Notes under the pieces: model-generated
The model's input: only the letters and a program-made list of their open reading frames with translations
The model's database searches: none
Told to the model about the DNA's origin: nothing
Assembly: GCA_016788375.1 (NCBI GenBank)
Contig: JAEUSI010000002.1
Coordinates: 1 to 64,000 of the forward strand
Direction: 5' to 3'
DNA: 64,000 bases
DNA from: Ignavibacteria bacterium
GTDB lineage: Bacteria; Bacteroidota; Ignavibacteria; Tepidaquicellales; Tepidaquicellaceae
Program-made: the position numbers and the translations under genes
In this document: in pieces, positions 1 through 64,000 of the stretch
Layout of the letters: each line of letters starts with the position of its first letter
Numbering within the stretch: the stretch's first letter is position 1

Positions 1-72
1 CACAGGGTTTGACTGTATATTAAAATATTATAATCAAATTTCACAGACAAGAATATTTCAGGATCACCAATT

Positions 73-116
73 GCCTGAAAAGCCGTGTGTCGCCGGTTCG
101 ATTCCGGCCCTGTCCA
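73..116 (+). repeat. tRNA-Phe 3' half, att-like copy 1
   Basis: The 44 bases read as the 3' half of a tRNA-Phe: anticodon loop CTGAAAA (anticodon GAA), variable loop, a perfect T arm (GCCGG, loop TTCGATT, CCGGC), acceptor strand CCTGTCC and discriminator A. CCA is not encoded. The 5' half is not tRNA-like: upstream bases give no D arm, and only a weak GACA-type match to the expected GGACAGG acceptor is seen near 45-51. The break lies at the 5' side of the anticodon loop, which is where tRNA-targeting integrases leave a 3' duplicate. I read it as an attachment-site remnant. An intact tRNA-Phe would lie outside the window. Confidence 0.7.
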
Positions 117-120
117 CAAA

Positions 121-148
121 GACCTCTATAATACGGGGTCTTTTTTTT
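121..148 (+). terminator. intrinsic terminator after tRNA-Phe fragment
   Basis: A six-pair stem (GACCTC at 121-126 with GGGGTC at 135-140, one G-U pair) is followed directly by eight Ts. It has the form of a rho-independent terminator and was probably copied along with the tRNA 3' end. Confidence 0.7.
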
Positions 149-401
149 ATGTATTATTCATATATCAAAGAATCGGTAGAAACCGGAAGTTTGTATATTA
201 GGACAGGCAAACAATCTTGAAAGCAGAGTCCGGAAGCATAATTCCAACAAAGTTTTTTCAATAAAAAACAGAGGAACATGGAAATTAATTTATTTCGAAG
301 AGTTTAAAACAAGGTCAGAAGCGATGAAATATGAGATAGAATAAAAATCCATAAAAAACAAAGAATATCTTTTAAAGCTGATAAAAACAAACAAATTATA
401 A
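149..401 (+). pseudogene. broken GIY-YIG endonuclease gene
   Basis: An ATG at 149 opens a frame reading MYYSYIKES...GSLYI, the start of a GIY-YIG nuclease domain. It breaks near 205, where a frameshift moves the homology to another frame reading NNLESRVRKHNS and TWKLIYFEEFKTRSEAMKYE, typical of the URI/YhbQ-like subfamily. An in-frame TAA at 342-344 then interrupts it, and similarity continues (KSIKNKEYLLKLIKTNK) to TAA at 399-401. The usual catalytic Arg/His region is recognisable, but the gene cannot give a full protein. It lies exactly between two tRNA-Phe 3'-half copies, so it may be the relic of a small mobile cassette. Confidence 0.75.
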
Positions 402-403
402 TC

Positions 404-450
404 GCCTGAAAAGCCCTGGTGTAATCAGGATTCGATACAGTCTCTGTCCA
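404..450 (+). repeat. degenerate tRNA-Phe 3' half, copy 2
   Basis: This is a decayed direct copy of 73-116, offset by 331 bases. GCCTGAAAAGCC is identical at the start, TTCGAT is kept in the T loop, and CTGTCCACAAA is kept at the end, but the T stem no longer pairs well. It follows the last stop of the GIY-YIG relic by two bases. A weak hairpin (463-474) and a T-rich stretch come after it, as after copy 1. Confidence 0.7.
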
Positions 451-455
451 CAAAA

Positions 456-772
456 GTCTCGCCTTAAAATTAAGCTTTTTCTTTTGTAAAATTTGTTTTT
501 TACTTATTTCCTGAACACAATCCGGTTTTATTTGAGTTAATGAGTTTTATTTCAGTCTATACCCTGTTATTTCATGAAGTACCTTTTTTATGTAAAGGAA
601 AACCCAGGTATCTTAATTCAAAGTAAATTCCATGGTTAATACAGCTTAACTGTGATTTCAAAATTTCAACCCGTAAATTATTTTACTATTAATGGCTGAA
701 AAAATCCGGATTTTATAGAACACCTTTAAATTATCATTTAATTAATGAACTATAATTTTTAAATTGTAATAT
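456..772. other. gene-free AT-rich stretch
   Basis: There is no credible reading frame on either strand. The left end holds a weak terminator-like hairpin (CTTAA/TTAAG, 463-474) followed by T-rich sequence. The right end must hold the promoter of the ubiquitin-like gene at 773, but I cannot point to a clear promoter motif. Nothing else is recognisable. Confidence 0.5.
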
Positions 773-1111
773 ATGGCCAGAATAAATATCACAATTGTAG
801 ATGCAACAGGAAATAAAGAGCAGCAGGCGACTTTACCGGATGATGCTTCAGTAAAAAGAATTATGGAAGTACTTCTTCCAAAAATGAAAATGCCGGTCAC
901 CGGTCCTGACGGAGAACCCCTTTCCTATAAATTTCATCATAAAGCATCCGGAAAACAGCTGACGGAAAGTCAGACGCTTGCCGAAGCCGGTGTTAAAGAG
1001 GGAGATGTACTCAGGCTGCATCCCGAGATAACAGCCGGAGCGATTGAATTTCAAATTGCTGTTAAAATTAAGAATTTCAGATATAGCGCAATAAATTTTA
1101 TATTTAATTGA
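773..1111 (+). CDS. YukD/EsaB-type ubiquitin-like protein
   Basis: A 112-residue protein. Residues 1-89 have the beta-grasp pattern of YukD-like ubiquitin relatives: an initial strand ARINITIVDATG, a central helix (KRIMEVLLPKM), and the closing strand GDVLRLHPEITAG. The family includes the small type VII secretion accessory YukD/EsaB and the ubiquitin-like proteins of predicted bacterial conjugation operons. No type VII genes are nearby, whereas the next gene encodes an E1-like enzyme and the one after that a RING-type protein, so the conjugation reading is favoured. Residues 90-112 are AT-rich, non-family-like sequence and may come from a lost stop (see findings). There is no strong ribosome binding site before the ATG. 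Confidence 0.8.
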   Translation: MARINITIVDATGNKEQQATLPDDASVKRIMEVLLPKMKMPVTGPDGEPLSYKFHHKASGKQLTESQTLAEAGVKEGDVLRLHPEITAGAIEFQIAVKIKNFRYSAINFIFN

Positions 1112-1158
1112 TTTTCGTATATAAAGTTGTGTTTCAGTTCCCGGCTTACTTCTAATAA

Positions 1159-1200
1159 CTTTCGGCTTTTCACTTTCATCTTTCAACCTTTAACTTATTC
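1159..1200 (+). repeat. degenerate heptad tandem repeat (CTTTCA-like)
   Basis: Six 7-base units run in phase in the gap between the ubiquitin-like and E1-like genes: CTTTCGG, CTTTTCA, CTTTCAT, CTTTCAA, CCTTTAA and CTTATTC. The unit is pyrimidine-rich on this strand. It lies 33 bases before the next start codon and could affect expression or simply be a decaying intergenic repeat. Confidence 0.55.
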
Positions 1201-1232
1201 ATAATTTCAGATATTTTAATTTAAAAATTTTT

Positions 1233-2396
1233 ATGTCGCTTGAAATAAACGATGACAGATATTCGCGTTTTGAACTTATTAACTGGTGGAATCAGGATAT
1301 TCTTAAAAATGCAAGGATATTAGTTGCCGGCTGCGGTGCACTCGGAAATGAAATTGTTAAAAATCTTGCCATGCTGGGTGTGGGTCACATTTATGTGGTT
1401 GATATGGACAATGTGGAAAAAAGCAATCTTTCCCGAAGTGTGCTTTTCAGAAAAGAAGATGAAGGCAAATCCAAAGCAGAAACAATCTGCAAACGGGCAC
1501 TTGAAATAAACGATGAAATTGACATAAAATATTTCAACGGAAATATTTTCAGTCTGGGACTCGGTGTTTTCCGAAATTCTGATCTGATAATAGGAGGACT
1601 GGATAACCGGGAAGCGAGATTATTTATAAATCAGTCCAGCTGGAAAGTCGGCAGACCATGGATTGACGGCGCAATAGAAGTATTAACCGGAGTTGCGAGA
1701 ATGTTCATTCCTCCGAAGGGTTCATGTTACGAATGTACAATGTCAGAGACAGACTATAAACTCATAAACAAAAGGAAATCATGCATGCTGCTTGGAATAG
1801 ATGAAATTTCCGAAGGGAAAATTCCGACGACACCTACCATTGCTTCAGTTATTGCAGGGGTTCAGGTGCAGGAAGCAGTAAAGTATCTTCATAACAGAGA
1901 TGATCTTGTTCTGCTGAACGGCCGGGGATTCATTTTTAACGGAAACATAAATGATTCATATATTGTAGAGTATCAGAGAATTGAAGATTGTCCTTCGCAT
2001 TATACATTTGACAATATTCATAAAATTAATAAAAAATATGACGAAGTTAAGCTGACGGATGTAATTGATACAGGAAAAAAATATTTTAAAAGTGACGACT
2101 TTGTAATAGAATTTAATAATGAAATAGTTTATGAACTATTAGACGAAAACAACAGACCTGTAAAAGAGTTTTTTGCCAATCTAAATCTGATGTCGGTAAA
2201 GGATGTAAAGACAAATGACGGCAGAATACTCAGCTATAGATCATTTCATAATTTCAGTTCCTCTTCCGGTATCGCCGAAAAAATTTCCGGAATGAAAATA
2301 ATCGATCTGGGAATTCCGCTGAATGATATTATTATACTGCGTAAAGATGATAAAGAAGTTCAGCTTGAGTTTGATCTAATAAGTGTATTCAAGTAA
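1233..2396 (+). CDS. E1-like (ThiF/MoeB/HesA) ubiquitin-activating enzyme
   Basis: A 387-residue adenylating enzyme. Residues 25-222 form the ThiF/E1 Rossmann domain: nucleotide loop GCGALG (33-38), VVDMD (55-59), NLSR (65-68, canonically NLNR), the GKSKAE region, and GLDNREAR (122-129). C165-x2-C168 gives one zinc pair. C253-x2-H256 is a plausible second pair in a Cys/His form. C184, in RKSCML, sits where E1 enzymes carry the thioester cysteine. PTTPTIASVIAGVQVQEAVK matches the family's closing helices. Residues 257-387 form an extra C-terminal domain that I do not recognise. It presumably adenylates the C terminus of the ubiquitin-like protein upstream and passes it on, but no E2 is seen. 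Confidence 0.88.
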   Translation: MSLEINDDRYSRFELINWWNQDILKNARILVAGCGALGNEIVKNLAMLGVGHIYVVDMDNVEKSNLSRSVLFRKEDEGKSKAETICKRALEINDEIDIKYFNGNIFSLGLGVFRNSDLIIGGLDNREARLFINQSSWKVGRPWIDGAIEVLTGVARMFIPPKGSCYECTMSETDYKLINKRKSCMLLGIDEISEGKIPTTPTIASVIAGVQVQEAVKYLHNRDDLVLLNGRGFIFNGNINDSYIVEYQRIEDCPSHYTFDNIHKINKKYDEVKLTDVIDTGKKYFKSDDFVIEFNNEIVYELLDENNRPVKEFFANLNLMSVKDVKTNDGRILSYRSFHNFSSSSGIAEKISGMKIIDLGIPLNDIIILRKDDKEVQLEFDLISVFK

Positions 2397-2408
2397 ATTT
2401 TTCGCTGA

Positions 2409-3335
2409 TTGAATAAATCTCATTCTAAATATGATTTTCTAAAAAATAAAACCTGCCCATACTGCCAGTCAAGAATAAAGAACGGAGCCGATTTCACCGT
2501 ATGTTCGCATTGCGGGGTGCCCCATCACAAAGAATGCTGGGAAGAAAATAAAGGCTGTACAACTTACGGATGCATCAACAATCCGCATACAGAGAAAAAA
2601 ATTGAAATTAATTCTGCTTTACCGGAAGATGTCGGAGATTTATCACCGGAAGAAATCCGGGAATCCCTGCTTAATCCGGAATCAGTTTTTATTCAATGCA
2701 GGAATTGCAAATCAGAAGTGGAAGAGAGCTCTGTTTATTGTAAATATTGCGGTTATAATCTTAAAGACAATAATGTAACAGGAACTGTTAACGAAGCTTC
2801 CGACGATTTTAAAAAAGATTTCAGCAGAAGATACGAACAAAAGGTCAGGTTGACACGCAAAAGATTTTATATTACCCTCGGCAGCTTTCTGATAATTATA
2901 ACAGCTGTTGCATATTTGTTTTATTCGGGAATTACAAAACTCAACGCTTACTTTTCTTCGGATGAATATTTGATAAAAAGCACGATAGAGAACTGGAAAA
3001 AAGCCTGGGAAAAAGAAGACATTGATAAATACAGGAGCTATATGACTGATGATTATGAATATTTCGGGAAAGACGGAAAACGAATTGATCTCAGGGAAAG
3101 ACTTAAGAGAATTGAATGGACGTTCAAAAACTACAGTGATATTAAAATTGATTTCAAAGACTATAAATTTATTTCTGATTCATCAGTCACGGAAAATGAC
3201 AGGAAAGTGATATTTAATCAGATATATGAATCGGATAAATTTCAGGAAAAGGGAGTCAAGACATTAAGACTTTACAGGGGAGATGAGACAAAATACGAAT
3301 GGAAGATTTACAGGGAATTCTTTGAGAAAAACTGA
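2409..3335 (+). CDS. membrane RING-type zinc finger protein with NTF2-like domain
   Basis: A 308-residue protein starting at TTG, 12 bases after the E1-like gene. Residues 16-55 carry a cross-brace pattern C-x2-C...C-x2-C-x4-H-x2-C...C-x4-C (C16, C19, C32, C35, H40, C43, C50, C55), as in prokaryotic RING family 1. Residues 97-114 form a zinc ribbon (C97, C100, C111, C114). One membrane helix spans about 153-175. Residues 185-308 resemble SnoaL/NTF2-like domains (NWKKAWEKEDIDKYRSYM...). The topology would put both zinc modules in the cytoplasm and the NTF2-like domain outside. Next to the ubiquitin-like and E1-like genes it is a candidate E3-like adaptor. Whether it has ligase activity is not shown. 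Confidence 0.78.
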   Translation: MNKSHSKYDFLKNKTCPYCQSRIKNGADFTVCSHCGVPHHKECWEENKGCTTYGCINNPHTEKKIEINSALPEDVGDLSPEEIRESLLNPESVFIQCRNCKSEVEESSVYCKYCGYNLKDNNVTGTVNEASDDFKKDFSRRYEQKVRLTRKRFYITLGSFLIIITAVAYLFYSGITKLNAYFSSDEYLIKSTIENWKKAWEKEDIDKYRSYMTDDYEYFGKDGKRIDLRERLKRIEWTFKNYSDIKIDFKDYKFISDSSVTENDRKVIFNQIYESDKFQEKGVKTLRLYRGDETKYEWKIYREFFEKN

Positions 3336-3362
3336 ATTTGCAGCACACATTTATTTTGAAAT

Positions 3363-3396
3363 ATTCACGGGAAATTTTAAATTTTTTCCCGTGAAT
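3363..3396. terminator. bidirectional terminator
   Basis: A perfect inverted repeat, ATTCACGGGAAA (3363-3374) and TTTCCCGTGAAT (3385-3396), with A/T tracts on both sides of the loop. It lies between the convergent RING-protein gene and menA and probably ends both transcripts. Confidence 0.75.
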
Positions 3397-3408
3397 AATT
3401 ATTCTTTA

Positions 3409-4368
3409 TCAGATAAAAAACAGGTATGAAATCAGAAGACCGAGAACAAGCGTCAGTCCGAACACCATATTAAGCTGTGCCGTCATCATTATATGCTTTG
3501 TTCCGTAATCAAATCTTGCCTGCGCTTCCGGAGGAAATCCCTCTGACATTTTAACGAGTTTAAGTGCAAGTGGAAGAGTCACAAGTGAAAGCAGTGCGAA
3601 TGACGGAAGCATTTTCAAAGCAACAAAAATTATCACGCAGATATAAGCACCGAGAATCAGAAAATAATAAAATTTTACCGATAGCTTTTCACCTATCAGT
3701 ATCGGAAGAGTTTTAACCCCGAATTTTCCGTCGAAGTTAATATCTCTGATATTGTTTGAATGCAGAATAGCATCAATCAGCAGACCCAGCGGTATTGAAA
3801 ATATCAACGGCAGATATGAAAATGTGCCTGTCTGAACTATGTAAGCTCCGAGCGTCATTCCCAGTCCGAAAGACAGTATAACCTGTATATCTCCGAGAGC
3901 TTTATATTTCAGAGCAATGGGTTTGGCAGTATAAAAAATTGCGGACAACAAACCGAACAAACTCAGATATAGAATCCAGATTCCGGACTGAGTATAAAGA
4001 TAAACCCCGATCAGGAAAGCAATAAAAAGTGAAATCACAGCTCCTTTTTTCATATAATCCATACTGACATAGCCGAGTGAAATTACCATAGATCCTCCGT
4101 GAGGAATTCCGAGTTCTTTATCTGCTTTGTCAATGCCTTTTTCATAATCATAAATATCGTTAACCATATTTGTTCCGATATGAACCAGAACGCATCCGAT
4201 AAGTGTAAGCACAAACAGGAAATAATTAAACTGAAGTCCCGGATTCAGGACAACTGCTAGCACAGATCCGAAAAGCACCGGAATAATTGAAGCCGGAAAA
4301 GAATAGGCTCTGGCTGCCATAAAAAATAGTTTAAGGCCTTTTGGGGGTAAATTTGTATTTTCTGACAT
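3409..4368 (-). CDS. menA: 1,4-dihydroxy-2-naphthoate polyprenyltransferase (UbiA family)
   Basis: A 319-residue polytopic membrane enzyme when started at MSENTNLP (4368). The open frame runs 27 codons further upstream, but that stretch reads as noncoding and would put the first residues outside the family range. The two prenyl-diphosphate/Mg sites are visible: NMVNDIYDYEKGID and the later NNIRDINFDGKFG. It attaches the polyprenyl tail to DHNA in menaquinone synthesis. UbiA relatives with other acceptors cannot be excluded from sequence alone. No other men gene is in the window. Confidence 0.82.
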   Translation of the reverse strand: MSENTNLPPKGLKLFFMAARAYSFPASIIPVLFGSVLAVVLNPGLQFNYFLFVLTLIGCVLVHIGTNMVNDIYDYEKGIDKADKELGIPHGGSMVISLGYVSMDYMKKGAVISLFIAFLIGVYLYTQSGIWILYLSLFGLLSAIFYTAKPIALKYKALGDIQVILSFGLGMTLGAYIVQTGTFSYLPLIFSIPLGLLIDAILHSNNIRDINFDGKFGVKTLPILIGEKLSVKFYYFLILGAYICVIIFVALKMLPSFALLSLVTLPLALKLVKMSEGFPPEAQARFDYGTKHIMMTAQLNMVFGLTLVLGLLISYLFFI

Positions 4369-4452
4369 ATATTTTATTTTAAATTGCGGTAAAAATACTA
4401 AATCTAATTTGTAAAAAATACAGATTAAAATTCCGAAATCATGAAACAATGT

Positions 4453-5541
4453 TCAGCGTTTGAGACTAAAGGCAAACCTCGAACCTAAATTAGGTTCGCT
4501 TTCAACCTTAATCTGACTGGAATGGGCTTCCAGTATATGTTTAACAATAGAAAGTCCGAGTCCGCTTCCGCCGATTTCCCGCGAACGTGTTTTGTCAACA
4601 CGATAAAATCTTTCGAAAATTCTTTTTATATCTTTCTGAGGAATTCCAATACCTGTGTCTTCAACAGAAATCCAAACTTCCTTTTCCTGCACATCGATTG
4701 AAACATTAACATTCCCGTCAGAAGGAGTATATTTGACTGCATTGTCAATGAGATTGACAAGAACCTGCTGAAGTCTTTGTTCATCACCGAAGACTTTAAC
4801 ATCCTTTATATCCGGAGGAAAGAAATTTACGGAAATATTTTTCTTTGCGGCGAGAGCGCTGAGTTCGTCAATTGTACTTCGGACAATATTTTCAATTGCG
4901 AAATACCGCCTGCTCATTTTTACACCGGTCTCGAATTTTGAAATACTTATAAGGTCATCAACCAATTCAGTAAGTCTTTTAGTCTGAATGAATGCACGGT
5001 TTAAAAAATCAATATTTACATTTTCGTCATTAATCGCGCCGTCAAGAAGAGTTTCAAGAGAAAGCTGAATGGCAAAAATAGGAGTCCGAAGTTCATGAGC
5101 TACATTACCGAGAAATTCGTTTCTGTCAACTTTGAAAACTTTTGCAGTTTCAAGTTCATGCAGAGTTCTTTTTGCAATAGAATAAAATTCATTAGTTATC
5201 CTGTAAATTTCCCTGTTCATTACATATCCGGACTTCATTGTTTCCAGTTCGGATATAAGACCGTTTATTTCACTGATTTTCCGATCAAATTCTCCTGTAT
5301 TACCGGACTCTGAATCCCGTAATTTCAGCCTGTCTGAAAGAGAAAATATTTTTTTTAATGAAACATTAATTTCTTTGTATATGAAATAAACTGAAATCAG
5401 ATAAAATAAAATCAGGGCAAGACTTGAGATAAGAAGTGCTTCGTTTGAAATATCAATTACTTTTGACAGAAAAATAAAAACAACAAGAAAAAAAGTAAAA
5501 AATAACAGCGAGTATTTTGTCAGCAGATTAACTCTTTTCAT
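4453..5541 (-). CDS. PhoR-like sensor histidine kinase
   Basis: A 362-residue kinase. Two membrane helices lie at about 10-28 and 34-55 with almost no loop between them, so there is no sizeable periplasmic sensor domain. A linker follows, then HisKA with H149 in NVAHELRTP, then HATPase with the N box (NLIDNAVKYTP), G1 (DTGIGIP), F box (IFERFYRVD) and G2 (GGSGLGLS). It lies 19 bases after the response regulator gene on the same strand, so the two form a pair. The layout resembles PhoR or ResE. The signal is unknown and may be sensed in or near the membrane. Confidence 0.88.
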   Translation of the reverse strand: MKRVNLLTKYSLLFFTFFLVVFIFLSKVIDISNEALLISSLALILFYLISVYFIYKEINVSLKKIFSLSDRLKLRDSESGNTGEFDRKISEINGLISELETMKSGYVMNREIYRITNEFYSIAKRTLHELETAKVFKVDRNEFLGNVAHELRTPIFAIQLSLETLLDGAINDENVNIDFLNRAFIQTKRLTELVDDLISISKFETGVKMSRRYFAIENIVRSTIDELSALAAKKNISVNFFPPDIKDVKVFGDEQRLQQVLVNLIDNAVKYTPSDGNVNVSIDVQEKEVWISVEDTGIGIPQKDIKRIFERFYRVDKTRSREIGGSGLGLSIVKHILEAHSSQIKVESEPNLGSRFAFSLKR

Positions 5542-5560
5542 TCACGGGATTATGCAGAAA

Positions 5561-6271
5561 TCAATTTTCCTTAAACCTGTATCCGAGACCTTTTATCGTT
5601 TCAATAAATTCGGAATATTCCCCGAGTTTTTCCCTTACTTTGGCAACATGCACGTCTACCGTCCGGTCAACGACATAAATGTTTTCACCCCAGATCTGAT
5701 TGAGCAGTATTTCCCTTGAGTAAACCCTTCCGCGGTTTGAAATCAGAAAGTGCAGAAGCTGGAATTCTTTTTTCGGAAAGAATATTTCTCTTTCATTTAT
5801 TTTGACACTGTGCATCGAACTGTCGATTTCAAGATTTCTGAATTTTACATTTTCACTGAGTTTTACGGGTTTCTCAAGCTCGCTGTTAGTCCTTCTGATT
5901 ACTGACTTAATTCTGGCAATAACCTTTCGCGGTGAAATGGGCTTTGTGATATAATCATCTGCGCCTATTTCAAGCCCGAGAATTTCATCAATTTCATTTT
6001 CCTTTGCGGTCAGAAATATGACCGGGATTTTGGAAGTGTGAACATTGTTTTTTAACTGCTTGCAGACTTCAAATCCGTTAAGCTCCGGCATCATTATATC
6101 CAGAATTATCAGATCGGGCACCGATTCCGCAGCCAGGAGAGCTTCTTTTCCGTTAGAAGCTGTAATAACCGAAAACTCATTTTCTCTTTCAAGGTTATAT
6201 TTGATTATATCAACGATGTCTTTTTCGTCATCAACAACAAGTATGTTTTTTTTCACTTTGTTTTTTTTCAT
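5561..6271 (-). CDS. PhoB/OmpR-family response regulator
   Basis: A 236-residue regulator. Receiver domain at 9-125 with acidic pair D14-D15, phosphoacceptor D58 in LIILDIMMPE, and the conserved lysine in DYITKP. Winged-helix DNA-binding domain at about 140-235 (SREILLNQIWGENIYVVDRTVDVHVAKVREKLG, GLGYRF). It is the partner of the kinase directly downstream. The gene order, regulator then kinase, is that of phoB-phoR, but no phosphate genes are nearby, so the target regulon is open. Confidence 0.88.
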   Translation of the reverse strand: MKKNKVKKNILVVDDEKDIVDIIKYNLERENEFSVITASNGKEALLAAESVPDLIILDIMMPELNGFEVCKQLKNNVHTSKIPVIFLTAKENEIDEILGLEIGADDYITKPISPRKVIARIKSVIRRTNSELEKPVKLSENVKFRNLEIDSSMHSVKINEREIFFPKKEFQLLHFLISNRGRVYSREILLNQIWGENIYVVDRTVDVHVAKVREKLGEYSEFIETIKGLGYRFKEN

Positions 6272-6308
6272 AAAGCTACTTATCTGAAGTTAACAAATCA
6301 TTAAAAAA

Positions 6309-7316
6309 TCATTTAAAAATTATTTCCTTATTTGTCTTTGATGATTTGTAGACTGCATCAACTATTTCCATGACCTTGATTGCATCTTCGCCGCTTGAAA
6401 TTATATTGTGATTTCCTCTCACGGCGCTTACAAAATGCTTAAGTTCATACTCATAACTTTTTTTGAAAAGGTTGGAAGGAGTATCAAGTTTCTTTGGTGT
6501 AATGTTATACAGATATCCGTCCATTCTTTTATAAATCTTAAGCGGATTGATTGAAGAGCTTCCTTCTTTTCCGTATACATTGCAGTAAAAAAGTTCACCT
6601 TCTCTTAAGAGACTCCAGCTGACTTCAATTGTGAATGTAGCATTATTCTTGAATTTAATCATTACGATGCTGGAATCTTCAACGGATTTTGTATTATGAA
6701 AATAATTAGTGGCAGAAACACTTTTTACTTCAGGAAATCCGAATATCCATAAACCGAGATCAAGCATTGCAATTCCATTGTCAAGAAAAACTCCTCCGCC
6801 GGCTTTGTCTTTTTCAAGTATCCATCTCTGATTCGAACTCTGTGGTTTTACCCAGCCCGTTTTAATGTAAAAAACTTCTCCGATTTCCTTTGCTTTTATA
6901 AATGTCCTCTGCATCATCATGTCATTTCTGAATCTGTTGTTCATACCCACCATAATTTTCCTTTTGTATTTTTTTGCGCAGTCTACAATTTCCTTCGTTT
7001 CCTTAAGATTTCTGCCCAGAGGTCTTTCAACAAGTATATCCTTTTCGGCAGCAAGGCATTTTTGAGCAATATCTTTATGAGTATTTGTCTGAGTTGCAAT
7101 GATTACAGCTGAAAGTTCGGGATTTTCATCGAGCATTTTATCGACATCCCTGTAATATTTACCTGCGCTGTATTTGGAAGCAATGGATTTGGCTTTTGAT
7201 ATCTCGCTGTCGCAGACAGAAACAATTTCAACATCATCCATTCTGGAAAGCACGGGAAGGTGCATAATCTGAGCAATCCCGCCTAATCCCACAATTCCGA
7301 GTTTTGTTTTAGCCAT
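6309..7316 (-). CDS. Gfo/Idh/MocA-family oxidoreductase
   Basis: A 335-residue protein with an N-terminal NAD(P)-binding Rossmann fold (GIVGLGGIAQIMHLPVL) and the C-terminal alpha/beta domain of the Gfo/Idh/MocA family. The usual EKP active-site motif appears as VERPLG. These enzymes oxidise or reduce sugars and cyclitols, often activated sugars, and the exact substrate cannot be read here. It starts 25 bases after the SRP RNA gene and precedes the two-component pair by 37 bases. Confidence 0.85.
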   Translation of the reverse strand: MAKTKLGIVGLGGIAQIMHLPVLSRMDDVEIVSVCDSEISKAKSIASKYSAGKYYRDVDKMLDENPELSAVIIATQTNTHKDIAQKCLAAEKDILVERPLGRNLKETKEIVDCAKKYKRKIMVGMNNRFRNDMMMQRTFIKAKEIGEVFYIKTGWVKPQSSNQRWILEKDKAGGGVFLDNGIAMLDLGLWIFGFPEVKSVSATNYFHNTKSVEDSSIVMIKFKNNATFTIEVSWSLLREGELFYCNVYGKEGSSSINPLKIYKRMDGYLYNITPKKLDTPSNLFKKSYEYELKHFVSAVRGNHNIISSGEDAIKVMEIVDAVYKSSKTNKEIIFK

Positions 7317-7340
7317 TTAAATTTCGAATATTTATAAAAA

Positions 7341-7436
7341 TGTCAAGACACCCAAATCACATATAAAGGATACTTACCGTTGCTTTCTTCCGAACCTGGC
7401 GGAGTTGGGTAACTTCATATTGTTCGGGGCTTGACA
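7341..7436 (-). ncRNA. ffs: small bacterial SRP RNA (4.5S-type)
   Basis: Read on the minus strand, the core AGGTTCGGAAGAAAGCA closely matches the conserved SRP domain IV of 4.5S RNA (canonically AGGTCCGGAAGGAAGCA), with the GGAA tetraloop and the asymmetric internal loop. The ends pair: TGTCAAG at the 5' end (7436-7430) with CTTGACA at the 3' end (7347-7341), followed inward by CCC/GGG and GTTACC/GGTAA. The length of about 96 bases suits the short eubacterial form without an Alu domain. A T-rich run after the closing stem can terminate it. It would bind Ffh in co-translational membrane targeting. The ends are approximate. Confidence 0.85.
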
Positions 7437-7446
7437 ATATTTTAAG

Positions 7447-7465
7447 AAATTTCCGTTGGAAATTT
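7447..7465. repeat. inverted repeat upstream of SRP RNA
   Basis: A perfect 8-base inverted repeat, AAATTTCC and GGAAATTT, with a 3-base loop. It sits between the stop of the LptF/G gene and the 5' end of the SRP RNA. It could be a weak terminator for the permease gene or an element in the SRP RNA promoter. Confidence 0.4.
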
Positions 7466-7499
7466 TATCAGAAGTAAATTTTATTCACTGTCAATATAC

Positions 7500-8855
7500 T
7501 CAAGAAGATTTAAACATTAAATACAAACCAAAACATCCAATGATAATATTTGCAATCCACATTCCTGTAAATGGAGTCAAGATAGTCCTGTCTGCGAGTT
7601 TTTCTCCTCCTATAAGACAAACCCAGTAAAGCAGGAAAAACAAAAGTGACAGTCCGGCAGCTATTCCGAATCCTCCTTTTTTAACCCTGTATCCGAGCGG
7701 TGCGCCGACAAGAGCAAATACCACACATGCAAATGGAATTGAATATTTTTTATAAATCTCAACATCATATGAATCAATCTGACGGGAAATTCGTCCTGAT
7801 TCGGCAATTACATTTCTATATTCGGTCTTCTTGTTCATAAAAAGCTTGATAAGATTATTCAGAGTATCACTGTAGCCGATTATTTTTGGCTGATTTAATT
7901 TATTGACTGAAGAAGTTTCATCAGAAATGTCCGCTGCATTCCCAAAAGTAAATACGGTATCTTTAAAATTTAATTTGCTGAGCTTAATCAGATCCTTTTT
8001 CAGCGCTTCGGTAAATCTGTCAGCAAGTCCCGCCTGCATTGACTTCAGGCTGTCAACAACTTCTTTCATTGCATCCGCAGACAATTCCCGCTCTCCCCTT
8101 GTAAAAGTATTTTCGTTTGAACTCTGAAACCCGAATCCTTCCGAATCAAAGACAAGTCTGTGTTTTTCAAATTTTATTTTTCTGTAAGGGCTGTTTATGT
8201 CCTGTGTGCTCAGCTGATGAATTTCCCCGTCAGTTAAATTCATTATTACTTTTTTAAAGTCTGAAGAGAAACTTATATCTCCTTTTTTTGCAGTAAGCAG
8301 ATTTTTATTCTGAGGATCAGAGTACATATAAATATAAATATTTTCAATATTGTTGCTGTTAGGAAAAGTCTTTTTTACCAGAATCTGCACACCGTTCAGA
8401 TCATCAGAAAACTTTCCAGGCTCGATAATAAATGTCGGTTTGGTTTTGGAAATGTCATAAAGCAATACACGTGCTTTATGATTGGCTTCAGGAAGCACAT
8501 CATTGTTAAATCTAATCATAAGGTAAAACATAATAACGGAAAACAGCAACAGCGGTATCATAAGCCGCATAAGGCTGATTCCGCCGGCTTTCATTATTGT
8601 AATTTCATTGCCGGACGACATTGTTCCGAATGTCATCAATGAGGCGACGAGCACAGCCATTGGAACTGCAAGCGTAAGCATCCATGCCAGATTGAGGGAA
8701 ATCAGCTGAATGATAACCCACACACTCAAACCTTTACCGACAAACTGATCCAGTGATTTTATCAGAAACTGAAATAAAAATATGAAAATAACCGTTGATA
8801 ATGCAAAAACAAACGGTCCGATCAGAGATCTGAATATGTATCTGTCTATAAGCAA
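7500..8855 (-). CDS. LptF/LptG-family (YjgP/YjgQ) permease
   Basis: A 451-residue protein with the family layout: three membrane helices in the first 125 residues (MLIDRYIFRSLIGPFVFAL..., then two more), a large periplasmic beta-jellyroll region from about 130 to 350, and three C-terminal helices. It is a transmembrane part of the LptB2FG ABC machine that extracts lipopolysaccharide from the inner membrane. Only one LptF/G gene is in the window, so I cannot tell F from G. Its presence, with kdsC further on, points to a Gram-negative envelope with Kdo-containing LPS. Confidence 0.88.
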   Translation of the reverse strand: MLIDRYIFRSLIGPFVFALSTVIFIFLFQFLIKSLDQFVGKGLSVWVIIQLISLNLAWMLTLAVPMAVLVASLMTFGTMSSGNEITIMKAGGISLMRLMIPLLLFSVIMFYLMIRFNNDVLPEANHKARVLLYDISKTKPTFIIEPGKFSDDLNGVQILVKKTFPNSNNIENIYIYMYSDPQNKNLLTAKKGDISFSSDFKKVIMNLTDGEIHQLSTQDINSPYRKIKFEKHRLVFDSEGFGFQSSNENTFTRGERELSADAMKEVVDSLKSMQAGLADRFTEALKKDLIKLSKLNFKDTVFTFGNAADISDETSSVNKLNQPKIIGYSDTLNNLIKLFMNKKTEYRNVIAESGRISRQIDSYDVEIYKKYSIPFACVVFALVGAPLGYRVKKGGFGIAAGLSLLFFLLYWVCLIGGEKLADRTILTPFTGMWIANIIIGCFGLYLMFKSS

Positions 8856-8885
8856 TTTAATGTATTTGACTTTTTTCCTGCAAAT

Positions 8886-10082
8886 CTATTTTTTTAACAC
8901 ATCAAGCTCTTTTCCTACTTTTATAAAAGCTTTTATGCACTTGTCCAGATCTTCCCGTGAATGGGCGGCTGACAGTTGAACTCTTATTCTTGCCATGCTT
9001 TTTGCAACTACAGGGTAGAAAAATCCTATCACATATATTCCTTCTTCGAGAAGTCTAGCCGCCATGTCCTGCGATAGTTTTGCATCATAAAGCATTATAG
9101 GAACAATCGGATGTATTCCCGGTTTTATGTCAAATCCTGCTCCGGTCATTTTTTCGCGGAAATATTTAGTGTTTGATTCAAGCCTGTCCCTTAATTCCGT
9201 TGTATGACTTAAAATATCAAACACTTTAATTGAAGCTCCGACGATTGCCGGTGCGAGTGAATTTGAAAAGAGATAAGGTCTGCTTCTTTGTCTCAGCATT
9301 TCAATAATCTCCTTTCTTCCGCTTGTAAATCCGCCCATTGCACCTCCGAGCGCTTTTCCGAGAGTTCCCGTGATAATGTCCACTCTTCCTATGACGTCAT
9401 TTACTTCAATCGAACCCCTTCCGGTTTTCCCGAGAAATCCCGTGCAGTGACATTCGTCTGTCATAACCATTGCTTCATATTTATCTGCAAGATCGCATAT
9501 ACCCTTTAAATTTGCAATTACACCGTCCATTGAAAATGCGCCGTCTGTACATATTAATATCTGCACAGCACCGGCAGATCTGGCTTCTTTAAGTTTAGCT
9601 TCAAGATCATTCATGTCATTATTTTCATACCTGTATCTCATTGCTTTGCACAATCTCACTCCGTCAATAATGCTTGCGTGATTCAGCGCATCCGATATTA
9701 TCGCATCTTTTTCACCGAGCAGCGGCTCAAATACACCGCCGTTTGAATCAAAACATGCCGCATAAAGTATCGTATCTTCAGTTCCGAGAAAACTGCTGAT
9801 TTTTTCTTCAAGAGTTTTATGAATTGTCTGAGTCCCGCAGATAAATCTGACCGAAGACATTCCGTATCCCCATTTATCAAGAGTTTCATGCGCAGCTTTT
9901 ATAACATCCGGATGAGATGAAAGTCCGAGATAGTTGTTGGCGCAGAAATTCAGAACTTCCTTTCCGCCGACTAGGATTGAAGCTGCCTGAGGAGTTTCGA
10001 TTATTCTTTCTTTTTTAAACAGTCCCTGTTCCTTTATTGAATCCAGTTCCTTCTGTAATGCCGGTTTGTATTGTGTAAACAT
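8886..10082 (-). CDS. kbl: glycine C-acetyltransferase (2-amino-3-ketobutyrate CoA ligase)
   Basis: A 398-residue PLP enzyme of the alpha-oxoamine synthase family, the same length as E. coli KBL. The PLP lysine is K243 in GTLGKALGG. The aspartate region MTDECHCTG and the N-terminal [14 protein letters not shown] are family signatures. It joins 2-amino-3-ketobutyrate and CoA to give glycine and acetyl-CoA in threonine breakdown. Its usual partner threonine dehydrogenase (tdh) is not adjacent. The closely related serine palmitoyltransferase and BioF are less likely given the KBL-type sequence. Confidence 0.88.
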
Positions 10083-10279
10083 AATAATTTGAATTTATTT
10101 TTTATTAATTAATATTCCGGATATCTGTTCTTTGTGTTTTGCAGTTAAAATAATGTTTTTTTACGGAGTGTAACAGACAATAAGAAGTCACATAATTTTC
10201 AGGAATATTTCATTTGCCGAATGAAAATGTTAACTTTTTATTAATCTATTAATTAAATATTTTAACGAAAAATTTTCTG

Positions 10280-10918
10280 ATGAATAAAAAGAAGCATGCT
10301 GCAGAAATTGTAAAAAGACTTGAGAGAGAATACCAGGATGCAAGGTGTCATCTTGAATTTAAAAATCCGTTTGAACTTCTGATTTCAACCGTATTAGCGG
10401 CACAATGCACGGATGTCAGAGTTAATATGGTTATGATACCGCTTTATAAAGAAAAATACAAAACTCCCGCGGATGTTCTGAAGGACGGGGAAAGTAAATT
10501 CCGTGAAAACATCAAATCAATAAATTTTTTTAACAACAAGGCAAAATCAGTAATTGCAATTTGTAATTCACTCATAAATAATTTTAACGGCACGGTTCCG
10601 GGTACAATGGAAGAACTTACTTCTCTTGCCGGTGTCGGACGAAAGTCAGCAAGCGTAATTCTGGGAAACTGCTTCGGTAAAAATGACGTCATTATTGTTG
10701 ATACACATTTAAAGCGTGTTTCCGGAAGACTCGGGCTTACTGAAAATGACAGTCCCGATAAGATAGAAGAAGATTTAAAAGCAATAATTCCTGATGATGC
10801 GCAGTTCAGATTTTCAATGAGGATCGGCGAGCACGGCAGGCAGATATGCAAAGCAAAGAAGCCGGACTGCGAAAACTGTTTTATGAATGATATTTGTCCT
10901 TCTGCAGAATTAAAATAA
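10280..10918 (+). CDS. nth: endonuclease III
   Basis: A 212-residue DNA glycosylase/AP lyase of base excision repair. The helix-hairpin-helix LAGVGRKSA carries catalytic K122. D141 lies in IIVDTHLKRVSGRLG. The 4Fe-4S loop is C190-x6-C197-x2-C200-x5-C206 at the C terminus. It removes oxidised pyrimidines. It is divergent from kbl and followed by kdsC after 30 bases. Confidence 0.93.
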   Translation: MNKKKHAAEIVKRLEREYQDARCHLEFKNPFELLISTVLAAQCTDVRVNMVMIPLYKEKYKTPADVLKDGESKFRENIKSINFFNNKAKSVIAICNSLINNFNGTVPGTMEELTSLAGVGRKSASVILGNCFGKNDVIIVDTHLKRVSGRLGLTENDSPDKIEEDLKAIIPDDAQFRFSMRIGEHGRQICKAKKPDCENCFMNDICPSAELK

Positions 10919-10948
10919 TTTTTAAATCTATAACTTTACGGGATTAAT

Positions 10949-11446
10949 TTGAAAAAAACGAAAAAAGATTTGTCAAAAATTAAAGTACTTTTAATGGATC
11001 TTGACGGCTGCCTGACTACCGGTCATGTTATTTACTCGAGTTCCGGGGAAAATATTAAAATGTTCCATACTCATGACGGATTCGGAATCACAAGAGGAAG
11101 GGATCTCGGGCTGATTTTTGCTGTGATAAGCGGAATGAGCTCTGTTACCAACAGAATGAGAACCGATAAACTTAAGATTCATCATTTGTATGAAGACATT
11201 AAAGACAAACTCATACCGTTTGAAGAACTTAAATCGAAATACAAATTAAAAAATGAAAATTTTGCTTACATCGGCGACGATGAATTTGATATACCTCTTT
11301 TAAAAAAAGCGGGATTCTCATGCGCGCCAAAAAGCGCGATCGGTGTCGTAAAAAAACATGTGGATTATGTATGCAAAAAAAACGGAGGCGAAGGAGCTGT
11401 CCGGGAAATAATTGACATGATACTGAAAGCAAAAGGTCTCCTGTAA
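10949..11446 (+). CDS. kdsC: 3-deoxy-D-manno-octulosonate 8-phosphate phosphatase
   Basis: A 165-residue HAD phosphatase without a cap domain, started at TTG. Motif I is LLMDLDGCLT (D17 and D19), motif II is VISGMSS, and motif IV is YIGDDEFDIPLL. Length and the GDDxxD...GxxxAP pattern fit KdsC, which releases phosphate from Kdo-8-P for lipid A core synthesis. The C-terminal half of a NeuA-type sialic synthesis enzyme is a related alternative, but nothing here supports it. Confidence 0.85.
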   Translation: MKKTKKDLSKIKVLLMDLDGCLTTGHVIYSSSGENIKMFHTHDGFGITRGRDLGLIFAVISGMSSVTNRMRTDKLKIHHLYEDIKDKLIPFEELKSKYKLKNENFAYIGDDEFDIPLLKKAGFSCAPKSAIGVVKKHVDYVCKKNGGEGAVREIIDMILKAKGLL

Positions 11447-11479
11447 AGCTGTTCCGGTTTTCCGGATTTAATAACAGCT
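11447..11479 (+). terminator. possible hairpin after kdsC
   Basis: AGCTGTT (11447-11453) and AACAGCT (11473-11479) can pair around an inner CCGG/CCGG stem, immediately after the kdsC stop. There is no T tract, so it is at best a weak terminator or a transcript-end stabiliser. Confidence 0.35.
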
Positions 11480-11666
11480 GGAAAATTCATAATCCGCATA
11501 CAGCTATCTGCAATAATTTTCCGGCGATATTAATATTACCGAACCTGTATAAATGATATACTTCCTTTCACAATGTACTTTCAATTTCCGGTAAAACAGT
11601 TTTGAAGATACAACCGCTTTAAATTCTTCCTGTTTCTTTGAAAAACAAGCTGCTTATGACATACGT

Positions 11667-11684
11667 ATCTCACATATATGAGAT
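11667..11684. promoter_or_regulatory. palindromic operator candidate
   Basis: A perfect inverted repeat ATCTCA-N6-TGAGAT lies 33 bases before the sensor kinase start. A half-copy, TGTGAGAT, recurs at 15491-15498 before the first type IX-exported protein gene. The form suits a dimeric NarL/LuxR-type regulator, and such a regulator is encoded at 14811, so autoregulation is a reasonable guess. Confidence 0.4.
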
Positions 11685-11717
11685 TGTTTTCTACTGATTA
11701 AATATATAATTTTTATT

Positions 11718-14700
11718 ATGAACAAAATACTTTTTTGTGTTTTCCTTTATGTAATAGCCCTGAGTTCGAACGGAAATACATATTCACAGGATAAATATAA
11801 GACAGAGCATATTTCCCTTGAGTACGGAATTGCGAACAATCTCATATACAGTACATATCAGGACAGCAAAGGACTGTTATGGTTCGGCACAATGTTCGGT
11901 CTTGTAAGATATGACGGGTTTGAGTTCAGGACATACAGATATGATCCTCTTGATACAAATACTCTTTCAAACGACGATATTATTTCAATCTTTGAAGATA
12001 AAGACGGAAATCTTTGGACTGGAACATTCAACGGAGGACTGAATAAGTTAGACAGGAAGACAGAAAAATTTACACGTTATTTGTCAGATAATAAAAATAA
12101 CAGTCTGAGCGACAATACAGTCTGGGATATTTTTCAGGACAGCAGAGGAATAATGTGGTTCGGCACAGGAGGAGGAGGATTATGCAGATTTGAAAACGGC
12201 AGTTTTAAATCTTACAGAAAAGATTCACTGAAAGAAGGAAGCATCAGCGGAAATATAATAAGATGCATAGAGGAAGATGAAGAAGGTAATTTATGGATAG
12301 GAACTGCCGGTGAAGGTTTGAATAAATTTAACATAAAAAGTGAAACATTTACTGTTTACAGGAATAATCCGGAAGATCCGAAAAGCATTTACGGAAACAC
12401 AGTAAATTGTATTGTTCCCGATAAAAACGGAGTTATCTGGGCAGGAACAGGAAAGGGGCTTAACAGATTCGACGGTATAAAAAATGAATTTACATTTTAC
12501 GCCGGTGACACTTTAAATTCTTCTTCGTTAAACAGCGGTTACATTTACACAATGGCAAAAGACGGCGAAGATCATCTTCTGATCGGATCTGTTTCAGGAT
12601 TAAAAATATACAACAAGATAAACGGACATACCGAGCATATCAGAATTTATCCGGGAAGAAACATTCCGGAAAATGTAATTTCATTTATAAAAGATAAATC
12701 CGGAATAATTTGGCTGAGTATATATCTTGACGGACTTCATAAGGTTTGTAAAAACGAAGATAAATTCAAAAGTTTTTTTTCAAAGAGTAATGTGAAATGT
12801 ATTTATGAAAGCAGAGACGGAATTCTGTATGCCGGCACTTCAAACGGATTGGAATTAACGGATCAGAGGAAAGTGAATTTCCGGACATATTTGCATGACA
12901 GCAATAATTCAGGCAGTCTGAGCAGCAGCGTGATTAATTCTGTAAGCGAAGACAAAGAAGGAAACATATGGATAGGAACTGACAACGGATTAAACAAATT
13001 TAATCCTGAAACTGAATCATTCAGACGATACTACAGCACACCAGAAAATCCAAATTCGCTCAGCAGCAGTAATATTCTGAAAATTTTAACAGACAGGAAG
13101 GGGATTCTGTGGATAGGAACGGATAAAGGACTCGATAAGATTGATAAAGATTTTGAAAAAGTAACACATTACAGAAATTCTGAAAATGACATAAACAGCC
13201 TGAGTGAAAACACAATATTATCTCTTTATGAAGACAGTGACAGTAACATATGGGCCGGAACATACAAAGGATTAAACCGGCTGGACAGAAATACCGGAAA
13301 GTTTACCCGCTTTGTTCAGAATCCCAAAGAACCGGGATCAATCAGCAATAATTATGTATTCTCTTTTTGCGAAGACAGTTTCGGAAATTTCTGGACGGGA
13401 ACAGGCGGCGGTCTGAATGTATTCGATAAAAAGAGCGGTTCTTTTTTTCATTACAGCGAGAAAGACGGACTTCCAAACGGTGTAATCAACGGAATAGAAG
13501 AAGACGGATCGGGAAATCTGTGGATAAGCACGATGAAAGGTGTTTCGAAATTTAACATAAAATCCCGGACATTCAGAAATTATGATATTGATGACGGACT
13601 TCAGAGCAACATGTTTAATCCGGGAGCATATTTCAAATCGGCAAATGGCGAAATTTATTTCGGAAGTGTCAGCGGAATGAATTCAATTTTTCCTCCGGTT
13701 ACAGAAGAAAGGAATTATATCCCTGAAGTAATGCTTGTTTCAATGACAATTCCGGACGGAAATAAAAAATCAGAACAGGATATTTCATTTGTCAGCAGAA
13801 AAGAATTAAACTATACCGAGAATAACTTAGGATTTAAATTTGCTTCAACTGATTATTACAATCCGGTAAAAAACCGGTTCGCATATAAACTAGAAGGATT
13901 CGACAGAGACTGGATATTTTCAGGCAGGGATAATACGGCATATTACAGTAATCTTGATCCGGGAAACTATTTTTTTAAAGTAAAAACAGTAAATCCGGAG
14001 GGAGTCTGGAGCGTAAATGAAGCGGTTTTGACTCTGATAATAAACCCTCCGTTCTGGAAAACACTATGGTTCTATGTTCTGATATCAGTAATTATAATTT
14101 CGGGATTAGTCTTTATTCACAAATACAGAATCAGGAAGGAATTGAGAAATGCCGCAGAGATAGAAAAAATAAAGGAATTTGAGAGAGAAAAAATGCGCGA
14201 GCAGGCATCAAGAGATTATCATGACGAACTTGGTCATAAGCTTACCAGAATTTCCCTATACAGCAGAAGAATAAACAGAAAACTGCGTCCGGCAGCTAAC
14301 GGACTCACTGAAGATTTAAACAGTATTGTTGAGACTTCCAACAGTCTTCAGAGAGGTGCAAAGGATCTCATTTGGGCATTAAATCCGAAAGAAGACACAC
14401 TTTACGATTTTGCCGTACGTTTGAAGGATTTCGGAAACGAACTGTTTGAAAACACAGGCATTAAATTTAATTTCAGCGGTCCCGAAAGCGGGTTCAGAAA
14501 TGTCATACTGTCAATGAACAGCAAAAGACATCTGATTTATATATTTAAGGAAGGAATGAACAACATTCTGAAATACGCCTGCTGCAGTGAAGTGAATCTG
14601 AGATTTTCAATGTACGGCGGGGATCTTGAAATACTTCTTGAAGATAACGGAAACGGATTTGACATTAACAACTGTCCCAAAGGATACGGTTTAAAGAATA

Positions 14701-14810
14701 TTTTTTCCAGATCGGCACAGATAAACATTAATGTTAATATTTCTTCATCGGAAAACAAAGGGACAAGAATTACATTAAAGACAACTGTTTCAAATTTAGT
14801 TACTGCATAA
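11718..14810 (+). CDS. two-propeller (Reg_prop/Y_Y_Y) sensor histidine kinase
   Basis: A 1030-residue membrane kinase. A signal peptide (to about residue 24) is followed by fourteen short repeats of the type (L/I)W(I/F)GT..GL, spread over residues 40-650, enough for two seven-bladed Reg_prop propellers. A Y_Y_Y domain follows (NRFAYKLEGFDRDW...), then one membrane helix (about 778-797). The HisKA_3-type dimerisation domain has H835 in DYHDELGHKL, and the HATPase carries DNGNGFDI and GYGLKNI. This resembles the sensing half of Bacteroides hybrid two-component systems for polysaccharides, but the receiver and DNA-binding parts are a separate protein, encoded immediately downstream without a gap. 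Confidence 0.88.
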   Translation: MNKILFCVFLYVIALSSNGNTYSQDKYKTEHISLEYGIANNLIYSTYQDSKGLLWFGTMFGLVRYDGFEFRTYRYDPLDTNTLSNDDIISIFEDKDGNLWTGTFNGGLNKLDRKTEKFTRYLSDNKNNSLSDNTVWDIFQDSRGIMWFGTGGGGLCRFENGSFKSYRKDSLKEGSISGNIIRCIEEDEEGNLWIGTAGEGLNKFNIKSETFTVYRNNPEDPKSIYGNTVNCIVPDKNGVIWAGTGKGLNRFDGIKNEFTFYAGDTLNSSSLNSGYIYTMAKDGEDHLLIGSVSGLKIYNKINGHTEHIRIYPGRNIPENVISFIKDKSGIIWLSIYLDGLHKVCKNEDKFKSFFSKSNVKCIYESRDGILYAGTSNGLELTDQRKVNFRTYLHDSNNSGSLSSSVINSVSEDKEGNIWIGTDNGLNKFNPETESFRRYYSTPENPNSLSSSNILKILTDRKGILWIGTDKGLDKIDKDFEKVTHYRNSENDINSLSENTILSLYEDSDSNIWAGTYKGLNRLDRNTGKFTRFVQNPKEPGSISNNYVFSFCEDSFGNFWTGTGGGLNVFDKKSGSFFHYSEKDGLPNGVINGIEEDGSGNLWISTMKGVSKFNIKSRTFRNYDIDDGLQSNMFNPGAYFKSANGEIYFGSVSGMNSIFPPVTEERNYIPEVMLVSMTIPDGNKKSEQDISFVSRKELNYTENNLGFKFASTDYYNPVKNRFAYKLEGFDRDWIFSGRDNTAYYSNLDPGNYFFKVKTVNPEGVWSVNEAVLTLIINPPFWKTLWFYVLISVIIISGLVFIHKYRIRKELRNAAEIEKIKEFEREKMREQASRDYHDELGHKLTRISLYSRRINRKLRPAANGLTEDLNSIVETSNSLQRGAKDLIWALNPKEDTLYDFAVRLKDFGNELFENTGIKFNFSGPESGFRNVILSMNSKRHLIYIFKEGMNNILKYACCSEVNLRFSMYGGDLEILLEDNGNGFDINNCPKGYGLKNIFSRSAQININVNISSSENKGTRITLKTTVSNLVTA

Positions 14811-15428
14811 ATGATTAAAGTATCCGTAATTGAAGATGACAGGCTTATAAGGGAATCACTCAGAGATTTTATCAGTGAATCTGAAGGATTTGAACTCAAA
14901 GGCAATTATGAAAACTGTGAAAATGCGATCAAGGATATTGTTCTGAACCGGCCTGATGTTATACTTATGGATATTCAGCTTCCCGGAATGTCGGGAATCG
15001 AAGGAGTAAAAATAATAAAGGATAAATATCCCGGAATTGACATTATAATGCTGACGGTACATGAGGATTTATCGATGGTTTTTCAGGCACTTACAGCAGG
15101 TGCATGCGGATATCTGGACAAAAGCGCTTCCGAAGAAAAAATTCTTGATTCGGTAAAGGAAATTTATGAAGGAGGTGCGCCGATGTCTTATAAAATTGCA
15201 AAACTTGTAGTATCATCATTCCAGAAAAAAACCGAAACAGAACTGACACAAAGGGAATTTGACGTACTGGATTTACTCTGCAAAGGTCATTCATACAAGG
15301 AAATTGCCTACCTGCTTTTTATTACTGTCGGAACTGTCCGGCATCACATTAAAAATATTTATTACAAGCTTCATGTTCATTCAAAATCCGAAGCAGTTGC
15401 TAAAGCGCTTAAAGAAAGAATTGTCTGA
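14811..15428 (+). CDS. NarL/FixJ (LuxR-type) response regulator
   Basis: A 205-residue regulator starting on the base after the kinase stop, so translation is probably coupled. The receiver has acidic pair D9-D10, phosphoacceptor D54 in VILMDIQLPGM, and K118 in YLDKSASE. The LuxR HTH is at about 140-200 (LTQREFDVLDLLCKGHSYKE, TVGTVRHHIKNIYYKL). It pairs with the HisKA_3 kinase, the usual partnership for this regulator class. Likely targets are the surface-protein genes that follow. Confidence 0.9.
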   Translation: MIKVSVIEDDRLIRESLRDFISESEGFELKGNYENCENAIKDIVLNRPDVILMDIQLPGMSGIEGVKIIKDKYPGIDIIMLTVHEDLSMVFQALTAGACGYLDKSASEEKILDSVKEIYEGGAPMSYKIAKLVVSSFQKKTETELTQREFDVLDLLCKGHSYKEIAYLLFITVGTVRHHIKNIYYKLHVHSKSEAVAKALKERIV

Positions 15429-15552
15429 ACTTCATACAGCCTTAATCCGGGAAACTAATTTCTCCTGTTTACATTACAAAACCATATACTTGTGAGATGT
15501 TAAATGAAATAATACTCATGTATTTTGCAGTAAATTAAAATAAGGAGTAATT

Positions 15553-17373
15553 ATGAATTCATTTAAATCCATTTCTTCACAGGTCTTATCAATACTTATT
15601 ACATTCTTCATTTCATTCGCAGGAGCGGTGACAGCAAGCGGACAGAACTTTATAAAAATAACAGATACAAATAACCCGATTGTAACAGATTTCCTTTCGG
15701 GAGGATACTTTGGTACAAGCTGGATAGACATAGACAATGACAGAAAGCTTGATCTGTTTGTTAACAGGAAAGCAGTTTACAAAAATCTCGGAGGCGGTAA
15801 TTTTACTGTGCTTGAGACAGCTATGGGTAATCAGTTGCCGAATCTGGGTAATTCCTGGTCTGATTACAATAACGACGGGTTTATTGACTGCTTTGTAGTT
15901 TCAACAGGAGGACCTTATTCGTTTCTTTACAGGAATGAAGGCGGCGGAATTATGACCAAAATCAACACCGGGGAAATAGGAGATTCTAATTACAATACAG
16001 GCTGGGGCTGTGCATGGGCTGATTATGATAATGACGGGAACAATGATCTCCTGATTGTAGCGGCAAATGCATTCGGAGTGGTAAATCATTCCAACAGGCT
16101 TTATCATAACAACGGCAAAGGTTCATTCAGCAGAGTCAATATGCCGGGTCTGACGGATACGCTTGCGCCGTTCACAGTTGCAACATGGACTGATTATGAT
16201 CAGGACGGCGATATGGACATATTTATAGGTACCGGTCCGGGAGGAAGTGTATCACGGGACTATCTTTACAGGAATATGCTTACTGAAACCGGAACAGCAA
16301 ATATTGTCAGACTGAATCTGTCACCCTTAAGCACTGACCTGCATGACGGACAGGTTTGGAATCTGATTGACTATGATAATGATACGGATCTTGATGCATT
16401 TATCACAAATTATTCGGGGGTTCCGAATATGCTTTACAGGAACAACAACGGAATTTATGAAAGAATGACATCAGATCAGGCAGGCAGTATTGTATCCGAT
16501 CCCGGTAACTATCTCACAAACCTGTGGGGAGATTTTGACAATGACGGAGATCTTGACTGTTTTGTAACAAGAGACTTGAATCAACAGTGCAGGTATTACG
16601 ACAATAACGGCAACGGTTCGTTTACAAGAAAAGACAGTCTTGCAATGGTACTTAATCAGGGAACAAATTTCGGCGCTACTGCCGGTGACTATGACAATAA
16701 CGGCACTCTTGATCTTTTTGTTACAGGTACAACTGCTTCAAAAGGTCTTTACAGAAATGATTTAAACAACGGGAACAAATGGATTAATATCAGGTGCACA
16801 GGCGGGGCTCCGGTCAGCGGGATGTCAAACAAATCGGCTATCGGCACTAAGGTAAAAGTAAAAGCAGTTATAAACGGTATTCCTGTATGGCAGTACAGAG
16901 AAGTGCTGGCGCAGAATTCATTCAACTCCATGAATATGCTTAATGTGCACTTCGGATTGGGAAATGCTTCTGTGATAGATTCGCTTGTAATAATCTGGCC
17001 CCGAGGGCTTCGGGAAGCATTTACTAATGTGCAGCCTAATGCTTTTTATGATGCAAATGAAGGAGGAGGAATTGTTTCAGGAATATCAGAAGGTTCAAAC
17101 ATCATTCCCGGTGAATTCCGGCTATATCAGAATTATCCTAATCCGTTCAATCCTACAACTACAATCGGCTATGAATTAAAATCCAACAGTTATGTTTCAC
17201 TTTCTGTTTATAATGTTCTCGGTAAAAAAGTAGCCGAGCTTGTTAACAGCAAACAAAGCGGAGGAAAGTATGAAGTGGAATTCGAATCTGGAAATTTATC
17301 AAGCGGTATATATATATACAAACTTTCGGCGGGTAATTATTCAGAATCAAGAAGAATGATGCTTATAAAATAA
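15553..17373 (+). CDS. FG-GAP/ASPIC-domain secreted protein, type IX sorting tail
   Basis: A 606-residue exported protein with AAGGAG at 15542-15547 before the ATG and a signal peptide ending near residue 30. Seven calcium-type FG-GAP/VCBS loops are seen (DIDNDRKLD, DYNNDGFID, DYDNDGNND, DYDQDGDMD, DYDNDTDLD, DFDNDGDLD, DYDNNGTLD), which fits a seven-bladed integrin-like propeller. An UnbV/ASPIC domain follows (about 410-490), then a C-terminal Por secretion tail (about 520-606) with YPNPFNP and a closing MMLIK. It is probably surface-attached or released by the type IX system. Its ligand is unknown. Confidence 0.85.
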   Translation: MNSFKSISSQVLSILITFFISFAGAVTASGQNFIKITDTNNPIVTDFLSGGYFGTSWIDIDNDRKLDLFVNRKAVYKNLGGGNFTVLETAMGNQLPNLGNSWSDYNNDGFIDCFVVSTGGPYSFLYRNEGGGIMTKINTGEIGDSNYNTGWGCAWADYDNDGNNDLLIVAANAFGVVNHSNRLYHNNGKGSFSRVNMPGLTDTLAPFTVATWTDYDQDGDMDIFIGTGPGGSVSRDYLYRNMLTETGTANIVRLNLSPLSTDLHDGQVWNLIDYDNDTDLDAFITNYSGVPNMLYRNNNGIYERMTSDQAGSIVSDPGNYLTNLWGDFDNDGDLDCFVTRDLNQQCRYYDNNGNGSFTRKDSLAMVLNQGTNFGATAGDYDNNGTLDLFVTGTTASKGLYRNDLNNGNKWINIRCTGGAPVSGMSNKSAIGTKVKVKAVINGIPVWQYREVLAQNSFNSMNMLNVHFGLGNASVIDSLVIIWPRGLREAFTNVQPNAFYDANEGGGIVSGISEGSNIIPGEFRLYQNYPNPFNPTTTIGYELKSNSYVSLSVYNVLGKKVAELVNSKQSGGKYEVEFESGNLSSGIYIYKLSAGNYSESRRMMLIK

Positions 17374-17409
17374 TTATAGTAATTGATATTGCCTCAGCAG
17401 TTAATCTCA

Positions 17410-17440
17410 AAACCGGAAAGAATCAACTCCGGTTTTTTTT
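17410..17440 (+). terminator. intrinsic terminator
   Basis: AAACCGGA (17410-17417) pairs with TCCGGTTT (17428-17435), followed by a run of Ts to 17440. It is downstream of the FG-GAP protein gene. Confidence 0.85.
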
Positions 17441-17551
17441 ATTTGATTTTCACAAACTGCAATTAATGCTCTTTGATAAAATGCATCAGTGTTCTTACTT
17501 TTGCTCCGGAAATTAATTAAACCTGTTCATTCAGGAAAGGAGCAGATTAAA

Positions 17552-19738
17552 ATGACCTGCGGACAAAAGCTTAATGTTTATTACTTCAGTATGTTTTTTA
17601 CAATTCTAATTTTCATCTATCAGAATCCTGTCAATTCACAATCTTACTGGTACTGGCTGAATCCTCTGCCTACGGGAAATAATATTAACTGTGCGGATTT
17701 TCTTAATACAGGAACCGGGATTGCTACGGGAATTTCCGGCGAAATTTTAAAAACAACTGACGGAGGGATTAATTGGATCAAAGTTAATTCCGGCAATACA
17801 AAAAATTTATATACGATTTCATACATTAACAAGAATACTATCATTGCTGCAGGGAAGACAGGTGTGATAATAAAATCTTCAGACGGAGGCGACACATGGA
17901 AATTAAGCAAGCCGGTTTATAAAAAAGATATATATGATATTCATTTCATTTCTGATAAGACAGGATATATAACAGGTTTGAGCGGAACAATTTTGAAAAC
18001 AACTGACAGCGGAAACACATGGATTAAACAGCAAACATCTGCAGGTAATCCGCTGTTTTGTATTCATTTTCTTAATACAACTACCGGAGTTGCAGGCGGA
18101 TTTAATGTCATTTTAAAAACTACAAACGGCGGAATGAACTGGGTTAACCAGAATATAAATATTATTCCTTCTGCAGCGGTAAGGAGCATTTATTTTGCAG
18201 ACAGCAATAATATAATCTCTGTTTCAGATACTCCGGACGGCAGTGTGTATAAGACAACAAACGGCGGAGTTAACTGGTACAGATATTCAATGAATCTGAA
18301 TAATCTTTACGGAGGAGCGGCTGATCTTGTAAAAAAATTTAAATTCAAAAATAAATTTACAGGTATTGCGGTAACAGATTTCGGAACAATTCTGAAAACT
18401 ACAAACGGCGGTGTGAACTGGACTCATGATTCAGCTTTCCGTCCTGTTGCCGAAAAACCCGGTTTGTTTTCAGGAATAACCTGTTCTGATTCAAATAAAT
18501 TTTTCATTACCGGAGGAGGAGGTACTATTCTTAGAAGCACGGATTCCGGATTTTCATGGATTGTGATGTCCGGGAATTACAAAGATTTTGCCTCTGCATG
18601 TTTTACGGATGAATACACCGGATATATTGCGGGCGAAGGAGGATTAATATTTAAAACAACGGATAAATGCAAAAGCTGGATTAATCTTGACAGTGAATCT
18701 GATAAAAATTTAAACTCAGTTTTTTTTATAAATATGTATACAGGATTTGTGTCAGGTATAAATGGAGTGATTATGAAAACGACGGATGCAGGATTGACAT
18801 GGAATGTAAAAAATTCATCATCTTCAGGAAATCTGAAAAGTATTTTTTTCACGGATGAAAATACAGGATTTGCCGCAGGAGGTAATGATGGTTCAGGTCT
18901 GTTAATAAAAACCACGGATTCCGGAGAAAACTGGACTTTGGCAAAAAATATTTCCGTTGAAGGAAATCTGAACTCTGTTTATTTCATTAACTGCTCAACC
19001 GGATTCATTTCGGGAGATTACGGTACTATACTGAAAACGACAGACTCAGGCAACAGCTGGAATTACACAATGGTATCATCAGAAAACCTGCATACAATAA
19101 TTTTTAAAGACTCGGTTAAAGGATTTTCAGCGGGAACGAACGGAATAATATGTAAAACAACAGATTCAGGAAATTCATGGAGCAATATTGTAAGCGGATA
19201 TTTCAAAACGATCTTTAGTCTTGATTTTATAAACAACAGCCGGATAATTGCTGCAGGTGAATCCGGAACAGTGATTATAAGTTCAGACGAAGGAATCAGC
19301 TGGAAAAAAGAAACCGCCTTTACGGCAAATAATCTTTTTGATATTAATGTAAACAGCAAACATGAAGTATCCTTCTTCGGTAGTTTCGGAACTGTAATAA
19401 ATCTTCAACACAGTTTTAATATTCCTTCTGTTTTAGAACCTGAAATTAATGCTGCCCGGTTTGAATTGTTTCAGAATTTTCCGAATCCGTTCAATCCGAA
19501 TACGGGAATAAAATACAGTCTGAAGGAAAAATTCTTTGTAAATCTGAAAGTGTTTGACTGCACGGGAAAAGAGATTTGCACGCTTGTAAATCAATATCAG
19601 GAGAGCGGCAGTTACAAACTTATGCTGGACAGGTCCTCATTATATAAAGACTATTTAACAGCTTCAGGAGTATATTTTTTCAAACTTACGCTGAACAATT
19701 CTCTGTCTGAAACAAAAAAAATGATTCTGATCAGATAA
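17552..19738 (+). CDS. YCF48/BNR-repeat secreted protein, type IX sorting tail
   Basis: A 728-residue exported protein when started at MTCGQKLN (17552). This start has GGAAAGGAG just before it and gives a signal peptide with its core at FSMFFTILIFIYQ. An in-frame ATG at 17489 would add 21 residues without a ribosome site. About thirteen repeats ending in K(T/S)(T)(D/N)xGxxW form one or two beta-propellers of the YCF48/photosystem-stability or BNR type. The last 90 residues are a Por secretion tail (FPNPFNPNTGIKY, ending KKMILIR). Function is unknown; such proteins are common type IX cargo. The three type IX genes here are separated by terminators, so they are not one simple operon. Confidence 0.85.
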   Translation: MTCGQKLNVYYFSMFFTILIFIYQNPVNSQSYWYWLNPLPTGNNINCADFLNTGTGIATGISGEILKTTDGGINWIKVNSGNTKNLYTISYINKNTIIAAGKTGVIIKSSDGGDTWKLSKPVYKKDIYDIHFISDKTGYITGLSGTILKTTDSGNTWIKQQTSAGNPLFCIHFLNTTTGVAGGFNVILKTTNGGMNWVNQNINIIPSAAVRSIYFADSNNIISVSDTPDGSVYKTTNGGVNWYRYSMNLNNLYGGAADLVKKFKFKNKFTGIAVTDFGTILKTTNGGVNWTHDSAFRPVAEKPGLFSGITCSDSNKFFITGGGGTILRSTDSGFSWIVMSGNYKDFASACFTDEYTGYIAGEGGLIFKTTDKCKSWINLDSESDKNLNSVFFINMYTGFVSGINGVIMKTTDAGLTWNVKNSSSSGNLKSIFFTDENTGFAAGGNDGSGLLIKTTDSGENWTLAKNISVEGNLNSVYFINCSTGFISGDYGTILKTTDSGNSWNYTMVSSENLHTIIFKDSVKGFSAGTNGIICKTTDSGNSWSNIVSGYFKTIFSLDFINNSRIIAAGESGTVIISSDEGISWKKETAFTANNLFDINVNSKHEVSFFGSFGTVINLQHSFNIPSVLEPEINAARFELFQNFPNPFNPNTGIKYSLKEKFFVNLKVFDCTGKEICTLVNQYQESGSYKLMLDRSSLYKDYLTASGVYFFKLTLNNSLSETKKMILIR

Positions 19739-19917
19739 GTAATTCGGGAAAAAATTGAAATCTTGTTATTGAACATTGTTGAATTTCTCAACTGATTTAA
19801 ATTTTCTCAGGCAAAGAATCCGGAATTTGATTTTCACAAACCGGAATTTTTGATATTTGACAATTTTAAAGCCGAATAATAGTTTGAAACGGATTTGAAA
19901 AATAATTTGCTTAAAGC

Positions 19918-19948
19918 AAAACCGCCTTTAAAAATTAAATCCGGTTTT
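19918..19948 (+). terminator. weak terminator-like hairpin
   Basis: AAAACCG (19918-19924) can pair with CGGTTTT (19942-19948) in the gap after the YCF48-repeat gene. The loop is long and the following run is mostly A, so termination would be weak. Confidence 0.35.
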
Positions 19949-19983
19949 AAAAAATTATTCATTAATCAAAAATTTTAAATGAC

Positions 19984-21726
19984 ATGAAAAAATTCAGGAA
20001 TTTCAGGGTCTCTGTTTTACTTTTTGCTTCTTTAATCATTACTGCTTATTCAACTGCAGACATTATCAGAGTAAGTCCGGAATCAGGATTGAAATATCTT
20101 CCGGCATCCGTAATTTCAAGTGTATCAGGAACTGATGACGGTACACTTGTCTGCTGGCTTGACGAATCCTTCAATGGTTCTCTGTTTATACAGAAAATTA
20201 CTGGTTCAGGCGATCTGTACTGGAATCCTGAAGGAATACTTGTAAATACAGATCTGGGTACAGGATTTACGGAAGAAAGTGACTTCCCTTCTGTTTATTC
20301 AGACGGGAAAGGAGGTGCAGTAGTAATCTACAGAAAAGTATTTTTTGATTCGGAGGAAATTTATTGTTCGAAAATATCTCAGTACGGATATGTACAGGAA
20401 GCTGTCTGCCTTTCCTCTTTGTACAGAGGATACAATTTCAGTCCCGTTTCTGCAAAAACACACGATGATTGTATTGTCGTTGCCTGGGAAAATTTTTACA
20501 ACGGAAACTTTGATATTCATGCTCAGAAAATTGATTTTGAATGTCTGAGATTATGGAACAGCGGAACTGAAGTGACAGTTTGCGGAAACGGTTATGATCA
20601 GAGAAAACCTTCATTAATCTGCCGTTCTGATAACAGTATAATATTTACATGGCTTGATACAAGAAATATTTCTGATTCACGCGATGCAGGATTTGATCTG
20701 TTCGGTAACAGGATTGACAGAAACGGAAACTACACCGACTTCGGTGATTCAGGGAAACTTCTCATGAATTACGGTGAACGCGTGAATTCCAATAATTTGA
20801 AAATTATCGGAAATAAAGACAGCATGGGATTCATGAATATTCAGAAAGAATATATGTATAATCATAATTCCGTATTATCAGACAAAAACTCGATTATACT
20901 TTCAGCCGAAATCAGAACAGCTGATACAGACAGTTATATAAGAACAATAAAATTTAACGACAAACTTGAAAAAATATGGGAGAATAATATTGATGAAGAA
21001 TCTTTTCAGTCTGATCCTCTGATAATAAGTGACGGAAATTCCGGGGCATGTATCTTCTGGAACGACGGCAGAAACTGCGAAAAAAATATATACGGTACCA
21101 GGTTTAGCAGTAACGGACAGAGCATAAATAATGATGCGGGAGGAATTAAAATTTCAAACGATCCCGAAAAAAGTATTGAAAAGAGAAAACTTCCGGACAG
21201 TTACAATAAAAACGGAATAACTGAGAATAACAACAGAATATATTTCACATACTCTGTTTCAGGTGCGGGAAGTTTTTATTTATCCGAATTCGAGCTTCAG
21301 AACTCGGCAAACATAAAAAAAGATCCGCAGGCAATTTCAGTTGTTCCCGGTATATATAAAGACATTTCAGTAACATTTCCCGGAAATAAAAAAGTTATTG
21401 TTTTCCTTAAGGATAATATTGTGTATGCATCAGTAAATTCTGAAAGCAAAGCTCAGGAAATATCCGGAAGTATTAAAGCCGGAAGTTATCCTAATCCTTT
21501 TAATCCTTACACAAAAATCACTTATGAACTGCCATCTTCAGCTGATATAAGTCTTAAGATATATGATATAGCGGGAAGGTTTGTCGAAGGTTTCTTTAAT
21601 AAAAAACAAAGCAAAGGAAAGTATGAATTCAATTTTAACGCAAGCGGTCTTCCGGGAGGTATTTATTTTTGTAAAATTGAATCCGGTAAATACAGCAGCG
21701 TTTTAAAACTTATGTTTTTAAAGTAA
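19984..21726 (+). CDS. secreted beta-propeller-like protein, type IX sorting tail
   Basis: A 580-residue exported protein with signal peptide MKKFRNFRVSVLLFASLIIT and a cut near residue 25. The body (30-480) has repeated blocks of the type VCWLDES, VVAWENFYNGN..IHAQKI, FTWLDTRN and CIFWNDGRN..IYGTRF, as in secreted propellers built from W-D-x-R blades. The last 85 residues are a Por tail (SYPNPFNPYTKITYEL, ending LKLMFLK). I do not recognise a specific family. It is the third type IX cargo gene in a row after the propeller kinase system. Confidence 0.75.
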   Translation: MKKFRNFRVSVLLFASLIITAYSTADIIRVSPESGLKYLPASVISSVSGTDDGTLVCWLDESFNGSLFIQKITGSGDLYWNPEGILVNTDLGTGFTEESDFPSVYSDGKGGAVVIYRKVFFDSEEIYCSKISQYGYVQEAVCLSSLYRGYNFSPVSAKTHDDCIVVAWENFYNGNFDIHAQKIDFECLRLWNSGTEVTVCGNGYDQRKPSLICRSDNSIIFTWLDTRNISDSRDAGFDLFGNRIDRNGNYTDFGDSGKLLMNYGERVNSNNLKIIGNKDSMGFMNIQKEYMYNHNSVLSDKNSIILSAEIRTADTDSYIRTIKFNDKLEKIWENNIDEESFQSDPLIISDGNSGACIFWNDGRNCEKNIYGTRFSSNGQSINNDAGGIKISNDPEKSIEKRKLPDSYNKNGITENNNRIYFTYSVSGAGSFYLSEFELQNSANIKKDPQAISVVPGIYKDISVTFPGNKKVIVFLKDNIVYASVNSESKAQEISGSIKAGSYPNPFNPYTKITYELPSSADISLKIYDIAGRFVEGFFNKKQSKGKYEFNFNASGLPGGIYFCKIESGKYSSVLKLMFLK

Positions 21727-21810
21727 GAAGTAAAAACGGATGTTCGGTTGTTAACAGGATAAAAGGATTAAGCGTCAAAAAAAATTTTTTATCTGACAAT
21801 TATTGCCAGG

Positions 21811-21837
21811 CGGAGACATATAACTGTCTCCGTTTTT
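21811..21837 (+). terminator. intrinsic terminator
   Basis: CGGAGACA (21811-21818) pairs with TGTCTCCG (21825-21832), followed by TTTTTG. It follows the third type IX cargo gene. The rest of the gap to 22067 shows nothing recognisable. Confidence 0.8.
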
Positions 21838-22067
21838 GTTATTACCGGATCCGTTAATAACGTCATATTGTCGGTTGATTTAATTAACACTATAAATTAT
21901 TTTATTCAGATTTTCAGGATAAGTAGTTTAATATTTTAAAAGACAAATTTCCTGATATTGTCTGATAGTCTTAACGGATTATTATTGATTCTTATTCTGT
22001 CAGCCGGGAATAAATTCTGTCGTTTTTTTACTTAGCAGATTTTCAGAAAGAATTAACTGAAATTATT

Positions 22068-22835
22068 ATGATTAAAGATAACGGAAAAGCATCCGAATCA
22101 GGAAAAATACAGGCATCACAGGAAGAAAGATACTTTCTTGAAGGACCGAGGTCAAGATGGGAAGAATTTAAATTTACAATTGAAGTATTGTTTGAGTTTA
22201 TTAAAGGTTTCCGTGCATTACATTTTGCAGGACCATGTGTAACTGTTTTCGGTTCTGCAAGAATACCGGCCGGGCATATTTACTATGAAACAGCATATTT
22301 AGCAGGAAAAAAATTATCGGAAAGCGGATTTACTGTAATGACAGGCGGAGGTCCGGGAATTATGGAAGCAGCAAATAAAGGAGCAAAAGAAGCCGGAGGA
22401 ATTTCTGTCGGATGCAATATTGAACTTGAGTTTGAGCAGGAGCCGAATCTTTATATGGATAAATGGGTGAGTTTTAAGTATTTCTTCGTAAGAAAAGTGC
22501 TGCTTATGAAATATTCCTATGCATTTGTGGTAATGCCCGGAGGAGCAGGTACTATGGATGAATTGTTTGAAACACTCACTTTGATTCAGACAAAGAAAAT
22601 TTCGGGATTTCCGGTTGTAATAATGGGAATTGATTACTGGAAAAATCTTACCGAGCTCCTGGATGATTTTGTAAAAAACAAAACTATAAGCGAAAATGAT
22701 CTGAAGCTTTTTATATTAACCGATTCGGTAGATGATGCTGTAGCACACATTAAAAAAAACACGATTGAAAAATTTAATCTAGTAAAAAGAAATTATAAAC
22801 CTTCTAAATTACTGGGCGAGAAGTGTTTCTGCTGA
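22068..22835 (+). CDS. LOG-family (TIGR00730) Rossmann-fold protein
   Basis: A 255-residue protein of the lysine-decarboxylase-like/LOG family. The signatures are VFGSARIPAGHIYYE, VMTGGGPGIMEAANKGA and PGGAGTMDELFETLT, the last two forming the nucleotide phosphoribohydrolase site (R/PGGxGTxxE). Characterised members cut nucleoside monophosphates at the N-glycosidic bond, including cytokinin ribotides in plants. The bacterial role is often nucleotide salvage. The N-terminal 40 residues are longer than in minimal LOG proteins. Confidence 0.88.
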   Translation: MIKDNGKASESGKIQASQEERYFLEGPRSRWEEFKFTIEVLFEFIKGFRALHFAGPCVTVFGSARIPAGHIYYETAYLAGKKLSESGFTVMTGGGPGIMEAANKGAKEAGGISVGCNIELEFEQEPNLYMDKWVSFKYFFVRKVLLMKYSYAFVVMPGGAGTMDELFETLTLIQTKKISGFPVVIMGIDYWKNLTELLDDFVKNKTISENDLKLFILTDSVDDAVAHIKKNTIEKFNLVKRNYKPSKLLGEKCFC

Positions 22836-22937
22836 TGTTTTCTGTAATCTGTTATTGAGATTTCTTCAGTGTAAAATCCGGACGATTTATTTTATAACTT
22901 AAAAAATCATTTATTAAATATTTAAAATCAAATTAAA

Positions 22938-23366
22938 ATGAAAACTCATACAATTATCTGCATGCTTGGTTTGTTAATTCCGTCATTAATGCTGACATCC
23001 TGCGGTTCTTCTGATAACAGCGGCAAGACCCCGAAAGTATCAATAAAAAACACAAGCTGGGTTTTATATCAGCTGAACGGAAATACACTTAAATCCGAAA
23101 AAGATGTAACGATAAATTTCAGCGGCTCAGACAATAAAGTCAGCGGGTCAGCCCCGTGCAACAACTATTCCGGCACTTTTAATTCATCATCAGGAAATAT
23201 TACTTTCGGACCTTTGGCATCAACTAAAAGAATGTGTCCTGAAATGGAGAGTGAAACAGTTTATCTGAATGCACTTCAAAACACTTCTTCCTATAAAATT
23301 TCGGGAAGTGAACTGAATTTGTTTGATTCGGGCGGAAAACTTCTGATGATTTTTAAAAGTAAGTAA
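22938..23366 (+). CDS. META-domain (HslJ-like) lipoprotein
   Basis: A 142-residue lipoprotein. The lipobox LTSC places the lipidated cysteine at residue 22. The rest is a META domain: NTSWVLYQLNG, VSGSAPCNNYSGTF, TFGPLASTKRMCPE and a C-terminal LNLFDSGGKLLMIF. HslJ-type META proteins are linked to heat shock and novobiocin resistance in E. coli, but the molecular role is unclear. Two cysteines in conserved META positions may form a disulfide. Confidence 0.85.
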   Translation: MKTHTIICMLGLLIPSLMLTSCGSSDNSGKTPKVSIKNTSWVLYQLNGNTLKSEKDVTINFSGSDNKVSGSAPCNNYSGTFNSSSGNITFGPLASTKRMCPEMESETVYLNALQNTSSYKISGSELNLFDSGGKLLMIFKSK

Positions 23367-23416
23367 TCATAGATTTTTTGTGTTTTAAAAACCCGCTTTC
23401 AAATTATGAAGGTTTA

Positions 23417-23459
23417 AAGAATCCCGGGCAAATTCCTGTTCCGGTCAGGATTCTTTTTA
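23417..23459 (+). terminator. intrinsic terminator
   Basis: AGAATCC (23418-23424) pairs with GGATTCT (23448-23454), followed by TTTTA, after the META-domain gene. Confidence 0.7.
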
Positions 23460-23498
23460 TGCAAATAAATCTCACTGTAACATAGTGTAATTGTATAC

Positions 23499-23506
23499 TA
23501 TATTTG
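23499..23506 (+). promoter_or_regulatory. possible -7 element (TATATTTG) of asnA
   Basis: TATATTTG matches the Bacteroidota -7 consensus TAnnTTTG, 36 bases before the asnA start. No good -33 TTTG is seen at the expected distance, so this is tentative. Confidence 0.35.
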
Positions 23507-23542
23507 TATAGTTTCAAAAACAAAATTAAGGAGATATAAATA

Positions 23543-24673
23543 ATGAATAATAAAAAAGCTGATCTGGCAGGTCCGGGTATAGGAAATTATGATGAACTCG
23601 TTAAAATACTGCCAACCGATTACAACTCACTACTTGACCCCAAGGAAACACAGAAAGCAATTACATTATTAAAGCGCTTTATAGAAGACGGACTCTGCAG
23701 GGAACTTAACCTGATGAGGGTGGAGGTTCCGCTTATAGTAGACTCGGAAAGCGGATTTAATGATTACCTTGACCGTGACGGTTCCAGGACACCGGTGCAG
23801 TTTCATATTTCAAATGACTATGATAAGCATCCCGTTGATGCGCAGGTAGTTCAGGCTGCTACAAAATGGAAAAGATTTTCCCTGAAACAGTTTAATATGC
23901 AGCCCGGTGAAGGTGTTATAACAGACATGAGAGCGGTAAGAAAGGATTACTATCTTGATCACGATCACAGTTCATATGTAGATCAGTGGGACTGGGAAAG
24001 AGTTATGACTGCCGAACAGAGAAATCTGGAATTTCTGACCGAGATTGTAAGAAAAATCTGGACAGTTTTAAAAGTATCCGAAAAATTCATACAGGATAAC
24101 TTTCCGAATCTGAAAACATCTAAGTATCCGGATCTGCCGGATGAATTAACATTTCTTCATGCAGAAGAAATTCTTGATATGTATCCGGATCTTCCAAGGA
24201 AGGAAAGAGAAACCGCTGTATTGCAGAAATATCCTGCGGTATTTATTTACGGAATCGGCTGGACACTTAAGGACGGTTATCCGCATGAAATGAGAGCAGC
24301 TGATTATGATGACTGGGTAACTGAAACAACATCACCGGACGGACGAAAATATCATGGTTTAAACGGAGATATTCTTGTTTGGAATCCGGTAACAAAGAGA
24401 AGACATGAGCTGTCATCAATGGGAATACGTGTAAACCCGGAAACTCTTAAAAAACAACTTGAATTAACCGGACAGCTTGATATGCTGAAAATGCCTTATC
24501 ATCAGATGATTATGAATAACGAAATTCCGCTCAGTATAGGCGGAGGTATCGGACAATCAAGAACCGTTATGTATTTATTGAAAAAAGCACATCTGGGAGA
24601 AGTAAGTGTGACAGTATGGCCGAAAATTCTGAAAGATATGTGCAGAGAAAAAAATATCTTTGTTCTAGAATAA
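23543..24673 (+). CDS. asnA: aspartate-ammonia ligase (asparagine synthetase A)
   Basis: A 376-residue enzyme with AAGGAG ten bases before the ATG. It is class II aminoacyl-tRNA-synthetase-like: VPLIVDSESGFNDYL, the DMRAVRKD(Y) segment, WDWERVM, and the C-terminal motif-3-like IGGGIGQSRTVMYLL. It makes asparagine from aspartate and free ammonia with ATP. About 40-50 residues longer than E. coli AsnA, mainly in the insertion around 190-240, as seen in some Bacteroidota forms. Confidence 0.93.
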   Translation: MNNKKADLAGPGIGNYDELVKILPTDYNSLLDPKETQKAITLLKRFIEDGLCRELNLMRVEVPLIVDSESGFNDYLDRDGSRTPVQFHISNDYDKHPVDAQVVQAATKWKRFSLKQFNMQPGEGVITDMRAVRKDYYLDHDHSSYVDQWDWERVMTAEQRNLEFLTEIVRKIWTVLKVSEKFIQDNFPNLKTSKYPDLPDELTFLHAEEILDMYPDLPRKERETAVLQKYPAVFIYGIGWTLKDGYPHEMRAADYDDWVTETTSPDGRKYHGLNGDILVWNPVTKRRHELSSMGIRVNPETLKKQLELTGQLDMLKMPYHQMIMNNEIPLSIGGGIGQSRTVMYLLKKAHLGEVSVTVWPKILKDMCREKNIFVLE

Positions 24674-24700
24674 TTTATAAATCAATTTTGTAAATTTAAA

Positions 24701-24730
24701 AACCCTGAAATTTAAATTTCAGGGTTTTTT
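24701..24730. terminator. strong bidirectional terminator
   Basis: A perfect palindrome of 13-base arms (AACCCTGAAATTT and its complement, 24701-24726) runs into Ts to the right, with As to the left. It separates convergent asnA and yifB. Confidence 0.9.
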
Positions 24731-24744
24731 TTATTCTTTACATT

Positions 24745-26271
24745 CTAAACCCAGCTAGTCCTGTCAAGACTTCTGTACTGAATAGCTTCACTTATATGTG
24801 CAGAAGAAATATCATCTTCTTCAGAAAGGTCAGCAATAGTCCTGCTTACTTTTAATATCCTGTCATATGCTCTGGCGGACAATCCGAGTTTTGTTATTGC
24901 CATTTTCATAAGATTTTCACAGTCGGAATTGATTTTGCAGTATTCCTTTATTTCAATCGATCCCATTCCGGAATTTGAATAAATTCCTTTTTTATTGAAA
25001 AATCTTTTAATCTGTTTTTCTCTGGCTTTAATAACTCTTTCTCTTACGGCAGATGATTTTTCGGATTCCGATTTACTTGACAGTTCCTGATATTTCACAG
25101 GATTAACATGTATATGAAGATCAATTCTGTCAAGAATCGGTCCTGATATTTTTGAAAGGAATTTCTGAACTTCAAAATCAGAATACAAGCTTGCTTCCTT
25201 CTGTGTACCGGCCGGAGTAGGATTCATTGCAGCAATTAACATGAAATTGCACGGATATTGAACGGTTATTTTTGATCTTGAAATTGTGACAACCCTGTCT
25301 TCCAGAGGCTGTCTCATTACATCAAGGACATTCTTTTTGAATTCAGTAAGTTCATCCAGAAACAATACTCCGTTATGAGAAAAGGATATTTCCCCGGGTT
25401 TTGCATTCGGTCCTCCTCCGACAAGTGCAACATCGCTTGCGGTATGATGAGGGGAACGAAACGGGCGGGTTGAAATAATAGCCGTATTTGAAGGAAGAAG
25501 TCCAGCGATAGAATGTATCTTTGTTGTTTCAAGCGCTTCTTCCAGAGTTAACGGCGGAAGTATCGTAGAAAGTCTTTTCGCGAGCATTGTTTTACCTGAA
25601 CCGGGCAGACCGATCATTATCAGGTTATGAGATCCTGCAGCGGCAACTTCCATCGCTCTTTTAACTTCTGCCTGACCTTTGACATCGGAAAAATCTACAA
25701 GATAATTCTGTTCTTTTTCGAATAACTCTCTGACATTTATTCTGAACGGGATTGGCGATACATCATCATTAAGGAAATCTACAACTTCTGTAAGTGTTTC
25801 AAACGGCTGTATATCTATACCCTCTACTATTGCTGCTTCCTTTGCATTTTCAACCGGGAGAATTATTCCCTTAAATTTATTTATTTTTGCTTCGAGCGCA
25901 ATGGGGAGTACACCTGTCACTGGCCGGAGTTTCCCGTCGAGTGATAACTCTCCGATAAATAAATAATCTTTCACCTTCAGAGGCGAAACCTGCGATGTTT
26001 CACACAGAATTCCTGCTGCAATCGGCAGGTCAAATCCCGAACCTTCCTTTTTAATATCTGCAGGAGCAAGATTTACCGTGTATCTCTTAATGGGAAAATG
26101 GAAAAGCGAGTTTTTTATTGCTGCTGCAACACGTTCCTTTGATTCTTTTACAGCATTGTCCGGCAATCCGACAATTGCGAATGAAAATAAACTGTTGTCT
26201 ATATGTGTTTCAACCCTGACGATAAATGCATCAACACCGTAAGTTGTAGCGGTGAATACTTCTGTAATCAT
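24745..26271 (-). CDS. YifB/ComM-family AAA ATPase (Mg-chelatase-like)
   Basis: A 508-residue protein. The N-terminal Lon-protease-like fold of ChlI proteins (TATTYGVDAFIVRVETHID, FDLPIAAGIL) covers about 1-175. The AAA core holds Walker A GLPGSGKT near 215-225 and Walker B VLFLDELTEF. The C-terminal Mg_chelatase_C segment ends in the sensor-2 helices. ComM is a hexameric helicase that helps branch migration of incoming DNA in natural transformation. With ComEA- and PilM-like genes in this window, a DNA-uptake role fits, although YifB proteins are widespread. Confidence 0.9.
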   Translation of the reverse strand: MITEVFTATTYGVDAFIVRVETHIDNSLFSFAIVGLPDNAVKESKERVAAAIKNSLFHFPIKRYTVNLAPADIKKEGSGFDLPIAAGILCETSQVSPLKVKDYLFIGELSLDGKLRPVTGVLPIALEAKINKFKGIILPVENAKEAAIVEGIDIQPFETLTEVVDFLNDDVSPIPFRINVRELFEKEQNYLVDFSDVKGQAEVKRAMEVAAAGSHNLIMIGLPGSGKTMLAKRLSTILPPLTLEEALETTKIHSIAGLLPSNTAIISTRPFRSPHHTASDVALVGGGPNAKPGEISFSHNGVLFLDELTEFKKNVLDVMRQPLEDRVVTISRSKITVQYPCNFMLIAAMNPTPAGTQKEASLYSDFEVQKFLSKISGPILDRIDLHIHVNPVKYQELSSKSESEKSSAVRERVIKAREKQIKRFFNKKGIYSNSGMGSIEIKEYCKINSDCENLMKMAITKLGLSARAYDRILKVSRTIADLSEEDDISSAHISEAIQYRSLDRTSWV

Positions 26272-26374
26272 TGAGTTTAAATTAAGTGAAATAAATTATT
26301 CGGAGAAATAATTTAAATCCGAAACAAAATTGGTTCAGATTTAAATCTATTGGAATAAGCGGGTTTTAAACAAA

Positions 26375-27736
26375 TCAGTTTTTTTTCTTGAATACAAGTT
26401 GAATAGGCACGCCTTTAAATCCGAATTTTTCGCGGACTTTTTTCTCAAGAAATTTTTTATAATTCTCAGCTATTCCGTCCGGGTCATTTACAAAAAATGC
26501 AAATACCGGCGGGGAAGATTTCAGCTGTGTGATGTAATTAATCTTAATTTCTTTACCGTATAAAGAAGGCGGGGGAGTTATTCTGATTTCATTCTGAATA
26601 AGTTCGTTCAGTTCAGACGTCTTAACCATCTTTGCGCGTTCATCATATACCGCTTTGGCTTCGCTTATTACCTTGTGTATTCTTTGCTTTGTCAAAGCAG
26701 ATATAAAAATGAATTTTAAGTATGTGTAGCTTTTAAGATGCTCTGTAATTTTCTGCTCTACAAGTTTAGCCGTATTAGACTCTTTTTCAACAAGGTCCCA
26801 TTTATTAATAACTATCAACAATCCTTTTCTGAGCTTTATCACATCTTCAATTATTCTTACATCCTGCTGATCAAGCTTGAATTTTGCAGATTTTATGTCC
26901 GAAGATTTACTCAGCTCTGCAAGCAAGTCTGATGCGTCTATAACAAGAAGCGCAACATTGCATCTTTCAATCGCTTTATAAGTTCTTATCGTAGAATAAA
27001 ACTCCACCGCTTCTTTTATCTTTGCCTTCCTTCTTAATCCTGCCGTATCTATAAGTGTTATTTCGTCGCCGTAATATAAAATAGTAGAATCAATAGTATC
27101 CCTGGTAGTTCCGGGAATATCAGTAACCATGTGTCTTTCTTCATTCAGCAAGGCATTTGTAATCGATGACTTACCGGCATTCGGCTTTCCTATTATCGCA
27201 AATTTAATCCTGTCATCCCTGATATTTTCGTCAAAAGGAGGAATATCTTTTGTGATTGCATCAAGCAAATCACCGGTACTGTATCCGTTAATTGCCGATA
27301 TGGCAAACGGATCACCGAGTCCGAGCGAATAAAATTCGAGAAGATTAGGTTCTTTTTCAATAGTATCAATTTTGTTTGCAACAAGTATTATCTTTTTTGT
27401 ACCGGAAAATTTTCTGAGCATATCAGCTATTTCGTTGTCAACGGGATGTAATCCGTTTTTTGCATCGACTACAAACAATATCTCATCAGATTCTTCAATA
27501 GCCTGCCTTACCTGCGTTCTTATTGCTTTTTCAAATTTCTCTTCCGAATGCGGAACAAATCCTCCTGTATCAATCAGAAAAAATTTCTTTCCCGTCCACT
27601 CGACTTCTCCGTAATTTCTGTCACGTGTTACTCCGCTTGTGGGATGTACTATTGCAATCTGCTTTCCCACCAAACGGTTGAATAAGGTGGACTTTCCCGT
27701 ATTCGGCCTGCCCACTATCGCTACTATGTTTTCCAT
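26375..27736 (-). CDS. der: ribosome biogenesis GTPase Der (EngA)
   Basis: A 453-residue protein with two tandem GTPase domains, the hallmark of Der. G1 motifs GRPNTGKS (8-15) and GKPNAGKS (about 187-194), G3 DTGG and DTAG, G4 NKID and NKWD. The C-terminal KH-like domain ends with KGVPIQLVFKKKN. It acts in late 50S assembly. Separated from yifB by 103 bases on the same strand. Confidence 0.95.
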   Translation of the reverse strand: MENIVAIVGRPNTGKSTLFNRLVGKQIAIVHPTSGVTRDRNYGEVEWTGKKFFLIDTGGFVPHSEEKFEKAIRTQVRQAIEESDEILFVVDAKNGLHPVDNEIADMLRKFSGTKKIILVANKIDTIEKEPNLLEFYSLGLGDPFAISAINGYSTGDLLDAITKDIPPFDENIRDDRIKFAIIGKPNAGKSSITNALLNEERHMVTDIPGTTRDTIDSTILYYGDEITLIDTAGLRRKAKIKEAVEFYSTIRTYKAIERCNVALLVIDASDLLAELSKSSDIKSAKFKLDQQDVRIIEDVIKLRKGLLIVINKWDLVEKESNTAKLVEQKITEHLKSYTYLKFIFISALTKQRIHKVISEAKAVYDERAKMVKTSELNELIQNEIRITPPPSLYGKEIKINYITQLKSSPPVFAFFVNDPDGIAENYKKFLEKKVREKFGFKGVPIQLVFKKKN

Positions 27737-28087
27737 TTGTTAAGTTAGTCTTATTATAAAATGTATTCAATGACTATCACCCGCTGAATGTCAGTATAAA
27801 TAACAATTATACAAAAGACTAAACCGGATTTATTAATTTTTGCCGGATTCCCGATTACAGAAACCCGGCAAAAATCAATGTCCGTATATTTTTATAATTC
27901 ATATGGTCTTGCATGATAACGGAAAATGAAAGTACACTTTCAGTTAAGCTTACGCAAACTAACCAGTGAATATGAAATTTACAAACGGTAAAAATTCAGA
28001 ATTGTGAAAATGAAATGATGTATGCTGAAAAAATAATTTCTATTAATGTCAGCCGATTTAATTATTTATTTATTACTTGAATTTTCA
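27737..28087. other. gene-free gap between der and SIMPL-protein gene
   Basis: About 350 bases with no credible gene. It contains a bidirectional terminator-like hairpin at 27837-27874. The remainder is AT-rich. It includes the der promoter region, with no motif I can name. Confidence 0.5.
27837..27874 (-). terminator. terminator-like hairpin with A/T flanks
   Basis: TTTTTGCCGG (27837-27846) and CCGGCAAAAA (27865-27874) are perfect complements, giving a 10-pair stem with an 18-base loop and T runs readable from either strand. It probably ends the SIMPL-protein transcript upstream of der. Confidence 0.65.
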
Positions 28088-28819
28088 TTACTTTATTGAA
28101 AAACTCATATTGACAACAACTGTGATGGTTTTGTCTATTGAAGAGGTATTATTCATCCCGTAGTCGGAGATTTCTGTAGAGTTCTTTGCATTAATCTGAA
28201 TCACTCCCATCTTTGACGAACGAACTTCCCCGATACTGTTGTCAGTGCTGTTTGCAATCTGCTCGGCCCTTTCTTTGGCATCTTTTGCCGCGAGACCGAT
28301 CAGCTCAACTTTCAAATCACCGAGCTTTGTATATAAAAATTCCGGCGGCATTGAATTAAATTCAACTCCGTCATTTATCAGTTCGGTGGCTTCTCTTGAA
28401 AGCTTGTCGATTTTATCAACATCAGCTGATTCTACAGATACATCCTGGGTCAGTCTGTAACCGGAAACTTCATTTGTCGGATAACCCTGATTATTATTTA
28501 CGTAGTTTGTTATTATGTTGATTGCAGAGACAGCAATTTTATCTTTTGAAAAACCCTTTGATTCAAGATAAGTAATCACTTTCTGATTATCGGATTTCAG
28601 TCCTGCATATGCTTCCTCAAGAGTTGATGACTCATTTGAAAAAGAACCTTTCCATACAGCAAAATCAGATCTTATATCCCTGGATACGGAACCGGTTACG
28701 GTAATTGTAACATTGCTTCTAGAAACGTATCTCCATGTAGCGGTAATTATCAGAGCTCCGATTACAAATCCTGCTGCAAGTATAAGTGCAGCCGTTGAGT
28801 TGTTTCTTATTGTTTCCAT
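28088..28819 (-). CDS. SIMPL-domain (DUF541, YggE-like) protein
   Basis: A 243-residue protein when started at METIRNNS (28819). An upstream in-frame ATG at 28867 would add 16 residues ahead of an otherwise normal anchor. An N-terminal membrane helix (AALILAAGFVIGALIITATW) is followed by the SIMPL domain: ITVTGSVSRDIRSD, VITYLESKGFSKDKI, YRLTQDVSVES, and AAKDAKERAEQIA. Family members include YggE and the oral-pathogen protein BP26. They lie in the periplasm or at the surface with an unclear role, partly linked to oxidative stress. Confidence 0.85.
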   Translation of the reverse strand: METIRNNSTAALILAAGFVIGALIITATWRYVSRSNVTITVTGSVSRDIRSDFAVWKGSFSNESSTLEEAYAGLKSDNQKVITYLESKGFSKDKIAVSAINIITNYVNNNQGYPTNEVSGYRLTQDVSVESADVDKIDKLSREATELINDGVEFNSMPPEFLYTKLGDLKVELIGLAAKDAKERAEQIANSTDNSIGEVRSSKMGVIQINAKNSTEISDYGMNNTSSIDKTITVVVNMSFSIK

Positions 28820-28964
28820 AGAGTGTAGAGTTTTAGTTAAACTAAAATTTTTAAGTAGCAAATTCAACCGTAAATGATTTGGAATATTCAGGAAACGGCT
28901 TTACCTGTAAAGAATTGAATTCCGATTCCATTAATAATATATTACAGCACAAATAAAATTAATA

Positions 28965-29381
28965 ATGAATAAAAGCAGTCATTTAAAAGAAGATGTATTC
29001 GAGGCAATACAATCCGGTTCGGAAAAAATAAAAAGTGATGATTTGAATAAAATTGTTTCCAATGAAAAATATATAAACCTTAAATCATCGGAGCTGGACA
29101 AAAAAAAATTCAGCAGGCTCCTGAATCAGTTAAAACTTACACTGAACCTTATTAAAGATTTTAAGAATAAAAGATATACTGAAATTCCCTGGAGGTCAAT
29201 AGCAATGATCAGTGCATCCGTTCTGTATTTTGTCAATCCGTTTGACATCGTTCCGGATTTACTTCCTGTATTCGGATTTACGGATGATGCATTACTTTTC
29301 GCTGCTGTATTTAAATCAATTCAGAGTGATTTGGAAAAATACTGCAGCTGGAAAGGACTTAAACCTGAGAGTTACTTTTAA
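28965..29381 (+). CDS. YkvA-family (DUF1232) protein
   Basis: A 138-residue protein whose C-terminal half carries the DUF1232 signature YFVNPFDIVPDLLPVFGFTDDALLFAAVF. One membrane-associating helix is likely just before it. Function in bacteria is unknown. The motif also occurs in the RNF170-like eukaryotic proteins. The gene starts a plus-strand run and is followed by the YmdB-like gene after 15 bases. Confidence 0.82.
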   Translation: MNKSSHLKEDVFEAIQSGSEKIKSDDLNKIVSNEKYINLKSSELDKKKFSRLLNQLKLTLNLIKDFKNKRYTEIPWRSIAMISASVLYFVNPFDIVPDLLPVFGFTDDALLFAAVFKSIQSDLEKYCSWKGLKPESYF

Positions 29382-29396
29382 AAAATTAAATCAAAA

Positions 29397-30197
29397 TTGT
29401 TGTCAGAAAATATTAAGGTACTGTTTATAGGTGATATTATAGGTGAACCCGGTTATAATCTCACAAAAACCCTTCTTCCGACTTATATTCAGAAATATAA
29501 AACGAATTTTGTCATTGCCAACGGTGAAAATATTACCGACGGAAAAGGTATTATCGAGAAAGACGGCAAAAAGCTTCTTGAACTTGAAATCGACATTCTT
29601 ACGGGCGGAAATCATACAATGGATAAAATTCAGGCTCATAAATATCTTAATGAAACACATTCGGTTCTTAGACCTCAGAATTATCCGAAAGGAGCTTACG
29701 GAAGAGGATTCGGAATTTACAATATTCCGGGTACAGATCTGAAAATCGGAGTAATTAATCTTCAGGGAAGGGTGTTCATGAAACAGATTGACTGTCCGTT
29801 CAGAGCATTTGACTGGGTATATGAAAAAATCAAATATGAAACAAACATAGTTTTTGTTGATTTTCATGCGGAAGCTACCGCAGAAAAAATTGCATTCGGA
29901 TGGTACGTAAACGGAAGAGCGTCCGTTGTAGTCGGAACTCACACACATATTCCGACGGCAGACAACCGGGTTCTTCCCGGCGGAACAGCATACATTACTG
30001 ATGTTGGAATGACCGGTTCATATGATTCAGTTATCGGAATGAAAAAAGAAGGTTCCATAAAAAGATTTATTTATGCAACGCCTCAGAAATACGAAGTAGG
30101 AGATGATGACCTGAGGTTTTCTGCAGTAGTATGCGAGATTAATCCTGCTTCGGGCAAAGCTGTTTCAATTAAAAAAATATTTTATCCTGAATTCTGA
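29397..30197 (+). CDS. YmdB-family metallophosphoesterase (TIGR00282)
   Basis: A 266-residue protein started at TTG (29397; a second TTG follows directly). Metal-binding motifs: FIGDIIGEPG (Asp), ANGENI (Asn), GGNHTMD (Asn-His), VDFHAEATAEK (His) and GTHTHIPTAD (two His). YmdB of Bacillus is a 2',3'-/3',5'-cyclic nucleotide phosphodiesterase that affects biofilm and sporulation fate. The length fits the family. Confidence 0.9.
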   Translation: MLSENIKVLFIGDIIGEPGYNLTKTLLPTYIQKYKTNFVIANGENITDGKGIIEKDGKKLLELEIDILTGGNHTMDKIQAHKYLNETHSVLRPQNYPKGAYGRGFGIYNIPGTDLKIGVINLQGRVFMKQIDCPFRAFDWVYEKIKYETNIVFVDFHAEATAEKIAFGWYVNGRASVVVGTHTHIPTADNRVLPGGTAYITDVGMTGSYDSVIGMKKEGSIKRFIYATPQKYEVGDDDLRFSAVVCEINPASGKAVSIKKIFYPEF

Positions 30198-30251
30198 TCC
30201 TGATTAAAAATTTAAAAAACAATTTTCAGTATTAAATCCTAATAAATTTAT

Positions 30252-30911
30252 ATGAAGAAAATGAAATCTGTCGGTCTCAATGATGAATTGTACAATTACA
30301 TACTGGATTTATATGTGCCTGAAGATTTATTGCTTGATGAATTAATCAGGGAAACAGAAAAACTTGAAATTCCGTTAATTCAGATTTCTCCTGAACAGGG
30401 GAAGTTTCTAACCCTGATCTGCAAAATCATTAAAGCAAAAAAAGCTCTGGAAATAGGAACTCTTACAGGTTACAGCGGAATACATATAGCAAGAGGACTT
30501 ACTCCTGACGGAAAACTTACGACAATTGAACTTGAGAAAAAGCATGCTGAAACTGCAGGAAAGTTTTTTGAGAAAGCCGGGCTGAAGGATAAAACAGATA
30601 TTATTGTTTCACCCGCAATTGATTGTTTGAAAGAGCTTGTTAAAATGAACAGAGTATATGATTTTATTTTTATTGATGCAGACAAAGTATCATATCCGGA
30701 TTATTATGAAGAAGCACTTAAACTGTCCCGCTCAGGTACGGTGATTATTATGGATAATATGATAAAAAACGGAAGAGTGACAGAAGATGCCGGTGATGAT
30801 GCAGATCTTAAAGCGGTTCAGCTTACCAATAAAATTCTTTCACGGGACAAAAGAACCGATACACTTCTTCTTCCTGTCGGAGACGGGCTGACATTGACAA
30901 TGGTTCTATGA
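30252..30911 (+). CDS. class I SAM O-methyltransferase
   Basis: A 219-residue enzyme of the caffeoyl-CoA/catechol O-methyltransferase family (Methyltransf_3). SAM site LEIGTLTGYSGIHIARGL, acidic strand TTIELEKKHAETA, and metal site FIFIDADKVSYPDYYE with later IIMDNMIKNG. These need a divalent metal and methylate catechol-like hydroxyls. The natural substrate is not known. Confidence 0.9.
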   Translation: MKKMKSVGLNDELYNYILDLYVPEDLLLDELIRETEKLEIPLIQISPEQGKFLTLICKIIKAKKALEIGTLTGYSGIHIARGLTPDGKLTTIELEKKHAETAGKFFEKAGLKDKTDIIVSPAIDCLKELVKMNRVYDFIFIDADKVSYPDYYEEALKLSRSGTVIIMDNMIKNGRVTEDAGDDADLKAVQLTNKILSRDKRTDTLLLPVGDGLTLTMVL

Positions 30912-31057
30912 TGAGGTTCTGTAAAATCTTCGGTAATACGGATACAATTTCACGGTAATATTTTATGAAAGACAGTAAGTAATGTTTTATTATTTTTAAA
31001 TATTAGTTATTTTTAGACGGAGTTTGCAATGCGGTTTTCTGTGAAGGAAGGAAAACC

Positions 31058-31588
31058 ATGAATAAATTATCAGGAAGTATTTCATTTACAAAAAATGAAT
31101 TAAAGGTAATAGTTTTTGTTGTTTCAGTTCTTGTATCCGGATTTGTTCTAAAATATTACTCGCAGGTCATTGAACATTCAGCAAACAAGCCTTATGATTT
31201 TTCAAAATCAGACAGTGAATTCACAGTACTTTCCGGGAAAAGATATAGCAATCCGGAATTTCAGAATGAATCTCCCGGCGGCAGTTCTGACAGCTTAGAA
31301 AAAAATTTAACGGAACTGCTTCTATCAGCAGAAGATTCTCTGATCCGGAAAGCAGCAATAAATCCGGGTAATTCTCATGTAGAATCAGGTTATGAAGTTG
31401 TAAATATTAACACTGCATCAAAAGACGAGCTTACCGGACTTCCCGGGATCGGTGAATCAACCGCCGAAAAAATAATAATATTCAGGGAAGATAAGAAAGG
31501 GTTCAGGAAACCGGAGGACCTTATGAAAGTAAAAGGGATAGGGAAAAAAAAGTTTGAAAAAATCAGTCAGTATATAAAAACGGAATAA
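31058..31588 (+). CDS. ComEA-like helix-hairpin-helix protein
   Basis: A 176-residue protein with GGAAGGAAA before the ATG. An N-terminal membrane helix (ELKVIVFVVSVLVSGFVLKY) anchors it. A low-complexity linker leads to a C-terminal double helix-hairpin-helix DNA-binding module: VNINTASKDELTGLPGIGES, then DLMKVKGIGKKKFEKI. ComEA binds incoming double-stranded DNA in the periplasm during transformation. Here the long linker and single anchor fit that topology. Confidence 0.85.
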   Translation: MNKLSGSISFTKNELKVIVFVVSVLVSGFVLKYYSQVIEHSANKPYDFSKSDSEFTVLSGKRYSNPEFQNESPGGSSDSLEKNLTELLLSAEDSLIRKAAINPGNSHVESGYEVVNINTASKDELTGLPGIGESTAEKIIIFREDKKGFRKPEDLMKVKGIGKKKFEKISQYIKTE

Positions 31589-31594
31589 AGGATA

Positions 31595-32476
31595 TTGAAA
31601 AATATTAATATAGGTTTTTCTGATAATAACTGCAGAGTCCTGATACTGGATGAGTCAAAGAAGATTTTCTTTCAGGATGAATTTGATCTGGGATTTAAAA
31701 TTACTGATGAAGCAAATTTCAAAAAAAATAAGGAAGATACTCTGAGAATTTTTACTGAAAAACTGAATTCTCTGCAGTTACCGGAATCAGATAAAAAAGT
31801 TAATGTTCTGCTTGATACATCTCTTACTTTCCTTAATTTATTCCCGTTTGATTTTAACGAAGATAAAGGGAACATAAATTCACACATATTGTGGGAGCTT
31901 TCAAATTACTACCCTGTAACATATAAGGATTTTTTAATTAATTATTACAGGCTCCACAATAACTTTTTCAGTGAAAGTATAGATGAAGTGTTGCTGATAG
32001 CAGTTGACAGGAAAATTATCGAAGTCATAAAGAATCTGTGCAACGGAAACGGATTCAGAATCAGCAATATTGACATTGATCAGATAGCCGTTGAAAAATA
32101 TCTTAAGGAAGTTTATGGTACGGAGTTTGAACAGCAGAATGTTGTTTTAATCGGTTGTAAAAACAACCGGCTTGATTACTCGCTTTATACAAACGGAAAA
32201 TTAACTTATTATGATTTTCAGATTACAAATATGAACAATCCCGGTTCATATCTGATAAAGCAGATAGAAGTTTTAAATTCAGTTGCCGGTTATGAAGGTA
32301 TTGCCGTAATATTTCTGTACGGGGATGAAAAATTATTTCAGATCCGAGACATTCTTTCGGAGTATTATAAAGAGCTTCCAGTAAAACTTGTTTCAACTGA
32401 CAGCGAATCGGCTGAAATTTCAAGACGCAGTATTTTTGCACCTCTCTGCGGGCTGGGCTTGAAAAATTATTCTTAG
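31595..32476 (+). CDS. PilM-like actin-fold protein (tentative)
   Basis: A 293-residue cytoplasmic protein started at TTG, six bases after the ComEA-like gene. INIGFSDNNCRVLIL looks like the first phosphate loop of actin-fold ATPases, and LLIAVDRKIIEVIKNLCNGNGFRISNIDIDQIAVEKYL resembles the PilM/GspL middle region. In pilus systems PilM couples the assembly ATPase to PilN/O, but no pilN or pilO follows here. The match is by pattern only. The gene could be a diverged orphan PilM or another actin-like protein. Confidence 0.45.
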   Translation: MKNINIGFSDNNCRVLILDESKKIFFQDEFDLGFKITDEANFKKNKEDTLRIFTEKLNSLQLPESDKKVNVLLDTSLTFLNLFPFDFNEDKGNINSHILWELSNYYPVTYKDFLINYYRLHNNFFSESIDEVLLIAVDRKIIEVIKNLCNGNGFRISNIDIDQIAVEKYLKEVYGTEFEQQNVVLIGCKNNRLDYSLYTNGKLTYYDFQITNMNNPGSYLIKQIEVLNSVAGYEGIAVIFLYGDEKLFQIRDILSEYYKELPVKLVSTDSESAEISRRSIFAPLCGLGLKNYS

Positions 32477-32492
32477 ATTTTTCTGAAATGAT

Positions 32493-33026
32493 ATGAGAAT
32501 AATATCCGGGTATTTAAAGAGCAGAATTCTCATTGCACCGGATTCGGAAAGTATCAGACCTACAAGCGACCGGGCAAAGGAAACTTTGTTTAACATACTT
32601 GCAAACACAGAGGATTTTGAAGGGATTCTGTGCATGGATTTGTTCTGCGGTTCGGGAAGCCTTGGATTTGAATTTATTTCGAGAGGAGCTTCAAAATGTA
32701 TATTCGTTGATAAAGACATTTCACTGACAGACAGGAACATGCATAAACTCGGAATCAGTGACAAATGTGAAGTCTATAAATCTGATGTGATAGATTTTCT
32801 GCGCAAAAATCCGGACTTAAAATCTGAAATCATTACTGCCGATCCGCCTTATTCATACAATGAATATGAAAATCTGCTGGAATGCATTTCCGGAATGAAA
32901 GTTTTGTTTATACTTGAACATTCTGAAAATTATACATCAGGAATTAAATTCGAAAAGTATATTATTCTGAAGAAGAAAGTCGGTACGGTGAATTTCTCAA
33001 TTTTTGATTTTAAAAACACTTCATGA
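32493..33026 (+). CDS. rsmD: 16S rRNA (guanine(966)-N2)-methyltransferase
   Basis: A 177-residue SAM methyltransferase. N-terminal MRIISGYLKSR and RPTSDRAKETLFNIL are RsmD signatures, followed by the SAM loop MDLFCGSGSLGFE and the catalytic motif IV ADPPYSY. The stop overlaps the coaD start by four bases (ATGA). The rsmD-coaD pairing is common in bacteria and supports the call. Confidence 0.93.
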   Translation: MRIISGYLKSRILIAPDSESIRPTSDRAKETLFNILANTEDFEGILCMDLFCGSGSLGFEFISRGASKCIFVDKDISLTDRNMHKLGISDKCEVYKSDVIDFLRKNPDLKSEIITADPPYSYNEYENLLECISGMKVLFILEHSENYTSGIKFEKYIILKKKVGTVNFSIFDFKNTS

Positions 33027-33514
33027 AAAAATTAATTTCCATTTATCCCGGAACGTTTGATCCCGTGACAAACGGACACATTGACATTATAGAAAGGGCA
33101 GCAGGTTTATTCGATTCCGTAATTGTAACAATTGCTCTAAATAAAAACAAAAAACCTCTTTTTTCTGAAGAAGAAAGAAAAGACATGCTTATTAATGTAA
33201 CTTCTCAACTGAAAAATGTTGAGATAGACTGTTTCAGCGGTCTCCTTGTAAAATATGCAGAATCAAAGAATGCCAATGTGATTATAAGAGGTCTGAGAGC
33301 TTTGTCCGATTTTGAATACGAATTTCAGATGTCACTTACAAACAGAAAACTCAATCCCGGAATTAACACGGTTTTTCTGATGCCGAACGAAAAATATACT
33401 TATCTTAACTCCTCGCTTGTAAGAGAACTTGCTTCCTATAATGCAAATGTAAAAGAATTTTTACCGGATTATGTGCTTGATAAGCTCAAAAAAAAATTCA
33501 GTTCTGATAAATAA
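33023..33514 (+). CDS. coaD: phosphopantetheine adenylyltransferase
   Basis: A 163-residue nucleotidyltransferase, the family's usual length. ATP-binding YPGTFDPVTNGHIDII, then IIRGLRALSDFEYEFQM, and the closing NSSLVRELASYNANVKEFLP (ISSxxVRE-type loop). It makes dephospho-CoA from 4'-phosphopantetheine in CoA synthesis. Confidence 0.95.
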   Translation: MKKLISIYPGTFDPVTNGHIDIIERAAGLFDSVIVTIALNKNKKPLFSEEERKDMLINVTSQLKNVEIDCFSGLLVKYAESKNANVIIRGLRALSDFEYEFQMSLTNRKLNPGINTVFLMPNEKYTYLNSSLVRELASYNANVKEFLPDYVLDKLKKKFSSDK

Positions 33515-33534
33515 TATACAAGAACTGAATTTTT
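33495..33534. terminator. bidirectional terminator overlapping coaD end
   Basis: AATTCAGTTCT (33495-33505) pairs with AGAACTGAATT (33521-33531), followed by Ts, with an A-rich run on the left. It overlaps the last codons of coaD and serves the convergent thioredoxin-like gene as well. Confidence 0.75.
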
Positions 33535-33553
33535 CTGATCCGTATGTTTATTG

Positions 33554-34051
33554 TTAATTCTGAAAAATCGTGGAAAGATCAGTATCCTTATACATGTTTT
33601 TTGCAAAATAATCCATCATTTCCGGAAAGTCTTCAGCGCCTATAAATCCGGAAAGATTTGTAACCTCCTCGCCGTTATATCTGAACTTAATTATGCTGCC
33701 GTCCGGATTGAGCATGACAAAAGCCGGATACCCCGTTGCGCCAAAATAAGCCGAAAGTTCAGGTGAAGTGAATTCTTTTTTATTGTAGGAAAATTTATCC
33801 TTTGAGTCTGCATTCAGTTTTACGAAAACAAATCCGGAAAGCGCATTCTGAACATTAGAAGATGAAAATACTTCCGAATCCATTTTTTTACACCAGTTGT
33901 CCTGCTCAGAATAAATATAAACCAGAACCTTCTTCCCTGATGATTTTGCGGCATTTAATCCTTGACTGAAGTTATATGAAGTCTGACCGTAAGTTGAAGT
34001 CAAACAAAGTAAAAGTAATACGGCAGCTAAAATATTTTTTCCGGTTTTCAT
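33554..34051 (-). CDS. exported thioredoxin-fold protein with CxxM-type site
   Basis: A 165-residue protein with a signal peptide (MKTGKNILAAVLLLLCLTST, cut after YGQ). The rest is thioredoxin-like (thioredoxin_7): VLVYIYSEQDNWCKKMDSEVFSS and the cis-proline loop ATGYPAFVMLNPDG. The active site is WCKKM, so the second cysteine of CxxC is missing. Such proteins cannot run a normal dithiol cycle. A binding or monothiol role is possible. Confidence 0.8.
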   Translation of the reverse strand: MKTGKNILAAVLLLLCLTSTYGQTSYNFSQGLNAAKSSGKKVLVYIYSEQDNWCKKMDSEVFSSSNVQNALSGFVFVKLNADSKDKFSYNKKEFTSPELSAYFGATGYPAFVMLNPDGSIIKFRYNGEEVTNLSGFIGAEDFPEMMDYFAKNMYKDTDLSTIFQN

Positions 34052-34129
34052 GTTTTTTAAATTTAATTTAACTGTAAACTTAACAATAAAAAATACAAAA
34101 TAATTATTGATAAATCAGGAAATTATTTG

Positions 34130-34960
34130 TCAGTCCAGATTATTCAGAATTCCGTTTGAAACAAGCAATATTATTACCAGTCCGAGAATTATTCTGTAAA
34201 CTATGAAAATCATATTGCTTCTGGTTTTAAGGTAAGATATGAGAAATGCAATCGACAGATATCCCACTATACCCGATACTGCAGTAGCAACTACAAGACC
34301 GGTAAAATTTTCGTTAAGAAGTTCGGCTCTTTCCTTGTAAAGTTCATAAAAACCGCTTAATGCAATGGCAGGTATGCTCAGAAGAAATGAATATCTTGCC
34401 GCAGTTTCTCTCTTTAGTCCCCTGAAAAGCCCGGCAGTAATCGTGACTCCGCTTCTCGAACTTCCCGGAATCAATGCAAGTGCCTGAGCACAGCCTATAA
34501 AAATACCGTCTTTTATTGTTATTTGTGAAATATCTTTATTCTTTTTGCTGACCTTTTCAGCAATTAACAGAATCAATGCAAGCACGATTAATGCAAAGCT
34601 AATAACATACAGACCCCTTGCTTCACCTTCAATAAATTTCTTAAACACAAGCCCGCAGATTCCGATAGGAATTGTTCCGAGAATTATCAGCAGTGAAAGT
34701 CTGGACTTCGGATCCGTAAAAAAATCTCTTTTTTTCAGCGAATATAAAAATCCCGAAGTGATTTCAGAAATATCTTTTTTAAAGTAAATAAGAGTTGCTA
34801 TAAGTGTTCCGATCTGAATAACTGCAGTATATGCTGCTCCGATATCTTTCCATCCAAGCAATGCAGGAATTACCCTGAGATGAGCTGTGCTGCTAACAGG
34901 AATAAATTCAGTGCTGCCCTGAATAATACCGAGTATTACGGCTTTAAATATTTCCTGCAA
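34130..34960 (-). CDS. uppP: undecaprenyl-diphosphate phosphatase
   Basis: A 276-residue polytopic protein of the BacA/UppP family. Motif 1 is IIQGSTEFIPVSSTAHL, with the catalytic glutamate in TEF. Motif 2 is PGSSRSGVTITAGL. It recycles the C55-PP lipid carrier for peptidoglycan and O-antigen synthesis and gives bacitracin resistance when amplified. It begins 20 bases after the gyrB stop. Confidence 0.95.
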   Translation of the reverse strand: MQEIFKAVILGIIQGSTEFIPVSSTAHLRVIPALLGWKDIGAAYTAVIQIGTLIATLIYFKKDISEITSGFLYSLKKRDFFTDPKSRLSLLIILGTIPIGICGLVFKKFIEGEARGLYVISFALIVLALILLIAEKVSKKNKDISQITIKDGIFIGCAQALALIPGSSRSGVTITAGLFRGLKRETAARYSFLLSIPAIALSGFYELYKERAELLNENFTGLVVATAVSGIVGYLSIAFLISYLKTRSNMIFIVYRIILGLVIILLVSNGILNNLD

Positions 34961-34980
34961 AATCAGCTGCTGAAATTAAA

Positions 34981-36978
<1,998 letters not shown>

Positions 36979-36984
36979 TTATTC

Positions 36985-37296
36985 TTATACAAAAATAATT
37001 TCCTTTATGATTTTCTTTTTCAGACTTTTATTGAGCTTCTCTATAATTTCATCCTTCTTTATCGAAAGTTCATACCGCCATGCAGAATTTTCTACCCGTA
37101 CAAAAAGCTTGTTTTTTCTGATTTCCACCGGAGACGAATAATTTGCAATTGCATTGCCTACACAATCTTTCCATACATTCAGAATCTGAAGTTCCTGCAT
37201 CCTTGCATCAAGACCAATATAATTCATAAATGTATCAATCTCGCTTTTCAGGCAGACAGTTTTGTTTGACCTGGCTTTTGTGTCAATGCTTTTCAT
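36985..37296 (-). CDS. DUF721/DciA-family protein
   Basis: A 103-residue protein between recF and gyrB, overlapping the recF stop by 14 bases and 18 bases before gyrB. LQILNVWKDCVGNAIANYSSPVEIRKNKLFVRVENSAWRYELSIKK is the DUF721 signature. The family includes DciA, the helicase loader of bacteria that lack DnaC. The domain is minimal and has no long disordered tail. The position in the replication gene cluster supports a DnaB-loading role. Confidence 0.8.
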   Translation of the reverse strand: MKSIDTKARSNKTVCLKSEIDTFMNYIGLDARMQELQILNVWKDCVGNAIANYSSPVEIRKNKLFVRVENSAWRYELSIKKDEIIEKLNKSLKKKIIKEIIFV

Positions 37297-38503
37297 TCAA
37301 TGCAGCAGTTTTTCCGTTTTCGATTCTGAATTCCGAAATTTCTTCGTTCTTGTAAAAACTTCGTATTTTATCCGCATAACTTTTATCGGTAGTGGTCAGA
37401 AATATCTGCCCGTAATCCTTTAAATGTGAAATAATCATTGATACTCTGCTCTCATCCAGCTCGGATAATATATCATCAAGCAGCAATACCGGGCTTGTGT
37501 ATTTTTTATCCTTCAAGAAATCATATTCTGATAATTTGAGCGCAACCAGAAAAGTCTTGTGCTCGCCCTGTGAAGCAAAATTCTTTAAATCAAAGGAATT
37601 CTTTTCCCTTAATCCCGGATCTTTCTGATTCACATCCTTGCTTAATCTGAAAATATAATCGTCACGCTGAGGTCCTGAAAGACTTACTGATCTGCTGACT
37701 TCTTCTTCAAAAATACTTTGTATATGATTAATGAGTTTTTCTCTGATTAATTCAGGCACTGCATTTCCTGTACCTGATTTTAATTCCCCTAATATATCGG
37801 AACTGTAATTTATGTATCCCCTGTGATCCTGCTGTATCAGAAACGAAAAATTTCTTTCAAAAATCTGTCTGAATTCGGACAGTGCATTCAGCCTTTTAAA
37901 AATTATAAGGGAAGAAATCTCTGCAAGTCTTTCATTGTATGATGTTAACAGATTTTTCATCTCCGCAAAAGTGTATTTTTTAAAGACAGAATAATTTCTC
38001 AATAAAGCGTTTTTCTGCCTCAGGATTTTTGCTAGCTCTTTAAGATGATCAAGATATACTCTGCTTGTCTGGGAAATCAGTATGTCAAAGAACTTCCTTC
38101 TGTCGGACGGATTTCCGTATGTAATACTCATGCTTTTCGGCGAAAGAAACACCATCGGATATCTGCCGAAAATCTCGGATGAAAAAGAGGAAACTCTTTC
38201 CCTGTTCCGGTGAATTGATTTTATCTTCGGTTCCATGCTGTAACTGATGCCGATTACATCCCTGTTTTCAAGATCATTCTCAAACTCAGACTCTATCAGA
38301 AAATCATTTTCTCCGAATTTTATGCAGTCAGTTTCCGAACATCCGAGAAAACTCTTTCCGAATGCAGAATATGATATACCCTCAAGAATGTTTGTTTTTC
38401 CCTGTCCGTTGTTTCCGTATATGAAATTAAACTTCGCGTTGAATGCCAGATTTTCCTCTGTATAATTTCTGAAATTTCTTAAAAATAATTTTTTTAAAAT
38501 CAT
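37283..38503 (-). CDS. recF: DNA replication and repair protein RecF
   Basis: A 406-residue SMC-like ATPase. Walker A GNNGQGKTNILEGI near residues 30-43, signature SLSGPQRDD near 280, and Walker B VLLLDDILSELDESR. It helps load RecA at gapped DNA. It lies in dnaN-recF-DUF721-gyrB order, all on the minus strand. Confidence 0.93.
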   Translation of the reverse strand: MILKKLFLRNFRNYTEENLAFNAKFNFIYGNNGQGKTNILEGISYSAFGKSFLGCSETDCIKFGENDFLIESEFENDLENRDVIGISYSMEPKIKSIHRNRERVSSFSSEIFGRYPMVFLSPKSMSITYGNPSDRRKFFDILISQTSRVYLDHLKELAKILRQKNALLRNYSVFKKYTFAEMKNLLTSYNERLAEISSLIIFKRLNALSEFRQIFERNFSFLIQQDHRGYINYSSDILGELKSGTGNAVPELIREKLINHIQSIFEEEVSRSVSLSGPQRDDYIFRLSKDVNQKDPGLREKNSFDLKNFASQGEHKTFLVALKLSEYDFLKDKKYTSPVLLLDDILSELDESRVSMIISHLKDYGQIFLTTTDKSYADKIRSFYKNEEISEFRIENGKTAALNEKH

Positions 38504-38557
38504 TAAAATAAATGCCGCTCATGCGAACATATAAAACCAGCTAAAGAAAAATTTATA

Positions 38558-38591
38558 TTCCGGTGAAAGTAAAAAATTTCCGGTGAAAGTA
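38558..38591. repeat. two 14-base direct repeats between dnaN and recF
   Basis: TTCCGGTGAAAGTA occurs at 38558-38571 and again at 38578-38591, exactly 20 bases apart, close to two helical turns, upstream of the recF start. It may be a protein-binding site pair or chance. Confidence 0.45.
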
Positions 38592-38641
38592 TTATTGAAA
38601 GGAATCTTAAAACACTGTTTACTCTGAAGCAATTAACATAA

Positions 38642-39781
38642 TTAACCAACTCTTACCGGCATAATCAGTTCGATGAAATTTTCATTTTCATGCTGTTCCG
38701 ACGGTGTTGTAATTGCCGCTTTGGAAGAACTGCCGAAACTGATGTTCATTTCATCGGTTTCCATCTGAGAAACCGCATCAAGCAGATACTGCGCATTGAA
38801 AGCAATAACAAACGGATTCTTGTCAAAATCAGTTGCGCCGTCACTGCCTACAAATTTGCAGTCAATGCTTTCCTCACCTTCAGATCCGATTTCAGGATTA
38901 TCCGCTTTTATCTGAATCGAATTGTTTGTAATCTCGAGCTTTACGCGCTTTGTTATGACATCAGCAAGTATCAGAGCACGTCTGAGGGAATTTGATAAAT
39001 CTGCTTTATTGATTTTTAATATTTTATCGTTGTCTTTAGGAATCACATTTTCATAACTCGGAAATGTATCATCTACCAGCTTGGAAAAAATTTCAACACC
39101 CGCAAAAGTGATTTTTAAATCATTTTCATCGAATTCAATATCGGTATTTTCATTGTTGTTTAATTTAAGAATCAGATTGCCCGTCTTAAGGGGAATAATA
39201 ATTTTTTCTTCAATCTCACTCTTGGAAGCAAAATCAGTTTTTATGATTTTTGCGAGCCTGAAACCGTCGGTAGCCACAAATTTAATTTCATTTTTATTAA
39301 CATCTAACAGAATTCCAGTCATATTTCTTCTTACTTCGTCAGTATTAACCGCATGTATGGTTTTTAAAAGACATCTCTTCATCATATGACCTTCAAGTTT
39401 CAGACTGTTCATACCGGATTTTTCTTCCGGAACAGGAAAATCCTCTGCAGGTTCGCCTCCGAGTGAATACTTGCCGTTTGAAGTTTTTATTGATATCCTG
39501 TTTTTTTCATTTACTTCAAGAGTAAGTGAAGATGATGTCAGTGTTCTGGAAATATCAAGCAGTCTTTTTGCAGGTATAGCAACTTTACCGTCCTTTTTTC
39601 CGCTGACTTCAAGCGTTGTTCTGATGAAAACTTCAAGATCAGAAGCAAGAAGCTTAAGTTCGTTCCCTGTAAGTTCAAACAATATATTGTCCAGAATCGG
39701 TAGCGGAGAGCGGGTCGGTATTACATGATTAAGTTTGGATAATGAGTCGACAAGTTTATCGCCGGTAACAGAAAATTTCAT
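38642..39781 (-). CDS. dnaN: DNA polymerase III beta sliding clamp
   Basis: A 379-residue clamp with three similar domains: start MKFSVTGDKLVDSLSKLNHVIPTRSPLPILDNILFEL, mid-region VRRNMTGILLDV and ATDGFRLA, and C terminus ENFIELIMPVRVG (the usual YLxMPMRL-type end). dnaA is not next to it; the upstream neighbour is a divergent hypothetical gene. Confidence 0.95.
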   Translation of the reverse strand: MKFSVTGDKLVDSLSKLNHVIPTRSPLPILDNILFELTGNELKLLASDLEVFIRTTLEVSGKKDGKVAIPAKRLLDISRTLTSSSLTLEVNEKNRISIKTSNGKYSLGGEPAEDFPVPEEKSGMNSLKLEGHMMKRCLLKTIHAVNTDEVRRNMTGILLDVNKNEIKFVATDGFRLAKIIKTDFASKSEIEEKIIIPLKTGNLILKLNNNENTDIEFDENDLKITFAGVEIFSKLVDDTFPSYENVIPKDNDKILKINKADLSNSLRRALILADVITKRVKLEITNNSIQIKADNPEIGSEGEESIDCKFVGSDGATDFDKNPFVIAFNAQYLLDAVSQMETDEMNISFGSSSKAAITTPSEQHENENFIELIMPVRVG

Positions 39782-39982
39782 TTTCAGTTATGTTTTTTTC
39801 TAAAATTTACTGAAAAATACATATTTAATGAACTATTTTCAATTCATGTATTTGAAAGCAAGAAGTAAAATTTCTTAAATCATGACTGTCCGTTTAAGAT
39901 TCTTATGCAAAATCACCCTGCATATTTAAATGAATTTTAAAAACAGATTTACTAAATTGAGAATAATCCAAATTTAATAAAT

Positions 39983-40474
39983 ATGCTTAAATATTATTTT
40001 CTCCTTTTTGTTTTGCTGATTTCCGGAATTTCATTTTCTCAGTCAAACAGGTGGTCTTCGATTTCATACAGTTATTCAAAAGGTCCTGTTTCGCCCGAAT
40101 ATCAGTATAATTTTGTAATTAATATAAACGAAAACAGAACTGGAAAGCTGATTTATACAAAAAATAACAAGACAAGCGAGTATGATTTTACTTTCGGAAA
40201 AAAAAGAATGAAGAAACTTAAAAAGTCACTTAAGAAAAGCAAGGTTTTTTCTGTGAGTCCGGATCAGATGAAATCCGAAAACAATCTTATGGGTGGACCG
40301 GAAAAAAACCTTCTGATAACAAAATGGCAGTCTCCTGATCTAGATGCCAGACCTGAAACTATAAGCATTCCTTCGCAGGTAAATGAAATTTATTCCGCCG
40401 GAATAGACAATCTTTATAAAGAAATTGAAAATCTTGTTCCTCCGGATATTTGGGCAAAAGCAAAAGGAGATTAA
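39983..40474 (+). CDS. exported protein of unknown function
   Basis: A 163-residue protein with a clear signal peptide (MLKYYFLLFVLLISGISFSQ). The mature part alternates strand-like segments (YNFVININENRTGKLIYTKNNK) and a lysine-rich patch KKRMKKLKKSLKKSK. I recognise no family. Divergent from dnaN and convergent with cysS. Confidence 0.65.
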   Translation: MLKYYFLLFVLLISGISFSQSNRWSSISYSYSKGPVSPEYQYNFVININENRTGKLIYTKNNKTSEYDFTFGKKRMKKLKKSLKKSKVFSVSPDQMKSENNLMGGPEKNLLITKWQSPDLDARPETISIPSQVNEIYSAGIDNLYKEIENLVPPDIWAKAKGD

Positions 40475-40502
40475 AAAAGATTTCAGAAGTAAAGTGACTC
40501 TG

Positions 40503-41906
40503 TTAAATGGTATTAATTTCGACACCTTCTTTTGTGTCTTTAATTTCGAAACCTTTACTTTTAATTAACTCCCTGATTTCATCTGCTGCTTTAAAATCCC
40601 TGCTTTTCTTGGCTTCTTTCCTTTTTTCGATAAGATCATATATTTCATCAGGAACCAGTGTTACCATTTTTTCTTCGGTTTTATCCAGTCCGAGACCGAA
40701 GATTCTGTCAAAATCCGATACAAGTATAAGCTTCTGTTTAGAGGACAAATTTTCGTCTTTAAGCATATCCCACATTACGGCAACTGCTTCCGGCATATTC
40801 AGATCATCGTTTATTTTATCTGTAAATCTGGTTTTATACTCATCAGAAAGTCCCGGATTTTCAGATTCAGACTCAGAAAAAGAGTTTTTTAAATTTGAAA
40901 TTTTATTTTTTAAGTTTTTAATACCGCTTCTGGCACCTTCAAGTGCCTCATATGAAAATTTCTGTTTTTTCCGGTAATGAGCAGTAAGCAAAAAATATCT
41001 GTAATCCATCGGTGAATATCCGTTTCCGGAAAGTGTGCTGAGAGTTATGAATTTTCCCGTGGACTTTGACATTTTTTCATTTCCAAAATCCAGAAATTCG
41101 CAGTGCAGCCAGTAGTTGACAAATTTTTCTCCGCTGCAGGCTTCAGACTGGGCAATTTCATTTGTGTGGTGAATCGGAATATGATCGATTCCTCCGCAGT
41201 GAATGTCGATATGATTACCGAGAAGTGCTTTACTCATTGCAGAGCATTCAATATGCCATCCGGGAAATCCTTTTCCCCAGGGAGATTCCCACTCCAGCTG
41301 ACGCTTTTCATTTTCCGGAGAAAATTTCCACAAAGCAAAGTCCGTTATATTTTTCTTCTCGGCAGAGAATTCAATCCTTGCGCCTTCCTTTAAGCCTTCA
41401 ATATCAAGTCTGGCGAGTTTACCGTATCCGGGAAATTTAGATGTATCAAAATAGACACCGTCGCTTGTCGGATAAGTGAATCCGTTTTTTTCGAGACAGA
41501 CAATCAGGTCAATCTGTTCCTGTATATAATCTGTAGCTTTGCAGAAAACTTCCGGTGAAATAATGTTCAGAAGTTCTGAATCTTTTTTAAAAACACCTGT
41601 ATAATATTCTGCAATTTCCATTATACTTTTTCCGAGAAGTTTTGCGCTTTTTTCCATTTTGTCTTCGCCTTCATCACTGTCTGAAACAAGATGTCCCACA
41701 TCGGTAATATTCATTATATATTTAACTTTGTACTCGTTATATGTCAGTACTCTCAGTAATAAATCTTCAAAAATAAATGTCCGGAAATTTCCTATATGCT
41801 GATAATTATAAACTGTCGGTCCGCAGCAGTACATTTTGACCTTTCCCGGTTCAATCGGGATGAAGTCTTCTTTTGTTCTTGATAAAGTATTAAAAAGTCT
41901 TAGCAT
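40503..41906 (-). CDS. cysS: cysteinyl-tRNA synthetase
   Basis: A 467-residue class I synthetase. MYCCGPTVYNYQHIGNFRTF holds a zinc cysteine and the HIGH-like motif (HIGN). GWHIECSAMS and HCGGIDHIPIHHTNEIAQSEA supply more zinc ligands. The KMSKS motif is in NEKMSKSTGKFITL. The family's usual length. Confidence 0.95.
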   Translation of the reverse strand: MLRLFNTLSRTKEDFIPIEPGKVKMYCCGPTVYNYQHIGNFRTFIFEDLLLRVLTYNEYKVKYIMNITDVGHLVSDSDEGEDKMEKSAKLLGKSIMEIAEYYTGVFKKDSELLNIISPEVFCKATDYIQEQIDLIVCLEKNGFTYPTSDGVYFDTSKFPGYGKLARLDIEGLKEGARIEFSAEKKNITDFALWKFSPENEKRQLEWESPWGKGFPGWHIECSAMSKALLGNHIDIHCGGIDHIPIHHTNEIAQSEACSGEKFVNYWLHCEFLDFGNEKMSKSTGKFITLSTLSGNGYSPMDYRYFLLTAHYRKKQKFSYEALEGARSGIKNLKNKISNLKNSFSESESENPGLSDEYKTRFTDKINDDLNMPEAVAVMWDMLKDENLSSKQKLILVSDFDRIFGLGLDKTEEKMVTLVPDEIYDLIEKRKEAKKSRDFKAADEIRELIKSKGFEIKDTKEGVEINTI

Positions 41907-41952
41907 AGTCCGTGATATTCCTGTTATTTAAAATTTTAAATAATTACAAAAC

Positions 41953-43260
41953 TCAATGTTTGACTTTAGGCTTAGGTCTTGCATTCCATAAGAACAGCAT
42001 AAGCAGCGCTCCTATTCCAGCAAATCCAATCATACTCGGACTCCAAGCCCCCCAGCCGAAATTATCCAGAAGCCAGCCGACACCGATTCCTACGGCAGCG
42101 CCTCCGAGATACTGCATTCCGTCAAACATGCCGGTGGCGGTAGCTGCAGCTCTCTGTCCGCCGAAATCCATTGAAGCGGTTCCGGAAAGCATTGAGTGAA
42201 CCATGCTTATCGCAAGAGAATTTGTAATGAATGCAACAATTACAAGAGTCACGTCATTTGCGAACCAGACAATCAGCAAAGATGAAATAATCAGTATATA
42301 TCCGATAAATGCTACCGGTGTTCTTCTTGACTGAAATACAAGATCCGATAAATAGCCGGCTATAAATGCTCCTGCAATGCCTGCAAGGACAACACCCAGA
42401 GCACCTTTCTGAAAAACTGGAGAATCAAGGGCAAGTTTCTGATATTCCTGCATATATCTGGGAAACCATTGTTCGAATCCGTGCCTTACAAAACCTGTGC
42501 AGAATTCAGCTATGGAAATTGTTATGGCAATAGGATTAGATATTACTTTTTTAAATACATATTTGAAATCAATTTTTTCTGTATCACCGCTTGTTGCATC
42601 CTGTGTATCAAGATATTCAAGTCCGGCGCTGTCAGGAGTATTTTTTACATTGAGATAAGTCAGGAAACACATTACAGCTACAATCATTGAAGGAATGAAA
42701 AACACCCATTGCCAGGGAAGCACTGTTACCGCAAACCCTCCGATTACAAAGATCAAAGCTCTTCCGCTCTGAATCATTGATCCGAAAATTGCGGAAAAAA
42801 CACCTCTTTCACTGACCTGAAACCAGCCCGCATTTACTTTAATAAGCGCAAGAGCGCTGTATGACTGGAAGTAAGCATTTAAAGCCCAAACAGTAGAGAA
42901 ATATGTAAGAAGCAAAGCACCTTTGCCAAGAAATCCCAGATAAGCGCCGAGTCCGAAGAAAAAATTAAAAACTACTGTTCCGGTTGCCCCGATCAGCATG
43001 GCTTTCCTTCCGCCGATTCTGTCAGCAATGGGACCGTTAAACATTGCAGAAAATCCGTAAATTGTAAGAGCTGCCGTGATAATTGCGCCTATTTCCGTTT
43101 TGTCCCAGCCGTATTCATCGGAAAGCGATTTATTCGCAAAGGAAAGATTATATCTTCCCATATACATTGCTGCATAAGTAAAACCAAGAGTCAGCCAGTT
43201 AATGGCTCTTCTTCTCCGGAATTCTTTTGAGTAAACCGGCCGGTCTTTTCTGTTAAACAT
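41953..43260 (-). CDS. MFS transporter, OPA (GlpT/UhpT-like) family
   Basis: A 435-residue protein with about twelve membrane helices. The N-terminal block RRAINWLTLGFTYAAMYMGRYN and the loop GPIADRIGGRKAML are the OPA-type MFS signatures (glycerol-3-phosphate or hexose-phosphate antiporters). Substrate cannot be assigned. A long cytoplasmic loop falls between helices 6 and 7, as expected. Confidence 0.85.
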   Translation of the reverse strand: MFNRKDRPVYSKEFRRRRAINWLTLGFTYAAMYMGRYNLSFANKSLSDEYGWDKTEIGAIITAALTIYGFSAMFNGPIADRIGGRKAMLIGATGTVVFNFFFGLGAYLGFLGKGALLLTYFSTVWALNAYFQSYSALALIKVNAGWFQVSERGVFSAIFGSMIQSGRALIFVIGGFAVTVLPWQWVFFIPSMIVAVMCFLTYLNVKNTPDSAGLEYLDTQDATSGDTEKIDFKYVFKKVISNPIAITISIAEFCTGFVRHGFEQWFPRYMQEYQKLALDSPVFQKGALGVVLAGIAGAFIAGYLSDLVFQSRRTPVAFIGYILIISSLLIVWFANDVTLVIVAFITNSLAISMVHSMLSGTASMDFGGQRAAATATGMFDGMQYLGGAAVGIGVGWLLDNFGWGAWSPSMIGFAGIGALLMLFLWNARPKPKVKH

Positions 43261-43404
43261 ATTTCAGAATGGGTTTTAAAAATTTCAGATAACATAGAAT
43301 TAATTATTTTCAGTTGAAAGATATAAAACGAAACAGAGATGCAAAGAATAATTATTTACAATTTATTAACATTAAAGAATAAACGGACAGAATCATAACT
43401 TTTG

Positions 43405-43839
43405 TTACAGCTCACCGATATCTTCAAACCATAAATCCGGATTCATTTCAATAAATTCATTCATTAATTTTTTGCATTCATCAAGATTCATGTTTATCAC
43501 TTCAATTCCGTGTGATTCCATAAATTCCCTTGCTCCGCTGAATGTCTCATCCTCGCCGGCAATCACTTTTTTAATTCCGAACTGAACACTTGCGCCTGCA
43601 CATAAATAACAGGGCATAAGAGTAGAGTACAGTATAGTATTACTGTAAACCCCGATTCTTCCTGCATTTCTCAGACAGTCAATCTCTGCATGTATAACAG
43701 GATTGTTTTCCTGAACTCTTTTGTTGTGTCCCCGTCCGATAATTTCATTGTTTTTTACCAGAACTGATCCTATGGGTATTCCTCCTTCGGCAAGCCCTTT
43801 TCTTGCTTCATCTATAGCTGCTGACATAAATTTATCCAT
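43405..43839 (-). CDS. nucleoside/cytosine deaminase family enzyme
   Basis: A 144-residue zinc deaminase. The HAE motif (PVIHAEIDCLRNAG) and PCYLC zinc pair (STLMPCYLCAGA) are intact. Sequence style and C terminus (DLWFEDIGEL) resemble yeast Fcy1-type cytosine deaminases more than TadA, so pyrimidine or guanine salvage is likely. tRNA-editing TadA is not excluded. Confidence 0.82.
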   Translation of the reverse strand: MDKFMSAAIDEARKGLAEGGIPIGSVLVKNNEIIGRGHNKRVQENNPVIHAEIDCLRNAGRIGVYSNTILYSTLMPCYLCAGASVQFGIKKVIAGEDETFSGAREFMESHGIEVINMNLDECKKLMNEFIEMNPDLWFEDIGEL

Positions 43840-43890
43840 GGCAGATTTATTTTTATCTAATGCTTTTTTTTAATTGTGAAAAGATTTTTC

Positions 43891-44211
43891 TTAAATGAAA
43901 TGAACTGCAAGCCATATACATACAGGCTCGCTGCTTGTATATTCCACACGGTGTTTTGTGTTTTTTGGTATATGAATATAATCGCCTTCATTAAGTTCAC
44001 GGACATCTTCATTAAGCAGTCTTATTCCTGCTTTACCCCTGATTAAAACCACCCATTCGGATTTTTCCTGCTGAAGCCACTGATTATCGGGTGTTCTCTG
44101 TCCTGTTGAAATAATTTTCTCAATCAGAATGTCCTCGTTCTGAAACAAAGAATGAAATGTTTCGAAGTCTTTACGCAGAATTTCCGGAAGGCTGTATATA
44201 TTTTCATTCAT
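43891..44211 (-). CDS. small cupin-domain protein
   Basis: A 106-residue single-domain cupin: GDYIHIPKNTKHRVEYTS is the second cupin motif, with its metal-binding histidine. The first motif is degenerate (EWVVLIRGKAGIRL). Function unknown; could be a binding protein or isomerase. Confidence 0.75.
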   Translation of the reverse strand: MNENIYSLPEILRKDFETFHSLFQNEDILIEKIISTGQRTPDNQWLQQEKSEWVVLIRGKAGIRLLNEDVRELNEGDYIHIPKNTKHRVEYTSSEPVCIWLAVHFI

Positions 44212-44218
44212 AAACTGT

Positions 44219-44260
44219 AAAACCCGGCACCGGAATTTATATCCGCGGAATACCGGGTTT
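44219..44260 (-). terminator. terminator-like hairpin after hydroxylase gene
   Basis: AAACCCGG near 44220-44227 and CCGGGTTT at 44253-44260 pair with an inner CCGG/CCGCGG region. It lies downstream of the fatty-acid hydroxylase gene on the minus strand. A smaller hairpin (CCTGC/GCAGG, 44286-44299) precedes it. Confidence 0.5.
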
Positions 44261-44304
44261 GAAAAATTTAAAAATACTGTTTTTCCTGCAGCGGCAGGAT
44301 TTTA

Positions 44305-44928
44305 TTAACTCTTCTTTTCTTTCACATGATCCGGGACTGTGCCGAAAATGTAATCCCATAAAGGATTGCTGACACCGTATGCTGTGTCTTCGTCTCCGTA
44401 ATGATGCTTCAGATGATAGGTCTTAAGAAACTTTCCGATTTTTCCTTCCATCTTGAAATGATGAGTTGCATAGTGAATTGAATCATATGATACATATCCA
44501 ACTACGAAACCGGAGAAAATATTCAGATAATAAGCACCGAATAAGACTTTAAATGCCAGAAAGAAAAGTGTTGCAAGAGGTATGCTCACAAGCAAAGGCA
44601 TTACAAGACGGGTCGCATCCCGCGGATAATCGTGATGAATTCCGTGAACAAGAAAATGTATGCGTTTCCCTCTTTCGGATTTCGGATGATAATGAAATGC
44701 CCATCTGTGAATTACATATTCCATAAGCGTCCAGAGAAATATTCCTGCAATTAAAAAAAACACTCCCTGTAAAACTCCGATTTCTGCTGCTCCGAAATAA
44801 AATGTAACTAATATTACCGGAATAAATACAACCAGGGGTGTTGCAGGATGTATATGAGAAAAATATTCAAGTACAGGATTCTCAAACAATCTTATGGTCT
44901 CGTTTTTATTTGATACGAATTTACCCAT
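44305..44928 (-). CDS. fatty acid hydroxylase-family membrane enzyme
   Basis: A 207-residue di-iron membrane enzyme. Histidine boxes are HRWAFHYHP, HGIHHDYPRD, HYATHH and HLKHHYGDE, as in fatty acid 2-hydroxylases (Scs7-like) and carotenoid hydroxylases. Four membrane helices can be placed. It probably hydroxylates a membrane lipid acyl chain, as in sphingolipid-type 2-hydroxylation. The substrate is unproven. Confidence 0.82.
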   Translation of the reverse strand: MGKFVSNKNETIRLFENPVLEYFSHIHPATPLVVFIPVILVTFYFGAAEIGVLQGVFFLIAGIFLWTLMEYVIHRWAFHYHPKSERGKRIHFLVHGIHHDYPRDATRLVMPLLVSIPLATLFFLAFKVLFGAYYLNIFSGFVVGYVSYDSIHYATHHFKMEGKIGKFLKTYHLKHHYGDEDTAYGVSNPLWDYIFGTVPDHVKEKKS

Positions 44929-45001
44929 TTATTAATAGTTTTTTTGATTGTGCAAATTTATATAAAAATCAGGCTTTATAAAATGCAGATATTTAAAAAA
45001 G

Positions 45002-45367
45002 TTATTTGCCTGATTTCAGCAAATCTCTTATTTCTGCAAGCAGTTCCTGGTCTTTTGTGATTTCCGGAAGCACTTCTTCCTTTTTTCGTGTTTTATTCAT
45101 TGCCTTTATGAAAAGGAATAATGTAAATCCGATAAATAAAAATACAATTACAGACTGAATGAATTTCCCGTACAATACATTTGCTTTCCCTATTGTAACG
45201 GTAAGTCCGCTGAAATCCAGACCGCCTAAAATAATTCCAAGCAAAGGCATTAGCATATCTGCAACAATTGAATTTACTATTGCTCCGAATGCTCCGCCGA
45301 TTATTACTCCGACTGCAAGGTCTATTGCATTTCCGTGAGAAATGAACTCTTTGAATTCTTTATACAA
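45002..45367 (-). CDS. mscL: large-conductance mechanosensitive channel
   Basis: A 121-residue channel subunit. [40 protein letters not shown] is the first-helix signature of MscL, and the second helix and charged C-terminal bundle ([17 protein letters not shown]) follow. It opens under membrane tension to release solutes in osmotic downshock. Confidence 0.95.
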
Positions 45368-45421
45368 ATTTTTTTTAATTTAAATTAATTAATCTTGATT
45401 GAAAATAATACTAAACTGTAA

Positions 45422-46342
45422 CTAAAAAAAGTCAGCTATGTTAAGTAAAAGACCGTATCTGAGTCCTTTTGTGGAAACAGTAACAGAAGTGAAATTAAAA
45501 TGTTCCATCACAGTTCTGAGAATCAATGCACCGCTCAGTATAATATCGCTTCTTCCTTTCATGTATTCACCGAGAGCAGCGATTTTGTCTTCCTGCATTA
45601 CGGAAAGATTGTCAAGAATTGTTCCGATTTCATCAATACTGATTTTATCCTTATGGATTACATTTTCGTCAAACCTGCAGAGTTTATTTTTTATTGCCGA
45701 AAGTGTTGTCATTGTGCCTGCGACTCCCGCTAACTCATAAACTCTTTCGTTGTAAAATGAAAAACTTTTCAGTTTGTTTACAATAAATTCTTCAGCTCTT
45801 TTAATCCCGGATTGAATATCATTTCCGCTCAGAAAATTTTCGCGAAGTCTTACCGAACCTATTTCAAAGCTTGTATTAATGAACTTCGATTTATTCATAT
45901 AACTGAATTCAGTGCTTCCGCCTCCTATATCAAGCACACAGTAACGGGATTCCGGCAGGTCAAATAAAGCTCCTCTGTATCCGTAATAAGCTTCGTCATT
46001 TCCCGAAATCACTCTGATTTGTACACCAGTTTCGCGATAAATGAAATCAATAAATTCCTTACTGTTTGATGCTGTTCTCAGAGCTGAAGTTCCGAATGCA
46101 AAAATTTTTCCGGAGCCGTAATTTTTTGAAATCGAAACATATTCTCTGAAGATTTTACCAGAAGCGGAAAATTTATCATCATCAATTTTACCTGTTCTGA
46201 ATAAATTCTGACCTATTCTCGGAATTTCCTGAGCCTCGAATAGTTTTGAAATTTTATCACCGCTTAAGGATGCGATGAGCAAAAGGCATGTGTTTGTACC
46301 GAGATCAATTACAGAATAAATATTATCAGATTCTGACGGCAT
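45422..46342 (-). CDS. Ppx/GppA-family phosphatase
   Basis: A 306-residue protein of the exopolyphosphatase/pppGpp phosphatase family. VIDLGTNTCLLLIAS is the first phosphate loop, VLDIGGGSTEF the second, and GVAGTMTTLSAI the adenosine-type motif. It has only the two-domain actin-like core without the C-terminal extension of GppA, so either polyphosphate or pppGpp is possible. It overlaps prmA by 17 bases. Confidence 0.88.
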   Translation of the reverse strand: MPSESDNIYSVIDLGTNTCLLLIASLSGDKISKLFEAQEIPRIGQNLFRTGKIDDDKFSASGKIFREYVSISKNYGSGKIFAFGTSALRTASNSKEFIDFIYRETGVQIRVISGNDEAYYGYRGALFDLPESRYCVLDIGGGSTEFSYMNKSKFINTSFEIGSVRLRENFLSGNDIQSGIKRAEEFIVNKLKSFSFYNERVYELAGVAGTMTTLSAIKNKLCRFDENVIHKDKISIDEIGTILDNLSVMQEDKIAALGEYMKGRSDIILSGALILRTVMEHFNFTSVTVSTKGLRYGLLLNIADFF

Positions 46343-47177
46343 AAATCCCGATCCATTCGGATTTGATTTGAATATCTTCTACGTTGAAATCATTAAGAAT
46401 CAGCAGTTCAAGTATTTCCTGATCTTCTGAACTGAGAATGCCTGAAATGAAAAGTTTTCCTCTTGATTTTATTTTATTAATTATATGTTCAAAATTTTCC
46501 GTTATTACGCTCCGGATAATGTTTGCGCAGATTATATCAAATGACTCTTCATCAATTTCAGAAATTCCGGATTTATGAAGCTTCACTCTGTCTTTTACTT
46601 CATTTCTCCTGAAACATTCTTCTGCATTTTCTATTGAATCAGTGTCAATGTCAATTGCAACGGCATTTTTTACTCCGAGCTTCAGACCTGCAATCGTAAG
46701 CACTCCTGTACCGCATCCGAAATCAAGAAGTTTTGATTCTTCTCCCGTAATGTAATCGCACATTAACTCAAGCATCAGCTGAGTTGTTTCATTGTGACCT
46801 GTTCCGAACGACATCTTAGGATCTATTTCAATTAAAATTTTATCTCCGGGGTTTTCGAGCTTATCTTTTTTCCAGGAAGGATAAACAATTAATCTGTCCT
46901 TAATGTAAACCGGCTCTATTGAATTTTCCCATTCATCATTCCAGTTTTTACCTTCCGATTCAACAATTTCAAAATCTTTTTTCCTGATAATCCTGTCTTC
47001 AATAAGAGAATCCCTGAGTGAATGAATGTTTTCTGTTTCGGAAATATCAAAATATAATTTCAGAAATCCTTCTTCTTCAAGTATGTGATCTATACCGTCA
47101 AAATACAGGGCATTATACAGCTTTTCATAATTATCTTTATTGAATTTAATATTTACTTCATAAAATTTTTTATCCAT
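46326..47177 (-). CDS. prmA: ribosomal protein L11 methyltransferase
   Basis: A 283-residue SAM methyltransferase when started at MDKKFYEV (47177). AAAGGAG at 47184-47190 precedes this ATG at good spacing. The frame extends to 47201, but that start would lie inside folD with no ribosome site. The SAM loop is LLDFGCGTGVLTIAGLKLG and the N-terminal domain has the L11-binding fold. The start overlaps the folD end by eight bases, and the gene ends within the ppx/gppA start, so the set is translationally coupled. Confidence 0.9.
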   Translation of the reverse strand: MDKKFYEVNIKFNKDNYEKLYNALYFDGIDHILEEEGFLKLYFDISETENIHSLRDSLIEDRIIRKKDFEIVESEGKNWNDEWENSIEPVYIKDRLIVYPSWKKDKLENPGDKILIEIDPKMSFGTGHNETTQLMLELMCDYITGEESKLLDFGCGTGVLTIAGLKLGVKNAVAIDIDTDSIENAEECFRRNEVKDRVKLHKSGISEIDEESFDIICANIIRSVITENFEHIINKIKSRGKLFISGILSSEDQEILELLILNDFNVEDIQIKSEWIGIYAVRI

Positions 47178-48051
47178 ATATAACTCCTTTAGCAGAATCA
47201 AGAGTGTTTTTCATAAGCATTGCAATTGTCATCGGACCGACTCCTCCCGGAACAGGTGTGATAAGTCTGCATTTTTCATAACAGTCTTCAAAATCAACAT
47301 CACCTGTTAATTTATAGCCGGATTTTGAACCCGGGTTTTCTGTTCTGTTGATTCCGACATCTATAATTACACTGCCTTCTTTAATAAAATCTCTTTTTAC
47401 AAATCCCGCTTTACCTATTGCCGCTATTACAATATCAGCTCCGGAAATATGCTGTTTTATATTAACAGTTTTACTGTGACAGACTGTAACCGTAGAATTA
47501 AATTCTTTTCTCATGAGCAGATTTGCAACGGGTTTACCGACAATATTGCTTCTTCCGATTACAACGACATTCTTTCCTTCTGTTTTAACATTGCTCCTTT
47601 TCAGCAGTTCAACGATTCCGTATGGTGTGCACGGTATAAAGCACTTTTCACCTGTCATCATCCTCCCTGCATTTACAGGGTGAAATCCGTCAACATCTTT
47701 TGTGTAATCTATTGTTTCTATAATCTTCTGTTCGTTTATATGCCCAGGCAGCGGCAGCTGAACAAGTATTCCGTGAATCCTGCTGTTTTGGTTAAAGTCT
47801 TTAATCAGTCCGATTATGGATTCTTCTGATGCATTTTCCGGCAGTCTTTCTGTAACGGAATAGAAACCGAGTTCTTCACAGGCTTTTCCTTTGTTTCTGA
47901 CATAAACTACAGATGCAGGGTTTTCTCCAGCAAGTATAAATGCAAGTCCCGGAACAATTCCTTTCCCTGATTTTAATATTTCTGTTTCGGATTTAATTTC
48001 GGATTTTATTCCGGATGAAATAGATTTACCGTCAATTATTTTGTCAAGCAT
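47170..48051 (-). CDS. folD: methylenetetrahydrofolate dehydrogenase/cyclohydrolase
   Basis: A 293-residue bifunctional enzyme. YVRNKGKACEELGF holds the YxxxK catalytic pair. GILVQLPLPGHI and VVIGRSNIVGKPVANLL are the family signatures, with C-terminal TPVPGGVGPMTIAMLMKNT. It interconverts methylene-, methenyl- and formyl-tetrahydrofolate. It lies 12 bases after carA. Confidence 0.95.
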   Translation of the reverse strand: MLDKIIDGKSISSGIKSEIKSETEILKSGKGIVPGLAFILAGENPASVVYVRNKGKACEELGFYSVTERLPENASEESIIGLIKDFNQNSRIHGILVQLPLPGHINEQKIIETIDYTKDVDGFHPVNAGRMMTGEKCFIPCTPYGIVELLKRSNVKTEGKNVVVIGRSNIVGKPVANLLMRKEFNSTVTVCHSKTVNIKQHISGADIVIAAIGKAGFVKRDFIKEGSVIIDVGINRTENPGSKSGYKLTGDVDFEDCYEKCRLITPVPGGVGPMTIAMLMKNTLDSAKGVIYG

Positions 48052-48063
48052 GATATTTGAAGC

Positions 48064-49146
48064 TTACTTTTCCAACAATTCAATAAATTCATTAAACAGA
48101 TATTTGCTGTCATTCGGACCTGGTGCTGCTTCAGGATGATACTGAACAGACATTACGGGTTTATTTTTATAGCATATTCCCTCATTGGTATTGTCATAAA
48201 GGTTAGTATGTGTAATATTTAATATCTTTCTGTCAATTGTATCTTCGTCTACGGCAAATCCGTGATTTTGCGAAGTTATTTCAATCGTTTTTTTACCGTG
48301 GTTTTTTACCGGATGATTACCGCCGCGATGGCCGAATTTAAGCTTATAGGTTTTTGCTCCTGATGCAAGGGCAATTATCTGATGTCCCAGACATATACCG
48401 AATACCGGAATGTTTGTTTCAATCAATACTCTTGTATTTTCAATTGCATAAGTTACGGCTTCTGGATCTCCGGGTCCGTTCGACAAAAAAATCCCGTCAG
48501 GCTTGAAATCCAGAATCTCCTTAAATCCGGTTTGCGCATTGAATATTTTCAGTTCTGTATTATACTTTAAAAATTCCCTTATAATATTTTTTTTAATTCC
48601 GAAATCATAAATTGCAATCCGGTATTTCGGATTTTTGGATTTAACGGAATAATTTTTTTCTGTGGTAACATGTTTCACAAGGTCCAGTCCGCTCATACGG
48701 GGCGAATCCTTCAGTCTTTGTATAAGCTTTTTTTCGTTTAATCTGTTTCCGGCAATGAGACCTCTCATTGCGCCTTCGCTTCTGATAATTTTTGTCAGAG
48801 CTCTTGTATCAATTCCGGTTATAGCAGTAACATTGTATGTCTTTAGGTATTCATCAAGAGAATTTTCTCCCGAAAAATTATTCCATTCGTTTTCATAGCT
48901 GCAAGTAATTAATCCCGCAGCCTGAATTTTTACGGATTCAGTATCAGTCTTGTTTGTTCCGTAATTTCCAATGATCGGATTAGTCATGATGACCAGCTGA
49001 CCGTAATATGACGGATCGGTGAGTATTTCCTGATAACCGGTGAGGGAAGTATTAAAGACAACTTCTCCGACAGAAACTCCGTCATTTCCGAATATATATC
49101 CTTCGAAAACTTCGCCGTTTTCTAAAATTAATCTGCCTTTATTCAA
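48064..49146 (-). CDS. carA: carbamoyl-phosphate synthase small subunit
   Basis: A 360-residue subunit. The N-terminal domain has LENGEVFEGYIFG and VFNTSLTGYQEILTDPSY. The class I glutamine amidotransferase domain (about 170-360) has the nucleophile cysteine in FGICLGHQIIALA and the His-Glu pair in QYHPEAAPGP. It delivers ammonia to CarB. No carB is in the window. Confidence 0.95.
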   Translation of the reverse strand: MNKGRLILENGEVFEGYIFGNDGVSVGEVVFNTSLTGYQEILTDPSYYGQLVIMTNPIIGNYGTNKTDTESVKIQAAGLITCSYENEWNNFSGENSLDEYLKTYNVTAITGIDTRALTKIIRSEGAMRGLIAGNRLNEKKLIQRLKDSPRMSGLDLVKHVTTEKNYSVKSKNPKYRIAIYDFGIKKNIIREFLKYNTELKIFNAQTGFKEILDFKPDGIFLSNGPGDPEAVTYAIENTRVLIETNIPVFGICLGHQIIALASGAKTYKLKFGHRGGNHPVKNHGKKTIEITSQNHGFAVDEDTIDRKILNITHTNLYDNTNEGICYKNKPVMSVQYHPEAAPGPNDSKYLFNEFIELLEK

Positions 49147-49163
49147 AAATTTATACGGAAAAA

Positions 49164-50984
49164 TTAATTTTTTAAATACTTATCAAGAAAGTTCAGTTTG
49201 GCTTTAAATACTTTTATCTGATTTGAAACCTTGCTGAATCCGTGACCTTCGTCTTCAAGAAGTATGTATTCTACCGGCTTGTTAAGTTCCTTCAGCTTTC
49301 CGACTATCTGCTCGGATTCGGCTTCTACTACTCTCGGATCATTTTTACCCTGAACTACCAGCAACGGGCAGGAAATTTTTTCTACAAAATTAATGGGTGA
49401 TCTCTCGAATAATAAATCCTTGTCGGTTTCAGCATTGCCAACCAGCATGTTTGTTCCTTCCTTCCAGTGTTCAGGAACGGATTTAAGAAAAGTAAATAAA
49501 TTTGACGGACCGAATATATCTACAGCGCACCTCCATATTTCCGGAGCTTTTGTAATGCAGGTCAGACACATAAATCCGCCGAAGCTTCCTCCGACAACGG
49601 CAATTTTTTTAGGGTCAACATAACCTGATTTTTTCAGAAAATCCACGCTTCCTATTACGTCTTTAAATTCTGCACCTCCCCAGTCCCTGTATATTTTCTT
49701 CTGAAAGGATTTTCCGTATCCTGTACTTCCCCGGAAATTCGGGGCAATGACAATATATCCCGAATTTGTCATAACCTGTATATATTTGCTGAAGTGATGC
49801 ATTTCCTGATATTCGGGACCTCCGTGAGGCCAGACAACAGCAGGATTTTTTCCGTCTTTTTTAAGATATTCCGGAATATAAAGCAATGCATGAATCTTTA
49901 GTCCGTCGAAACTTTTATAGAAAACGTCTTTCGGTTTTGTAAGCCCCTTTTTTGATACTCCTCCGACAAATGCGTCGGTGATCTGTTTTTCGGTTTCTTT
50001 TTTCAGATCATAAACAAATATATCTCCCGGATTCAGAGGACCGTCGCAAAGATATACCAGTTTTTTGTCGTCGTTTGTAAATTTTATAGAATAATAATTT
50101 GCCTTCGGAATTCGCAGTTTCTTCACTGCGCCGGTTTTCAGATTTTTTAATTTTGGAAGATTGCTTCCGTTTACATTCACTGTCCAAAGAAGATATTTCT
50201 GGTCATGGGAAAGCACATAACCGGTTATATCCCAGTTTTCCTTTATTATCCAGTGGGATTTTTTCTTTTTAATATCATAAAACTTTATCCCTTTAAACTC
50301 TCTTCCTTCGTCAGACAAATAATAAAAACCGCTGCTTTTTTTGTCAAATTCAGTTCCCGCATTAAAAACATTTTCCTTAATATCATGCCCGGTTATATTT
50401 TCAAATGTATTTTTCTCCTTATCATAAAGAAGTATATCCGTGTTTATATTTCCGTAAAACTTGACAAATGTAATGTATCTTTCATTTCCGCTCCATGATT
50501 CAGACTGAGTGGGATATGTATCATCAAATTCCTTCAGAAGAATATTCTCGTTTGTCTTCAGGTTTTTTATATATGTATCAAAATTATACTTCAGTCTTTT
50601 GTTCGTTGTAAACAGAAACTTATCACCTTTTTTATTGAATGCATGAAAATAACACTGTGAGTCTTCAAATCCTTCGGTAAGACAGGTAACATCACCGCCG
50701 TCTTCCGGCATCTTATAAATCATCATGTTTTCGTTTCCGTTCTTATCACTCAGAAAAAGCAGCTCTTTCGTTTTCGGGGAATGATAAATACCCTTGATGG
50801 ATTCTTCCCATGTAGAAAGCTGACTCGTCCAGCCGCCATTTACAGGTATTGACCAGATCTGAGGTGTACCGGTTGTATTAATTATATAAAATATATTTTT
50901 ACTGTTTTTGGATAATGTTAACCCGCTGATTGTTCGGATAGAAAAAAACTTTTCAACCGGATACTTGTTCGGCTTGTTTTTCAA
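49164..50984 (-). CDS. prolyl oligopeptidase-family (S9) peptidase
   Basis: A 606-residue cytoplasmic protein with no signal peptide. The N-terminal beta-propeller (1-350) is followed by an alpha/beta-hydrolase domain with nucleophile serine in VVGGSFGGFMCL, an acid in QGKNDPRV and a histidine in DEGHGFSK. This layout is that of acylaminoacyl-peptidase/DPP-like S9C enzymes, which trim short peptides. It lies 18 bases upstream of carA on the same strand. Confidence 0.88.
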   Translation of the reverse strand: MKNKPNKYPVEKFFSIRTISGLTLSKNSKNIFYIINTTGTPQIWSIPVNGGWTSQLSTWEESIKGIYHSPKTKELLFLSDKNGNENMMIYKMPEDGGDVTCLTEGFEDSQCYFHAFNKKGDKFLFTTNKRLKYNFDTYIKNLKTNENILLKEFDDTYPTQSESWSGNERYITFVKFYGNINTDILLYDKEKNTFENITGHDIKENVFNAGTEFDKKSSGFYYLSDEGREFKGIKFYDIKKKKSHWIIKENWDITGYVLSHDQKYLLWTVNVNGSNLPKLKNLKTGAVKKLRIPKANYYSIKFTNDDKKLVYLCDGPLNPGDIFVYDLKKETEKQITDAFVGGVSKKGLTKPKDVFYKSFDGLKIHALLYIPEYLKKDGKNPAVVWPHGGPEYQEMHHFSKYIQVMTNSGYIVIAPNFRGSTGYGKSFQKKIYRDWGGAEFKDVIGSVDFLKKSGYVDPKKIAVVGGSFGGFMCLTCITKAPEIWRCAVDIFGPSNLFTFLKSVPEHWKEGTNMLVGNAETDKDLLFERSPINFVEKISCPLLVVQGKNDPRVVEAESEQIVGKLKELNKPVEYILLEDEGHGFSKVSNQIKVFKAKLNFLDKYLKN

Positions 50985-51215
50985 AACTGAATTTTAATTG
51001 AATTTATAAATATTTTAATTCAAGATAACCTTTTTTAAAAACAATTTTTAGTCTAATAAGCCGATTAATATTAGAAACTATGATTCTTATATTTGTAATT
51101 TGAATCGTCTGATTCAGCAGATTAATACGGAATAATTAAAAGCAGACTTTTTCACTGTGTAATTTAAAATGCAAATTTCCCAAGTATTTGAAGAATCTTT
51201 AAAATAAATATTTTG

Positions 51216-51258
51216 AAAAATACTTATTTATTACTAACATATTTATATAAGTATTTTT
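51216..51258. promoter_or_regulatory. 12-base inverted repeat before GH57 gene
   Basis: AAAAATACTTAT (51216-51227) and ATAAGTATTTTT (51247-51258) are perfect complements around a 19-base spacer, ending 20 bases before the start codon. A related AAGTATTT lies at 51182. It may be an operator for the alpha-glucan genes or form an RNA hairpin at the translation start. Confidence 0.45.
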
Positions 51259-51278
51259 AGTTTGTAATAAACAGAAAA

Positions 51279-52805
51279 TTGAACGAAAAAATATTCTTAT
51301 GCATTCACGGCCATTTTTATCAGCCGCCGAGAGAAAACGCATGGACAAATGAAATTGAAACTCAGCCCTCAGCTGCGCCGTTCCACGACTGGAATGAAAG
51401 AATTTTGCAGGAGTGCTATAAACCCAACAGTGAAGCCGTTATAGTTGATAAACACGATAATGTTATCAACAGAGTAAATAATTACGAGTATTTAAATTTT
51501 AATTTCGGTCCTTCCTTGCTGCACTGGATTAAATCCAAGCATCCGGTAACTTACGGTAAAATTACGGAAGCAGACAGAATCAGCTGCGAGCTTAACGGCG
51601 GGCATGGCAATGCAATAGCAATGATTTACAGTCACATGATAATGCCTCTTGCAAACAGAAATGACAAGATTACTCAAATCAGATGGGGTCTTTCGGATTT
51701 CAGTTATCATTTCCGCAGGGAAGCCGAAGGAATATGGCTTCCTGAAACTGCCTGCAATAATGACACGCTTGAAGCATTGATAGATGAAGGTGTAAAATTT
51801 ACAATACTCGATCCCTCTCAGGCTCAGTCTGTCAGAAAAATTAATTCCGGGGAATGGTCAGACGTTTCAGAGGGAAATATTGATTCGGGAATTCCTTACA
51901 GATATTTCTCCGAATCAAATCCGTTGGAATTCATTGACATTTTTTTTTATGACGGTCCTCTTTCAAAGAATATTGCATTTGATGATCATATTTACAGTGC
52001 CGATAAACTTCTCAGCAGAATCCGGCTTGTTAAGGCTGATGAATCAAGGGAAAACAGCCTGATAAGTGTTGCCGTTGACGGAGAGACATTCGGACATCAC
52101 AAAAGATACACCGAAAGGACATTGTCTTTTTTATTTTCCGAACTTATTCCTTCATCTGAGTATCAGACAATAAATTTCGGAACATATCTGTCTGAAAACA
52201 TTCCCGAATATGAGGTAAGGATCAAAGACGGAGTTAACGGCGAAGGTACTTCATGGAGCTGCGTTCACGGAGTTTCCAGATGGAAGGATAACTGCGGATG
52301 CGGCAGAGAAGAAGGCACATCTCAGGAATGGAGGAAAACTCTGAGAGAATCTCTGAATTTTCTCAGAGATGAGCTGGCAGGATTCTTTGAAGAGAGCGGC
52401 GGCAGTTTACTGAAGGATGTTTGGGAATCAAGAAATGATTATATTTATCTGATCCGGGAAGATTCCTATGACCGTTACAATGAAAATAAGAATAAGTTTT
52501 TCAAAAAACATTCTAAACGTAAACTTACAGAACCTGAAACAGAATTCTGCCTGAAAATTCTGGAAATGCAGAAATATTCCATGCTTATGTTTACAAGCTG
52601 CGGATGGTTTTTTTCGGATATATCGGGAATCGAAACCATTCAGATACTTGAATATGCAGCCAGGGCAATTGAAATTTATCATGAGCTTTCGGGCAAAAAC
52701 ATTGAGGAAAAATTTCTGGAGATGATTTCTGAAGCAAAAAGTAATTCAGATGATTTCCCGGACGGAAGAGATTTGTATCTGAATAAAGTAAAGAAGCCCT
52801 ATTAA
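51279..52805 (+). CDS. GH57-family glycoside hydrolase/transferase
   Basis: A 508-residue enzyme started at TTG. FLCIHGHFYQPPRENAW is GH57 motif 1 (HxHxPP-like). GIWLPETACN carries the likely nucleophile E156, and ISVAVDGETFGHHKRY carries D267, the likely acid/base. GH57 enzymes act on alpha-glucans (amylase, branching, 4-alpha-glucanotransferase). The type here resembles the DUF3536-linked group of unknown exact activity but is shorter. malQ follows at 159 bases, so glycogen or maltodextrin metabolism is likely. Confidence 0.85.
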   Translation: MNEKIFLCIHGHFYQPPRENAWTNEIETQPSAAPFHDWNERILQECYKPNSEAVIVDKHDNVINRVNNYEYLNFNFGPSLLHWIKSKHPVTYGKITEADRISCELNGGHGNAIAMIYSHMIMPLANRNDKITQIRWGLSDFSYHFRREAEGIWLPETACNNDTLEALIDEGVKFTILDPSQAQSVRKINSGEWSDVSEGNIDSGIPYRYFSESNPLEFIDIFFYDGPLSKNIAFDDHIYSADKLLSRIRLVKADESRENSLISVAVDGETFGHHKRYTERTLSFLFSELIPSSEYQTINFGTYLSENIPEYEVRIKDGVNGEGTSWSCVHGVSRWKDNCGCGREEGTSQEWRKTLRESLNFLRDELAGFFEESGGSLLKDVWESRNDYIYLIREDSYDRYNENKNKFFKKHSKRKLTEPETEFCLKILEMQKYSMLMFTSCGWFFSDISGIETIQILEYAARAIEIYHELSGKNIEEKFLEMISEAKSNSDDFPDGRDLYLNKVKKPY

Positions 52806-52918
52806 GTTTTTGATAAATACATTAAGATAAAAAATGTTTTAAATCCGGGCATGAAAACTTTGCAATCATTTCTCTGACTGCAAAATAGTTTCAGAAAATT
52901 ATATCAGGAATTAATTAA

Positions 52919-52940
52919 GCGCAGCGGTTTATTCCGCGCC
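52919..52940 (+). promoter_or_regulatory. GC-rich hairpin before malQ
   Basis: GCGCAGCGG and CCGCGCC can pair around TTTATT in an AT-rich gap, 25 bases before the malQ start. No T tract follows, so it is not a normal terminator. It may hold the mRNA leader. Confidence 0.35.
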
Positions 52941-52964
52941 ATTTAAATTATTACTTCTAATACT

Positions 52965-54791
52965 TTGAATCTAAACCTTTTTTTAAACTCACATACATCC
53001 TCAAAATGGAAGCGAATCGGAATTCAGAAACGGGCGGGTGTGGCATTACCGCTTTTTTCAGTGTATTCAAAAAGCAGCATCGGATCAGGTGAAATTCCAG
53101 ATATCAGACTTTTAATAGACTGGTGCAGACTGACGGGAAATTCGATGATTCAGCTGCTGCCTCTGAATGAACTCGGTAATGATAATGCTCCTTATAATTC
53201 TGTCAGTTCCTTTGCAATTGAACCGATGTATATTTCTCTGAGAAAGCTTAAAGATGCGGATCTCAGACCGTTTCGATCCGAACTGAAAATACTCAAAAAT
53301 GATTTTCCGGCTGGTACTGATATGGTTAATTATGACGTCAGAAAAGAGAAGAAGATTCTTTTAAAAAAAATATTTTCTTCGACAGATATAAATAATTGCA
53401 AAAAATTTAAGGAATACTTTAACATGAATTTTCACTGGTTAAAGTATTACTGCCTGTTCAGGATTCTAACAGATTTGTACAATAATGCTTCCTGGGAAGA
53501 ATGGGATTTAAAGCATAAATACATCGCTCCTTTTACTTCGGAAAAACTGCTGATAAAATATAAAGATGAAGTGAATTTTCTGTGCTGGATTCAGTGGCAG
53601 CTTTATGAGCAGCTGCTTTCAGTTAAGAGATATGCAAAGAAAAACAAAGTTCTTCTGATGGGCGATATACCTTTTCTTACGTCAAGAAACAGTGCCGATG
53701 TATGGGCATATAAAAATTATTTTAAACTGCAGCTGTCTTCAGGCGCACCGCCTGACATGTATTTTTCAAAAGGTCAGAGATGGGGAATGCCTCCGTACAA
53801 CTGGGATAATATTGTTGCAGACAAATATGGTTATATTAAACAAAAGCTGAAGTATGCAGAGAATTTTTATGACATGTACAGGATAGATCACTTTGTAGGA
53901 TTATTCAGATTATGGACTATAGATCTCAAAACACCTTTGGAAGAAGGCGGGATGAAGGGAATGTTTGATCCTCCCGAAGAAAGTTACTGGGAAGAGCATG
54001 GAAAGATTTTATTAAAGGTAATGATTGATAGTTCATCAATGCTTCCGTGTGCCGAAGATCTGGGAACGGTTCCTTATTGTTCTGATAAAGTACTGAAAGA
54101 ATTCGGAATTACGGGTATGGATGTTCAGAGATGGCAGAAGAACAACATTGACGGTTTCACAGAACCCGAAAAGTACAGAATCAATTCTGTCGCAACAATT
54201 TCCACACATGATTCATCTTCGTTTCCGTCCTGGTGGGAAAATGAAGCAGGTACTACAGATGAAGTGCTTTTCAGGAAGATATTTGAAAAATACAATCTTT
54301 CTGCAGATAAATATGATGAACTGAAAAGACTCCTTTTTGATACGGGTTCTTTAAGGGGGGGAAGATTGAAATGGAAAGAAGAGATTAAAGACATAAATAT
54401 TCTGCTGAACATACTTGGATTGAGTTATAATGATGCGGAAGAAATAATCGAACTTTACAGTTCAGCGTACAATGAAAAGAAAAATTTTCTTAAGTATCTT
54501 GGCACTGAAATTAAGAACGGACAAAGAGCAACGGCGGATTTGATTAAAATCAATCTTGAAAAAATCAGTTCTGCATCATCCGTATTCTGCATACAGCTCT
54601 TAACCGAGTTTCTTTATCTTGACGGGAATATTCTGGAAAGGTTTAAAAGGAGTGATTACAGGTTCAATTTCCCCGGAACCGTACATAAACAAAACTGGTC
54701 TATTGTAATGCCTGTTTCGCTTGAAGAGTTAAATTTAATGGAAACAAACAATTCAATAAAAGAAATAAATCTTAAATCGGGGAGAATTTAA
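52965..54791 (+). CDS. malQ: 4-alpha-glucanotransferase (amylomaltase)
   Basis: A 608-residue GH77 enzyme started at TTG. GVALPLFSVYSKSSIGSGEI and IQLLPLNELGNDNAPYNSVSSFAI are N-terminal signatures. The nucleophile aspartate is in MYRIDHFVGLFRLW, the acid glutamate in CAEDLGTVP, and the stabilising aspartate in TISTHDSSSFPSWW. It transfers maltosyl units between alpha-glucans. Its end overlaps the convergent sterol-desaturase gene by four bases. Confidence 0.92.
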   Translation: MNLNLFLNSHTSSKWKRIGIQKRAGVALPLFSVYSKSSIGSGEIPDIRLLIDWCRLTGNSMIQLLPLNELGNDNAPYNSVSSFAIEPMYISLRKLKDADLRPFRSELKILKNDFPAGTDMVNYDVRKEKKILLKKIFSSTDINNCKKFKEYFNMNFHWLKYYCLFRILTDLYNNASWEEWDLKHKYIAPFTSEKLLIKYKDEVNFLCWIQWQLYEQLLSVKRYAKKNKVLLMGDIPFLTSRNSADVWAYKNYFKLQLSSGAPPDMYFSKGQRWGMPPYNWDNIVADKYGYIKQKLKYAENFYDMYRIDHFVGLFRLWTIDLKTPLEEGGMKGMFDPPEESYWEEHGKILLKVMIDSSSMLPCAEDLGTVPYCSDKVLKEFGITGMDVQRWQKNNIDGFTEPEKYRINSVATISTHDSSSFPSWWENEAGTTDEVLFRKIFEKYNLSADKYDELKRLLFDTGSLRGGRLKWKEEIKDINILLNILGLSYNDAEEIIELYSSAYNEKKNFLKYLGTEIKNGQRATADLIKINLEKISSASSVFCIQLLTEFLYLDGNILERFKRSDYRFNFPGTVHKQNWSIVMPVSLEELNLMETNNSIKEINLKSGRI

Positions 54792-55639
54792 TTCCGGAAT
54801 TTTCTGAAAGCAAAAATATGCTGCCTGATATAGCTTACAATATCTTTATAAATCACAGTCAGGAAATGACTCTTTTCAAAATCACCTTCGGATAAAGGAT
54901 AGTCAGGTGTATCACTCAGACCAAACTGCTTAGGTTTTCTGATTTCGGGATCCGGAAGAAAAGCTGTGCCGAATAACCAGTCCCAGACGGCAAATTTTGT
55001 CGAATAGTTATTCTGAAACTCTCTTCCTCCGTCATCAGAATGATGCCAGCGGTGCATTTCCGGTCCGTTAATGAAATACTGAAGTCTGCCGAGTCTTATA
55101 TCAATATTTGAATGAATAAACATTCCCCAGACAGCGCTTATCATTCCCTTGTAAATCGCAACTTCAGGCGCAGCACCGAGCAGAATAATCGGAGCAAATT
55201 CAACAGACTGATTGATTAATATTTCTAGTGAATGGGATCTTGCGCCGGAAAGCCAGTCGACTGTTTTCGGAGAATGATGTGCTTCATGAGTCCGCCAGAG
55301 AATTTTATTGTTATGCTGCCATCTGTGAAACCAGTATATATAAAAATCATGAGTGATTACAAAAAACAATACCTGGAACCAGACCGGCCAGTTTCCTATC
55401 AAACTGTAACGGTAGAGATCTGTATTGAATTTTATCCAGTCCAGCAGTCCGAAGATTACAAGACCAAGCACATAACTCTGAACAATGGAATACATTACAA
55501 TATCATTGAAAAATCCTTCGCGGAAAATTTTCTGTCCCTTAGTATAGGGATAATATTTTTCCAGAAGAATCATCAGCAATGCGGAAAATGAAATTATTAT
55601 GAGAGACCAGATCTGTAATGACATATACAAAAATAACAA
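54788..55639 (-). CDS. sterol desaturase/fatty acid hydroxylase-family protein
   Basis: A 283-residue membrane protein with di-iron histidine boxes HDFYIYWFHRWQH, HEAHHSPKTVDWL and MHRWHHSDDGG, plus the family's W-D-x-L-F-G-T-x-F end. About five membrane helices precede and surround the boxes. Relatives include sterol C5/C4 oxidases and alkylglycerol monooxygenase. The bacterial substrate is unknown. Confidence 0.85.
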   Translation of the reverse strand: MLFLYMSLQIWSLIIISFSALLMILLEKYYPYTKGQKIFREGFFNDIVMYSIVQSYVLGLVIFGLLDWIKFNTDLYRYSLIGNWPVWFQVLFFVITHDFYIYWFHRWQHNNKILWRTHEAHHSPKTVDWLSGARSHSLEILINQSVEFAPIILLGAAPEVAIYKGMISAVWGMFIHSNIDIRLGRLQYFINGPEMHRWHHSDDGGREFQNNYSTKFAVWDWLFGTAFLPDPEIRKPKQFGLSDTPDYPLSEGDFEKSHFLTVIYKDIVSYIRQHIFAFRKFRN

Positions 55640-55812
55640 TACAGATTATGGAGTGAAATGGAAATATTTATTATCATTAAATAAACTGCATCAGACAAGC
55701 AAACAGAATTAATATAATGATAATGATACTGCAAATACGTTATTCAGATTTGAATGAAATGTACTGTATTAACAATAATTTCTGTTCAGGCAAAAAGGTA
55801 TCAAGTGCTTAT

Positions 55813-56682
55813 TCAAACTCTTCTGAGTTTTTTTCTGGAATTCATTTCGCTTTCATAGACTTTTTTCACTCCGTCTCCCAGAGATAATTCGATATCCCTA
55901 ATATTTTCAACGAGTCTCTTAAAACCGTTCACTTCAACCGAAGCTGCCTGATCGGTTCCCCACATAGCCCTGTCAAGAGTAATATGTCTCTCGACAAATG
56001 AAGCACCTAGAGCAACAGCAGCCCAGGTCGGTGCAAGTCCGGTTTCATGTCCCGAATATCCGACAGGAATTTCAGGGAAATGTTTCTTTAAAGTATGAAT
56101 TACTCTTAAATTAAGTTCTTCAGGTTTGCACGGATATGATGAAGTCGAATGCGCAATAAGAATATTTTTGCGGCCAGTTACAGAAACAGCATCTTTTATT
56201 TCTTCCAGTGTGGACATTCCGGTAGAAATAATCACGGGTTTGCCGGTTGAAATTTTCTTCCTGAGCAAATTGTGATCAGTCAGTGATGCTGAAGCGGCTT
56301 TATAAATCTGAGGATCAAACTGTTCAATAAAATCCACTGACTCTTCATCCCAGCAGGAAGCAAGCCACATGATCCCGAGCTTTTTACAGTATCTGTCAAT
56401 TTCCGAATAATCTTCGAGACTGAGTTCGACTTTTTTCCTGTATTCTAAATAAGTAATTCTGCCCCAGGGAGTATCCCGTTCAATATTCCACTGATCCCTG
56501 GGTACACAGAGTTCGGGAGTTCTCTTCTGAAATTTTACAGCATCGCAACCAGCAGTGAATGCTCCTTTTATCAGCTTCTTTGCAAGCTTAAGAGAACCGT
56601 TATGATTAATCCCTATTTCCGCAATTACAAAAACACTTTCACCATCACCGATAAATCTGTTTCCGATTTTTAATTTTGCCAT
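55813..56682 (-). CDS. NeuB-family (sialic acid/nonulosonate synthase-like) protein
   Basis: A 289-residue TIM-barrel enzyme. VIAEIGINHNGSLKLAKKLI, DAVKFQKRTPE, SCWDEESVDF, ISTGMSTLEEI, and GYSGHETGLAP with VERHITLDRAMWGTDQ are NeuB catalytic-barrel signatures, including the metal histidines. The C-terminal antifreeze-like (SAF) domain of full NeuB (about 345 residues) is absent. It probably condenses PEP with an aldehyde sugar. Neighbours suggest a surface-sugar pathway. Confidence 0.85.
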   Translation of the reverse strand: MAKLKIGNRFIGDGESVFVIAEIGINHNGSLKLAKKLIKGAFTAGCDAVKFQKRTPELCVPRDQWNIERDTPWGRITYLEYRKKVELSLEDYSEIDRYCKKLGIMWLASCWDEESVDFIEQFDPQIYKAASASLTDHNLLRKKISTGKPVIISTGMSTLEEIKDAVSVTGRKNILIAHSTSSYPCKPEELNLRVIHTLKKHFPEIPVGYSGHETGLAPTWAAVALGASFVERHITLDRAMWGTDQAASVEVNGFKRLVENIRDIELSLGDGVKKVYESEMNSRKKLRRV

Positions 56683-56814
56683 AATAGTAAATTATTATTT
56701 CTGCAACTTAACAAATTTAGTTTATAAATTCATTAAAGAATTTATAAATAATTAAAATAATTTTTGAAATACCGGTTATTAAAAGTTATAGCTTTCTCTC
56801 CTCAGAAAAATAAT

Positions 56815-58149
56815 TCAAAGCTGTTTAGGTTTAATATTAAAATTTCCCGTCTTTCTGAATACGGGCTCTACAGGATCACCTTTAAGATTCGATTTTACAT
56901 TTTTATCATTAACAGCCTTTTTCAGCAAAGGAAGAATTGTTTCATAACATTTCAGTGTATAATCAACATCATTATCCGAATGTGAGAAACACATATTGTG
57001 AAAACCACCCCAAAGAATTCCGTTCCTAATCATTTCCTGCTGAACGAATGACTTCATCTCTAGCGGATTTCCGGCAGCAGCATCGAATGTTACTATCGTT
57101 CTGCAGTTATAACCGGAACATTTTGTATAATCCATATTCAGTGATTCAGCAATTCTGTTGTATCCGTCTTTTAACTTTTTTCCCTGTGAAGATAAATATT
57201 GCGGAACATTTTTATCCGTAATTTCATCTATAGTCGCCATTGCTGCCGCCATTGAAAGCGCTTCACCGCCGAAAGTTGTAAAAAAGAATACATCTTTGTC
57301 AAAGAGATTCATTATGTCTTTTCTTCCGGTTATGACAGAAATCGGCATTCCGTTAGCAACAGCTTTGGAATAACATGCCAGGTCAGGCGTTACACCGAAA
57401 AATTCCTGCGCGCCTCCCGAAGCAATTCTGAATCCTGTCCACATTTCGTCAAAAATCAGCAGAGTGCCGTTTTTATGACAAACATTTTTTAACTCATGCA
57501 GAAAATCATTTTTTTGCTCTTCAAAAACAAACGGCTCAAGTATCACGCATGCTGTATCCGTATCAAGCGACTGAATAACAGATTCAATATCATTGTAATT
57601 AAAAGTAAACGTCAGATCTTTTACTGCGTGAGGTATGCCGGCATCTCTGTCAGTAACTCCAATATACCAGTCATGCCATCCGTGATATCCGCAGCAAAGA
57701 ACCTTGTTTCTCTTTGTAAAAGCTCTTGAAACCCTGACTGCGGCTGTTGTCACATCACAGCCGGTTTTAGAAAACCTGACCGATTCTGCATTTGGAACTA
57801 TACTTCTGATTTTTTCGGAGAGCTCGACTTCGAGAGGATGCATAAGAGAAAAAGTAATTCCTTCCTCAAGCTGCTTTCTTACTGCATTATCAACTTTATC
57901 ATAACAGTAACCCAGCACAACAGGTCCAATCCCCATATTGAAATCCAGAAATTCGTTTCCATCGACATCCCAGACATGTGATCCTTTTCCTTTTTTCAGA
58001 TATTTAGGCGCAATTCCTTTTATCCATTGTGTCGGTCCTTTAGCTAAAGTCTGAGTATGCGCCGGAATTAATCCCTGAGATCTTTCAAAGAGCTTATCTG
58101 ATTCACTGATTACCGGGAAGTTCTGATTCATCTTAACTTTATTCCGCAT
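56815..58149 (-). CDS. class III PLP aminotransferase (GSA-aminomutase-like)
   Basis: A 444-residue enzyme. VWDVDGNEFLDFNMGIGPVVLGY, VRFSKTGCDVTTAAVRVSRAFT, LLIFDEMWTGFRIASGGAQE and the PLP lysine in CYSKAVANGMP are signatures of the glutamate-1-semialdehyde 2,1-aminomutase-like branch. In the sugar context here (with a NeuB-like synthase and a transketolase half) it more likely transaminates a sugar or sugar acid than makes 5-aminolevulinate, but this is inference. Confidence 0.82.
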   Translation of the reverse strand: MRNKVKMNQNFPVISESDKLFERSQGLIPAHTQTLAKGPTQWIKGIAPKYLKKGKGSHVWDVDGNEFLDFNMGIGPVVLGYCYDKVDNAVRKQLEEGITFSLMHPLEVELSEKIRSIVPNAESVRFSKTGCDVTTAAVRVSRAFTKRNKVLCCGYHGWHDWYIGVTDRDAGIPHAVKDLTFTFNYNDIESVIQSLDTDTACVILEPFVFEEQKNDFLHELKNVCHKNGTLLIFDEMWTGFRIASGGAQEFFGVTPDLACYSKAVANGMPISVITGRKDIMNLFDKDVFFFTTFGGEALSMAAAMATIDEITDKNVPQYLSSQGKKLKDGYNRIAESLNMDYTKCSGYNCRTIVTFDAAAGNPLEMKSFVQQEMIRNGILWGGFHNMCFSHSDNDVDYTLKCYETILPLLKKAVNDKNVKSNLKGDPVEPVFRKTGNFNIKPKQL

Positions 58150-58220
58150 AAAATTATTTTTAACTGTTTGTATTGAAAATATAAATATATAAAAAATCCG
58201 GACTGAAATATTATCCGGAG

Positions 58221-59183
58221 TTATTTTAAGAAATCTAAAATTTTTCCGGCAATTATTTTACCGCTAAAGCCTTCAAACTCCAGTATATCATTGAACATGG
58301 CGGGTTTAAACCATTGATTATTCAATGCAAACGGCAATACATCACAGGTGGTTTTATTTCTCAGAAAAATTTCCGCAACAATAGAATACAGCCCGCCGGT
58401 AATAAAATGATCTTCAAGAGTTACTATGAGTTTTGAATTATTTGCTGAACTGAGTACTGCTGATTCATCAACCGGCTTTAATGTCCTCATATTTACAAGC
58501 CCGGTTTCAAGTCCTTGTTTTTCAAGAATTTCTTTTGCTTTAAGTGCTTGTTCGAATAAAACCCCGTAAACCAGAATCGTTAAATCCTTTCCGGTAGAAA
58601 CAACTTCAGCTTTTCCGATTTCCGGATATTCGGAATGACTGAATACCGGTTTCAGGTTATTATATCTTATGTAAAACGGCGAGGGATTTTCCATCACTCT
58701 CCTGATGCATTTAAGCATATCATCTTCATCAGCGGGGCAGAAAACATTTATGTTAGGAATACCTCTCATTATAGAAACATCTTCTACAGCCTGATGAGTG
58801 GGTCCGTTTGCTTCTGAAAGAAATCCCGGAAACCCGCCTACCAGTTTGACCGGAAGATTTCCTATCCCGACATCAGTTCTTATGAATTCAAAAGCACGCA
58901 TCGTTAGAAAAGTTGCAAGTGCATGAGCAACCGGAATTCTGCCTCTTAAAGCAAGTCCTGCTGCCACTCCGGTCATAGTTTGTTCCGTTATTCCCGTATC
59001 AATAAATCTGTTCCCGATCTTCCCGGGGAGATTTCTGATTGCAGCCCGGTTTTCTGCTGTAAGTATAATAAATCTTTCGTCGGATTCAGTTAATTCCTGC
59101 AGTATATCTTCGTAAGTCAATTCAGGTTTTATGATTTTTATTTTGTTTAAACTATAAATTTTAGATCTATCATACAATTTCAA
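58221..59183 (-). CDS. transketolase C-terminal subunit (orphan half)
   Basis: A 320-residue protein covering the Transket_pyr domain (ITEQTMTGVAAGLALRGRIPVAHALATFL, with the conserved glutamate of ThDP binding in TEQ) and the C-terminal transketolase domain (VLVYGVLFEQALKAKEIL, VTLEDHFITGGLYS). The N-terminal ThDP-diphosphate-binding half is usually encoded just upstream as tktA-N; here the upstream 267 bases have no gene and the next gene is divergent. The partner must be elsewhere or lost. Confidence 0.88.
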   Translation of the reverse strand: MKLYDRSKIYSLNKIKIIKPELTYEDILQELTESDERFIILTAENRAAIRNLPGKIGNRFIDTGITEQTMTGVAAGLALRGRIPVAHALATFLTMRAFEFIRTDVGIGNLPVKLVGGFPGFLSEANGPTHQAVEDVSIMRGIPNINVFCPADEDDMLKCIRRVMENPSPFYIRYNNLKPVFSHSEYPEIGKAEVVSTGKDLTILVYGVLFEQALKAKEILEKQGLETGLVNMRTLKPVDESAVLSSANNSKLIVTLEDHFITGGLYSIVAEIFLRNKTTCDVLPFALNNQWFKPAMFNDILEFEGFSGKIIAGKILDFLK

Positions 59184-59450
59184 AAGAAATGTTATGCCGG
59201 TTTCAATTTTACATTCCTTTAAGTAAAATGAACAGAAACTGAGCTACTCAAAAAAGTAAATTATCGATAGATAAATTCTGCATGATTCAAATTTTTGTTT
59301 ATCTTTATATGAAATCCCGGTTTAAGAATAAAATACTGACAGGTAACTTCAGAAAAGAATTGAAAATTCAAATGAATATCTTCATACTGACAATAAAGAA
59401 TTTTTGATTAATGATTATGATAATTATGAATTTCTTTAAACTTTATAAAA

Positions 59451-59942
59451 ATGAAGTGGAGCAAATTAAAGCAGACAGTTGAACAAAAATTTGCGGATTG
59501 TCTGAAAAAAAGAGTCCGGATTTATGCAACGAGATATACAACCGGAAGCTACTTTATGGTCAGAGGATGGATTACTGTTGACGGAAAGGAAATTGCCAGC
59601 TTTTCAACTCCGGATAATTACGGAAAGTTCGGCTGGAATACTCCGGATATAAGCGAAAGAATACCTCAGGAAAACAGAACTGAAGGAGCGGCAGTCGAAA
59701 AGGGTGAATTTTCAAGAAGTGATTTAATAAATTCCTGCCGGGATTTTATAAAAATGAATATTGATGATGCATTTGAATCGGATAATCCGATAATAAAAGC
59801 TCTGGCAGTTCTTGATAAAAGATTCGGAAAGCGAAGGCTCAGAAACATAAACACTGAAAGTTTACATCCTCTCGTGCTTACACTGCTTTATTTAAGAATG
59901 GAATGTGAAGGAATATCCGTAAATAGAATTTCGGAAACATAA
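59451..59942 (+). CDS. conserved protein of unknown function (SF0329-like)
   Basis: A 163-residue soluble protein. MKWSKLKQTVEQKFADCLKKRVRIYATRYTTGSYFMVRGWITVDGKEIASF resembles the SF0329-type hypothetical proteins. The C-terminal half is helical and charged (IIKALAVLDKRFGKRRLRNI). No known catalytic motif. Family assignment is by memory of the N-terminal pattern only. Confidence 0.6.
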   Translation: MKWSKLKQTVEQKFADCLKKRVRIYATRYTTGSYFMVRGWITVDGKEIASFSTPDNYGKFGWNTPDISERIPQENRTEGAAVEKGEFSRSDLINSCRDFIKMNIDDAFESDNPIIKALAVLDKRFGKRRLRNINTESLHPLVLTLLYLRMECEGISVNRISET

Positions 59943-60140
59943 TGCAGACTAATATCCTGCCAGCCGGAATAAAATCCTGATATCAGATTTAGCAGGAATC
60001 CGAATGTTTGATCAGAAAGAAACCTGCTCGGCAAGTTTAAATTCTTTTATGTTTTCTTTGACATGCTTCCGTATCAGAACCAGAATCCCGAATGAAACAC
60101 CGCTTTTTAAACAAAATGAAAATTAAGCAAATTTTTGTCG

Positions 60141-60171
60141 TTGACAATACATAGAAAGATTGCTATCTTTG
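60141..60171 (+). promoter_or_regulatory. Bacteroidota-type promoter of sulfur operon
   Basis: TTGACA at 60141-60146 and TATCTTTG at 60164-60171 leave 20 bases between TTG and the TAnnTTTG element, which is the spacing of Bacteroidota promoters. It lies just before the ArsR-type gene. A start of transcription near 60178 would leave a very short leader, and rules out the upstream TTG frame start at 60135. Confidence 0.65.
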
Positions 60172-60185
60172 TATCTATCAAAAAT

Positions 60186-60491
60186 ATGATACTTACAAAA
60201 AGAATACAGGCTGATAAATTAATAACCGGAGTGAACATGCTGAGAGTAATGGCTCACCCGGTGAGACTTGCTATTCTGGATCTGCTGACGGAAAATAAAA
60301 AGCTGACAGTTCTTGAAATACAGGATGAGCTCGGTCTCGAACAGGCGATTGCCTCACAGCACATTACACTGCTTGAAGACAAGGGTGTTATTGTTTCCGA
60401 AAGATCAGGCAGGAACAAGTTTGTTTCACTTCGGTTTCCGAAAATGAAAAATATCATTAACTGTCTTGAGAATTGCTGTAATCAGATATGA
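60186..60491 (+). CDS. ArsR-family transcriptional regulator
   Basis: A 101-residue winged-helix protein started at MILTKRIQ (60186). The open frame begins earlier, but that would place the start inside the promoter. A second candidate ATG at 60237 has GGAG before it but would cut the first helix. VMAHPVRLAILDLLTENKKLTVLEIQDELGLEQAIASQHITLLEDKGVIVSERSG is the ArsR HTH. The metal motif ELCVCD is absent. The C terminus has CLENCC, a cysteine cluster that may sense sulfide or persulfide. It probably controls the operon downstream. Confidence 0.85.
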   Translation: MILTKRIQADKLITGVNMLRVMAHPVRLAILDLLTENKKLTVLEIQDELGLEQAIASQHITLLEDKGVIVSERSGRNKFVSLRFPKMKNIINCLENCCNQI

Positions 60492-60562
60492 TGTTATATT
60501 TTTTCTGAGTATCTGAATCAGTTCTGCAAGTTATTTAAACATAAAAATTTAATTTATAAAAA

Positions 60563-61360
60563 TTGGAATTTATAGGATACATTGCATCGGTATTTATCGG
60601 AATATCGCTTGGATTAATAGGCGGCGGCGGCAGTATTCTGACAGTACCTGTTTTAGTTTATCTTTTCTTTGTAGACGCCGTATCTGCGACAGCTTATTCG
60701 CTTTTCATTGTAGGACTTACAAGCGCTGTCGGATCGTATGATTATTTTAAAAACGGTCTTGTGAATGTAAAAACAGCCGTGATTTTCGGGATACCTTCAA
60801 TTATTGCGGTATTTCTTACAAGAGCATACATAGTACCGGCAATTCCCAAAGAGATCTTCAGCATCGGAAATTTTGTCGTAACGAAAAGCATTCTTATTCT
60901 TGTAATATTTGCCTTATTGATGATAGCAGCATCATACAGCATGATTAAAAAAGGAAACGGAATAAGTCATGAAAGCGAAAACGGAAGAAGTTTTAATTAT
61001 CCTCTTATAATAATGGAAGGATTAGTTGTAGGTGCTTTAACAGGACTTGTCGGAGCAGGAGGTGGCTTTCTGATAATTCCCGCGCTGGTCGTGCTTTCCA
61101 AACTGCCTATGAAAGAAGCCGTCGGCACTTCACTTGTGATCATTGCCTTAAAATCACTGATCGGTTTTATGGGCGAGAGCAGCGAAACAATAATGAACTG
61201 GCAGCTGCTGTTATCTGTTTCGGCATTTGCGATTGCCGGTTTATACATCGGAGTGAAACTTTCCAAAAAAATTGACGGTGCAAAACTTAAGCCGGCTTTC
61301 GGCTGGTTTATTCTCGTTATGGGAATTTATATAATCATAAAGGAAACAATCATTAAATAA
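60563..61360 (+). CDS. TauE/SafE-family sulfite/sulfonate exporter
   Basis: A 265-residue protein started at TTG with about eight membrane helices. Both halves carry the family glycine motif: GLIGGGGSILTVPVL and GLVGAGGGFLIIPALVVL. TauE/SafE proteins move sulfite, thiosulfate or organosulfonates. It is the first gene after the regulator in the sulfur operon. Confidence 0.88.
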   Translation: MEFIGYIASVFIGISLGLIGGGGSILTVPVLVYLFFVDAVSATAYSLFIVGLTSAVGSYDYFKNGLVNVKTAVIFGIPSIIAVFLTRAYIVPAIPKEIFSIGNFVVTKSILILVIFALLMIAASYSMIKKGNGISHESENGRSFNYPLIIMEGLVVGALTGLVGAGGGFLIIPALVVLSKLPMKEAVGTSLVIIALKSLIGFMGESSETIMNWQLLLSVSAFAIAGLYIGVKLSKKIDGAKLKPAFGWFILVMGIYIIIKETIIK

Positions 61361-61366
61361 AAAATC

Positions 61367-61729
61367 ATGAAAACACTAAAAATTATTTTAACTTTAATTA
61401 CAATTACAGCCATGTTCGGTATTTTTAAATTATTTTTTGCTTCAGACAGCGACAGCGGATTATCAGAAAAGATTAACGGTAAAACATTCCTAGTGGATGT
61501 CAGGTCACCTCAGGAGTTTGCTTCCGGCAGCGTAAAAGGAGCCGTAAATATTCCTCTTGACAGAGTCCAGAGTGAGTTAAGCAAATTCAGAGACAAAGAA
61601 AACATAGTTGTATTCTGCAGAACGGGTAACAGGAGCGGACAGGCAAAAACAATATTGGAGAAAAACGGGATTACAAATGTAATTAACGGCGGTTCATGGC
61701 AGAATGTAAATCAGTTTGTAAATAATTAA
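61367..61729 (+). CDS. exported rhodanese-domain protein
   Basis: A 120-residue single rhodanese domain behind an N-terminal helix (LKIILTLITITAMFGIFKLFF) that is either a signal or an anchor. FLVDVRSPQEFASG and the active loop FCRTGNRSGQA with the catalytic cysteine are intact. It moves sulfane sulfur, probably in the periplasm. Seven bases after the TauE gene. Confidence 0.88.
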   Translation: MKTLKIILTLITITAMFGIFKLFFASDSDSGLSEKINGKTFLVDVRSPQEFASGSVKGAVNIPLDRVQSELSKFRDKENIVVFCRTGNRSGQAKTILEKNGITNVINGGSWQNVNQFVNN

Positions 61730-61736
61730 ATATTAT

Positions 61737-62300
61737 ATGGCAGAATTCATAATGCAACCCTGGCCCTGGTATGTAGCAGGACCTTTGATCGGACTGATAG
61801 TTCCGGTATTACTTATCATAGGCAATAAATCGTTCGGAATATCCAGTTCACTCCGGCATATCTGCGCTGCAGTTGTTCCTTCTAATATAGCTTTTTTCAG
61901 GTATGACTGGAAAAAAGAAATATGGAATTTATTTTTTGTTTCCGGAATATTAGCAGGGGGATTTATAGCAGTGCAAATACTGACAAATCCGGATGATGTT
62001 CAGATTAGTCCGCAACTTGCGGAAGAACTGAAAAAGTACGGAATTAATAATTTTTCGGGACTTGTGCCGGTTCAGCTTTTTTCATGGGAAAATCTTTTTA
62101 CACTCAAAGGATTATTTATAATAGTATTCGGAGGATTTCTTGTCGGATTCGGAACGAGATACGCAGGAGGATGCACAAGCGGACATTCCATAATGGGATT
62201 GTCGACACTGCAGATGCCTTCATTAATCGCTACATGCTGTTTCATGGCCGGAGGATTTATAGCGGCAAATTTTATTCTACCGTTAATTTTAATACTATAA
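61737..62300 (+). CDS. YeeE/YedE-family transporter, first half (PmpA-like)
   Basis: A 187-residue membrane protein with about four helices. [20 protein letters not shown] holds the conserved cysteine of YeeE/YedE thiosulfate permeases. It is followed by a second half gene, giving the two-subunit layout known as PmpA/PmpB in some sulfur-oxidising gene clusters. Probably takes up thiosulfate or a related sulfur compound. Confidence 0.85.
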
Positions 62301-62307
62301 AAAATAT

Positions 62308-62805
62308 ATGCAGACATCAGAAATAAATACAGACTATGAAGTCCGGTCGCTTGATACACTTTGTATTAATGAAAGCCATCTGACTCATAAATGGTATTAT
62401 AATCTTAAATATCTGTTTGTCGGAATAATTTTCGGGATTATTTTTGTCAAAGCTGAAATTATCAGCTGGTTCAGAATACAGGAAATGTTCAGACTGCAGT
62501 CATTTCATATGTTCGGATTAATCGGAAGCGCTGTTTTAGTTGGCGCAGTATCAGTTTGGATCATAAAAAAATTTAACATCAGAACAATTTACAACGAAAA
62601 AATAGAATTTCATCCAAAGACATTCAACAAAGGGCAGATATACGGAGGTCTGTTATTCGGACTGGGATGGGCTATTACAGGAGCTTGTCCGGGTCCAATG
62701 TATGCACAGGTCGGTACCGGAGCAACCGTTATTCTGATTACGGTTTTAAGTGCGATAGCCGGTACATGGGTTTACGGTTATACACGGAACAAGCTTCCTC
62801 ATTGA
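62308..62805 (+). CDS. YeeE/YedE-family transporter, second half (PmpB-like)
   Basis: A 165-residue protein with four helices and the partner cysteine motif GLGWAITGACPGPMYAQVG. It starts seven bases after the first half. The two together would make one YeeE-type channel. The cysteines of the pair are in the substrate path in the known YeeE structure. Confidence 0.85.
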   Translation: MQTSEINTDYEVRSLDTLCINESHLTHKWYYNLKYLFVGIIFGIIFVKAEIISWFRIQEMFRLQSFHMFGLIGSAVLVGAVSVWIIKKFNIRTIYNEKIEFHPKTFNKGQIYGGLLFGLGWAITGACPGPMYAQVGTGATVILITVLSAIAGTWVYGYTRNKLPH

Positions 62806-62839
62806 TATTAAAAATCATTAAACATTAAATTATAATAAA

Positions 62840-64000
62840 ATGAAAATAGAACAAATTTACACGGGATGTCTTGCACAGGGTGCATATTATATTACATCCG
62901 CAGGAGAAGCTGCTATCATTGATCCGTTGAGAGAAATAAGTCCTTATCTGGAAAGACTTGAGCGTGATAAAGTAAAGCTGAAATATATTTTTGAAACGCA
63001 TTTTCATGCAGATTTTGTCAGCGGACATGTTGATCTGAGTAAAAAAACCGGAGCTGAGATAGTTTACGGTCCGACGGCGAAACCAGAGTTTAAATCAGTA
63101 ACGGCAGAAGACGGTCAGGAATTTAAAATCGGAAAAGTTACAATCAAAGTTCTTCACACACCCGGACACACTATGGAAAGTTCGTGTTACCTTTTAAAAG
63201 ACGAAAACGGAAATGATACGGCATTATTCAGCGGCGATACACTGTTTCTCGGAGACGTCGGCAGACCTGACCTCGCGCAGAAAGCAGCGTCTATGACTCA
63301 GGAAGAACTTGCCGGATTGCTTTATGAAAGCCTTTATAAAAAAATACTTCCTTTAAATGACAGCATAACAGTTTATCCCGCTCACGGCGCAGGAAGCGCC
63401 TGCGGTAAAAACATGATGAAAGAAACAGTTGACTCGCTGGGAAATCAGAAAAAAGTGAACTATGCGCTGAATCAGCCGGATAAAGCTTCATTTGTAAAAG
63501 CCGTAACGGACGGCTTGCTTCCTCCGCCGGGATATTTCGGAATGAATGTCGCCATGAACAAGAAAGGATATGAAAGCTTTGATAAAGTTCTGAATAAAGG
63601 AATGCGTGAATTAACGGCTGAGGAATTTGAAGCCGCGGCAGAAGAGACCGGTGCGCTGATACTTGACAGCAGACATGACAATGATTTTTATAATGCTTTC
63701 ATTCCGCAGTCTGTAAACATAAGTTTAACGGGAGACTTTGCTCCGTGGGTGGGAGCACTGATTGCAGATGTGAATCAGCAGATTCTGCTTGTTACAGAAC
63801 CCGGAAAGGAAGAAGAAACCGTTACAAGACTTGCAAGAGTGGGATTTGACAATCAGCTGGGACATTTGAAAGGAGGCATTCAGGCATGGATTGAAGCAGG
63901 AAAGGAAACAGATTCTGTAAACAGAATATCCGCCGGAGAATTCGCAGCTGAATTCAAAAAAGGAATAAGCAAAATACTTGATGTCCGCAAAGAAAGTGAA
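62840..64000 (+). CDS. MBL-fold persulfide dioxygenase-rhodanese fusion (partial)
   Basis: Start ATG at 62840, open to the window edge (387 codons seen, 3' end missing). Residues 1-240 are a metallo-beta-lactamase fold with ETHFHADFVSGH, HTPGHTMESSCY and FSGDTLFLGDVGRPDL, the iron site of ETHE1/CstB persulfide dioxygenases. Residues from about 260 form a rhodanese-like domain whose active position lacks the usual cysteine (LLVTEPGKEEE), and a second rhodanese begins near 370 (ILDVRKESE). This is the CstB-type layout: it oxidises glutathione or thiol persulfides from sulfide. Confidence 0.85.
   Translation, partial: MKIEQIYTGCLAQGAYYITSAGEAAIIDPLREISPYLERLERDKVKLKYIFETHFHADFVSGHVDLSKKTGAEIVYGPTAKPEFKSVTAEDGQEFKIGKVTIKVLHTPGHTMESSCYLLKDENGNDTALFSGDTLFLGDVGRPDLAQKAASMTQEELAGLLYESLYKKILPLNDSITVYPAHGAGSACGKNMMKETVDSLGNQKKVNYALNQPDKASFVKAVTDGLLPPPGYFGMNVAMNKKGYESFDKVLNKGMRELTAEEFEAAAEETGALILDSRHDNDFYNAFIPQSVNISLTGDFAPWVGALIADVNQQILLVTEPGKEEETVTRLARVGFDNQLGHLKGGIQAWIEAGKETDSVNRISAGEFAAEFKKGISKILDVRKESE

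Follow-up and report, generated by a model that had tools for sequence, protein, structure and literature searches.

Three co-directional genes of an uncultured Ignavibacteria bacterium (MAG) probably make up a part of a complete, eukaryote-like conjugation system of the ubiquitin type, the genes of which lie dispersed in the chromosome. They encode a ubiquitin-like modifier (Ubl), an E1-like activating enzyme and a membrane RING protein and lie near the start of the window, i.e. the whole stretch of 64,000 nt from contig JAEUSI010000002.1 that was analysed. In relatives with the same E1, a second locus encodes a JAB metalloprotease and an E2, and a third locus another RING protein. This reading draws on gene content, motifs, co-occurrence and vertical inheritance together with predicted folds, from which a biochemical route, a topology and substrates may be proposed.

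The Ubl-E1-RING set in the window

The preliminary description had recognised a co-directional set of Ubl, E1 and RING genes, and this holds, as all three ORFs are on the plus strand and each product contains the respective Pfam domain. The features are as follows:

773..1111, +, Ubl gene (ORF call; Pfam YukD 5.9e-13)
1233..2396, +, E1-like activating enzyme, 387 aa, with one adenylation (ThiF) domain and a C-terminal UFD-like domain (Pfam ThiF 1.2e-49)
1725..1736, +, Cys165-x2-Cys168, first half of the E1 zinc site (at least 90% conserved)
1782..1784, +, Cys184 codon, candidate for the thioester cysteine (RKSCMLL...TTPT; invariant in 48/48 homologs)
1989..2000, +, Cys253-x2-His256, second half of the E1 zinc site (at least 90% conserved)
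2001..2393, +, E1 C-terminal domain, residues 257-387, UFD-like (predicted structure and fold matches)
2409..3335, +, 308-aa membrane RING protein and E3 candidate (Pfam Prok-RING_1 1e-10)
2445..2573, +, RING (C4HC3) domain, residues 13-55 (Prok-RING_1)
2691..2762, +, RING protein, zinc ribbon at residues 95-118 (Zn_ribbon_3 1.8e-05)
2865..2933, +, RING protein, predicted transmembrane helix at approximately residues 153-175 (hydropathy maximum of 2.13 at residue 153)
2973..3314, +, RING protein, NTF2-like domain at residues 189-302, predicted to be periplasmic from the inferred topology (Cds6_C 5.4e-08, DUF4440 7.4e-07)
3359..3400, no strand, hairpin that may act as a terminator, located between the convergent RING and UbiA genes (arms 3359-3374 and 3385-3400; z -4.1)

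The Ubl core comprises residues 1-89 and ends in ...PEITAG. In an alignment of 39 members the core always ends at Gly, suggesting that the modifier can be activated at its C-terminus, and this is a single Gly (TAG) and not GlyGly, the ...AG end being present in all aligned homologs. The stop follows exactly at the terminal Gly in 7/16 host-family members and 12/23 others, i.e. about half of the Ubls end at Gly, and the remaining ones carry 1 to 23 extra residues. The Ubl studied here has a C-terminal extension of 23 residues past the conserved TAG (window 1029-1111), compared to only three in its nearest relative, and this extension likely arose from a lost stop or a frame change. Trimming of the Ubl by the JAB protein is plausible, though it would not be needed universally because about half of the Ubls already end at Gly. 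Among the three proteins, conservation is highest in the Ubl, with 96-98% identity to four close relatives, as compared to 67-78% for E1 and 50-64% for the RING proteins of the same relatives; such a pattern of constraint would be expected of a shared modifier that has to fit many partners. The modifier belongs to the same fold family (Pfam YukD) as YukD of type VII secretion. In contrast to the latter, it is paired with an E1 and has E1, RING, UbiA and kinase/regulator genes as neighbours, and neither FtsK-type ATPase nor ESAT-6 genes were found among these neighbours.

The conservation listed above upholds both the candidate thioester Cys184 and the E1 zinc site, which had been proposed beforehand. 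The structural model of E1 is confident (mean pLDDT 88.9) except for the loop around Cys184; its best fold match in the PDB, aligned over the whole length, is UBA3 of the NEDD8 E1, and the best solved match of the E1 family profile is eukaryotic UBA7/UBA1 (4e-42). For the C-terminal domain, a search by profile and by structure had been suggested. The sequence search against solved structures returned no match, and only the comparison of folds was successful. The first 19 PDB fold matches of this domain, which was modelled alone with a pLDDT of 90.7, are eukaryotic E1s or isolated E1 ubiquitin-fold domains (UFDs) of SUMO, NEDD8 and ubiquitin E1s; the E-values are modest (0.02-0.2 each, and 0.02-0.1 for the best matches), and the weight lies in the unanimity of the matches. 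In eukaryotes the UFD recruits the E2. The C-terminal domain thus models as a UFD, i.e. the type of E2-docking module found in eukaryotic E1s, which would give the enzyme a C-terminal ubiquitin-like domain in addition to the invariant Cys184. As the domain is UFD-like, it is unlikely to transfer the Ubl itself, as had been considered in the preliminary description. Two CxxC motifs (zinc ribbon) are located inside the C-terminal domain in 34/36 homologs outside the host family and in 0/12 within it, so that their absence is, judged from these sequences, a lineage-specific difference.

The RING protein scores above the Prok-RING_1 cut-off and is one of two such copies in its genome. Its zinc ligands follow the pattern CPYC-x12-CSHC-x4-H-x3-C-x5-C-x4-C, and the C4HC3 ligands are intact in most sampled RING proteins. 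The second Prok-RING_1 protein (L136 8367-9857 on contig G000:C44 in this genome) is encoded at a third locus, which adjoins nusG-rplK-rplA-rplJ-rplL-rpoB in most host-family genomes; it has about 500 aa and contains a hydrophobic stretch resembling a membrane helix. The terminator that had been described as closing the three-gene set can be retained in part: the hairpin at 3359-3400 is strong, but it was not called by the consensus terminator scan because no T-run follows 3' of it.

JAB and E2 genes at a second locus

Protein searches found E1 in most genomes of the host family and on 60 genome contigs overall. The three-gene order, whose conservation was to be checked in relatives, recurs across the family: the host-family E1 loci keep Ubl-E1-RING, and in 14/20 of them the next gene, on the opposite strand, encodes a UbiA prenyltransferase. 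Neither JAB nor E2 was seen at any of these 20 loci. Whole genomes were searched with alignments of operonic E2s and operonic JABs from outside the family. JAB is present in all 20 host-family genomes with a good E1 match and E2 in 19 of them. Five genomes (G008, G015, G020, G023, G025) are without E1, JAB and E2 alike, and one with a partial E1 match (G006) has both JAB and E2. Fisher tests of the co-occurrence with E1 gave p of 5e-4 for E2 and 9e-5 for JAB.

JAB and E2 genes are adjacent in 15 sampled host-family genomes, with a CobA/propeller region on one side and a region encoding a gamma-carbonic-anhydrase-like protein, YbeY and TopA on the other. In a genome with long contigs (G014) the Ubl-E1-RING and JAB-E2 loci are located on different contigs, each more than 1.1 Mb long, and no closer than 190 kb to a contig end. 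In a sample of 294 genomes of the class, the E2 is restricted to the host family. Its active site, FHPN...DICIGDYW, is found in 15/15 sampled copies, small substitutions aside, and the JAMM motif HSHP...S..D in all unbroken JAB copies. The best solved match is Ubc13 for the E2 profile (1e-11) and Rpn11 for the JAB family profile (7e-19). JAB has one predicted membrane helix, and part of the JABs also have a LysM tail. The distances of E1, E2, JAB and RING track those of the housekeeping protein TopA (r 0.72-0.88), and the neighbours of the loci are housekeeping genes.

Known systems and alternative explanations

Outside the host family, i.e. in Planctomycetota, Armatimonadota, Lentisphaerota, Riflebacteria and a few others, E1 lies within longer operons of the order Ubl-E1-JAB-FHA-RING(s)-E2. 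One full operon (L087) encodes Ubl, E1, JAB, an FHA-membrane protein, a membrane RING protein, a RING-trypsin protein, E2, a further RING protein and DUF2752. Among 49 such stretches, many of them cut by contig ends, 38 contain JAB and 27 contain E2. In the host family JAB and E2 are absent from the 20 E1 loci and no single operon is found; we therefore call the system a variant of the eukaryote-like bacterial Ub system. The assignment to the operon type predicted in 2011 by Burroughs, Iyer and Aravind, as made in the preliminary description, is borne out. As far as these operons are covered by a citing paper, which names Actinobacteria, Planctomycetes and Acidobacteria (PMC4197634), Ubl, E1, UBC-type E2, JAB and Prok-RING_1 proteins are common to both, and operonic E1s in Planctomycetota are homologs of the window E1. 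On the same basis, the host family differs in having its genes at three or more loci and stably in the family instead of sporadically, in an E1 C-terminal domain that lacks the zinc ribbon and in a RING-TM-NTF2 protein as E3 candidate. The operon type had already been predicted, and the dispersed arrangement, the stable family-wide inheritance, the zinc-ribbon-less UFD and the RING-TM-NTF2 protein set the host-family form apart. The root of the E1 tree between host family and remaining homologs was set by a very distant outgroup, and the tree is compatible with split as well as operonic ancestry. A literature search, the reach of which ended before the primary papers on the 2011 operons and on Bub, found no description of a ubiquitin-like system in Ignavibacteria.

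The reconstituted ubiquitylation system of the archaeon Caldiarchaeum subterraneum shares the set of Ub, E1, E2, RING and Rpn11-like JAMM proteins, an E1 with a C-terminal ubiquitin-like domain and a modifier precursor bearing a C-terminal extension, but it is archaeal, encoded in one operon and has a small RING protein and a GlyGly modifier (PMC5654768); here, the YukD-type Ubl ends in TAG, and RING and JAB are predicted to be membrane-anchored. Bub operons (named in PMC13373217), which mediate bacterial ubiquitination-like conjugation, often carry CapW, CapH+CapP or CapK+CapS regulators, and none of these regulators is found next to the window genes.

A Bil-type phage-defence system, to which the genes had initially been linked, is an improbable explanation, even though the Ubl-E1-E2-JAB logic is common to both, the adenylation domain is hit by E1-E2 models of PADLOC and a homologous E1-E2-JAB set occurs on a cyanobacterial plasmid. 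In Bil (BilABCD), BilA has two Ubl domains, BilD combines an inactive and an active adenylation domain, BilB has a CEHH active site, and the operon as described contains no RING (PMC11354881). None of the hallmarks, i.e. the two-Ubl modifier, the paired adenylation domains and the CEHH E2, was found here: the modifier is a single Ubl of about 89 aa, the E1 of 387 aa has one ThiF domain, and the E2 is of the canonical HPN type, so Bil identity was rejected on architecture. Moreover, phage records yielded no full-length E1 relative but only partial matches of the ThiF/MoeB type. As the divergence tracks TopA, the neighbours are housekeeping genes and the phage E1 matches are partial, the sequence data favour a resident cellular function, stably and vertically inherited in the host family, over phage defence, though the related set on the plasmid, which is mobilizable, tempers this reading.

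The preliminary description had also noted that no E2 or JAB is visible, which is correct for the window but not for the genome, and had regarded the system as minimal, so that the transfer step might fall to the RING protein or to the C-terminal domain of E1. That this species has indeed lost its E2 is very unlikely. A whole-assembly search found no E2 in its own genome, but E2 is present in the 19 other E1-bearing relatives, including the congener. Besides, the own JAB, with an Rpn11-type JAMM motif (HSHPGHTVFLSSYD), begins contig G000:C317 and is broken off by the contig end on the very side where the congener has E2, the carbonic-anhydrase-like gene that comes next after E2 in relatives was not found in the assembly either, and the E1 C-terminal domain is predicted to be an E2-docking module. 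The TopA-DUF494-YbeY stretch of the second locus is located on contig C31, and the adjoining sequence contains an IS110-like transposase gene downstream of TopA-YbeY (L129 3732-4736, G000:C31), close to the place that the JAB-E2 pair occupies in relatives; because of this transposase-like gene, an assembly gap or a rearrangement at a repeat is likely. We thus reject the E2-less system on the evidence from relatives and contig edge and infer that E2 is present in this genome.

Hardly credible, finally, is a sulfur carrier system with E1 as ThiF/MoeB in thiamine or molybdopterin synthesis and the Ubl as ThiS/MoaD: although the window E1 is the sole ThiF-family protein found in the genome, it scores far below the curated ThiF and MoeB cut-offs (128 of 275 and 69 of 377 bits), on which this identity was rejected and the conjugation-type assignment of the earlier description stands, the 48 homologs are separated, as a 100/100 clade, from four E1-like sequences belonging to the neighbouring family, E1 is linked to a UBC-type E2, JAB and RING, the Ubl is YukD-type, and no free-standing ThiS/MoaD was found in the genome.

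A possible conjugation pathway at the inner membrane

Candidate parts of the dispersed system for activating the Ubl, relaying it as a thioester, transferring it with the help of a RING and removing it again are all present with intact motifs across the family. In the route that we propose, E1 activates the Ubl by adenylating its C-terminal Gly and loads it on Cys184. The UFD-like domain of E1 would dock the E2 (UBC fold) encoded at the second locus, which would receive the Ubl as thioester, and the membrane RING proteins, i.e. the window copy and the third-locus copy, may bring E2~Ubl to inner-membrane proteins. Guessing from domain content, the periplasmic domains of the RING proteins could serve as sensors. 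The JAB metalloprotease would trim Ubl precursors and take off the tag. As RING and JAB each carry a single predicted membrane helix and part of the JABs have a LysM tail, the inner membrane is the most plausible site of action. A specific degradation partner was not seen, since the sole proteasome-fold gene found in the genome, a 182-aa ORF, has the size of HslV; a link to a 20S proteasome was thus dismissed.

To our knowledge, most bacterial ubiquitin-like systems studied to date are mobile immune operons. We speculate that the vertically inherited, dispersed system of the host family may be one of its core housekeeping pathways and act at the inner membrane, where the periplasmic domains of RING and JAB (NTF2-like, LysM) might couple tagging to the state of the envelope. 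If so, an E1(UFD)-E2(HPN)-RING-JAMM set kept through speciation would provide a bacterial model of ubiquitin signalling outside immunity, and, being dispersed like the ubiquitin genes of eukaryotes, it would bear on the transition from operon-encoded to dispersed systems.

Several minor observations concern the homologous operons and the window start. In operons of Riflebacteria and Planctomycetota a RING is fused to a trypsin-like protease (L087 11186-12577; L059 11930-13312), hinting at RING-steered proteolysis; the L059 operon is that of Lacipirellula limnantheis, a cultured species. Another operon contains two divergent E2 genes (L089 5109-5606 and 9957-10493), one with an altered active-site region (VCIGGWSPSE), and L043 and L057 have a similar two-E2 arrangement. 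On the cyanobacterial plasmid (Crinalium pCRI9333.03; L143 5001-8478) the ThiF-E1, E2 and JAB genes lie together, adjoined by two small ORFs in which the Ubl may be encoded. ARAGORN and Rfam detected no intact tRNA or tmRNA at the window start, where an apparent broken GIY-YIG nuclease gene lies between two fragments resembling tRNA 3' ends, one ('cggttcgattccggccctgtccacaaa') near 90-118 and the other, a weaker copy, near 433-460 (window 90-470).
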